35,405 bases of DNA from a virus: IMG/VR virus record IMGVR_UViG_3300048839_001537, positions 1-35,405 of that record. One strand, given 5' to 3'. Positions 1 to 35,405 of this stretch are shown piece by piece (position 1 is the first letter of the stretch; every line of letters begins with the position of its first letter). The position numbers and the translations under genes are program-made. The notes under the pieces are model-generated. The model was not told the origin of the DNA. It saw only the letters and a list, made by a program, of their open reading frames with translations, and made no database searches.

Positions 1-115
1 GACTTAGCGATTTAGCGGAAAAATTCTGGGTGGAAAATTTGCAAAATTTTGGGGTTTAATGGAATGCCTTGAATGATAGCGGAATGGGTGGAAATTTATA
101 CCAATTGTGCTAAAA

Positions 116-508
116 ATGATTAAAAAAGCTGTCCTTTTTTTCGGCTTGGTGGTGTTGGATATTTGGTACATGAGTGGTTTTATTTCTACTGCACAGGCTG
201 TGAAGTTGATGAGGACAGTTGAACAAGACGGTATGCCTGTGCCGTTTGATTTGCAGTTTATAACTGCAGACAGGCGCAGAAAGCATGGTGGTGAAATTGT
301 AAATGTGAAGGATGCAATTTTAAAAGGTGCGAAGAAAAAAACTGTTGCAAAAATGCATTTTGAAAAATTGGATGCGATACAGAATAAGAAGGATCCTTCT
401 CATAGTGTGCATGGGACGGTGAATGTTTTTGTGCCTCATAGTAATAAAACCATGAAGGTGCATGTGCGATTGATTACGGGAATTAACCAGACAAGAGTTG
501 GATACTGA
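116..508 (+). CDS. Hypothetical protein with N-terminal membrane segment, between terminase and portal
   Basis: I do not recognise this 130-residue protein. A hydrophobic stretch at about residues 5-25 suggests a membrane anchor or signal peptide; the rest is basic and rich in Lys, with a valine-rich beta-like tail. I chose the ATG at 116; an in-frame GTG at 107 would add three residues. Its stop overlaps the portal start (TGATG), so the two are translationally coupled. If the molecule is circular, it follows the large terminase directly. A small structural or packaging accessory role is only inferred from position. Confidence 0.6.
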   Translation: MIKKAVLFFGLVVLDIWYMSGFISTAQAVKLMRTVEQDGMPVPFDLQFITADRRRKHGGEIVNVKDAILKGAKKKTVAKMHFEKLDAIQNKKDPSHSVHGTVNVFVPHSNKTMKVHVRLITGINQTRVGY

Positions 509-1833
509 TGATTGAGCAAATAGCGGAGGGAACTTTTACAATGGTGGATGGTGCTGTGCTTGCCACAGTGCCAACGGGACCATCCGGGCCGGGTGCGTTG
601 CCTTCATTCTCTGCAGCGAAGAGTACGACTAACAGTAGCAAGGTTGCTTTTTGGGGGCCGAATAATACATTCCCTCAAGATGTGATTCGAGAGACTGAAG
701 TGGGATCTTTTGTTGGCACTGTCTTAGATTGGAAAGCGCGTGCATTGTATGGTGCAGGGCTTGCTTATGGCAAGGTGACTGGCGTGAAGGATAATGGAGA
801 GGAAATTTTTGTTGCTGAAAACAAAAACAAAGAGATTAATGATTTCTTGAGGCGATCCAATTTTGAGAGGTCTTATTTGTTTCGTGCTATAACCGATTTG
901 TATTATTTCTATAATGTTTTTCCTGAGTTAATTGTAAGTAGAGATAGAAGTAAAATCGTTGATATTAATACCAAAGATGCTTCTTTTTGTAGGCATGAGG
1001 TGCAGAATGAGAAGGGTATTTCTGAGCATGTGTATTATAATTCAAATTGGAGTAATGGTGGTACTGCCGAAAATAGTGTGAAGATTCCTTCACTTGATCC
1101 GTATTGGGATCCTGCGGAGAGTTTGAGGGAGCGCAGGGATGGGTACAGGTTTATTTATCCACTTTCCTATCCTACTCCGGGTAAATCTTATTATTCATTG
1201 GCTCATTGGAATATGATTCGCACCAGCGGGTGGCTTGATGCTGCTAATGCAATTGCGGTGTACAAAAAGAGTTTGATGAAAAACCAGTTTACGGTGAAGT
1301 ATCTTTTTGAGACTACTCCGGAGTATTGGACATGGAAGAATAAGGACTATAAGGATTTAACAAAAGAAGCTCGTGACCAGCTACACAAAACGGAGCTCTC
1401 GAACCTGAGTAATTATATGAAGGGTGAGCAGAATGCAGGCAACAGCATTATGACTATCACCTTCTTTGATCCTGTGACGAAACAGAATATCCCTGGGCTG
1501 AAGATTACGGCGATTGATGATAAGTTGAAGGATGGTGCTTACATCGAAGATTCTCAGGAAGCATCTTCTCATTTGCTTTATGCTTTGGGTGTGGATGGTA
1601 CCTTGATTGGTAATGCTCCGGGCAAGGGTATGGGCGCGGGTAGCGGTAGTGATAAGCGTGTGGCGTTTAACAATTACATCTCACTTTGTGAAATGCACAG
1701 AGATATTATTCTTGAGCCATTGTATGTGATTAAAGATTACAACGGGTGGGATGAAGAATATGAATTTAGATTAAAAATTCCTGCGATAATGACTCAGGAT
1801 AAAGGAAAAGAAACTCAACAACAAAGCTCATAA
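508..1833 (+). CDS. Phage portal protein (probable)
   Basis: A 441-residue protein of typical portal length, placed after the terminase (if circular) and before connector proteins. Visible features fit portals of Bacteroidetes siphoviruses: an N-terminal segment on 'wing' proteins, a long helical middle region (about residues 200-300, rich in Trp, Lys and Tyr), a Gly-rich stretch around residue 370 and a charged C-terminus. Portals form the dodecameric ring at the capsid vertex through which DNA is pumped and to which the tail joins. Start ATG overlaps the upstream stop. The call rests on position, size and overall look rather than a diagnostic motif. Confidence 0.68.
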   Translation: MIEQIAEGTFTMVDGAVLATVPTGPSGPGALPSFSAAKSTTNSSKVAFWGPNNTFPQDVIRETEVGSFVGTVLDWKARALYGAGLAYGKVTGVKDNGEEIFVAENKNKEINDFLRRSNFERSYLFRAITDLYYFYNVFPELIVSRDRSKIVDINTKDASFCRHEVQNEKGISEHVYYNSNWSNGGTAENSVKIPSLDPYWDPAESLRERRDGYRFIYPLSYPTPGKSYYSLAHWNMIRTSGWLDAANAIAVYKKSLMKNQFTVKYLFETTPEYWTWKNKDYKDLTKEARDQLHKTELSNLSNYMKGEQNAGNSIMTITFFDPVTKQNIPGLKITAIDDKLKDGAYIEDSQEASSHLLYALGVDGTLIGNAPGKGMGAGSGSDKRVAFNNYISLCEMHRDIILEPLYVIKDYNGWDEEYEFRLKIPAIMTQDKGKETQQQSS

Positions 1834-1835
1834 CA

Positions 1836-2564
1836 ATGGAAATTAATTATGAATTAGCAAAAAAATTCGTGCAGGATGCTTCTCGTGCTCATGTGAAAAG
1901 CCATGACGTTGTCCGGTATAACTCAACAGATTTAGAAGGACTGTTCAGCGAAGATGGAAATTTAAGCATCTGTTTTGGGAGTATTTTCGTTCTAGGTTCA
2001 GAAAGTACCAGACCTGATTTTAGCTTCAGTAATGATTTTGGATTTAATAAACCCGAATTGAATTTGGAAGATTTCTTTCAGGGCGAAAAATACGGAGCAA
2101 TTGAAGCATCGTATCAACTTTTTAATGGTAGTAATGTAGGTGCTGAAGATCATAAGGGCAGAGTTTGGTTTGTGGGTTATCATTTTGAATTAGAATATCG
2201 TTATGGTCCGGATATGTTGGCTGAATTGGATTTTGAAAATGATGTTGATCCTGTTTCGGGGTGGGAATATAATTCCGGTGCATGGCTACACACCTCTGGC
2301 ACTACAAACCTGCTCATTGATACTCCAAAACTTACAGAGGGCGAGATGTACCAAGTAATTGCAACCATCACCGGAATGACTGCCGGAACGGTAGTGCCAG
2401 TGCTAGCAGACACAGTGGGTGATGAGATTACGGAAGATGGAGAATATACGATGAACATTCTTGCCGGTGGTGGTGACGATGCGCTGTCTTTCTCTCCAAG
2501 CTCAGATTTTGATGGGAAAATTTCAGTAAGGCCAATTCTTAAAGAACGTATTGATGCTAATTAG
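1836..2564 (+). CDS. Virion accessory protein with C-terminal carbohydrate-binding-like beta sandwich
   Basis: 242 residues. The N-terminal half is not recognised. Residues about 125-240 have the rhythm of a jelly-roll decoration domain seen on many phage structural proteins: a Gly-Trp start, a Thr/Ser patch, a 'GEMYQVIATITG' strand, a 'DGEYTMNI' strand and a final 'F-S-P-S-S-D-F-D-G' loop before the last strand. Such domains bind glycans or decorate the virion surface. The gene starts 3 bases after the portal stop and overlaps the next gene by 11 bases, so it is co-expressed with the connector genes. Surface decoration or cell-wall binding is inference. Confidence 0.55.
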   Translation: MEINYELAKKFVQDASRAHVKSHDVVRYNSTDLEGLFSEDGNLSICFGSIFVLGSESTRPDFSFSNDFGFNKPELNLEDFFQGEKYGAIEASYQLFNGSNVGAEDHKGRVWFVGYHFELEYRYGPDMLAELDFENDVDPVSGWEYNSGAWLHTSGTTNLLIDTPKLTEGEMYQVIATITGMTAGTVVPVLADTVGDEITEDGEYTMNILAGGGDDALSFSPSSDFDGKISVRPILKERIDAN

Positions 2565-3540
2565 AAGCACGGAGGATATAAAGAAGTTTTTTCCGGTGAC
2601 TGAGGGATTCGATTTTGAGGACTTTTTACCTCATCTGAATTCTGCGTTGGAAAAATACATCTATCCTTTTTTGTCGCAGGCTCAGTATGATGATTTGGAT
2701 GCTGCTTTCAAGAGTGATCCTCAGATATTGAATCCAAGGCAGGAGGCTCTGCTTCCTTATGTTCAGAGAATGCTTGTGAATGCAGGGATGTTTAAGTATG
2801 CATTTTTGGGTGATAAGATCATTGGAAAAAACGGGATCAGTGTTAATGAGACGGAATCTGTGAAGATGGCTGCTCAGTGGCGTATTGAGGATTTGAAAGA
2901 GTATGCCTTGAATGAGTATGATGATGCCACGGAGAGTTTGTTGGAGTATTTGGAAAAGAATAAGACGTATTATGAGCTGTGGACAAGTAGCCAGGCATAT
3001 ACTTTGTTCAGAGAGTGTTTCATTAATTCATCCGAAGAATTTTCTGATCTGTTCCGTTTAGGGAATAAGCGTAGAACATTTTTGGCATTGAAAGGATTGA
3101 TGAAGCAGGTGGAGATTGATTCGATAATGAGCGTCACCGGGAAAGATTTGTTTGATGAAATTAAATCTCAGATCTATTCAAACACGGTGAGTGCGAATAA
3201 TTCTGCTTTGCTATTGATGATAATGCCTTGTGTGGCCAGCTTGACTGGGGCAAGGGCTTGCGGGGAGCTGGCATTTGCCATTGAAGATGGTGGGCTCACC
3301 GTAATGAGCACCAGTTCCTCATTGACTCAAAAGGTGAAGTCTGCTCCTACGGAGAATGTACTTTCATTCAAAATGAAAAGTGCAATGGAGTATGGTGAAA
3401 GGTACCAGGAGAAACTCCGGAAGTATTTATTCGCTAATCATGGGACCTATCCTTTGTATGAGGCAGATACGAGCGTGTATATAGTTTCTCCTACTACCGA
3501 TATTAACACTGCCGGAAGTGGTGTATATGGAATGATGTGA
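2554..3540 (+). CDS. DUF6712-like structural/connector protein
   Basis: 328 residues, starting at ATG 2554 inside the end of the preceding gene; an in-frame TTG at 2551 is also possible. The N-terminus (a Leu-Ile start, an IKKFFPV motif, then acidic helices with conserved FL and YD motifs) resembles the DUF6712 family of Bacteroidetes phage structural proteins. The protein is mostly helical. Position between portal and lysis genes suggests a head-tail connector or adaptor. I cannot separate adaptor from another head protein. Confidence 0.55.
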   Translation: MLIRSTEDIKKFFPVTEGFDFEDFLPHLNSALEKYIYPFLSQAQYDDLDAAFKSDPQILNPRQEALLPYVQRMLVNAGMFKYAFLGDKIIGKNGISVNETESVKMAAQWRIEDLKEYALNEYDDATESLLEYLEKNKTYYELWTSSQAYTLFRECFINSSEEFSDLFRLGNKRRTFLALKGLMKQVEIDSIMSVTGKDLFDEIKSQIYSNTVSANNSALLLMIMPCVASLTGARACGELAFAIEDGGLTVMSTSSSLTQKVKSAPTENVLSFKMKSAMEYGERYQEKLRKYLFANHGTYPLYEADTSVYIVSPTTDINTAGSGVYGMM

Positions 3541-3547
3541 TAAAGTG

Positions 3548-3892
3548 ATGATGAAAATGCTTAAAACGTGGAAAGAGGAGTTCATTGGTTTGCCTTTGGC
3601 TCTATTGGCGTTTTTCATTTTAGCCGAAGTGGTGAGATACTTTGATCCAACGGCCGGAGTGTACGACACGGGGGTGCTACTGATCATCATTTATTCGCTG
3701 GTGAGGGCTATGTTCTTTAGCTGGTTTGCATGGCTGGCAATTAGATGGGTGTTTCCGGTGCTGTGGACTTTTTTTCAGGAAGAATTTGTGGATGCATTTA
3801 ATAAACTGAGTGAATGGCAAAAAATAAAAATATCGTTGCTTGTCTTCTTTGCATTCTTCTTCTCTCTGGTGTTGCTTGGGGTGAATCCGTAA
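3548..3892 (+). CDS. Holin candidate (three-TM membrane protein)
   Basis: About 114 residues with three hydrophobic segments: roughly residues 14-30, 40-70 and 93-112. This fits the class I holin plan, in which the protein accumulates in the inner membrane and opens at a set time. It sits directly before a secreted peptidoglycan hydrolase gene and a spanin candidate, which supports a lysis role. The start could be GTG 3545, ATG 3548 or ATG 3551; dual nearby starts are common for holin/antiholin pairs, but this is not shown here. Its last 79 bases overlap the endolysin gene in another frame. Holins share no sequence motif, so the call depends on topology and context. Confidence 0.6.
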   Translation: MMKMLKTWKEEFIGLPLALLAFFILAEVVRYFDPTAGVYDTGVLLIIIYSLVRAMFFSWFAWLAIRWVFPVLWTFFQEEFVDAFNKLSEWQKIKISLLVFFAFFFSLVLLGVNP

Positions 3893-4377
3893 ACTATTGC
3901 AGGGAGTGTGTCGTTGATCATGCATATACTCAGGTAGGAATTCGGGAGCTTACAGGGAACAATGATGGAAAAGAAGTGGAAGCGTTTCTACGGTACACTA
4001 ATCTGGGAGCTGGATATCCTTGGTGTGCTGCTTTTGTTGCTTCTGTACTTCATTTTTGCGGGATAAAAAATCCTGCCAGTGCTTATTCTCCGGATTGGTT
4101 TAAGAAAAATGTTGTGTACAAGCGGGATAATTCTCGTTTGAATGATGCTGATAAGGTGCTGCCTTCTGATGTTTTTGGTATTTATTTTCCATCGAAGGGA
4201 AGGGTGGCTCATGTGGGGTTGGTAGTGAAGCAGGATGGAGGATATATCGTCACCATTGAAGGCAATACCAATGATGCATTGAGCAGGGATGGCGATGGAG
4301 TGTACTGCAAAAGGCGGTTGAAGTCTCAAATTTATGTTGTGAGCCGTTGGATAAGTTCAAATGCTGACCGTATATGA
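3814..4377 (+). CDS. Endolysin, CHAP/NlpC-P60-like cysteine peptidase with export signal
   Basis: 187 residues. Residues 6-22 form a hydrophobic segment ending in a plausible signal peptidase site (AWG-E), so the enzyme is exported by Sec or tethered as a signal-arrest-release type. The catalytic set is visible: Cys71 in YPWCAAFV, His133 in VAHVGLV, and a polar residue in the following EGNTN motif (about residues 149-153). Such enzymes cut peptidoglycan peptides. The start lies inside the holin candidate gene, and the signal is encoded in the overlap; the end overlaps the next gene by 4 bases (ATGA). A cell-wall enzyme used for virion entry is a less likely alternative given the neighbours. 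Confidence 0.75.
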   Translation: MAKNKNIVACLLCILLLSGVAWGESVNYCRECVVDHAYTQVGIRELTGNNDGKEVEAFLRYTNLGAGYPWCAAFVASVLHFCGIKNPASAYSPDWFKKNVVYKRDNSRLNDADKVLPSDVFGIYFPSKGRVAHVGLVVKQDGGYIVTIEGNTNDALSRDGDGVYCKRRLKSQIYVVSRWISSNADRI

Positions 4378-4838
4378 AAAAGATATTTGCCTTCCTCTTG
4401 TTTATTGTACTCCTGAGCAGTTGTGCTAAGAAGATCACCAGCGTTTCCACTTTTGAGCAAAGTGACAGCACGCGCGTGGATTCAGTGGTGTCCTATGTAG
4501 ATACAACCGTGGTGGTGCCGGCAGATAGTTCTGTATTGACGGCCGTGGTGGTGGATGGCGAACTTCCGGAGGTGAAGGTGGTGACCGGTAGATCCCGGAT
4601 AAAGGTTTCTGTGAAGAAAGGAGAATTGAAAGCGGAGTGCTACTGTGATTCTCTGGAAAAAGAATTTAAGATTCTGCAGACCAAAGTGAAGCAGACAAAT
4701 GTGAAAAAGGAGAAGAAGTCTGAGCACACTGTTGATAAAGTTAATTATTTGACATGGTGGCAAAAGCTATTGATGTGGATCGGAGTGGTGGCTTTGTTAT
4801 TTGTTGCAGGTATGTTGGTTAAAAAATTCTATTTCTAA
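4374..4838 (+). CDS. Unimolecular spanin candidate (outer-membrane lipoprotein with C-terminal TM)
   Basis: 154 residues with a lipoprotein signal (LLSSC lipobox, lipidated Cys17) and a single C-terminal transmembrane segment (about residues 131-150, flanked by WWQK and KKF). The region between is periplasmic: Ser/Thr/Val-rich, then a Lys/Glu-rich stretch that may form a coiled coil. An outer-membrane lipid anchor plus an inner-membrane anchor in one chain is the layout of u-spanins such as phage T1 gp11, which fuse the two membranes in the last lysis step. It follows the endolysin by ATGA overlap. No separate Rz/Rz1 pair is seen. Function is inferred from topology and context. Confidence 0.68.
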   Translation: MKKIFAFLLFIVLLSSCAKKITSVSTFEQSDSTRVDSVVSYVDTTVVVPADSSVLTAVVVDGELPEVKVVTGRSRIKVSVKKGELKAECYCDSLEKEFKILQTKVKQTNVKKEKKSEHTVDKVNYLTWWQKLLMWIGVVALLFVAGMLVKKFYF

Positions 4839-4841
4839 GAG

Positions 4842-5612
4842 ATGAGCTGTCTGTTGGTTGGAAAATATAATTATTCACTCCCGGATGATTGGTCCGGGGT
4901 TTCCGATGCTCAGTTTTTGGCTTTTGCAAAATACAGGGCGCGGAATCTTTCGGAACGGGAGATATTGAGAAGGCTGGTATTTGCCTGGAGTGGAATGCCG
5001 GCAAAGGTTTATCTGCTCATGAATTTTGCTCAAGTGACCAATATTGCTCAGAGCTTGGATTGGGTATTTACAGAAAGCTATCCGTCTAAAAACATGATCC
5101 CTACGGTGGTTTCCGGCGGGGTGAAATTATACGGACCGGGTGATGGGTTCCGCCATGTGCTAGTGAAGGAATGGCTTTGTGCTGATCCTGTCATTAGGGT
5201 GTATCAGAAGGAGAAAAGTATAAAGAGCCTGGATAAACTGGTGTGCTTTCTCTATAGGCCGGAGCGCGCGGATGGTGTGATGAGTGGTGACAGGCGAGAG
5301 CATTTTGATGAGTTTGTGTGCATGGATCGATTGGATCTGATTGCTAAGTTGTCACATGCAGAGAAGCTGGCAATTGCGATGAATTATATCGGTATGTGGA
5401 CACAGGTGGTGGCTGATTTTAAACGGGCTTTCAGTGGTGGTGGAAGCGGAAAAAACTTTGGTGTGCCGGGAATGGTGCATGATTTAGCAGGGCCTGAGCT
5501 TGGTACTGTTCAGGAGATTGAAAGCAATTGGACAATCAGAAATTTACTTTGGATTGTAGAGAAAAACGAGACGCGGAGATTGGAGGCAAAATCAAGAAAC
5601 AATAATGAGTAA
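4842..5612 (+). CDS. Hypothetical protein of the tail gene block
   Basis: 256 residues, mixed alpha/beta, not recognised. It has an N-terminal half rich in aromatic residues (YSLPDDW, FAKYRARNLSEREILRRL), a Gly-rich loop (GGGSGKNFG) near residue 200 and a charged C-terminus. It starts 3 bases after the spanin candidate and overlaps the next gene by 8 bases. In comparable Bacteroidetes prophages a protein of this type lies just upstream of tail genes, where tail assembly chaperones usually sit. That role is a guess from position. Confidence 0.5.
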   Translation: MSCLLVGKYNYSLPDDWSGVSDAQFLAFAKYRARNLSEREILRRLVFAWSGMPAKVYLLMNFAQVTNIAQSLDWVFTESYPSKNMIPTVVSGGVKLYGPGDGFRHVLVKEWLCADPVIRVYQKEKSIKSLDKLVCFLYRPERADGVMSGDRREHFDEFVCMDRLDLIAKLSHAEKLAIAMNYIGMWTQVVADFKRAFSGGGSGKNFGVPGMVHDLAGPELGTVQEIESNWTIRNLLWIVEKNETRRLEAKSRNNNE

Positions 5613-6114
5613 AATAATCACATATCCACAGTATAGTGACTACTTCAGGGCACTCTCTGAAAAGCACAAGAAACTCAATCCCACTGAGACGGTGGGTGCA
5701 TCTCATTTCTATGAGTTTGAGGAAGATTTCATGGGACTTAATTTAAAGCCATTGAGCATGATCCTGCTCCCTCCTATTTGTAAACCTGTTGATGACAGGT
5801 CCGATAATGTGAGGAAGGAATTTAATTCTGAATTCTGGATTCTAAAGACAGTAAAAAAGCAGAGAACATCAGATAGACATGCGGCACTGGAAGAATGTGA
5901 GGCCATTGGATGGGATTTGATTAAGCGAATTAAAAAAGATACGGCAAACTACTCACTTGGTGCCGGAAGGATTGTGCAGTATTTTGATTTGAGTACAGTG
6001 ACGTGGGACCAGATAAAGCCGGCAAAGCATTCGGATAATTATCATGGCTATAGTTTTGAATTTACGTTTTCCAATAATATTTCTATTGTGGAAGATGAAG
6101 CAAATTGGTGGTAA
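5605..6114 (+). CDS. Hypothetical tail-block protein
   Basis: 169 residues, not recognised. It has no signal peptide or membrane segment. Notable features are a central proline-rich stretch (LLPPICKPVDD) and a beta-rich end with NNISIVED. The ATG overlaps the preceding gene by 8 bases, and the next gene starts 3 bases after the stop, so it is part of the same translationally coupled tail operon. Size and place fit a tail completion or chaperone protein, without direct proof. Confidence 0.5.
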   Translation: MSKIITYPQYSDYFRALSEKHKKLNPTETVGASHFYEFEEDFMGLNLKPLSMILLPPICKPVDDRSDNVRKEFNSEFWILKTVKKQRTSDRHAALEECEAIGWDLIKRIKKDTANYSLGAGRIVQYFDLSTVTWDQIKPAKHSDNYHGYSFEFTFSNNISIVEDEANWW

Positions 6115-6117
6115 GCG

Positions 6118-7266
6118 ATGGGACTGATTACAGAATTTAAAGATGTAAGTTTTGCAGCAAATCCAATATTTGCTGTGCATGAGTTTTCTTCCGTGCCTGC
6201 TCCTGCAGATACCGCTATTTTGGTATTGTTCAATTGTGTGGTCAACGGAAGGACTAAGTCAACCCGGTGGAACCAGTATTTCGATGAAGTCTCAGGCAGA
6301 ACGGTAGTAAGGGCAGACGAATACTTGTCAGGAATGATGGCTGGTGAGTTTGATTTTCCTGATCCATCAGCTGTAATTCCGTTTGATTGTCCTAATTCAA
6401 TCGGTGAATTTGACTATGAAATAACAGGAGATTATGCCTCTACACTTACCGGTGGTTTTCAGGTAATGAGAGGCGGGCTTCCGTTCCAAGTCTATCCGGA
6501 TACGGATTACTTCACAGATATTTATCCTACTAAGAAATTCCTGACATGGCACCCGGATTCAAAAAAGGTATTGCCTACTTCTAAAGAGTACCTGTATTTT
6601 CTGAAAGCCTTCTCCGGATCTACCAGCTTTAAGGTGAAGGTGACACTGAATTTCACGGATGGCACTTCTACTAATTATGATGCTGCTACTCATTCAGTGA
6701 CAGGTGTAAGTCCGTTGATGCAGGTATTTGGTGTGCCGGTGGGATATGTGGAGTTGGATATTGCCTCTCACCTGGGTGGAAAGGTGGTATGGCATTATGA
6801 TGTGGTGATCACTGACTCCGGTGGTACTCCAATTTCTGAATCTCGGAAGTATTATGTGGATTATGACTATTACCATAATTCACGGGTATTTCATTGGGCC
6901 AATTCGATCAATGGCGTGGATACACTCATTGCCACCGGCCAGGCCAAATCGAAGAGTGCGATCACTTCTCAAACGCTTGGAAGAATTGTGCAGCATGATT
7001 ACGGCGTGACTGCCGGTCAGAAGTACAGGACAAACATTTTAGAGCAGTACAGCTTGAAGGTGAGTACAGGCTTCAAAGATCAGCAAACGATCAGCCATTA
7101 CAGGGATATGCTGCTTTCTAAGCATGTGGTGGAAGAAGTGAATGGCCGTTTTTTACCCATTGAAATCATCCCGGGATCCTTTGCCATTGAAGAAGAGGGG
7201 GCATTCCTTCCATCGTTGGAATTTGAATATAGGTATTTATATCAAAATTCAGTTTTTGCACCATGA
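6118..7266 (+). CDS. Probable tail structural protein (beta-rich)
   Basis: 382 residues, dominated by alternating hydrophobic/polar beta strands and Gly/Ser/Thr turns, with many aromatic residues, as in phage tail tip or baseplate proteins. No catalytic motif is visible. The stop overlaps the start of the following 738-residue tail protein (ATGA), suggesting they are made in fixed ratio and act together, possibly as distal tail and tail-hub partners. The assignment is by composition and neighbourhood. Confidence 0.5.
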   Translation: MGLITEFKDVSFAANPIFAVHEFSSVPAPADTAILVLFNCVVNGRTKSTRWNQYFDEVSGRTVVRADEYLSGMMAGEFDFPDPSAVIPFDCPNSIGEFDYEITGDYASTLTGGFQVMRGGLPFQVYPDTDYFTDIYPTKKFLTWHPDSKKVLPTSKEYLYFLKAFSGSTSFKVKVTLNFTDGTSTNYDAATHSVTGVSPLMQVFGVPVGYVELDIASHLGGKVVWHYDVVITDSGGTPISESRKYYVDYDYYHNSRVFHWANSINGVDTLIATGQAKSKSAITSQTLGRIVQHDYGVTAGQKYRTNILEQYSLKVSTGFKDQQTISHYRDMLLSKHVVEEVNGRFLPIEIIPGSFAIEEEGAFLPSLEFEYRYLYQNSVFAP

Positions 7267-9479
7267 TAACACTACACTCAGGCAACAAAACTGTACGAAT
7301 AAATCCGAACTCATCCATGAATTTTGAGGTTGTGCATCCGATGTTTTCAGAGGATTTGCAGGGCGGTGGATATAGTTTTCCCATTGAGATTGAAAACAAT
7401 GATGAGAACAATGATGCATTGGGCTTTCCTTCGATGATAAAGCAGGATGATGTGGAGTTCAAATCAACCTGGGATATTTATTTCAAAGGTCACTTCTGGA
7501 AGCGTGGAGTGTTGATCATTGACAGGCCGGGAACAAAGAAGCATAGCGGATATATTCGGACAGGGCTTCAATCTTTTGCCGTGCTGGATAAAATGATGAG
7601 TGAAGTTGACTATGGTGGCGACTTTGACATGGGTGATACTCCTGCAGATGTGATTAATTTTGCAAAAGTAGCGACATACTATAATTTTCAGTGGTGGCAG
7701 AATGGCTTTGTGTTTCCCACTGTCTACGCTCCAAATTTCTACGAAGATTTGAATCCCTCTTATCTGGGATTTATTAACCGATTTGAACGGGTTTATAAAG
7801 TATATCACGTCAATACATTGGGCACTCCGCCAAACAATACAGATTGCCTGGTGCCTATGATGTATGTGATGCACGCTCTTCGAAAGATCTTTGAAGAGGA
7901 AGGGTATTATTTACCGGATAATGCACTGGATGCATATACTACCGGAGGCGGTGGAGCGATTGATTCCGGATTAGATAAGATGATTCTTTGGAACAATGTG
8001 CCACTGGATTCATTTGGAGAGAGCCATTTTGGAGTGAACATTGGACACAATCTGCCCAAAGTTTATTTTGGTGGATTTAGTGTAGCCCCTGCCTTAGAAT
8101 TTGGGGATGAGAATTCTCCATATTCTGATCCTGATAATGTGTATGATGATACCACTTTCCGTTATACGATTCAGGTTGAAGGCCAGCACCGGATAAAATT
8201 GAAGTTTAATTTCACGGTGAATTCCGGTGGTGGTACGATACCCTATTATGCTGTTGTGCGCGCCATTGGACGCATTGTGGCAGGCAATCAACAGTTTGCA
8301 GTGAGCACTTCTGCATCTAATCTGGTGGCAGGCAATACCTATGAGGTTTCCTTCGATGTGAGCCCCAATTTCACATCAGCAGACGTTGGTGAGGAGATTG
8401 AATTTCTGTTGAACATGAACAATATCACATCGCTTCAATCGATCACTGTCAATACATCTTCTATTCAGATTGAAGTGCTGCAGAACAGCTTTGTAAATCT
8501 GTACTCAACTACAATGAACTTGAAAAATCATGTGCCGGAAATGTCGGTACGGGATTTTTTAACCAATCTCCGCACTTTAAGAGGGCTTGATTTTATTCCG
8601 GATGAGACGTTCAAAGAGATGAGAATCATCATGAGGCCGGAATTGATTGAACCTCCTGATGGTGTGGAAGATATCACCTCCCGTGTGATGCCTGATCACA
8701 GAGCAAATATCAATGAGGACAGCGTGCGGTCCATCGGTTATGAATGGCCAAGTGATGATGATCTGTTGACCGATAATTTCAAAGAGTATGATCGCAATTT
8801 GGATACAGGTGCTGTCAATTCTGTGGCTGACTTACCTACTCCGGTACTGCTTGGACAAACCGTGCGGGTGAAGGATCTAAATGTGCGCTATATCACAGGC
8901 GTGGATATTGCCGGTGCTTTGGAATGGCAAAAGTATAGGGATGATTATGATGATTACTATTTCGATCCTCAAGGACATGTGGAATTGCGGTCTTCCATTA
9001 CTCCGATGCTTATGACTGAGATTGATGATACTTACACCAACATCACTGTAATGCCTCATACCATGGCTGTGGCCAGAAGTGCTCCTTTTGGGGTGGATGG
9101 TGGTGCTACCTCTGCGCGGTTCATGTATTTCTGTCCAAATGCAGCTGATGCCTTGGGCTCTTATTATCCGTTTGCAACTTCACAGCCTTCTGTGAGCACA
9201 TATTCTGCCGAAAATCCGGGATCTCGATTTATTATGAATGGTAGCACTCCGGACTCATTGCTCCTTGAGCATTGGGTTTCGTTTATGCTTCGTTCCGGAA
9301 AGTTTCTATGGGAGAATGACATTGATCTTGATTGGGCTGCGATTCAGAATCTCAATGATTTTGAAAAGGGAATTTATTTTATTAAGGCATTGGATAAGGC
9401 TCATATACTGATAAAGCAGGTGAGTATTTCATTGGGTGAACAGATTGGTGTGAGCCAAATTCAATTTATCAGACGATGA
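7263..9479 (+). CDS. Large tail protein, possible tail-hub/baseplate protein
   Basis: 738 residues, the largest tail protein here after the tape measure. The N-terminal 150 residues (start with a strand-rich segment, 'NPNSSMNFEVVHP', then 'GYSFPIEI' and 'GVLIIDRPG') resemble the hub domain of tail-associated proteins that build the tube tip. A beta-sandwich-like insertion is apparent around residues 290-410, with repeated Gly/Ser loops and 'YEVSFDVS'. The C-terminal part carries many Asp and Tyr. The receptor-contacting part of the tail may reside here, since no separate tail fibre gene is seen. Overlaps neighbours on both sides by 4 bases. Confidence 0.55.
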   Translation: MITLHSGNKTVRINPNSSMNFEVVHPMFSEDLQGGGYSFPIEIENNDENNDALGFPSMIKQDDVEFKSTWDIYFKGHFWKRGVLIIDRPGTKKHSGYIRTGLQSFAVLDKMMSEVDYGGDFDMGDTPADVINFAKVATYYNFQWWQNGFVFPTVYAPNFYEDLNPSYLGFINRFERVYKVYHVNTLGTPPNNTDCLVPMMYVMHALRKIFEEEGYYLPDNALDAYTTGGGGAIDSGLDKMILWNNVPLDSFGESHFGVNIGHNLPKVYFGGFSVAPALEFGDENSPYSDPDNVYDDTTFRYTIQVEGQHRIKLKFNFTVNSGGGTIPYYAVVRAIGRIVAGNQQFAVSTSASNLVAGNTYEVSFDVSPNFTSADVGEEIEFLLNMNNITSLQSITVNTSSIQIEVLQNSFVNLYSTTMNLKNHVPEMSVRDFLTNLRTLRGLDFIPDETFKEMRIIMRPELIEPPDGVEDITSRVMPDHRANINEDSVRSIGYEWPSDDDLLTDNFKEYDRNLDTGAVNSVADLPTPVLLGQTVRVKDLNVRYITGVDIAGALEWQKYRDDYDDYYFDPQGHVELRSSITPMLMTEIDDTYTNITVMPHTMAVARSAPFGVDGGATSARFMYFCPNAADALGSYYPFATSQPSVSTYSAENPGSRFIMNGSTPDSLLLEHWVSFMLRSGKFLWENDIDLDWAAIQNLNDFEKGIYFIKALDKAHILIKQVSISLGEQIGVSQIQFIRR

Positions 9480-9898
9480 CAGCATCAGAATTGCATGAGA
9501 AAATAACCCGCAAAGGGATGCTGGAAAAGTGGGGCAACATACTCATTGAAAGATGGGTGAAGTCCATTGATAAGGTGGATGCTGTGCACACCAGGGCATT
9601 GGCGCAGAGTTTTAAAAAGCAGGTAAGTGCAGACAAGATCAGATTGGAATATTTGAAGTATGGATCTTATGTGGATATGGGTGCCGGATCAGGATATACT
9701 AAAGGCCAGATGAAAATCAGAGCTTCTGTTGGTCTTGGTAATGCTGTGAGAAAAGGCAGGAAACCCAAAAAGTGGAAGAGCAAAACGATGTACAGCCAAA
9801 TTGCAAAGCTGGCTGAAATAGTAGCACGGGAAGACGGAAGAGATGTGGCCAATTATGTGGCCAGCAATATTATTATACCCTTAGTAATTGAACAATAA
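9476..9898 (+). CDS. Small basic protein upstream of tape measure, HK97 gp10-like tail/neck candidate
   Basis: 140 residues, strongly basic. A helical N-terminus is followed by a 'LKYGSYVDMGAGSGYTKG' segment; the combination of Tyr, a 'VDMGAG' turn and a Lys/Arg-rich loop (KGRKPKKWKSKT) recalls tail completion or minor tail proteins that carry a 'hxxYhxxGT' turn. It overlaps both neighbours by 4 and 1 bases, directly before the tape measure gene. A tail terminator or neck role is possible. The family match is weak. Confidence 0.45.
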   Translation: MTASELHEKITRKGMLEKWGNILIERWVKSIDKVDAVHTRALAQSFKKQVSADKIRLEYLKYGSYVDMGAGSGYTKGQMKIRASVGLGNAVRKGRKPKKWKSKTMYSQIAKLAEIVAREDGRDVANYVASNIIIPLVIEQ

Positions 9899-12747
9899 TG
9901 GCAACACAAACGGAAAAGGCAGTTGTAGAAGCCTACTTAAATAATACAAAGGTATTGAGCTCTGTCAAAGAGATGGAGGGAGCGATGAAGTCGCTTAAAA
10001 CGGTGATTCGTAGCACAGAAGATCCTGCATTGAGGGCGCAGGCCATTGAGCAGTACAAAAAAATAAGAGATCAGGTTTCTGAAATTACTTCTGAATTAAA
10101 AACTCAGAAGGATGCCTGGGATCGCATTAAAGAAACAGCCGGTGCACTTGGACTGGCTGGAGGAATATATGCAGCTGTAAGCGCACTGAAGCAGTTTGCC
10201 ACGGATTCTTTTAAGGCTTATATCGACAATGAGAAGCATGAGACCAGATTGCTCAATGCTTTGAAGGGGCGCGAAGATGTTCAGAGGCGATTGTTGGGTC
10301 AAGCTAATAGGCTGCGTGATACGCTGGGGATCAGTGATAGTGTAATTGTGGAACAACAAACATTTCTTGCCAACCAGGGCAGAACAGAGACTCAGATTAG
10401 GAAGACAATTGATGCTGCCGTTCAGCTCAGTGCAGTGACGGGTGATGATTTGGAAGCATCAATCAAAAAACTGGATGTCACTTTTGAAGGGACCGTTGGG
10501 AAGTTAGGCAAGTTGGATGACGGATTTAATAAGCTCACCAAAGAGCAGCTGGCCAATGGTGCTGCCATTGATATGGTGATTGAGAAGTATGGAACATTTG
10601 CACAAGACAGCTCCGGTACTACAGCAAATGCACTTAGTGTATTAAGTCAGAATTTCGGAGAGCTGCAGGAAGCTATTGGAAAGGCAATAGCAAAAGGTGG
10701 CGGCTTCATTGGCTTCTTGAATGAATTTATATCGAAGTCAAGACAATTGATTGATCCTTCAGCACATGATGCTGATTTTAACATGGCCGCAACTCTAAAA
10801 TATCAGGAAAAATATTTGGCATCCTTCCAAAAATTTAGAGATGATATGCGAGCTACCGGGTCAACTAAACAAGATTCAGACTTAGAGCTTGAGTATAACA
10901 AGCAAAATAATGATCAAATAGTCAAGCTTTATAAAGCAATGACCAATGCGAAAAGTGCGGCGGCAAAATCTCAATTGTTGTTTGTTGTTACGCTACTTGA
11001 TCAAGAGAAAAATGCCGTAGCAAATTTTCTGAAGGACGAAAAGGAAGGAAAATTAAAGGCAGAAAGAATTGTCTCAGATGAGAAAAAAGCATTGGCAGCA
11101 GAGCAGCAAAAAATTGCAGAAGCATCCGCGAAGCAGCGACTACAGTCAATTAATACACTCCAGTCAGAGCTTGTGGCTCTTCAATTAGAATCGCTGAAGG
11201 ATGAAGTTGAGAAGGCCGTTGCTGCAGAAGAACAAAAATATCAAGCTAAAAAATCAGGACTTGAAAAAGAAATAACTCTCCACTCAAGGGACAAAGAGTT
11301 GGTGGCCCTGGCTCATGCTGCACTGGAGCAATTGGAGCAAAATCATATTGATTCGTTGGCTGCCATTGTGCAGGCAGGCAATGAAAAGCTCCGGAAGGAT
11401 GGCTTAAAACAGGATCTGGATAATTTAAAGGACTGGCATCAAATTGAAATAGCAGAGATCACCAATCAGAGAGTGCAGAACCTCACCTCTGAAAAAGAAT
11501 ATCAACAGCAGCTTTTTGATCATCAGAAATTATATCTGATCGGTAAAATTAAAAACCTGCAGGACTATGGCCAGTCCACGGCAGAGGTTGAAAAGGAGAT
11601 GAGTGATTTAGTCTTGAAAAATCAGGCTGAAACACTCCGGGCTCAAGGTGAACTGTGGAAGGAAGCCACTAAGAGCTTGAGCAAAGAAAAGCAGGAAGAA
11701 TTAGCATTGGAGTATGAGGCTTTGGCCATTATGACCACTACCGGTATCAGTATCACCGGGGAAACGGCTGAAGAGATGCTCTCTCACATTGAAGAAGTGC
11801 TTTCCGGTACCACAGAGAGAATGACTGAGCTTTTTGACATGATTGGCCAGCGGGTAGGTGAATTGGGAAGTGTGGTGTCAGGCATGTGGGGATCGATTCT
11901 GGATATCGCAGAGAATAAGAATGCTAAATTTTTGCAGAAGAATAAGAAGGCTCTGGATTCTGAGGTGAAGGGATATAAGAGCATGCTCACACGAAAACTT
12001 CTTACACAGGAGCAGTATGATGCAAAGGTGGCTGCAGCTCAGGAAGAGTTTGATAAGAAGCAGCGAAAAATGGCCCGTGAAAATGCTGCACGCAATAAAA
12101 AGCTGGCCATCTTTAATGCTGTGATCTCTACAGCTCAGGCGGTGGTTGGTCAATTGTCGATGTCTCCAGTTGGTCCGTGGAATTATGTGCTGGCTGCGCT
12201 GATGGCTGTTGCCGGTGGTTTACAGATTGCTGCCATAGCATCAGAGCCACTGCCGGAGCTTAGACGTGGTAAGCGGTTTACGGGGGGTGGGAAGCATCCT
12301 GTGAGTCAGCAAAAGGTGACTGATGAAGCCGGAAACTCATTCTTGGTGGAAGATGATGAGACTCTTTTAAGTGCAGATACCAGGGCGAAGAATCCTGATC
12401 TGGTGGATGCTTTATTGGATGCTTCTTTGAATAACAATGGGGAGCTCAAAGGGGATGCATTGGATAGGGAGCTTCCACAGATCAATACCAGTCGAGCCAG
12501 TGAGACCAGCAGACTGCTCAGGCAAGGTGCTTTTCAGGTAGCTGCTCCCGGTTCGGATGGAGGACCATTGGCAGGGGAGATCTCCGCTGACAGGGCCGGA
12601 AGAAATGATCCGGATACTTCTGTGCTGCATAAGCTCAATGATACTTTAAGCAGGATACTGGATGAGGGTGTGGAAGCTAAACTCACTCACCGCCAGTTTC
12701 GAAGGGATCTTAAAAGATTAGATACCATTACCGGGACGAAGGGATAA
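9898..12747 (+). CDS. Tail tape measure protein
   Basis: 949 residues. The N-terminal 280 residues show the classic tape-measure start: 'VKEMEGAMKSLKTVIR' helices, a hydrophobic segment near residues 80-100 (AGALGLAGGIYAAVSAL) and a Lys/Gln-rich helical stretch. Long heptad-rich coiled coil fills the middle (about 380-620). A second hydrophobic cluster lies near residues 740-780 (LAALMAVAGGLQIAAIAS), as in other tape measures that enter the host membrane. By the usual rule of about 0.15 nm per residue the tail would be near 140 nm, so this is a long-tailed siphovirus. It is the last gene of the rightward late block and ends 3 bases from a convergent gene. Confidence 0.9.
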   Translation: MATQTEKAVVEAYLNNTKVLSSVKEMEGAMKSLKTVIRSTEDPALRAQAIEQYKKIRDQVSEITSELKTQKDAWDRIKETAGALGLAGGIYAAVSALKQFATDSFKAYIDNEKHETRLLNALKGREDVQRRLLGQANRLRDTLGISDSVIVEQQTFLANQGRTETQIRKTIDAAVQLSAVTGDDLEASIKKLDVTFEGTVGKLGKLDDGFNKLTKEQLANGAAIDMVIEKYGTFAQDSSGTTANALSVLSQNFGELQEAIGKAIAKGGGFIGFLNEFISKSRQLIDPSAHDADFNMAATLKYQEKYLASFQKFRDDMRATGSTKQDSDLELEYNKQNNDQIVKLYKAMTNAKSAAAKSQLLFVVTLLDQEKNAVANFLKDEKEGKLKAERIVSDEKKALAAEQQKIAEASAKQRLQSINTLQSELVALQLESLKDEVEKAVAAEEQKYQAKKSGLEKEITLHSRDKELVALAHAALEQLEQNHIDSLAAIVQAGNEKLRKDGLKQDLDNLKDWHQIEIAEITNQRVQNLTSEKEYQQQLFDHQKLYLIGKIKNLQDYGQSTAEVEKEMSDLVLKNQAETLRAQGELWKEATKSLSKEKQEELALEYEALAIMTTTGISITGETAEEMLSHIEEVLSGTTERMTELFDMIGQRVGELGSVVSGMWGSILDIAENKNAKFLQKNKKALDSEVKGYKSMLTRKLLTQEQYDAKVAAAQEEFDKKQRKMARENAARNKKLAIFNAVISTAQAVVGQLSMSPVGPWNYVLAALMAVAGGLQIAAIASEPLPELRRGKRFTGGGKHPVSQQKVTDEAGNSFLVEDDETLLSADTRAKNPDLVDALLDASLNNNGELKGDALDRELPQINTSRASETSRLLRQGAFQVAAPGSDGGPLAGEISADRAGRNDPDTSVLHKLNDTLSRILDEGVEAKLTHRQFRRDLKRLDTITGTKG

Positions 12748-12750
12748 GTC

Positions 12751-13290
12751 CTACCAATCACCTGTTGAATTTTCTTTTGTTATAAATGCAATATAACTAT
12801 CAACAACTGATTGCAAATCTGCCTTTAGATTATCTCTCAATAAAATTACTTTCTCTTTAGAGAGCCCGAAGTATTTCATTCGCTCCTGCTTTGGAGCATT
12901 GTCCCCTTCAAATGGTTCAATGTGATTAATTTCTCCGTGTAAGCCCTTCACATGTGCAGATTCATTAAAAACGTCTGATAATATGATCCTAAATCTATTT
13001 TCTTTAAACATGAATTTTACTGAGTACGCATAAGTGTATGTGAATTGATTTGAGTTCTTGGGATAATAAACAAATATTGCTTTAACCAGAATTAATCCTG
13101 CATCCTTGTCATCGTTTTGTATTACCGATTGTGCAGACTTCCACTTTTCTGCAATAAACATTTTTGTTTCAGAATAAATCTGGGCTTGGGGTTTTTCGAT
13201 TGAGTCCGTAACTTCCCATCTAAAGTTTTCTTGAGAATACAGGTTCCCATAAGCTAAAGCAAGAGTGGCTAATAATAAAATTGTTTTCAT
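12751..13290 (-). CDS. Secreted DUF4468-type protein (lysogenic accessory gene)
   Basis: 179 residues with a clear signal peptide (residues 1-20, ending near Ser-Gln-Glu). The mature part matches the DUF4468 pattern common in Bacteroidetes secreted proteins: an early 'KMFIAEKW' helix, a 'QNDDKDAGLILVKA' strand with conserved Asp-Asp and Gly, and a beta sheet rich in Tyr/Phe. The function of the family is unknown. The gene lies on the opposite strand to the late genes, next to the integrase, where prophages keep genes expressed in the lysogen. It may be a host-modifying 'moron' gene; that is inference. Confidence 0.65.
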   Translation of the reverse strand: MKTILLLATLALAYGNLYSQENFRWEVTDSIEKPQAQIYSETKMFIAEKWKSAQSVIQNDDKDAGLILVKAIFVYYPKNSNQFTYTYAYSVKFMFKENRFRIILSDVFNESAHVKGLHGEINHIEPFEGDNAPKQERMKYFGLSKEKVILLRDNLKADLQSVVDSYIAFITKENSTGDW

Positions 13291-13300
13291 TGTGAATCGA

Positions 13301-14482
13301 TTATTCTTGTGACTTATTATTAAAGTAGCTTTCCATGTTGCTCATACCCGCCTGTTTTTGTTGATCTACAATATGAACATAAACAAATGTAGTTTTAATA
13401 TCCTTGTGTCCCATAATCTCTTTCAAAACTTCAACCTTCCCTCCTGACTCCAAAAACATTACTGCGAATGTATGCCTTGAAGCGTGCATTGTGATCTGTT
13501 TGGGAATTTCTGCATAGTCGGCAATCTCCTTCAAGTATCGATTTGAAACAGCATCAGCAAATGTGTCAAATAGATTCCCTGATTCATTGCTGATGAACCT
13601 CTGAGCAATTTGGGTTAAAGGTATTTTGAGGATTTTCTGAGACTGATTGTTTTTTTCAGGCATGAAAATTAATGTATCACCCGCGATGTTGTTCCAATTG
13701 ATCCTCTGTAGGTCTGATATTCGCAAAGAGGTGAAACAGCCAAACAGGAAGTACTGCAATACTTTTTTAAATCTTTCAGGTGTTTTTGGCCTTGAATAAA
13801 TATCCACAAGTTTTACTACTTCATCCGTGGTGAGAAATACCCTTTCAGATTGAACTGATTTTGCCTTAAAATTTACATACGGATTTTTAGAAATAATCCC
13901 TCGCCTAATCGCTTGGTTAATGATGTACTTCATGTTCCGATGAACTTTCCATCTTGTATTGATATGAAGATTTAATTTGAGTAACCAGCGCTCAAGTGAG
14001 TCGATGAAGTCGTAATTCAAATCCTTAAATGCTACGCTGGGATTAAACTTAACAAGCTTGATGAGTGTATTATTGTAACTCTTTATTGTCAGTGTTTTTT
14101 TATGCGCTCGCTGCAACATGATCTCCTTCCTAAAAAAGGCAATAAAATCCCCGCGGGAATCTGTTTCAATGATCAGTTTTTTGAAATCATCCAGGCTCAA
14201 GTCCTGATCTTCTAACCGTGCTCGAATTTGTATGTCGTGCACCTTCGTTTTTAAGTGATTTAAGACAAGGTTGTAGTCCGCAACTTTCTCCCGTGACAGG
14301 GCCCCTTCTTTCACATAGATAATTTTTTGCAAGTCGGTGCTGAACGATTCCGGTTTCACCCAAATATCTAGCGGGATGATCAATCTGTTCCCTGCCTTGA
14401 ATGATTGGATACAAACTGAGCAGGTTCCGTCCTTCCGTGGGCGGTCTCTTCTCATCATTATTTTGAAAGTGACTCCAATCAT
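13301..14482 (-). CDS. int: Tyrosine site-specific integrase
   Basis: About 393 residues from ATG 14482; an upstream in-frame ATG at 14677 would add 65 residues of low-complexity sequence covering the repeat boxes, which I regard as non-coding. Domain order is typical: Bacteroidetes-type arm-binding N-terminus (residues 1-100, 'VTFKIMMRRDRPRKDGT'), SAM-like core-binding domain (about 110-205), catalytic domain (about 212-385). Catalytic residues are visible: Arg254 (SLRISDL), His333 and Arg336 (HASRHTF), His359 (MGHKD), and nucleophile Tyr368 (FVYVHI); Lys283 is a candidate for the beta-hairpin lysine. It integrates and, perhaps with an unseen partner, excises the phage. All key residues are intact. 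Confidence 0.92.
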   Translation of the reverse strand: MIGVTFKIMMRRDRPRKDGTCSVCIQSFKAGNRLIIPLDIWVKPESFSTDLQKIIYVKEGALSREKVADYNLVLNHLKTKVHDIQIRARLEDQDLSLDDFKKLIIETDSRGDFIAFFRKEIMLQRAHKKTLTIKSYNNTLIKLVKFNPSVAFKDLNYDFIDSLERWLLKLNLHINTRWKVHRNMKYIINQAIRRGIISKNPYVNFKAKSVQSERVFLTTDEVVKLVDIYSRPKTPERFKKVLQYFLFGCFTSLRISDLQRINWNNIAGDTLIFMPEKNNQSQKILKIPLTQIAQRFISNESGNLFDTFADAVSNRYLKEIADYAEIPKQITMHASRHTFAVMFLESGGKVEVLKEIMGHKDIKTTFVYVHIVDQQKQAGMSNMESYFNNKSQE

Positions 14483-14505
14483 GCGATGGTTCGATTTTGT
14501 CGTTT

Positions 14506-14748
14506 GGGGGAGTAATTCGAACTTGTCAGAATCTTGTGGGAGTTCTGGGGGAGTAGCCAGACTTGAGCTTCTATATTTCGCAGAATAAAAGGCTGAAACT
14601 GCGTTGAAATAGCTATAAATCTTATATGTCGCTGGGACGACGGTTGAATTTGTTGACCTACTAGATGACTTTTTCAAATATCTAAGTTGTTGTTCCCTAT
14701 GTGTATAGACTATAAAAAAATAGTGGAAGGGGGAGTATTGGGGGAGTA
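14506..14748. repeat. Four GGGGGAGTA boxes between integrase and repressor genes
   Basis: The 9-base box GGGGGAGTA occurs at 14506-14514, 14547-14555, 14729-14737 and 14740-14748; two copies continue as GGGGGAGTAATT. A degenerate GTGGGAGTT lies at 14537. The 267-base gap 14483-14749 holds no convincing gene. Direct repeats next to an integrase gene are commonly arm-type binding sites around attP, so this is a candidate attachment/regulatory region. The core site itself cannot be identified from this window. Confidence 0.5.
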
Positions 14749-14749
14749 A

Positions 14750-15412
14750 TTAAATTTGGCTTCTTCGAATCGAGCCTTTTACAATAAAGAGGTGTAAGAT
14801 TTTTTTCATGTCTAGGTCAAAATCAGAATATTTTCGCATCCCTTCTGATGTGCTTTCGGAATTATCGCTAGTACATAATACTTTCTTCGAATTGGGGCTT
14901 TTAAGTATCCTTTTAACAAATCTCTGCTCGTGGGTGACAACCAGATAGGCTTCTCCAAATTGCAAAACAGACAGGTCCTTAATCTTCTTACAAATGATTA
15001 TGCAGCCATTTTCAAATGTTGGATCCATACTGTGTCCAAATACAGGTAAGGCGAATGAGCAGTCTTCAAATCCGGGTATGATTAAATTAAAATCTGGTAG
15101 TTCTGGCTTGTCTGAAAACATAGAAATATTCGATGCCGATATATCAAAATCATAAAAAGGAATCCCTTTGGATCTGGAATAATTCTTTATTGCTTCTGAA
15201 TCATTGAAAACTTTGTTTTTAATCTCATCGTCAAAAACCTCATAGAATTTTATCATAAAATTCTTGCTAGCTGTCACTCTACCAGCAAGATAGTTGGACA
15301 CTACACTTTTTGAAAAGCCTGTCTTCTCTGCTATATCTGCATCTTTTTTAATTACCCGTTGACCTTTAAGTTTTTCAACTGCTGCAATTAGGTCTTCATT
15401 CACTTCAACCAT
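14750..15412 (-). CDS. LexA/CI-like phage repressor with S24 peptidase domain
   Basis: 220 residues from ATG 15412; the longer reading frame upstream is rejected because it runs through the operators. Residues 8-50 form an HTH (DADIAEKTGFSKSVVSNYLAGR). Residues about 110-215 form the S24 domain with the nucleophile Ser128 in GHSMDPTF and the general base Lys167 in RFVKRIL. Such proteins hold the prophage silent and are inactivated by RecA-stimulated self-cleavage after DNA damage. A clear Ala-Gly cleavage site in the linker (80-110) is not obvious, so inducibility is not certain. Divergent to the Cro-like gene. Confidence 0.88.
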   Translation of the reverse strand: MVEVNEDLIAAVEKLKGQRVIKKDADIAEKTGFSKSVVSNYLAGRVTASKNFMIKFYEVFDDEIKNKVFNDSEAIKNYSRSKGIPFYDFDISASNISMFSDKPELPDFNLIIPGFEDCSFALPVFGHSMDPTFENGCIIICKKIKDLSVLQFGEAYLVVTHEQRFVKRILKSPNSKKVLCTSDNSESTSEGMRKYSDFDLDMKKILHLFIVKGSIRRSQI

Positions 15413-15428
15413 GTTGATAACTAATGTT

Positions 15429-15475
15429 GAAAACTTTGTTTTCGATTCAGTAATATTTTGAAAACTTAGTTTTTC
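15429..15475. promoter_or_regulatory. Two repressor/Cro operator candidates
   Basis: The gap between repressor and Cro-like genes holds two near-palindromes: GAAAACTTTGTTTTC (15429-15443) and GAAAACTTAGTTTTTC (15460-15475). Their centres are about 31 bases apart, close to three helical turns, so dimers would lie on the same face. Location and symmetry fit operators of the lysis-lysogeny switch. On the minus strand TATATTTG (around 15494-15501) looks like a Bacteroidetes -7 element for the repressor promoter, but I see no well-spaced TTG -33 element. Confidence 0.7.
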
Positions 15476-15511
15476 TTTGTTGCATATATAGAAGCAAATA
15501 TAAAAACATAA

Positions 15512-15736
15512 ATGCAATTAACTAATAAAGCCTTAGAGGCAATCACTTCAAAGCCAAGGATATTAAACATGATTGCACTTTCGTGTGAGCGATCAGAGTC
15601 TGCCATCAGAAGGTGGGTACACAGAAATGATCCTATGTTGACCACAGCCGGTGTTCTGGACATAATTAAGGCGGAAACAGGTCTAGATGAAAGAGAGATT
15701 CTTTCTGAACGTGAAACGGTTCAAAAGGATGCTTAA
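15512..15736 (+). CDS. Small Cro-like DNA-binding protein
   Basis: 74 residues. Helical throughout, with a helix-turn-helix-like section at about residues 14-50 (PRILNMIALSCERSESAIRRW) and a C-terminal acidic helix. First gene of the rightward early operon, divergent from the repressor, and directly beyond the two GAAAAC operators: the normal place for Cro. The start codon lies just past the operator zone with a short A-rich leader. The next gene overlaps it by 8 bases. Confidence 0.65.
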   Translation: MQLTNKALEAITSKPRILNMIALSCERSESAIRRWVHRNDPMLTTAGVLDIIKAETGLDEREILSERETVQKDA

Positions 15737-16112
15737 TAAAACTCTTTACATATCTGCTCCTCCGGGCTATTGTGACAGGTACAACTGCATGGCATACGAG
15801 TCTGCACTTCGTTCTTTGGTTGAGATTGGATGCTGTGTAGTGATCCGTGAGGAGTTGTATAAAGTGAATAATTGGTTTCGGTATATGAGGTTATGTATGA
15901 AGGAACTATTAAAGTGTGACGGTCTCGTGATTATGCCTGGTCAAAACGTAAGGAAAAGTACTGGAACAGAAGTGCGAATAGCTGCGTCATTAAACATTCC
16001 CGTGATTGACCTTAGTAGTCGGTTTTATTGGGGAGATGACTTCACTACTGGAGATGTAAAACAGTTAATTCATCAATATCTGATCCATGAAAGCATCCAC
16101 CCACTTAGTTAA
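15729..16112 (+). CDS. DUF4406 family protein (nucleoside deoxyribosyltransferase-like fold)
   Basis: 127 residues from ATG 15729; longer frames upstream overlap the Cro-like gene and are unlikely. The pattern fits DUF4406: a first strand LYISAP, Asn in the first helix region (YNCMAYESAL), a second strand CCVVIREEL, 'LLKCDGLVIMPG', 'STGTEVRIAASLNIPVID'. This family shares the fold of nucleoside 2-deoxyribosyltransferases; in phages its substrate is unknown. The 'S-T-G-T-E' stretch supplies the Glu (about residue 86) that matches the position of the catalytic acid in the enzyme family. A role in nucleotide metabolism during replication is inference. Confidence 0.75.
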   Translation: MLNKTLYISAPPGYCDRYNCMAYESALRSLVEIGCCVVIREELYKVNNWFRYMRLCMKELLKCDGLVIMPGQNVRKSTGTEVRIAASLNIPVIDLSSRFYWGDDFTTGDVKQLIHQYLIHESIHPLS

Positions 16113-16368
16113 GAATGCACCACTGATGGACCTCTCCGGAATTAAAACGCATGAGGTGCGATTGATTGTAGAGGGATTGATTCGGATGAGGAATGAAATG
16201 AATGAACGGATCTGTGAAGATGATGAAAAGACTATTGATGTGGAAAGGTTCATTGCTAAGGATTATCAGAGTAAGAATCTCAGAAACTGCCTGCTGGTGA
16301 AAAACAATATTGATGAATTAATCAATACTATCCAAAATCAAAATCATGTTCCAATTATTGAGCCTTAA
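16087..16368 (+). CDS. Hypothetical early protein
   Basis: 93 residues, helical and charged, not recognised. It has a 'HEVRLIVEGLIRMRNEMNERI' helix and a conserved-looking 'DVERFIAKDYQSKNLRNCLLVKN' stretch. It overlaps the DUF4406 gene by 26 bases and the next gene by 23 bases, showing tight packing of the early operon. Confidence 0.6.
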   Translation: MKASTHLVKNAPLMDLSGIKTHEVRLIVEGLIRMRNEMNERICEDDEKTIDVERFIAKDYQSKNLRNCLLVKNNIDELINTIQNQNHVPIIEP

Positions 16369-16828
16369 AAGATCTCCTGCCGGTATTGAGGTGTTGGTAG
16401 AGTATGATGCTGTGAAATTCATGGGCGAAAAAGTTCCTGCAATGAAAACAGTGGGATCTATGAAGGAAGCTGCAGAATGGATTGAAACGGAGATGATGAT
16501 CTATGCCCGGAAGAAGTTGGTGGCTTTTGTAGAGCATAAGCATATACTGAGTCAAATCCGGAGTACACGTTTTCCAAAGGATGATATGACTCTTCTTAGC
16601 CTGGACAGGTGTAAACAACTATGCAGGGATGTTCTACATGCAGGCGCAGAAAGTATTGCAAAGAGAATTTTAGCATCGGAGAAGGATTTGAGAGCGATTC
16701 TTCCACTACCCGGACAAGCAAGCTATGAGAGCAGTGTTCACAATGTGGAAGATTTGGTGATGTGGGCCAATGAGATTTTATATCACCGGAGGGAGTATGT
16801 GGTGGAAGAATTGCAACATGCGAATTAA
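16346..16828 (+). CDS. Hypothetical early protein
   Basis: 160 residues, not recognised. A beta-rich N-terminus (residues 1-40) is followed by helices with many charged residues; no membrane segment or HTH is obvious. The start lies inside the preceding gene and its end overlaps a small membrane protein gene. Probably a DNA metabolism or host-takeover accessory of the early operon, but the sequence does not say which. Confidence 0.55.
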   Translation: MFQLLSLKRSPAGIEVLVEYDAVKFMGEKVPAMKTVGSMKEAAEWIETEMMIYARKKLVAFVEHKHILSQIRSTRFPKDDMTLLSLDRCKQLCRDVLHAGAESIAKRILASEKDLRAILPLPGQASYESSVHNVEDLVMWANEILYHRREYVVEELQHAN

Positions 16829-16925
16829 TTCAGGGAGTTCCAATTTTATGAGTGCGAGAGTGATCTTGAGTGCATGGGTGCTCTCAATGATCTTAGCCGG
16901 AGTATTAACCTTAATTTATAATTAA
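16818..16925 (+). CDS. Small single-TM protein (35 aa)
   Basis: A small gene with ATG 16818, overlapping the preceding gene by 11 bases; an internal in-frame ATG at 16848 gives 25 residues. Either form contains one transmembrane helix (VILSAWVLSMILAGVLTLIY). Tight packing in the operon supports that it is translated. Role unknown; small phage membrane proteins can act in superinfection exclusion. Confidence 0.4.
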   Translation: MRINSGSSNFMSARVILSAWVLSMILAGVLTLIYN

Positions 16926-16928
16926 ACC

Positions 16929-17387
16929 ATGACAACAAAATTCATTTTAAACGAAGTTGCACCAGCCTTTTATGCCCTCAATGCCATGATCCATAATGGC
17001 ACCATTCAAATTAATGCAAAAGTTGTGTTCGCACTAGGAAAGAATTACGGTAAAATTAAGCGTGTCCAAAAAGCACACAATGCTTTTCGGGATGATTTGC
17101 TGCAAGAGCATGTCCATTTTGATGGGAAGGTCCCAAAAACGGTTCAAGTTGAAGGCAAGCCAGAAGAATGGGACTTTTTAAGCCCTGAACACAAGAAGCA
17201 ATTCTTAAAAAAAATTAATGAGTTCGGAGACGAAGAAATCACTTTGGAAGGTGGCTGGCATAAAATCTCTGAGGAAGATTTGAAGGAGGTTCACAATTTT
17301 CCAATGGATGTATTTGCTGCCTTGGATGAAGCCGGAATGCTGACTTCTATTCACATGGCAGGAGCTGATTTGAAAATAATCAATTAA
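16929..17387 (+). CDS. Hypothetical early protein
   Basis: 152 residues, soluble, not recognised. The N-terminus is helical and resembles small conserved proteins of Bacteroidetes phages; there is an 'ALGKNYGKIKRVQKAHNAFRDDLL' helix and an acidic C-terminal half (GWHKISEEDLKEVHNFPMD). Starts 3 bases after the small membrane gene and ends just before a tRNA gene. Confidence 0.55.
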   Translation: MTTKFILNEVAPAFYALNAMIHNGTIQINAKVVFALGKNYGKIKRVQKAHNAFRDDLLQEHVHFDGKVPKTVQVEGKPEEWDFLSPEHKKQFLKKINEFGDEEITLEGGWHKISEEDLKEVHNFPMDVFAALDEAGMLTSIHMAGADLKIIN

Positions 17388-17392
17388 AACTT

Positions 17393-17466
17393 TGCGGGGT
17401 AGATCAACTGGTTAGATCGCTGGACTCATAATCCAGAGGTTGTGGGTTCGAATCCCACCCCCGCTA
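17393..17466 (+). tRNA. tRNA with anticodon CAT (elongator Met or Ile2)
   Basis: All four arms fold: acceptor GCGGGG/CCCCGC (17394-17399 with 17459-17464), D-stem GATC/GATC, anticodon stem CTGGA/TCCAG with loop CTCATAA (anticodon CAT at 17427-17429), T-stem GTGGG/CCCAC with loop TTCGAAT. The first pair (T17393-T17465) is a mismatch and CCA is not encoded. The anticodon stem lacks three consecutive G-C pairs, so it is not the initiator tRNA. CAT reads AUG as elongator Met, or AUA if the host TilS modifies it to lysidine; the sequence alone does not decide. Confidence 0.9.
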
Positions 17467-17708
17467 CAAATGAAATTCCAAGCAAGGGACTATAAACAAG
17501 ATTAAAGCGGTTAGGATTGCAGTGATCGTTTGCGTACCAATGGCGATCACAAATTAATAGGACAAAACTATTTGAGTTCTATTTCTAATGTTCCAAAGTG
17601 CGATGCTTTATGATTGATGTCCCGACCGAAAGAGGCCAACGTTAGGCCGTAAAAATAGCAGACGTGACAGCCTGGAGAGACAGGCTTCATTTAAAAAAAC
17701 TTTCTCTT
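17467..17708 (+). other. Non-coding stretch with two small hairpins
   Basis: The region after the tRNA shows no convincing gene. It has a stem-loop GTGATCG (17522-17528) with CGATCAC (17544-17550), and a small GGCC-N7-GGCC hairpin (17634-17648). An RNA leader or small RNA is possible; a GTG start at 17664 could extend the next gene into this region. Confidence 0.35.
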
Positions 17709-18077
17709 ATGCATTATATAGCGTGTAACTCCCACCAGGCTGAAATGGTTCGTTTGCAGATGAAATCCAATAACGAGGATTTGTTCATGGATACAACCAA
17801 GGTGCTTGTGAATCCATTGGCGGTGAAGTTGTGGCTTGAAATTCACAAAAAGTTTACGGATAAGGACAGTACAGCATTTGAAATGGTAAGGGATATGATA
17901 CTGTTTGATGTGATTTTATTCCGCTTTGGCGGAAGAACCATTCAATATACACGCGGGGACCTTCGGAAAGTACTGATGCTTTTCCCGGATAGTACATGGA
18001 CTGAGAATGCAGAAGATGCCTTGAAATTAATTTGGGTAATTGATGATCTGTACAAGGTTAAACGAAGAATGGCATGA
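17709..18077 (+). CDS. Hypothetical early protein
   Basis: About 122 residues from ATG 17709; a GTG at 17664 would give 137 and ATG 17745 would give 110. Mostly helical with many Asp, Met and Leu; a 'FRFGGRTIQYTRGDLRKVLMLFP' segment is the most distinctive. Not recognised. The stop overlaps the next small gene (ATGA). Confidence 0.5.
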   Translation: MHYIACNSHQAEMVRLQMKSNNEDLFMDTTKVLVNPLAVKLWLEIHKKFTDKDSTAFEMVRDMILFDVILFRFGGRTIQYTRGDLRKVLMLFPDSTWTENAEDALKLIWVIDDLYKVKRRMA

Positions 18078-18241
18078 TCAAAGGAAAGCATCATAAACGT
18101 GTAAAGGATCGCTTGGTTATGTGGGGCGTGCCAATTGAAAAGCCTGTGAGAGTTCATCCCAAAAAGGAGAAGTTGATGGTGCTGGCAGGTGTGTTGGATA
18201 AGATGGAGAAGGGCGTGGACGAGATGATTGGGTGTTTGTAG
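18074..18241 (+). CDS. Small basic protein (55 aa)
   Basis: Begins with ATG 18074 overlapping the previous stop, ends TAG 18241. The product is Lys/Arg/His-rich at the start (MIKGKHHKRVKDRL) with a helical, acidic end. Coupled to its neighbours in the early operon, which is the main support for it being real. Role unknown; a small nucleic-acid-binding protein is possible. Confidence 0.45.
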   Translation: MIKGKHHKRVKDRLVMWGVPIEKPVRVHPKKEKLMVLAGVLDKMEKGVDEMIGCL

Positions 18242-18272
18242 GATATATTTTCTAATTCAAAAATAAGCAACT

Positions 18273-18524
18273 ATGGCAAAGCAGGTAAAAATTACGATCG
18301 CGCAATTAGATCGCATTCACAATTTACAGAGTTGGATATATGAGATTGATGCTCTCATATCCAAAGCTAATGATCCTAAAAGGGGAATCCTTTCAATTAG
18401 TTGCGAGTTGGATGAAGTTATCCATTCTGTCAACAAAAAGCTCCGAAAATTTGAAATTAAAAAGCTGCAGGAGATTAGACTTCCATTGCAAAAAGAGTTA
18501 GACACGCTTTTAATTAGAGGGTGA
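18273..18524 (+). CDS. Small coiled-coil early protein
   Basis: 83 residues, almost fully helical with heptad-like Leu/Ile spacing and many Lys/Glu residues. No family recognised. Its end overlaps the upstream extension of the next gene but not its likely start. Confidence 0.5.
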   Translation: MAKQVKITIAQLDRIHNLQSWIYEIDALISKANDPKRGILSISCELDEVIHSVNKKLRKFEIKKLQEIRLPLQKELDTLLIRG

Positions 18525-18553
18525 GTTTTTCGAATTGGATAATAAAATTACTC

Positions 18554-18916
18554 ATGAGCAACCTATCAGAACAAACCAAAAAATTCCCGTGGACTGAATT
18601 CTACGAAAATGTGAAGCGGTGGCAATCATTGCTGGACAAGATCGAAGATAAGACTGGTGAGAATTTCAAATATTACTCCAAAATTCTGGATTATTTATAC
18701 ATGCTGGCTTCGAAGGAGAAGCAGATTGATGCCATCAAGTTGGAAGAATCTAACTTGAGAGAGTATGCAAAATTTCTGCAGGAGAGAAACAATTTTCTGG
18801 AGCAAACTATTTTGAAGCACCGGACCGCTGATGAGATTTTAAATGATGTTACCTTATTAGGTTATAAAAACATTATTCTTCAAAATATAATGCCGGAGGA
18901 GGTCACTGGTGGATGA
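18554..18916 (+). CDS. Hypothetical early protein upstream of replication ATPase
   Basis: 120 residues from ATG 18554; a GTG at 18521 would add 11 residues and overlap the preceding stop. A helical protein with 'WTEFYENVKRWQSLLDKIEDKTG' and a long Glu/Lys-rich helix. It overlaps the following replication gene by 8 bases, suggesting joint expression, possibly as an accessory to replication. Confidence 0.5.
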   Translation: MSNLSEQTKKFPWTEFYENVKRWQSLLDKIEDKTGENFKYYSKILDYLYMLASKEKQIDAIKLEESNLREYAKFLQERNNFLEQTILKHRTADEILNDVTLLGYKNIILQNIMPEEVTGG

Positions 18917-21080
18917 ACTAATGCTTCCGGATTTATTGGGCAATGAAGGCTGGTCCGTTGAAAAGCGTGCTGAATTTAAGCGTGTACAGTTGGTGATAGG
19001 CCGTATTGAAGAGGCCAATGCTGATGTGACAAATAATTTCGGTGATGATTGGGCTATTTTGGCTAAGTGCCTGGCTACGTTTGGAGATTTCGGGAAGCCA
19101 CTTTTTATGGTGCTCTCCAGATTGAATCCTGCTTTTGATGAAAAGAAGGTGAGTGCTCAGTATGATGCAGCTCTGAAAAAGCCTTTCAAGTCCTGCGCGA
19201 AATTGTTTACCGTGGCACGGGAGTATGGTGTAGACACGAAGATCAGTACCAAAGTGAAGGAAGGCAAAACGGAGGTGGAAGATGTGCTTCCTGAGGGTGC
19301 AAATATTGCAGATTATAAGGAATTTGGATTCTGGGAGCAGAATGGAGCGTATTATTCCATCGGTTTGAAAGGTCAGGTGATTCCTGTGACTAATTTTTTC
19401 ATCCGGATCTTATTTCACGTTCAAACCGGTGCGGAAGAGGCTTATCGAATTATTGAGATTAAGAATGTTTATGGCCATAGCGCAGTGATCAATCTGAACA
19501 CGGATGATTTCGTGTCTGTTGGCTCGTTTAAGAAGGTCGTGGCCAGACGTGGCAATTATATATTCAAGGGGAATGATGTGGACCTGTGCAGGCTGCAGGA
19601 TAAACTACAGAGAGAAGAGCGTCCCACTAAGATGGTGGAAGTGCTCGGATATCATCGCCAGGCGAATGCTTACTTTTTTGCCAATGGTATGTATGACTGC
19701 GGTGAAAAGGATGAATTTAAAGGCGTGGATGAGTACGGAATTTTGGAGCATGAGGGCATGAATTATTTCATCCCTGCTAATTCGAAGATCTATGCCAATA
19801 AGGATGATCAGTTTGTGAATGATAAGAAATTCATATTTCAGGTTCAGGAGGGTATGGATTTTACATCATGGGCTGAAAAGTTCGTTGGTGTCTATGGTAA
19901 GCGTGGATGGATGGGGATTATATTCTATGTCTCATGTATTTTCCGGGATATCATTCACAAGGGAACAAACAACCGCTTTCCGATCATGAACATGTATGGA
20001 CCGCGTGGATCAGGAAAGGGTACCATGATTGAGTCTCTGATGCATTTGTTTGGAAAGCCACAGGATCAGTTGATGTTGGGTGGTGCCAGTACCACGGTTG
20101 GTTTTATGAGGAAATTTGCTCAGTATTTTAATGCTGTGGTGTGGCTGGATGAATACAAAAACAATCTCAGGCCACAGTTTATTGAATCCCTGAAAAATAT
20201 TTATGATGGTATTGGGTATGAGCGTGGAAAGAAAGATCATTCCTTCCAGACTCAAACTACTCCGATTCACTCCGGGTGCATTTTGAGTGGACAGGAGATG
20301 CCTACCATTGAGCCGGCTTTGTTTTCACGGGTGCTTTTATTGGCTTTCGAAGAATTGCATTTGAATGAAGAGATGAGGGATCAGTTTGGAAAGTTGAAGG
20401 ATGTGGAGCAAAAAGGGCTTTCATTCATTACCGTGAATTTACTCAGATTGAGAGCCAATTTTCAGAAGCAGTACAAAGAAGTATATCAAAGAGAGTATAA
20501 GTTGCTGGCCAATTCCCTGCAGAGTTCTGATGTGATGGAGCGAATGATTTGCAATTATGCTGTTATGAATGCCGTGTGCTCTATTTTGATGGAATCTGAA
20601 AAGTTGCCTTTCACCTTGGATCAGTTTAAAGAGTTTAGTAGTGATATGCTGTTGAAGCAGCATTTCATTCTCACCGGTTCGGATGATTCTTCCAAGTTCT
20701 GGGAGATGGTGCAGACTTTGTTTGTGAATGGTACGATCAAAGAAGGAAAGGATTTCATGCTTTCAGATGGGTACTTGTATATCAGAATTCAGAATATTTA
20801 TGGTGAATATGCCAAAGAGCTCAGGCAGCGTGGTGATCCTAATATTTTAGCAAAGTCTACCCTGGAGAATTATTTGGAGAGTGATCGTAGGACGTTTGTG
20901 AATAAGAATAAAAAGCAATTCTCAGATAAGAGCTACACATGGACCTGGCAATTCAAGTATAAGGAATTGGGCTTGGATATGATTCGCGGGGATGAGTTTG
21001 AGGTGAGCACCAAGCGGAAGGAGATGCGTGTGGAAGTTGGTATGCAGGATGAGGTTGTGGAGAAGAGTGAGGTGTTTTGA
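18909..21080 (+). CDS. Primase/helicase-type replication ATPase
   Basis: 723 residues, GTG start coupled to the upstream gene. A small N-terminal domain (about residues 15-110, 'DDWAILAKCLATFGDFGKPLFMVLSRLNP') is like the PriCT-type domain found beside primases. The C-terminal ATPase has a Walker A GPRGSGKGT (residues 364-372, Lys370) and a Walker B AVVWLDEYKN (Asp414, Glu415). A 'VLGYHRQANAYFFANGMYD' segment before the ATPase recalls DUF927/helicase-primase fusions. It most likely unwinds DNA at the phage origin; no polymerase-type TOPRIM or AEP active site is visible, so primase activity is not shown. The TGTCCA array lies about 1.2 kb downstream. Confidence 0.75.
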   Translation: MDELMLPDLLGNEGWSVEKRAEFKRVQLVIGRIEEANADVTNNFGDDWAILAKCLATFGDFGKPLFMVLSRLNPAFDEKKVSAQYDAALKKPFKSCAKLFTVAREYGVDTKISTKVKEGKTEVEDVLPEGANIADYKEFGFWEQNGAYYSIGLKGQVIPVTNFFIRILFHVQTGAEEAYRIIEIKNVYGHSAVINLNTDDFVSVGSFKKVVARRGNYIFKGNDVDLCRLQDKLQREERPTKMVEVLGYHRQANAYFFANGMYDCGEKDEFKGVDEYGILEHEGMNYFIPANSKIYANKDDQFVNDKKFIFQVQEGMDFTSWAEKFVGVYGKRGWMGIIFYVSCIFRDIIHKGTNNRFPIMNMYGPRGSGKGTMIESLMHLFGKPQDQLMLGGASTTVGFMRKFAQYFNAVVWLDEYKNNLRPQFIESLKNIYDGIGYERGKKDHSFQTQTTPIHSGCILSGQEMPTIEPALFSRVLLLAFEELHLNEEMRDQFGKLKDVEQKGLSFITVNLLRLRANFQKQYKEVYQREYKLLANSLQSSDVMERMICNYAVMNAVCSILMESEKLPFTLDQFKEFSSDMLLKQHFILTGSDDSSKFWEMVQTLFVNGTIKEGKDFMLSDGYLYIRIQNIYGEYAKELRQRGDPNILAKSTLENYLESDRRTFVNKNKKQFSDKSYTWTWQFKYKELGLDMIRGDEFEVSTKRKEMRVEVGMQDEVVEKSEVF

Positions 21081-21111
21081 GATGGAAACTAATCTTTAAT
21101 ATAAACGAAAA

Positions 21112-21291
21112 ATGAAAATTTATTTAACAATTGGCTTTTTATGGATTGTATCTTCATTCATCTGGAGTGCAAACATGGTAGTATTTGGGTTTGATTTTAT
21201 AAAGCTATTCATAATCTTCATGAGTTTAGTGTGCTCTATACTGGCTTTCACGCTTGCGTATATACTAAGGCAGTTTAAAAAAAATAATTAG
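21112..21291 (+). CDS. Small two-TM membrane protein
   Basis: 59 residues, ATG 21112 to TAG 21291. Two predicted membrane helices (about residues 4-24 and 30-53) and a basic end (RQFKKNN). Follows the replication gene after a 31-base gap with an A-rich leader. Role unknown; phage membrane proteins of this size sometimes block superinfection. Confidence 0.45.
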   Translation: MKIYLTIGFLWIVSSFIWSANMVVFGFDFIKLFIIFMSLVCSILAFTLAYILRQFKKNN

Positions 21292-21296
21292 AACCG

Positions 21297-21554
21297 ATGG
21301 ACTATGTTAAAGCATTAATTCTGGGAGTAATATTGGGAATGCTCTTTACAATCAACTCAAAGTTAAATAATGACAATAAACCAGGATTTAATGATGGTGT
21401 ACAAAAGGTTGTAGCAGAATCGTTTGTTCTTGGATGGAGTCGTGGATATGAATCCTGCCTTAAACATCCTCTTAAAAAGGAGTACAGTGAGGAAATGAAA
21501 GTTGATTCAACCAAATTAATGAAATATTTGTATGAAAACACTCGGAAAAAATAG
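21297..21554 (+). CDS. Small protein with N-terminal membrane segment
   Basis: 85 residues. A hydrophobic segment at residues 5-20 is followed by a soluble part with a Gly-Tyr-Glu-Ser-Cys motif (WSRGYESCL). The gene follows the preceding membrane protein by 5 bases. Not recognised. Confidence 0.45.
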   Translation: MDYVKALILGVILGMLFTINSKLNNDNKPGFNDGVQKVVAESFVLGWSRGYESCLKHPLKKEYSEEMKVDSTKLMKYLYENTRKK

Positions 21555-21603
21555 ATAGAGGCGGTGATGAAGGAATTAACTAATTAAAAATAAAGGAGGA
21601 AAA

Positions 21604-21840
21604 ATGAAAAACAACGAACAGGTTTACGATGAGCAAATAGCTCCGTTAATGAAGCAAATCATTGAGATATGTAAAAGAGAGAAAATGCCAATGTTTGCGG
21701 ACTTCCAGATGTAGTACAATCAGAAAGAGAATTGCAAGTCAAAGCAAAAAGATTTGGGTTTCCGTTCACAAAAGTGAGCGACTATGCACTTGCCTGGAGA
21801 GATTGCTATGAGTGGATCACAGAAAAACATAATACCATAT
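21604..21840 (+). pseudogene. Small gene, possibly frameshifted
   Basis: A strong ribosome binding site (GGAGGA at about 21595-21600) precedes ATG 21604, which gives 36 residues and a TAG at 21712. The reading frame then continues in the -1 frame for about 45 residues to a TAA at 21838-21840, with a protein-like sequence ('KAKRFGFPFTKVSDYALAW'). Short phage proteins with the same start pattern (YDEQIAPLMKQIIEICK...KMPMFA.F) normally run past this point. So this is either a single-base frameshift, a programmed -1 frameshift, or a short gene with a separate coding remnant. Confidence 0.45.
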
Positions 21841-21844
21841 AACC

Positions 21845-22033
21845 ATGACTCACATATCCGACATTCAAAATCTCCCTACAGTGGTTGATAATAATCACGA
21901 AAGCCTTTACCGGTCTTATCATATTCTGAATCATGTGCTAAAAATGGTAAAGCGGGGTGATAAGGCAGAGAGCATCATTGAAATGGCTGAACTAATGAAA
22001 CACATAAAGCCGGTTAGTCCGGTTGAAAAATAA
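21845..22033 (+). CDS. Small helical early protein
   Basis: 62 residues, starting at ATG 21845. Acidic and helical; the C-terminus is basic. Follows the frameshifted small gene by a few bases and lies 5 bases ahead of a membrane protein gene. Not recognised. Confidence 0.45.
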   Translation: MTHISDIQNLPTVVDNNHESLYRSYHILNHVLKMVKRGDKAESIIEMAELMKHIKPVSPVEK

Positions 22034-22038
22034 CTCCC

Positions 22039-22197
22039 ATGAAAGACCAGCAATTCAACCCTAAAAAAGTACTGCGTGCAGATGTGTTTCTGTTTGTATT
22101 GGTACCGGTGCTTCTGGTATTGCTGGCTTTGCTGGCCAGTTACTCTGAGCATCGGAAGAAGATGGACGATGGAGTGAAGATTGAGGCGAAAAAGTAA
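22039..22197 (+). CDS. Small single-TM protein, last gene of early operon
   Basis: 52 residues, ATG 22039 to TAA 22195-22197. A strong membrane helix (about residues 16-35, FLFVLVPVLLVLLALLA) is followed by a charged tail. It ends 21 bases before the intrinsic terminator, so it closes the early transcription unit. Role unknown. Confidence 0.5.
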   Translation: MKDQQFNPKKVLRADVFLFVLVPVLLVLLALLASYSEHRKKMDDGVKIEAKK

Positions 22198-22218
22198 ATT
22201 TTAATTTTGGTCAGGACC

Positions 22219-22250
22219 AGTCCGGAGCTCCACACTCCGGACTTTTTTTT
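22219..22250 (+). terminator. Intrinsic terminator of early operon
   Basis: AGTCCGGAG (22219-22227) pairs perfectly with CTCCGGACT (22235-22243) across a 7-base loop, followed by a run of T to 22250. Stem of 9 pairs plus U-tract is a textbook Rho-independent terminator for transcription from the left. Confidence 0.9.
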
Positions 22251-22300
22251 GCTCAAAAAAATAAAAACACACTGAAAATAGAAAAACCATGAAAAGCGCG

Positions 22301-22506
22301 TGGACACAGTGGACACAATGGACATAGATTTATAAAGATTTAATTATTAATACTATATATAAAATATTTTCTCAATTCTCTCTTAATCTGTGTCCATGAA
22401 CGTCCATCTGTGTCCATGAGCGTCCAAGAAAAAAAGCTCCATGGACGCTCATGGACACAGATTAAAAGTTAAGTATATCAAAATGAGGCCAGTGTCCAAA
22501 TGTCCA
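22301..22506. repeat. TGGACA/TGTCCA box array with long inverted repeat, candidate origin
   Basis: Eleven copies of TGGACA, TGTCCA or the one-base variant with CG (TGGACG/CGTCCA) lie in 206 bases. Three tandem 9-base copies (22301-22327) point right; an AT-rich block of about 60 bases (22321-22385) follows; then TGTCCA boxes at 22391, 22401, 22411 and 22421; a 21-base perfect inverted repeat (22406-22426 with 22442-22462, loop 15); and two more at 22493 and 22501. Iteron-like repeats plus an AT-rich region resemble initiator-binding origins; operator clusters are an alternative. Confidence 0.6.
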
Positions 22507-22716
22507 AGACAAAATCTCAAAAACGACTAAGTGCTGAAAATAGTGTTCTCATTTTTTTTCTGGAAATCTATCTTTTTAGTAAAATATCGAGGCTTTGGCA
22601 GGAATGGCAGAAAATTCGAGTCTATTTGTCATGTAGTTTCGCTGTCCTTTTTTCAATTGTGAAGCGGTTCAATCTTGCATACTATTAGCAAAACCATTCA
22701 CCCTAAAAAAACATCC

Positions 22717-22941
22717 ATGGAAAAAGATTTAAGAATTGCACAATTGATCATTGCTGTATTAGATAACACTGATGCCTTTAAATCAGTTGATATCATCCAG
22801 CAAATGCCGGAGCATTTAATGCCTTCTCAATCAGTTGGCCAAGCTGTTCAATATGCCATGGATGAAGATGGTGAATATACTGATGAGCAAATTGTGAATA
22901 CGGCAGTGGCACATCTGGTAAGCATAGCACAAGGATCTTGA
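22717..22941 (+). CDS. Hypothetical small protein
   Basis: 74 residues from ATG 22717. Helical and acidic with 'DEDGEYTDEQIVNTAVAHLV'. First gene after the TGTCCA array, so its expression may be governed by it. Overlaps the stop with a potential TTG start of the next gene; the next gene's ATG lies 3 bases after its stop. Not recognised. Confidence 0.5.
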   Translation: MEKDLRIAQLIIAVLDNTDAFKSVDIIQQMPEHLMPSQSVGQAVQYAMDEDGEYTDEQIVNTAVAHLVSIAQGS

Positions 22942-22943
22942 TC

Positions 22944-24137
22944 ATGAAAAAAATTGTTTTAAGTCTTTGCCTGTTCTCCCTATTGAGCCAGGCACAAACG
23001 CTGGAGGTGAAAACTTCCAAGAAATTTACAATTGGCAATTGCATCAGCACGGAAACCATTAAAACCTTCCATGATACTGTGCCTGCAGACACTGCTGCAA
23101 TTTTAAAGAAGTATGCACCGGTGGTGGATACTGCTGCTATTCTTAAAAAATTGTGTGCCGGCATTCCTCCTATTGATTCGGTGATTCCTCCAATAGTTGT
23201 TGAAGTGACGTTGTTTGGTGTGTATACTCATCCGAGTTATTTGACTATTGGAGATGTGGCCTCAGAGAATAAGGTGCTGGCCTGGGCTAAACGTGAAGGA
23301 GCAAACATGCTCAACATGTATTCAAGGGCATCACTCTATTCATCATCATCTAGAGATAAGTTAGCTGCATTTGTAAAAAAGGCAAAGGAGCAGTATGGTA
23401 TCATTCTGGTGACGGTGGATGTAAGGCTCACAGATAACAGGGAGCTTCCCGGGTGGATCGCTTACTTTCAAAAGTATGCCGGTACGCTTTCGATGATTGA
23501 GCCATTGGCAGAGTTTGAGCCTTATGTACAGAAATATAAAACAGTGAATGGTGTGAAGGTGGTGGATTGTCAGTATGATGATGTGTGCCTTCCAACGTAT
23601 GAGGCAAAGTATGCTCACCTTTTTTACATGCTTAATAAGATTGATTCATTGTGCAAAATATATCATTCAAAACAAAATTGGTATGAGGGATGGATTGGAA
23701 ATAATTATTCTAATCCACAGGCTGCAGTTGATTCTATGGTGAAGCATTGTGATCGGATTTTTGTTTCAAACTATGTGAAGCAATCAGATTATTATTCCAT
23801 GAGTCCTAGTTTGGGTGCATGGGATAATCGAATGGACAAAAGACTGGATTTGATTGCTAACTCCGTTCCACGGGTTCGCGCTGGTGTTCCAATGCCGGTG
23901 GTTGAAATCACTTCATTAGAGCTAGTGAAATGGGGCGCAGATGGTGGTAATTTTCTAGGATTGGTGTATGCATGTCCGATGAACACAGAAAACCAATGTC
24001 ATTCTTTCTATGGTTCACGCTGGGATTTGGCGAAATCGGAATATAAAAAATCCAGCGCGCTCATTCTTCAATACACAAAACTGGCGGGCAGAACGATGTT
24101 CTATATTAAATATTGTTTGCTGGCTCATCCATATTGA
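22944..24137 (+). CDS. Exported protein with TIM-barrel glycosidase-like region
   Basis: 397 residues with a signal peptide (residues 1-17, ending SQA-Q). A tandem motif 'DTAAILKKYAPVV/DTAAILKKLCAGI' follows at about residues 47-75. Residues 95-390 alternate strands and helices like a (beta/alpha)8 barrel: strands near 'ANMLNMYSR', 'GIILVTVDVR', 'LSMIEPLAEFEPY', 'NWYEGWIG', 'CDRIFVSNYV', 'PVVEITSLE', 'NFLGLVYACP' and 'RTMFYIKYCLLAH'. Glu residues at barrel ends (strands 3, 4 and 6) could be catalytic. Cell-wall or surface polysaccharide breakdown is inferred; no known family is named. Next to membrane proteins that follow. Confidence 0.45.
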   Translation: MKKIVLSLCLFSLLSQAQTLEVKTSKKFTIGNCISTETIKTFHDTVPADTAAILKKYAPVVDTAAILKKLCAGIPPIDSVIPPIVVEVTLFGVYTHPSYLTIGDVASENKVLAWAKREGANMLNMYSRASLYSSSSRDKLAAFVKKAKEQYGIILVTVDVRLTDNRELPGWIAYFQKYAGTLSMIEPLAEFEPYVQKYKTVNGVKVVDCQYDDVCLPTYEAKYAHLFYMLNKIDSLCKIYHSKQNWYEGWIGNNYSNPQAAVDSMVKHCDRIFVSNYVKQSDYYSMSPSLGAWDNRMDKRLDLIANSVPRVRAGVPMPVVEITSLELVKWGADGGNFLGLVYACPMNTENQCHSFYGSRWDLAKSEYKKSSALILQYTKLAGRTMFYIKYCLLAHPY

Positions 24138-24151
24138 GAGCAAATGTTTAG

Positions 24152-24874
24152 ATGTATAACTTCTATATTGAATACAAGGAATCGATCAATGATCTTCTCA
24201 CAATTCTCATGCTTGTGTTTGGTTTGGTTGGTGCGTATAAGGCTGATCTTCACAAGCACCTTGTCTGGTTGTGGAATAAAACAGTCATTCCAATTTGGCA
24301 CAGAATGATTGGCACACGGGAAACAAATCGAAGGCTCGATGAGCTCACACGGGTGGTTGAATCCAGTGCGCGGGCTCAGTCCGTGTTTGCTCAGAACATC
24401 ATGCATGGAATGAGTGAATTGGGTGACAGAATGGAGCACATCGCTGCAGAGCAGAATAAAATACATGTTGAGATCACCATGCCTAATGGTGGCGGTCGTA
24501 TGGTTGACACATTAAACAAGATTGCCGGGGTGCAGTGGGCCAGGGATTATGAAGATGATGATGCCATGATTCTTCATACTGATGCGAATGGCTCAGTGAC
24601 AAGGGTGAACAGGCTACTGACCAGAATTGTTGGCAGGCCGGAATCAGAGCTTCTGGGTAGCGGGTGGATCAATACGATTGCCTTTGAAGATCGAGAGCGT
24701 GTGAAGAAGGATTGGCATGATGCTGTCAAAAATAAAAGAGACTATGAAGGGGAGTATCACATCATCAATTCAAAAGGGAAGAGCATAAACGTTGAATCCA
24801 GGGCAACACGGATGGTGGATGGAAAGGGCAATGTGATTGGGTATTACAGAAGAATCAGAATAAAAAAAGAATAA
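24152..24874 (+). CDS. Membrane-anchored PAS domain protein
   Basis: 240 residues. One transmembrane helix at about 13-30, a juxtamembrane helix and coiled-coil-like region (about 50-100), then a PAS fold at about 125-240 with the usual marks: a 'ILHTDANGSVTRVNRLLTRIVGRPESELLG' start, 'W-x-N-x-I-x-x-x-D-R' loop, and the PAC end with 'EGEYHIINSKGK...VIGYYRRIRIKKE'. No output domain (kinase, cyclase, effector) follows. PAS domains sense small ligands, light, oxygen or redox state and mediate dimerisation. Role in the phage unknown; regulation of lysis or of the adjacent membrane proteins is speculation. Confidence 0.75.
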   Translation: MYNFYIEYKESINDLLTILMLVFGLVGAYKADLHKHLVWLWNKTVIPIWHRMIGTRETNRRLDELTRVVESSARAQSVFAQNIMHGMSELGDRMEHIAAEQNKIHVEITMPNGGGRMVDTLNKIAGVQWARDYEDDDAMILHTDANGSVTRVNRLLTRIVGRPESELLGSGWINTIAFEDRERVKKDWHDAVKNKRDYEGEYHIINSKGKSINVESRATRMVDGKGNVIGYYRRIRIKKE

Positions 24875-24898
24875 GTCTAACCATTAAAAAACAAATCA

Positions 24899-25399
24899 AT
24901 GAAATTTAAAAAAATCATTTTAGGGATCTTCGCGGTCCTGTGTCTTGCTTTCTCCGGAGCTCTCATTGCTCAGGATGATACCAGTTTTGTTCCTTCGGAC
25001 ATAATTGAAGTGCCTGCCGGTGATCTTCCGGCGGTGGTTGATTCTCCCGGAGATGCGACCGATCCTGTCACTGCTACGATCACCCAGGCTGATGTGGAAA
25101 ATTTGTACATCAAATATTTTGCTAATCCTTTTGTCTATGTGATGATGATTGTGTTTCTCACAGGCATTATATCAAAAGCAGCAAATATGAACGGAGATAT
25201 CACACAAGCCACTTCATGGATTTTAGCCGGTGGGCTTGGTGTAGTTGGTTCATGGCAGGGTTGGGGAATGTTTGACGGGATTGATATTACTCATTCTATT
25301 ATATTAGGATGTGTATCAGCCTTTGGTTCAAACTTGCTTTATTCTTCCGGGAAGATTAATGGAATTCTGGGGGCAGTTGGCCTGAAGAAAAAATCCTGA
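24899..25399 (+). CDS. Multi-pass membrane protein with signal sequence, holin-like candidate
   Basis: 166 residues. Residues 5-24 resemble a signal peptide (ending near LIAQ), then an acidic Val/Pro-rich linker, and two or three membrane helices (about 77-93, 103-121, 130-150). The end is basic (GLKKKS). The number of membrane helices and size would fit a holin or pore, yet a separate lysis cassette exists elsewhere, so its job may differ. It sits directly after the PAS gene and before the DUF1508-like gene. Confidence 0.45.
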   Translation: MKFKKIILGIFAVLCLAFSGALIAQDDTSFVPSDIIEVPAGDLPAVVDSPGDATDPVTATITQADVENLYIKYFANPFVYVMMIVFLTGIISKAANMNGDITQATSWILAGGLGVVGSWQGWGMFDGIDITHSIILGCVSAFGSNLLYSSGKINGILGAVGLKKKS

Positions 25400-25401
25400 T
25401 C

Positions 25402-25623
25402 ATGGGAACGGTCAAAAATATCCGGGTGAAAGCAAAAAAGGCGAAACGTCCGGACACGATAAAGGCAAAGCGGTCACGCAATGGCAAATACTATTACACG
25501 CGCCATGCTCCCAATGGAGAGAAGATTGATCGCTCTCAGATGTATGAGTCACGTTCCGGAAGGAATAAGGCCGTGAATCGTATTGCAGAGAAGGAAATGG
25601 TCATCATTGAACGCTCGAGATAG
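25402..25623 (+). CDS. DUF1508-like basic protein
   Basis: 73 residues, highly basic. The segment 'NGKYYYTRHAPNGEKI' followed by a Ser/Tyr motif and an 'N-K-A-V-x-x-I' helix matches the DUF1508 (YegP-like) pattern of 'G-x-Y-x-x-R-x-A-P-N-G-E'. DUF1508 proteins are small with unknown function. Follows the membrane protein by 2 bases. Confidence 0.55.
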   Translation: MGTVKNIRVKAKKAKRPDTIKAKRSRNGKYYYTRHAPNGEKIDRSQMYESRSGRNKAVNRIAEKEMVIIERSR

Positions 25624-25642
25624 TTTGTGGGTTTAATTGTTC

Positions 25643-25684
25643 ATATTAGATAGGTCGAAAGATAATTTTTGACCTGTCTAATAT
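25643..25684. promoter_or_regulatory. Inverted repeat upstream of late gene, operator/promoter candidate
   Basis: ATATTAGATAGGTC (25643-25656) and GACCTGTCTAATAT (25671-25684) form a 14-base inverted repeat with one mismatch and a 14-base spacer. The inner part reads GGTCGAA...TTTGACC; a similar GGTCGAATTTGACC occurs at 32313-32326 ahead of the terminase genes. TATATTTG (25686-25693) just before the ATG looks like a Bacteroidetes -7 box. This suggests a shared regulator of late genes. Confidence 0.45.
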
Positions 25685-25697
25685 TTATATTTGTAAG

Positions 25698-26150
25698 ATG
25701 CAACCAATCACTATTGATATTCCTACAAAGGCACATTCAAAAAAATACCTGGAGAATGAATTTGGTACTCCTGCCGAGATGAATCGCAGGGATAATTTAG
25801 GGACCATGCTTTTCCTTCTATTAGAGAAGGATAGTCATGAATTAGATTGGAGCTATAAGACTAGGGAATATACTTCCAATATCTCTGTGAGTTTGACCAG
25901 TTCATTCTATCACAGGAAGGGCGTTTCTCTTACTTCCACCAATGTGATCTTTTTTAATAACGTGGTTGAATCGGAGATCAAAAAACTTTTCCGGACGTTC
26001 ATGGATGCTACCTTGAAAGCAGATCAGAAGAAGAAAAAGAAGGTAGCCATTGAAAATTTTATGGAGAAGATGGGTTTCAATTCTGATGAATTGACGTATG
26101 AAATGCTGAAAAAAGATTACTACCGGTATGAAAGTTATTTAAATAACTGA
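25698..26150 (+). CDS. Hypothetical protein preceding the head/tail-tube genes
   Basis: 150 residues, helical with a Lys-rich stretch (QKKKKKV) and a C-terminal 'ELTYEMLKKDYYRYESYL' motif. The ATG sits 4 bases after a possible -7 element, so a leaderless or near-leaderless mRNA is possible. The inverted repeat in front hints at autoregulation, and the protein could be the regulator. I do not recognise a DNA-binding domain. Confidence 0.45.
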   Translation: MQPITIDIPTKAHSKKYLENEFGTPAEMNRRDNLGTMLFLLLEKDSHELDWSYKTREYTSNISVSLTSSFYHRKGVSLTSTNVIFFNNVVESEIKKLFRTFMDATLKADQKKKKKVAIENFMEKMGFNSDELTYEMLKKDYYRYESYLNN

Positions 26151-26192
26151 TTATCAATTCATAAAAATCATTGCCAAAATTGTCCTGTAAAA

Positions 26193-26696
26193 ATGTCGTC
26201 AATTAATACATCTCCCTTAGATAATTTAGGCTCATTATATTGGGTTCAGTGGGCCGGCACTACAGATTTTTCATCCATCACTTATGGTCCGGATGGCACA
26301 GTGATGTCTATCACATTTGCCGGATCAAATGATTGGAATTATGCATACACTTCTTTTGAATCGCAGGAATTTAATGAAGACACTGCTGATAATGCTGCCA
26401 CGGGTGTATACTATAAGCAGGAAGTGAAATTCTTCATCCCGGGTGAAAACAAAGCACAGGTATTGGCACTGGATGCCATGAGGCAGAAACGCTTTGTGAT
26501 AGCCATGAAAGATTTTGAGGGGAATATTCGTCTTATGGGTACGCTTTCTGAGGGAGCAAAGATGAAAATCAAATATGATACACGGTCCAAGGTCAATGGA
26601 TTGAAAGGAACTGCAGTTTCCTTTTTCTTAGAATCTGCCAAAAGAGCTCCATTTGTGGATTCTGGTGTCCTTTTTGTGGACGTATTAGTGCCTTAG
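26193..26696 (+). CDS. Tail-tube-like protein (paralogue 1)
   Basis: 167 residues, beta-rich, with the segment 'VKFFIPGENKAQVLALDAMRQKRFVIAMKD...GNIRLMGTLSEG...GLKGTAVSFFLESAKRAPFVDSG'. It lines up with the product of 29438-29986 at KFF-PG, RF(I/V), R-x-x-GT, a Gly-rich turn and a final S-x-x-Gly, so the two are related. Tube proteins of siphoviruses have this size and fold. Placed before the protease and capsid genes. Confidence 0.55.
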   Translation: MSSINTSPLDNLGSLYWVQWAGTTDFSSITYGPDGTVMSITFAGSNDWNYAYTSFESQEFNEDTADNAATGVYYKQEVKFFIPGENKAQVLALDAMRQKRFVIAMKDFEGNIRLMGTLSEGAKMKIKYDTRSKVNGLKGTAVSFFLESAKRAPFVDSGVLFVDVLVP

Positions 26697-26722
26697 TTTT
26701 GGTTCCGTTACTAAACGGATCA

Positions 26723-28039
26723 ATGTTTTCACATACTCTTTCTGCAGCATTACGCGGTCGATGGCTTTTAGATAAGGCATGGGCTGAGAGTCATTTGCCA
26801 TTGGTGGAGAGCATGCTTTCCGGCCAGCCTGTAGATTTTTCTTCCAAATCATCACAGCACTTCATTAATGATGAAGGGCAGTTTATGGCTCAGGCCATTG
26901 TGGGTGCAGGTGGCGGTGTAATTCAGAAAGGCAGATGGAATTCATTTGATGAGGCACCGGAGGGAAGCATTGCGCTGATCCCTATCACCGGTCCGATCAC
27001 CAAGTACAATGGTGAATGTGGTGAGCCTGGAAGTGCTCAGTATTCAAGTTGGGTGCAACAGGCCGAAGCATCTCCTAATATCTCCGGAATCATTTTCAAA
27101 GTTGATTCTCCGGGTGGTATGGTTGATGGTACTGCCACTTTTGCTGATACGATTCGTGCAGCGAAAAAACCAACACTCTCTTTTGTTGATGATGGAATGA
27201 TGGCCAGTGCAGGTACCTGGATTGGGACGTCTGCCAATGAAGTTTGGGCTTCTCAGAAAACGGATACCATTGGAAGCATTGGTGTGTACACTACTATGAT
27301 GGACTTTAAAGGCTTCTTTGAACAGAGAGGAATAAAGGTCCGTGATATCTATGCACCACAGAGCTCAGAAAAGAATCTGGACTATCGAAATGCCTTAGAA
27401 GGTGATGATGCGTTGATATTGGATGATCTCTCATTCATCGCAAAGGAATTCATCAGAACAATAAAGGCAAACAGGAAAGGTAAACTCAATTTGGAGTTTG
27501 CAGATCCATTTAAAGGAAAAATGTTCCGTGCAGAAGATGCGATCAGTGTAGGACTGATTGATGGTATCAGCACGTTTGAGCAGGCCATTTCGCGTGTTGC
27601 GGAGATGGCCAATGAGCGTTCACAAAATTCAACTTCAAAAAAATTATATCACATGTTTGGAAAAAATGCTTTCAAAGCGGTTTCAGCCTTAGCCGGTGTA
27701 ACTGCAGAAGATATCACAGAAGAGCAGTTCACTGCTGCAAATGCTAACCTGGTATCTGAGAAGATCACTGCAGTTGTTTTTGCTCCTGCAGATTATGCAG
27801 CCACCTTAAAAACGGCTCAGGACGCATTGGCTACTGCCACTTCTGAAAAGAAGACTTCAGATGATGCCCTCACGAAATTGCAGGGTGACTTTGATGCCTT
27901 CAAAGCGGGTAAGGGTGCCGGTGCTGCCGGATCACAGAAGGATGGAGATGATGAGATTCCGGGAGGAGAAAAGGAGGAAGATAAGTTCCTGACTTCTGCC
28001 GACAAGAAAGCCCGCGAAATGGTTGCAGGGCAAAAGTAA
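26723..28039 (+). CDS. S49 family prohead protease with C-terminal scaffold-like region
   Basis: 438 residues from ATG 26723; a TTG at 26699 would add 8. The protease domain (residues about 80-290) is SppA/S49-like: 'IALIPITGPITKY', 'IIFKVDSPGG' (oxyanion-type motif), nucleophile Ser162 in MASAGTW, and a candidate Lys217 in the 'SSEKNLDY' stretch. The C-terminal 140 residues are helical, acidic and Gly-rich at the end (AAGSQKDGDDEIPGGEKE), as in protease-scaffold fusions. It cleaves itself and capsid precursors during head maturation. Directly before the capsid gene. Confidence 0.85.
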   Translation: MFSHTLSAALRGRWLLDKAWAESHLPLVESMLSGQPVDFSSKSSQHFINDEGQFMAQAIVGAGGGVIQKGRWNSFDEAPEGSIALIPITGPITKYNGECGEPGSAQYSSWVQQAEASPNISGIIFKVDSPGGMVDGTATFADTIRAAKKPTLSFVDDGMMASAGTWIGTSANEVWASQKTDTIGSIGVYTTMMDFKGFFEQRGIKVRDIYAPQSSEKNLDYRNALEGDDALILDDLSFIAKEFIRTIKANRKGKLNLEFADPFKGKMFRAEDAISVGLIDGISTFEQAISRVAEMANERSQNSTSKKLYHMFGKNAFKAVSALAGVTAEDITEEQFTAANANLVSEKITAVVFAPADYAATLKTAQDALATATSEKKTSDDALTKLQGDFDAFKAGKGAGAAGSQKDGDDEIPGGEKEEDKFLTSADKKAREMVAGQK

Positions 28040-28089
28040 TTGACGCAATAAATTTTAAATAAAAACTAACCTCTAATAAAGATACGAAA

Positions 28090-29013
28090 ATGGGACCGGA
28101 TGTTTCAGCAATAACCAATGCACTTGCCACCTATGGTGGAGCCATGATTGGCAAAAAAGTTTCTGAGTGGGAACTTCAGAAAGATGTGTTCATTCACAGA
28201 AAAGTCACAGAACCTTTGGGGCTTCCAAAGGTTTCTGCCGGTGGACAACCGCGCCCGTATGATCCGGATGATCATTTCACAGATGCAACGATCACAGATC
28301 GTTTGCTGACTGTGCACGCTTCCAAGTGGGATTTTCAGTTGGACTTTGTAAAATTGGAAAACACTTATTTAAGCGCAGTTGCAAATAAGCAGATCGATCC
28401 CAATGGCACTCCGCTTTATATGTTCATTGTTGAGCAGTACGTGAAGGAGTACATGAGTAAGATGAATGATAACACTGTTGGTGCAGGTGTTTACAATGCA
28501 TCAGGTACTACCGCTGCAGCGATTGCAGACGGATACCTGACTCAGATTGCTGCCGCAATCACTGCATCTGCCCTCACTGCAATTACTACCGGCGCAATCG
28601 CTGCCACGGATGCCGTGACGAAGGTGGAAACCTTTGTGGACGGATGGCCTGCATGGTTGCGTTCAACAGGAGCTCGCATTTATTGCTCGTATGCAATTTT
28701 TGACAAATACAAAAAGCATTATCGCAGCCTGAACGGCTTTGGCTTGGAAAAGTCTTCCACTGACAAATACACTTTGGATGGCGTGAAAGCTACTTTGGAG
28801 CCACGTTCATGGATGGGTACAAGTTCACGTTTGATAGCTGTGCCTGATGTGCCCGTGACAAGCGCGGAGAATGTGCTTCACATGGGTGTCAATGATGACA
28901 CTGCAAAGCTCTTCCCTTCTATGCACCTGAACTTGATCAAATGCCGTTTGATCATGTCCATCGGATTCCAGATCTCTGATCTTAGCGGAATATTCGTCAA
29001 TGATCAGGCTTAA
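28090..29013 (+). CDS. Major capsid protein (probable)
   Basis: 307 residues following the prohead protease after a 50-base gap with an A-rich leader, the standard place for the capsid gene. Features: an extended N-arm, 'YDPDDHFTDATITDR' loop, a small alanine/threonine-rich segment (residues 135-185) like the A-domain insertion, and a C-terminal 'NLIKCRLIMSIGFQISDLSGIFV' strand. Length and context fit a HK97-fold capsid, though the fold cannot be seen directly. The stop lies in the loop of a 13-base inverted repeat. Confidence 0.78.
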   Translation: MGPDVSAITNALATYGGAMIGKKVSEWELQKDVFIHRKVTEPLGLPKVSAGGQPRPYDPDDHFTDATITDRLLTVHASKWDFQLDFVKLENTYLSAVANKQIDPNGTPLYMFIVEQYVKEYMSKMNDNTVGAGVYNASGTTAAAIADGYLTQIAAAITASALTAITTGAIAATDAVTKVETFVDGWPAWLRSTGARIYCSYAIFDKYKKHYRSLNGFGLEKSSTDKYTLDGVKATLEPRSWMGTSSRLIAVPDVPVTSAENVLHMGVNDDTAKLFPSMHLNLIKCRLIMSIGFQISDLSGIFVNDQA

Positions 29014-29037
29014 TGCCTGATCATTGATCATTGATCA
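28997..29037 (+). promoter_or_regulatory. Hairpin over capsid stop codon with tandem TGATCAT
   Basis: A perfect 13-base inverted repeat pairs 28997-29009 with 29015-29027, with the TAA stop (29011-29013) in the 5-base loop. TGATCAT repeats three times from 29018, followed by an ATCATCATC run. Without a T-tract it is not a standard terminator; mRNA protection or limiting readthrough into the downstream gene is plausible. Confidence 0.6.
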
Positions 29038-29064
29038 TTATCATCATCATAATACCTATCAAAA

Positions 29065-29397
29065 ATGTCAAAAAATAAGGCTGATAAAAATCCTTCTCCG
29101 GAAGAGCAAATTGAATTGAAGATGAAAGAGATTGATTCTCTTAAATCTGAGAACAAAGAGCTCACAAAGCAGCTTTCTTCTGCAATGGATACCATTTCAG
29201 ATCAGTCTGCGATGCTGGATAAAAAGCCTGTTCTCACTTCCATTCCAACGGTAAAGCATGATGGTGAAGTGTATGATATTGTTATTCCGAAATTCAAAAT
29301 GGGAGAAAATACGTTCACTACAGAAGATGTACAAAAGGATTCTTCTTTGGTGGAAACACTTCTGGAAATGGGTTCCGGGGTATTAGTGAAGCAGTAA
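29065..29397 (+). CDS. Head/tail-joining accessory candidate with coiled coil
   Basis: 110 residues. An N-terminal coiled coil (about residues 10-45, 'EEQIELKMKEIDSLKSENKELTKQL') and a small beta part (PTVKHDGEVYDIVIP). Follows the capsid gene; small proteins here are often head completion or decoration proteins. Not recognised. Confidence 0.45.
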   Translation: MSKNKADKNPSPEEQIELKMKEIDSLKSENKELTKQLSSAMDTISDQSAMLDKKPVLTSIPTVKHDGEVYDIVIPKFKMGENTFTTEDVQKDSSLVETLLEMGSGVLVKQ

Positions 29398-29437
29398 AAG
29401 TTCAATTAAAAAAAAACAATTTTAAAAAGGATAAAAG

Positions 29438-29986
29438 ATGCCTGATTATTTAGACTCAACACATGCCGGACCTGATGGCACAGAAGACAATATTGGTGGT
29501 ATTGTCACGGAGGCATACTATGCTCCCTTATCGTATTTTGATGATATTCAAGATACGGCCAAGCACCTTGGAAACTTTGCCACTTATGATGAGCTTGCCA
29601 ACGTTTCGGCAGATCATACTTTCCTAACCGGAAAAGGATTTCACAAAATATACAACACGCAGAACACTGGTACCATTGAGGACACAATGCAGGGAGAGCG
29701 TGATGGGTATTCAATGAAGTCTGTAGCGAAATTCTTCTACCCTGGATCCAAAGATGCTTTCCTGGGATTCCTTCGCAAGGCAAAAAATGATCGTTTCATT
29801 TGGCTCTTTGTAATGTCAGATTTGAAGGTTCGCCAGTTCGGTACACGTTTGATACCTGCTTACTTCAAAGCTGAAAAAGGCGGAACATCAAACCTTGAAG
29901 GTGGAAGGCGTGGATATGAGTGTATGGTTGAAACCATGTCGAGTGGCCCAATGCTGTACACTGGAGCAATCACATTCCATCCGTAA
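29438..29986 (+). CDS. Tail-tube-like protein (paralogue 2)
   Basis: 182 residues, similar in length and pattern to the product of 26193-26696 (KFFYPG, 'RFIWLFVMSD', R-x-x-GT, Gly-rich turn, 'GPMLYTG'). The N-terminus is different: 'MPDYLDSTHAGPDGTEDNIGG'. The ATG follows an A-rich leader with AAAAGG. As tail tube proteins have beta-sandwich folds of about this size, one of the two paralogues is likely the main tube protein. Confidence 0.58.
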   Translation: MPDYLDSTHAGPDGTEDNIGGIVTEAYYAPLSYFDDIQDTAKHLGNFATYDELANVSADHTFLTGKGFHKIYNTQNTGTIEDTMQGERDGYSMKSVAKFFYPGSKDAFLGFLRKAKNDRFIWLFVMSDLKVRQFGTRLIPAYFKAEKGGTSNLEGGRRGYECMVETMSSGPMLYTGAITFHP

Positions 29987-29996
29987 AAAATAAATC

Positions 29997-30230
29997 ATGC
30001 AAAAACAGATTCTCAGTCCACTTCTGGATGGCCATTATACTCTCAAAGGTATGCAGGCCACCAGGGCGAAACTTCCCGAATCAATGGGAGGCAAAGAAGT
30101 GGATTTCCGTACCTTGACTTTGAAACAAGCAAAGGAGCTATATGATGCCGGGTGTACATACCTGGTGCCGGTAGCCACCAAGCCGGATAGGGCAACAAAA
30201 GAAAAGCCCGGGTTTAAAGAAGAATCATAA
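29997..30230 (+). CDS. Small late protein
   Basis: 77 residues, mixed composition with a short helical segment ('LTLKQAKELYDAGCTYLVPV') and a Lys-rich end. Last gene of the head block, ending 28 bases before a terminator. Role unknown. Confidence 0.5.
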   Translation: MQKQILSPLLDGHYTLKGMQATRAKLPESMGGKEVDFRTLTLKQAKELYDAGCTYLVPVATKPDRATKEKPGFKEES

Positions 30231-30257
30231 AAATCAGAGCTGTCTAGTTGCTCATGG

Positions 30258-30287
30258 AGAGGTTGCAGAGATGTGGCCTCTTTTTTT
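30258..30287 (+). terminator. Terminator of head gene block (moderate)
   Basis: AGAGG (30258-30262) pairs with CCTCT (30277-30281) and is followed by a run of T to 30287. Short stem and longish loop make it weaker than the early-operon terminator, but position at the end of the block supports it. Confidence 0.5.
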
Positions 30288-30465
30288 ATTTCCAATCCTC
30301 CTCCTGCACACGCTTATACCCTGCCTTGCTAACTACTTCACGCATCTTTTCAATGCTGACCTTGTTTCGCTTCATGTTGGAAATTTGATCGTGAGTGTAG
30401 CCTAGCGATGAAAGTAGCCCTCTTTTGTTCAGGGATTTTTGGAAGGCGGTGGTGAGGTTGTGAGG
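30286..30465 (-). pseudogene. Broken duplicate of small HTH gene
   Basis: This stretch is a near copy of 31228-31403. In the matching reading frame it encodes the same HTH-like protein up to a TAA at 30286, but the matching start codon is missing: the copy loses similarity at the start codon, with a small insertion (about 9 bases) nearby. No ATG, GTG or TTG is found in frame upstream before a stop. So it appears to be a 5'-damaged duplicate left by a recombination event. Confidence 0.6.
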
Positions 30466-30523
30466 GAATTTGTGAGGTGATGGCGCGATGGTGTTACGGT
30501 TAGCGACTTGTTAGTGGCAAGTG

Positions 30524-30730
30524 CTACATTTCGTCTTTCAAACCCATTACCATTAATGGACTAAAAGCAACGTAACAAAATATAATAAACAGCATCCCAC
30601 CCCTTGCGGATTGCGACCAAATAAATGGGTTTGATTCTGCTTTTAAAAACGCTATTGCTATGTAAGTAAGTCCGCTCCAAATAATGCAGCCTAAAAAAAC
30701 TAAGGCTAATGATTTTAATGTTTTATTCAT
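30524..30730 (-). CDS. Small two-TM membrane protein of accessory island
   Basis: 68 residues. Two hydrophobic segments (about 7-27 and 42-60), ending with a charged GLKDEM tail. Sits between the broken HTH copy and an attC-like palindrome. Not recognised; host-accessory role possible. Confidence 0.45.
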   Translation of the reverse strand: MNKTLKSLALVFLGCIIWSGLTYIAIAFLKAESNPFIWSQSARGGMLFIIFCYVAFSPLMVMGLKDEM

Positions 30731-30754
30731 TTTCGTTTAATTTACCGCACCAGC

Positions 30755-30857
30755 CACTAACAGCGGTTTGGTGCTATTATTTTGCCTATAAATTTTATCT
30801 AAGGCTTGAAATGTCTGAAAGGCAAAATAACAGACACCAAGCCGCAAAGCGTTAGCG
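30755..30857. other. Integron attC-like imperfect palindrome
   Basis: A 103-base fold-back: CACTAAC (30755-30761) pairs with GTTAGCG (30851-30857), an unequal unpaired spacer follows, then a long arm pairing CGGTTTGGTG/CACCAAGCCG and ATTATTTTGCCT/AGGCAAAATAAC, with a variable centre. Short complementary ends with a conserved GTTAG core, unequal spacer and long inner arms are the plan of integron attC sites. The site lies between two small genes, as in a cassette array. The cores do not fully match the GTTRRRY consensus, and no IntI gene is present. Confidence 0.45.
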
Positions 30858-30872
30858 GTCAGGCCAAAAAGA

Positions 30873-31148
30873 CTACCGATAAATTTCATAGCCTCGTAAA
30901 AATTCATAGGCCTGTTTTTCCGACTTTTCTTTCGATTGTCCTTCTAAATCTTCACGAGAAATAATATCGGTAATGTCTATTATAAATTCCTGACCATAGA
31001 TGTCGCTTTCATTTTCTGCTGAAAAATCTGGTGGGTCATTAACTCTGATGTGTTTTCCATCCCAAAGCAATTCAAATGCTTGTTGTGCTGTTAGTGGCTC
31101 TCTGTCATCGTGGACAATCATTGTCGGACTTTCGTATACTTTATTCAT
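30873..31148 (-). CDS. Hypothetical accessory protein
   Basis: 91 residues, acidic, not recognised. It begins with a short extended N-terminus and contains 'LTAQQAFELLWDGKHIRVNDPP' and a charged helical end (QAYEFLRGYEIYR). Lies between two copies of the HTH sequence and ends 16 bases from the attC-like palindrome, where a cassette gene would be. Function unknown. Confidence 0.5.
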   Translation of the reverse strand: MNKVYESPTMIVHDDREPLTAQQAFELLWDGKHIRVNDPPDFSAENESDIYGQEFIIDITDIISREDLEGQSKEKSEKQAYEFLRGYEIYR

Positions 31149-31224
31149 TTTACTTTTATTTTTTCGTTAATAAATCACACTTTCTTATTTTACTTTCCCC
31201 CGCCAAAGTTAAATAGCGGAATTC

Positions 31225-31407
31225 TTATTTTAGTTTCCAGTCCTCCTCCTGCACACGCTTATACCCTGCCCTGCTAACGACTTCACGCATTTTCTCAATC
31301 GAAACTTTTTGTCGCTTCATGTTGGAAATTTGATCGTGAGTGTAGCCTAGCGATGAAAGTAGCCCTCTTTTGTTCAGGGATTTTTGGAAAGCGGTTGTGA
31401 GGGTCAT
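31225..31407 (-). CDS. Small HTH DNA-binding protein
   Basis: 60 residues with an HTH pattern: 'KRGLLSSLGYTHDQISNMKRQ' (residues 12-33) and a 'SIEKMREVVSRAGYKRVQEE' helix. The ATG overlaps the preceding gene (ATGA), so the two are co-translated. A near copy lacking a start is at 30286-30465. It could regulate its own operon or act as the antitoxin of a two-gene unit; neither is shown. Confidence 0.6.
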   Translation of the reverse strand: MTLTTAFQKSLNKRGLLSSLGYTHDQISNMKRQKVSIEKMREVVSRAGYKRVQEEDWKLK

Positions 31408-31643
31408 TTGTTTGTGATAATAATTTCAGAATTTTCATCTGATATTTTCAGAAGCTCCTTAGTAACCGCTGCGCCACGTTTAAGTTCGCCATAGGCATCC
31501 ATCGCCTCGTCTAAGTTGTCGAAGTCGTTTATCACTTCCTCAACTTCACCCTCTGTTGCGTGGCGGTCATTGGCTGCTTGCAAGGCAGATGTTGTTAATT
31601 GAACTCTATAAAACGTTCCTGAAAATTGTCCAATGTTCTTCAT
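31404..31643 (-). CDS. Hypothetical protein paired with HTH gene
   Basis: 79 residues from ATG 31643; the longer upstream frame runs through a GC-rich hairpin (31674-31695) and is unlikely. Acidic and helical in the middle ('EVEEVINDFDNLDEAMDAYGEL'). Coupled by ATGA to the HTH gene. The order small protein then HTH protein occurs in higBA-type toxin-antitoxin units, but no toxin fold is recognised here. Confidence 0.5.
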   Translation of the reverse strand: MKNIGQFSGTFYRVQLTTSALQAANDRHATEGEVEEVINDFDNLDEAMDAYGELKRGAAVTKELLKISDENSEIIITNK

Positions 31644-31729
31644 GGTATGTGTTTTTAGATTGGTTAGTTTTTTAAAGCCCCGTTGCGGTGGGGCTAGGCC
31701 GCTTGCGAAACCTCGCAAGTAACGCAAGA

Positions 31730-31888
31730 CTAGTTTAGACATATATGAAAATGAACAATTCCACCAACAGACTGAAACAGATAACTTGTTGCCTTAAAAC
31801 TGGGTTTATTATGACTTCCAAGATAGCCCCTATAACAAAACTTTAGAATAAACATTCTGTCCAATACAATGTGCCTTGTGACTTCCAT
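31730..31888 (-). CDS. Possible small protein sharing a leader with 31915-32178
   Basis: 52 residues from ATG 31888. The leader in front is identical (21 bases) to that before the 31915-32178 gene, which is the main reason to consider it real. The protein is basic and unusual in composition, and no family is seen. It may be a decayed gene. Confidence 0.3.
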   Translation of the reverse strand: MEVTRHIVLDRMFILKFCYRGYLGSHNKPSFKATSYLFQSVGGIVHFHICLN

Positions 31889-31914
31889 TTTTGCGAGGTT
31901 TTTAATTGTGAAAA

Positions 31915-32178
31915 TTATTTTGAATTTTGGTTTGAATAAGCCATAAATGAACCGAAGTTTTTGTTTAGAAACCATGCTGGAATTGTAGCTGTCGTTTCGT
32001 CAATTGTTAAAATCGATTTAGGAACCCAAACATCTAAGTGTATAATCGATGCGCCTTCTGATGCCATTCTTGTGTTGGAAAACTCATACAATGCAGCTTT
32101 TTCAGTTTCACGAATTGGAGTTGGTGACATGTGAAGGTTGCTGGCTCCTGTTACATTTAGTTGGAGAATTGTTTTCAT
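31915..32178 (-). CDS. Hypothetical accessory protein
   Basis: 87 residues from ATG 32178; an upstream extension to 32286 is not favoured because the A-rich leader and repeat sit before this ATG. Beta-like ('MKTILQLNVTGASNLHMSP', then 'ASIIHLDVWVPKSILTIDETT'). Not recognised. First gene of the leftward accessory unit. The shared leader at 32176-32196 matches 31886-31906. Confidence 0.5.
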   Translation of the reverse strand: MKTILQLNVTGASNLHMSPTPIRETEKAALYEFSNTRMASEGASIIHLDVWVPKSILTIDETTATIPAWFLNKNFGSFMAYSNQNSK

Positions 32179-32406
32179 TTTTGCGAGGTTTTTAATCAAA
32201 TCCTTCATTGAATTTGATATACAAATATATGCTAAATAAAGCATGTTTCGACATCCGTAGTGTGATTTTATCGCTCTAATAATCAAATAGTTACTGGCTG
32301 CTTGTGTAAGATGGTCGAATTTGACCTCTTTAAAATCGTCAGATTTTGACGATCGCTCATGTTTGCTGTCCTTTATTGAGCAATTGCCATTTTCAATCTT
32401 TGTACC
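32179..32406. promoter_or_regulatory. Divergent control region before terminase genes
   Basis: The gap separates leftward accessory genes from rightward terminase genes. It holds GGTCGAATTTGACC (32313-32326), related to the repeat at 25643-25684, and ATCGTCA (32335-32341) paired with TGACGAT (32347-32353). These are candidate operators for late transcription. No gene is seen here. Confidence 0.4.
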
Positions 32407-32979
32407 ATGGCCATTGCAGATATTGATTCATGCTTAAAATCCTTTGATTACTTCACCGCTACGCAGCTGTACCAGAAGTATGGCAAAGACAAGTTTCTGC
32501 AGACACTATTCTCAAAAGGCCCTTCCACTTATAACCAGGATCGAATAAAACGGGAGCTGGAGGCACTGAATGAAAAATCAGATGCTCCCGGCTTTGCCTC
32601 TTCATACATTCCGGAGAATGAATATACACTCCTTCCGGAATCGGTGAAGAATCTGAAATTTAAGAAGGATATGCTTTTTAAGGAGGCCACAAATATCCAT
32701 TCCCGGCTTTTACAGATGAAACCCAAAGAACGAGGGAAAGCCGTCTTTCAATTGCTTGACATGTGGGATGAAATAAGAGCTCTGTGGAATCAATTAGATC
32801 ACTATGAACAGCACAAGGTCCTTCCGGTGGAAGAAGTGCCGAAGATAGCACTTCCACTCTCTCCTGTGGCTCTAATAAAGCGGAGAAACAACCTGAGAAG
32901 CTATCTCACCAAAGGAAGAACTAAATACAAGGCCGAATTGGAGCAAATAGAAAAAAAACTGGAGGAATTAAATGGATAA
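32407..32979 (+). CDS. Packaging-module protein upstream of terminase small subunit
   Basis: 190 residues, helical and charged, with a C-terminal coiled coil (KAELEQIEKKLEELNG). Its place before the two terminase genes matches many Bacteroidetes prophages. It could assist packaging or be a structural accessory; not recognised. Its end overlaps the following start by 8 bases. Confidence 0.5.
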   Translation: MAIADIDSCLKSFDYFTATQLYQKYGKDKFLQTLFSKGPSTYNQDRIKRELEALNEKSDAPGFASSYIPENEYTLLPESVKNLKFKKDMLFKEATNIHSRLLQMKPKERGKAVFQLLDMWDEIRALWNQLDHYEQHKVLPVEEVPKIALPLSPVALIKRRNNLRSYLTKGRTKYKAELEQIEKKLEELNG

Positions 32980-33592
32980 GCTGCAGAAGTCAGGAAAGCT
33001 GAAAGAACCGGATCCAAAGACAGAGCTGGATAAGATGGTGGAACACATGTCAGGCCGGGGTGAAGAACTAACTCCCAAAGCATCGGTTAGAATGATTCGG
33101 CTCAATTACATCCACAGTCAGATCATGATGAACCGATCTGATAAGGATATTGTCAATACACTGATTTATCTGTACAAGATCCAAAAAACACAAGCCTATA
33201 AGGACCTGCATGATTGCAGGTATGTGCACGGTTCTTTTTTGACAGTGGATAAGGGATATGAGATTTATCAGCTACTTCAGAACAGCACGCAATCCATCCG
33301 GATGGCTATTGAAAACAATGATTTGAGTCAATTGGTGAAAGCCATTTCAGCCAGGACAAAGGTTTTAGATCTAATCCCGGAGAAGGCAGATATTCCATGG
33401 GAGAAATTCGCTCCTTCCAATTATTTCATGCTCCTGCAGTTTGGCGAAGGGCATTCAGTGAGTTTTGATTTGTCAAAATTTGACCAAATGAATCCGGAAG
33501 AGGCAGAGAAGCTGATCAGTGAAATTAAAGGTAAGGCCATTGATGCAACATTCGAAGAACTAGAAAGCCAAATCAATGCAGAAGATCAATAA
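32972..33592 (+). CDS. Terminase small subunit candidate
   Basis: 206 residues placed directly before the large terminase and overlapping it by 17 bases. The central region is helical and basic with 'SDKDIVNTLIYLYKIQKTQAYKDLHDCRYV', which resembles the HTH-type DNA-recognition part of small terminases. An acidic C-terminus follows. The small subunit recognises viral DNA and starts packaging. Assignment is mainly by position. Confidence 0.6.
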   Translation: MDKLQKSGKLKEPDPKTELDKMVEHMSGRGEELTPKASVRMIRLNYIHSQIMMNRSDKDIVNTLIYLYKIQKTQAYKDLHDCRYVHGSFLTVDKGYEIYQLLQNSTQSIRMAIENNDLSQLVKAISARTKVLDLIPEKADIPWEKFAPSNYFMLLQFGEGHSVSFDLSKFDQMNPEEAEKLISEIKGKAIDATFEELESQINAEDQ

Positions 33593-35225
33593 GGAGCTTT
33601 TTTTGAATCCTGCTCAGTTGCAAAGTGCAATGATGAACGCACAGAAGGAGGCTGAAATTGCAGGTCGTGCCACAGGTAAATCCAGCGGGTTTGCATGGAA
33701 GATCCATAAGGTGAATGAGGAAATGCCACGTTCATCCAATGCCTTTGCCGGTGCAACATTCAAGCAACTTTTAACCAGGACACTTCCACCGGTTGTTTCA
33801 GCATTGGAGCGATTGGGATACCATAAGGATATTCATTATGTGATTGGCCATAAACCACCGGCTGCACTGAAGTATGAACAGCCATTTGAGCCTGCATTGG
33901 AATATGATAGGTTTATGCAGTTTAAGGATGGCACAGGATTCCACCTCACCTCTCAGGACAGAGAAGGAAAGAACCGTGGATTCAACTTAAATTTTATCCT
34001 GGCTGATGAGCTTTTGACACTGGATAAGAAAAAATTGGAAGATGAGGTCTTTGCTTCAAACCGTGGCGGTCCTGAAATTTTTAAAAAGTCAAAATTAAAC
34101 CACGGATGGAGATTGGCCAGCTCCATGCCTACTTCTGCAAAATCCAATTGGATATTGGAGTATGGCAACTATTATGATGAGGAAGGAAACTCAATATGGC
34201 TACTTTGGAACAGGATCTGCCGGTTGCAGTTGCAATTTATTGAAAGCAAAATAAAAGAAGAGCAGCTATCACTACTGAAAGAAATTCAGGCGATGAAAAA
34301 ATCACTGAGGTTTTATGCTGATAAAAGCGGGGTGCTATTCTCAGTGAGTAATGTGTTTGATAATATCAAGATCGTTGGACTTGACTACATCCGGGAGATG
34401 AGAAGGCAGATGCCACTGAATTCCTTCCGGCTTGAGATCCTGAATGAAAAGATCACAGCTGTTGAGAATAACTTCTATAAACTCCGTGAAGAAGTACACC
34501 TGTACGATGCACCCAATTACAGCTACCTGGATAATTTAGAATATGATTTCACAAGGCTGTCAGTTGAAGACAGTCGCATGGATTCAGATGTGAATCTTGG
34601 TGAGCCCTTGGATCTCGGGATTGATTTTGGCGGGGTGATTAACTCAGTGAGAATAGCACAGGAGAATCACATGGACCTGATCACTGGTAGGCCCTTATGG
34701 AATTACCGATTCCTTAAATCATTCTATGTGAAACATCCCAAGGGACTGACTGAGCTGGTCAATGATATCACTGCATATTATGCACATCATCCCTGCAAAG
34801 AATTAAACATACCTTATGATCAGACAGCCATAGGCCGTGATGCAGTGAGAGCCCTGTACATTGATGAGCTCACAGCTCTATTCATTGCCAAGGGATGGAA
34901 GGTCAATGCTGTCTATTTAGGTCAGGCAGCTGGCCACCATGCCAGGTATCTGCTATATGAGAAGATGCTTGGAGAGAATGATGCATCCTTCCCTGTGCTC
35001 AGGTACAACAGAACCAATGATAAGGATGGCATACTCTCAATGCAATTGGCCGGGCTATTGACTAAGAAGAACGGATTTGAGAAGGATAAGAGACCGGAAC
35101 AATCCACCAAGATCCCACGGGAACAAGCCACTGACCTGTCAGATGCCGGGGATATTTTATTATGCTGGAAGTATTTATCCAAGCTGGACAAGAGTGATCG
35201 AACCTTTGAGATGCTGATGGGTTGA
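33576..35225 (+). CDS. terL: Terminase large subunit
   Basis: 549 residues. The ATPase part has a Walker A-like AGRATGKSS (residues 29-37, Lys35) near the N-terminus and a Walker B FILADELLTLD (Asp144, Glu145). The nuclease part has the RNase H-like acidic residues at LGIDFGGV (Asp350) and SDAGDILL (Asp523 or Asp526), with a further conserved 'YDQTAIGRDAV' segment between. It drives DNA into the procapsid and cuts it. Overlaps the upstream gene, and in a circular molecule would be followed by the 116-508 gene. Confidence 0.9.
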   Translation: MQKINKELFLNPAQLQSAMMNAQKEAEIAGRATGKSSGFAWKIHKVNEEMPRSSNAFAGATFKQLLTRTLPPVVSALERLGYHKDIHYVIGHKPPAALKYEQPFEPALEYDRFMQFKDGTGFHLTSQDREGKNRGFNLNFILADELLTLDKKKLEDEVFASNRGGPEIFKKSKLNHGWRLASSMPTSAKSNWILEYGNYYDEEGNSIWLLWNRICRLQLQFIESKIKEEQLSLLKEIQAMKKSLRFYADKSGVLFSVSNVFDNIKIVGLDYIREMRRQMPLNSFRLEILNEKITAVENNFYKLREEVHLYDAPNYSYLDNLEYDFTRLSVEDSRMDSDVNLGEPLDLGIDFGGVINSVRIAQENHMDLITGRPLWNYRFLKSFYVKHPKGLTELVNDITAYYAHHPCKELNIPYDQTAIGRDAVRALYIDELTALFIAKGWKVNAVYLGQAAGHHARYLLYEKMLGENDASFPVLRYNRTNDKDGILSMQLAGLLTKKNGFEKDKRPEQSTKIPREQATDLSDAGDILLCWKYLSKLDKSDRTFEMLMG

Positions 35226-35405
35226 GCCCACCATGCCACCATGCACCACGCAGTGTATCTGCGTGCTGTGTGGCGCGCTATACCTGTGGCCCTGGGGAGC
35301 GTATCTGTATGCACCAGGGTGGATACCATAAAACGCCCTTTTTGAGCTAAAAACAGCCTTCATATATCATGCTCGTTTTTAAGCGGAAATTGCCCTTTTT
35401 GACAG
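35226..35405. other. GC-rich non-coding end with hairpins
   Basis: This stretch has no convincing gene. Its composition is more GC-rich than its surroundings, with CGCAG/CTGCG (35249-35263) and CCCTGG/CCAGGG (35290-35295 and 35314-35319) hairpins. Placed between the large terminase and portal-side genes (in a circular molecule), it could contain packaging or regulatory signals, or just a structured intergenic RNA. The window's first 115 bases also have no clear gene. Confidence 0.35.

Follow-up and report, generated by a model that had tools for sequence, protein, structure and literature searches.

In a virus genome of 35,405 nucleotides (IMG/VR record IMGVR_UViG_3300048839_001537, positions 1 to 35,405; hereafter the window), we identified an array of short repeated words at positions 22301-22506 that is, with a probability of roughly 0.8, the replication origin of this phage, to which the DUF927 helicase that it encodes would bind. 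The window, a 35.4-kb record encoding an integrase, an S24-type CI-like repressor, a portal and a head maturation protease, is a temperate phage of Bacteroidota. The array precedes the late genes and follows an intrinsic terminator (22219-22243, plus strand; 9-bp stem and T tail) at the end of the early operon upstream, the terminator scan being in good agreement with the preliminary description, which had placed the array right after the early-operon terminator.

The array carries 11 TGGAC/GTCCA sites within 206 bp, consisting of eight copies of TGGACA/TGTCCA (at 22301, 22310, 22319, 22391, 22411, 22452, 22493 and 22501) and three copies of the variant CGTCCA/TGGACG (at 22401, 22421 and 22442), and all eleven half-sites described beforehand, in two variants and both orientations, were recovered within the 206 bases as stated there. 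Counted from the start of the array, the forward sites stand at offsets 0, 9, 18, 141 and 151, and the inverted sites at 91, 101, 111, 121, 193 and 201. They fall into two arrays, array A (22301-22426) and array B, an inverted copy (22442-22506). Array A is composed of a left block of three TGGACA sites with 9-bp spacing (22301-22324, plus strand), a core proposed as the DNA unwinding element (22325-22390, 85% AT) and a right block of four inverted sites with 10-bp spacing (22391-22426, minus strand); both blocks were assigned from the sequence and the spacing across loci, and the core from its AT ranking against contig windows. Array B is composed of a left block of two sites 10 bp apart (22442-22457, plus strand; from the offsets and the spacing across loci), a core (22458-22492, from the sequence) and a right block of two inverted sites 8 bp apart (22493-22506, minus strand; from the site positions). 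The AT-rich spacer noted earlier holds as well, the 68-bp stretch 22324-22391 being 85% AT, a value reached by none of the sampled contig windows of the same length. The density was tested against 200 dinucleotide shuffles: the 206-bp stretch richest in the 5-mer holds the 11 sites observed, against at most 5 in the shuffles, and in 60 shuffles no 6-mer at all produced the architecture set as our criterion. A search of the array segment against Rfam gave no family matches.

The proposed initiator is encoded at 18909-21080 (plus strand), the array A starting 1.2 kb downstream of this gene. Pfam analysis identified DUF927 (E=1.1e-6) and gave no match to D5_N or Pox_D5, and a sequence search of PDB returned nothing useful. 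Using the AlphaFold model of the helicase (mean pLDDT 80, pTM 0.63) for a fold search of 350,542 PDB chains, we found the top four matches to be SCCmec Cch (5dgk) and SaPIbov1 Rep (8tch), with E values from 5e-12 to 4e-11 and Cch as the best. The helicase belongs to the self-loading, origin-binding helicase class with the Cch/SaPIbov1 Rep fold, bearing out the replication ATPase previously noted upstream of the array. Its relatives were found both in viral contigs and in prophages carried by Sphingobacterium and its kin; DUF927 was matched in 12 of 13 of them, a BT4734-like primase in 6 and PriCT-2 in 4, and most are larger than the window protein, carrying these two domains at the N-terminus. 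The C-terminal end of the model is a winged helix, with helix 649-658 and wing strands 663-670 and 676-683. Model and alignment together point to helix 649-658 as the predicted recognition helix (codons at 20853-20882, plus strand).

A downstream array was found in nearly all the helicase relatives of 40-60% identity. Arrays of TGGAC lie between the helicase gene and a conserved late-operon gene, herein referred to as gene X, in 11 of these loci (G001, G002, G004-G008, G010, G015, G019 and G020; helicase 40-56% identical). At the same place TGGAC is replaced by TGGATA in four loci (G003, L119, L124 and L153), and the words TGTCCCA (L151), TGGAACA (G009, G011 and G012), TCGAACA (G014) and TTCCTACA (L133 and L135) were also found there; in G011 and G014 the array is located directly downstream of the helicase gene. 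The grammar across the relatives is two to three sites with 9-bp spacing, a usually AT-rich core, and two to three inverted sites with 10-bp spacing. For 24 loci, the spacing is 9 bp in 32 of 35 left-block intervals and 10 bp in 41 of 59 right-block intervals. The word varies between phages while the grammar is constant. The cores are mostly among the most AT-rich stretches of their own genomes, this property being weaker in G002, G012 and G015 and absent in G001. The named phages laban6-1 and Porphyromonas phage019b also have repeats of a similar type downstream of their primase-helicase gene. A GC-richer repeated sequence that was also caught by the TGGAC pattern (L017, L020-L022, L025, L028 and L036) was set aside. 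The preliminary description had proposed a search for conserved TGTCCA boxes in relatives carrying the same helicase: the place and layout of the array are kept, but in some relatives the word itself is replaced.

This replacement of the word allowed a comparison with the helicase sequence. After comparison of 640 alignment columns for 21 loci, residue 676 was the sole column with disjoint residues between the TGGACA phages and the rest, with Tyr in all 12 TGGACA phages and Gln (five) or Asn (four) in the others. In the window this residue is Tyr676, located in the wing (codon at 20934-20936, plus strand). One locus, L118, of which the array was recognised later, outside the 21 loci, is concordant, having Tyr together with TGGACA sites. 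When the winged helix was left out of the tree, three independent switches of the word were counted, and residue 676 changes at each of them; the sign test on these three switches gives p = 0.25, the switches being too few for significance alone. The concordance between residue and word suggests that wing residue 676 of the helicase probably reads the array word.

The same covariation bears on an alternative in which the array is a multi-site operator: bound to the words, gene X or some other regulator of the phage would switch expression from early to late, the arrays marking late-operon promoters. Its location after the early terminator and ahead of the late genes is what such an operator would show, gene X lies directly after array A in most relatives and is flanked by A and B, and the array copies are found at transcription-unit boundaries. 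Gene X (25698-26150 in the window, plus strand) was present in all the close relatives compared. The word, however, covaries with the helicase and not with gene X: the window gene X is closest to the gene X of the TGGAACA phages (26-30% identity) despite its TGGACA array, and the column of gene X that best separates the words is merely hypervariable. Moreover, gene X gave no convincing match in Pfam or PDB, fold search included, and no recognisable DNA-binding fold, and array C, a third array present in some phages, is situated between the last late gene and the convergent integrase gene and not before a late promoter. Since its sequence does not follow the word, gene X is disfavoured as the array binder, and we regard the operator as an unlikely explanation. 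Apart from this question, gene X precedes the head protease genes in the close relatives compared, and its predicted fold is confident (pLDDT 87).

A further alternative is an operator of the CI/Cro type for lysogeny. The window does encode an S24-type CI-like repressor, and operators of this kind are short inverted sites, but within the repressor region (15480-15760) we found no repeat of the array kind, only single TGGACA copies being present nearby. This assignment is not supported and is considered highly improbable.

The perfect inverted repeat (22406-22462 in total, with 21-nt arms at 22406-22426 and 22442-22462 and a 15-nt loop) was verified as previously described, and gave a folding energy of -25.3 kcal/mol (z = -6.9) as single-stranded DNA. 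Its origin was indicated by the number and arrangement of arrays among the relatives. Most relatives carry a second, inverted array B 1-2 kb downstream of array A, and four phages carry array C in addition. Fusion of A with B was seen in the window, G001 and G015, and the hairpin of the window is the right block of A facing the left block of B. The hairpin is not a conserved signal because the G001 version is imperfect with a 60-nt loop and the matching arms in G015 are the outer ones. The hairpin looks like a by-product of the fusion of inverted arrays A and B, and its proposed role as an extra signal is not supported, no perfect hairpin being found in the relatives.

The presence of several arrays per genome in some phages could also be explained if the initiator binds the arrays as auxiliary or partition-like sites, which serve copy control (handcuffing) or segregation and not the start of replication. 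Helically phased blocks around a core are also found in par-type centromeres. Against such a role, the core is usually AT-rich, the array follows the initiator gene in the way known from SaPIs, and the genes searched included no partition gene. We consider this explanation improbable, somewhat more so than the operator.

The proposed replication origin and its DUF927 helicase resemble known systems of self-loading initiators. The C-terminal domain of SaPI Rep is reported to recognise iterons directly downstream of its own gene, and the isolated C-terminal domain of Cch2 to bind short iterons of a putative origin, again downstream of the gene (PMC7581432). SaPI origins are described as having opposed repeats that load two head-to-head hexamers (PMC9894130). 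The window combines a DUF927-type helicase with the predicted SaPIbov1 Rep fold (8tch) and short opposed iterons downstream of the helicase gene, and an AT-rich region is located between the iteron blocks, as would be expected of a Rep-ori of the SaPI/SCC type; among the relatives, G001 departs from this. Unlike SaPIbov1, the window is a complete temperate Bacteroidota phage, the BT4734-like primase is fused to the helicase in most of the relatives, and array A lies at some distance from the helicase gene, with the fixed 9-bp and 10-bp spacings and an inverted second array. The identity as a SaPI satellite was excluded, since the window encodes a portal, a head maturation protease and an integrase and is thus a phage. 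The likeness extends to SCCmec Cch, the best fold match, and Cch2, whose iterons also lie downstream of its gene; unlike the phage arrays, the Cch2 origin consists of three direct AAGTG repeats, and neither an inverted second block nor a phased double array is reported in the text consulted. Taken together, the array and the helicase are best read as a variant on the Rep-ori module known from SaPI and SCC elements.

Other types of origin fit less well. The SV40 T-antigen origin resembles the array in its working, with short words in inverted blocks beside an AT tract and head-to-head ring helicases, but the layout is not homologous and T-antigen binds DNA by its N-terminal domain. The alpha protein of phage P4 is a primase-helicase initiator acting with two separated iteron regions (ori and crr), but alpha is of the D5 type, in contrast to the window helicase; arrays resembling this one do stand beside D5-type helicases in other phages. 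An iteron-plasmid (Rep_3/RepA) or lambda-O origin, with long iterons of 17-22 bp, was rejected, the array having 6-bp words at 9-10 bp spacing, and no Rep_3/RepA or O initiator was found among the genes searched.

We propose that the DUF927 helicase would read the 6-bp words via its C-terminal winged helix and sit on each helically phased block, the inverted blocks holding two helicase rings in head-to-head orientation, one at each flank of the AT-rich core; the core would then melt, and replication would start at the array with forks leaving both ways. Array B, inverted and fused to A in the window, may be a duplicated or auxiliary copy. From the preliminary description, the origin with iterons and an unwinding region gains support from the helicase class, the kept layout and the covariation, while the hairpin signal and the Cro/CI operator find none. 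Counted against the origin are the two or three arrays in some phages, more than a single origin needs, the lack of an array between helicase and gene X in L150 and of any array by the architecture criterion in the distant named phages L158, L159 and L161, the G001 core not being AT-rich, and a GC skew that shows no sign change at the array along the window. Among the papers searched on repeats of TGTCCA/GTCCA, origins of Bacteroidetes phages and phages with DUF927, none described this module in a phage. To our knowledge, the origins of most phages with their own primase-helicase are unmapped, and the array would serve as a readable signature for locating them. The SaPI/SCC type of self-loading initiator would be extended to temperate Bacteroidota phages, and the constant 9/10-bp asymmetry would limit the ways in which a single origin can be loaded with two helicase rings.

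Arrays were also found beside other helicase types, in contigs without a DUF927 gene that were picked by the DNA pattern alone. A D5-type or VapE gene precedes the array by no more than about 2 kb in G017, L168 and L169; in G018 the array starts inside the 3' end of a D5/DUF5906-type gene, and the repeats of G016 start where a VapE gene has its 3' end. One may consider a type of phage origin that is widespread, in which the fixed asymmetric grammar (a 9-bp block, the core and an inverted 10-bp block) would be common to DUF927, VapE and D5-type initiator helicases and the specificity would be switched by one wing residue (Tyr, Gln or Asn), separating related prophages into origin incompatibility groups; we put forward this generalisation tentatively, at somewhat less than even odds. 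Five GC-richer viral contigs (L170 and L176-L179) have a near-identical TGGAAC array in common; a DUF927-type helicase was not found by profile in the stretches covered, and L170 also encodes a family A DNA polymerase.

Similar words were observed in bacterial sequences. On the chromosome of Sphingobacterium mizutaii (L063), a solitary TGGACA array with G010-like spacing is located at 4841-4981 between ordinary-looking genes, and the genome gave no DUF927 helicase match at E <= 1e-20; this array may be left over from a prophage, or possibly be a decoy that has been kept. Long TGGAC/GTCCA hairpin arrays, intergenic and several per genome (L055, L056, L059-L062, L066, L068, L071, L077, L078 and others), were found in Parachlamydiales, Chlorobi, Lentisphaerae and other MAGs, and probably represent a separate repeat family. 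Within the window itself, the early region encodes a DUF4406/nucleoside 2-deoxyribosyltransferase-like protein (15687-16112), and the late operon encodes a protein with a PAS domain (24152-24874; PAS_3, E=1e-12) and an N-terminal stretch that looks membrane-spanning, which is unusual for a phage.
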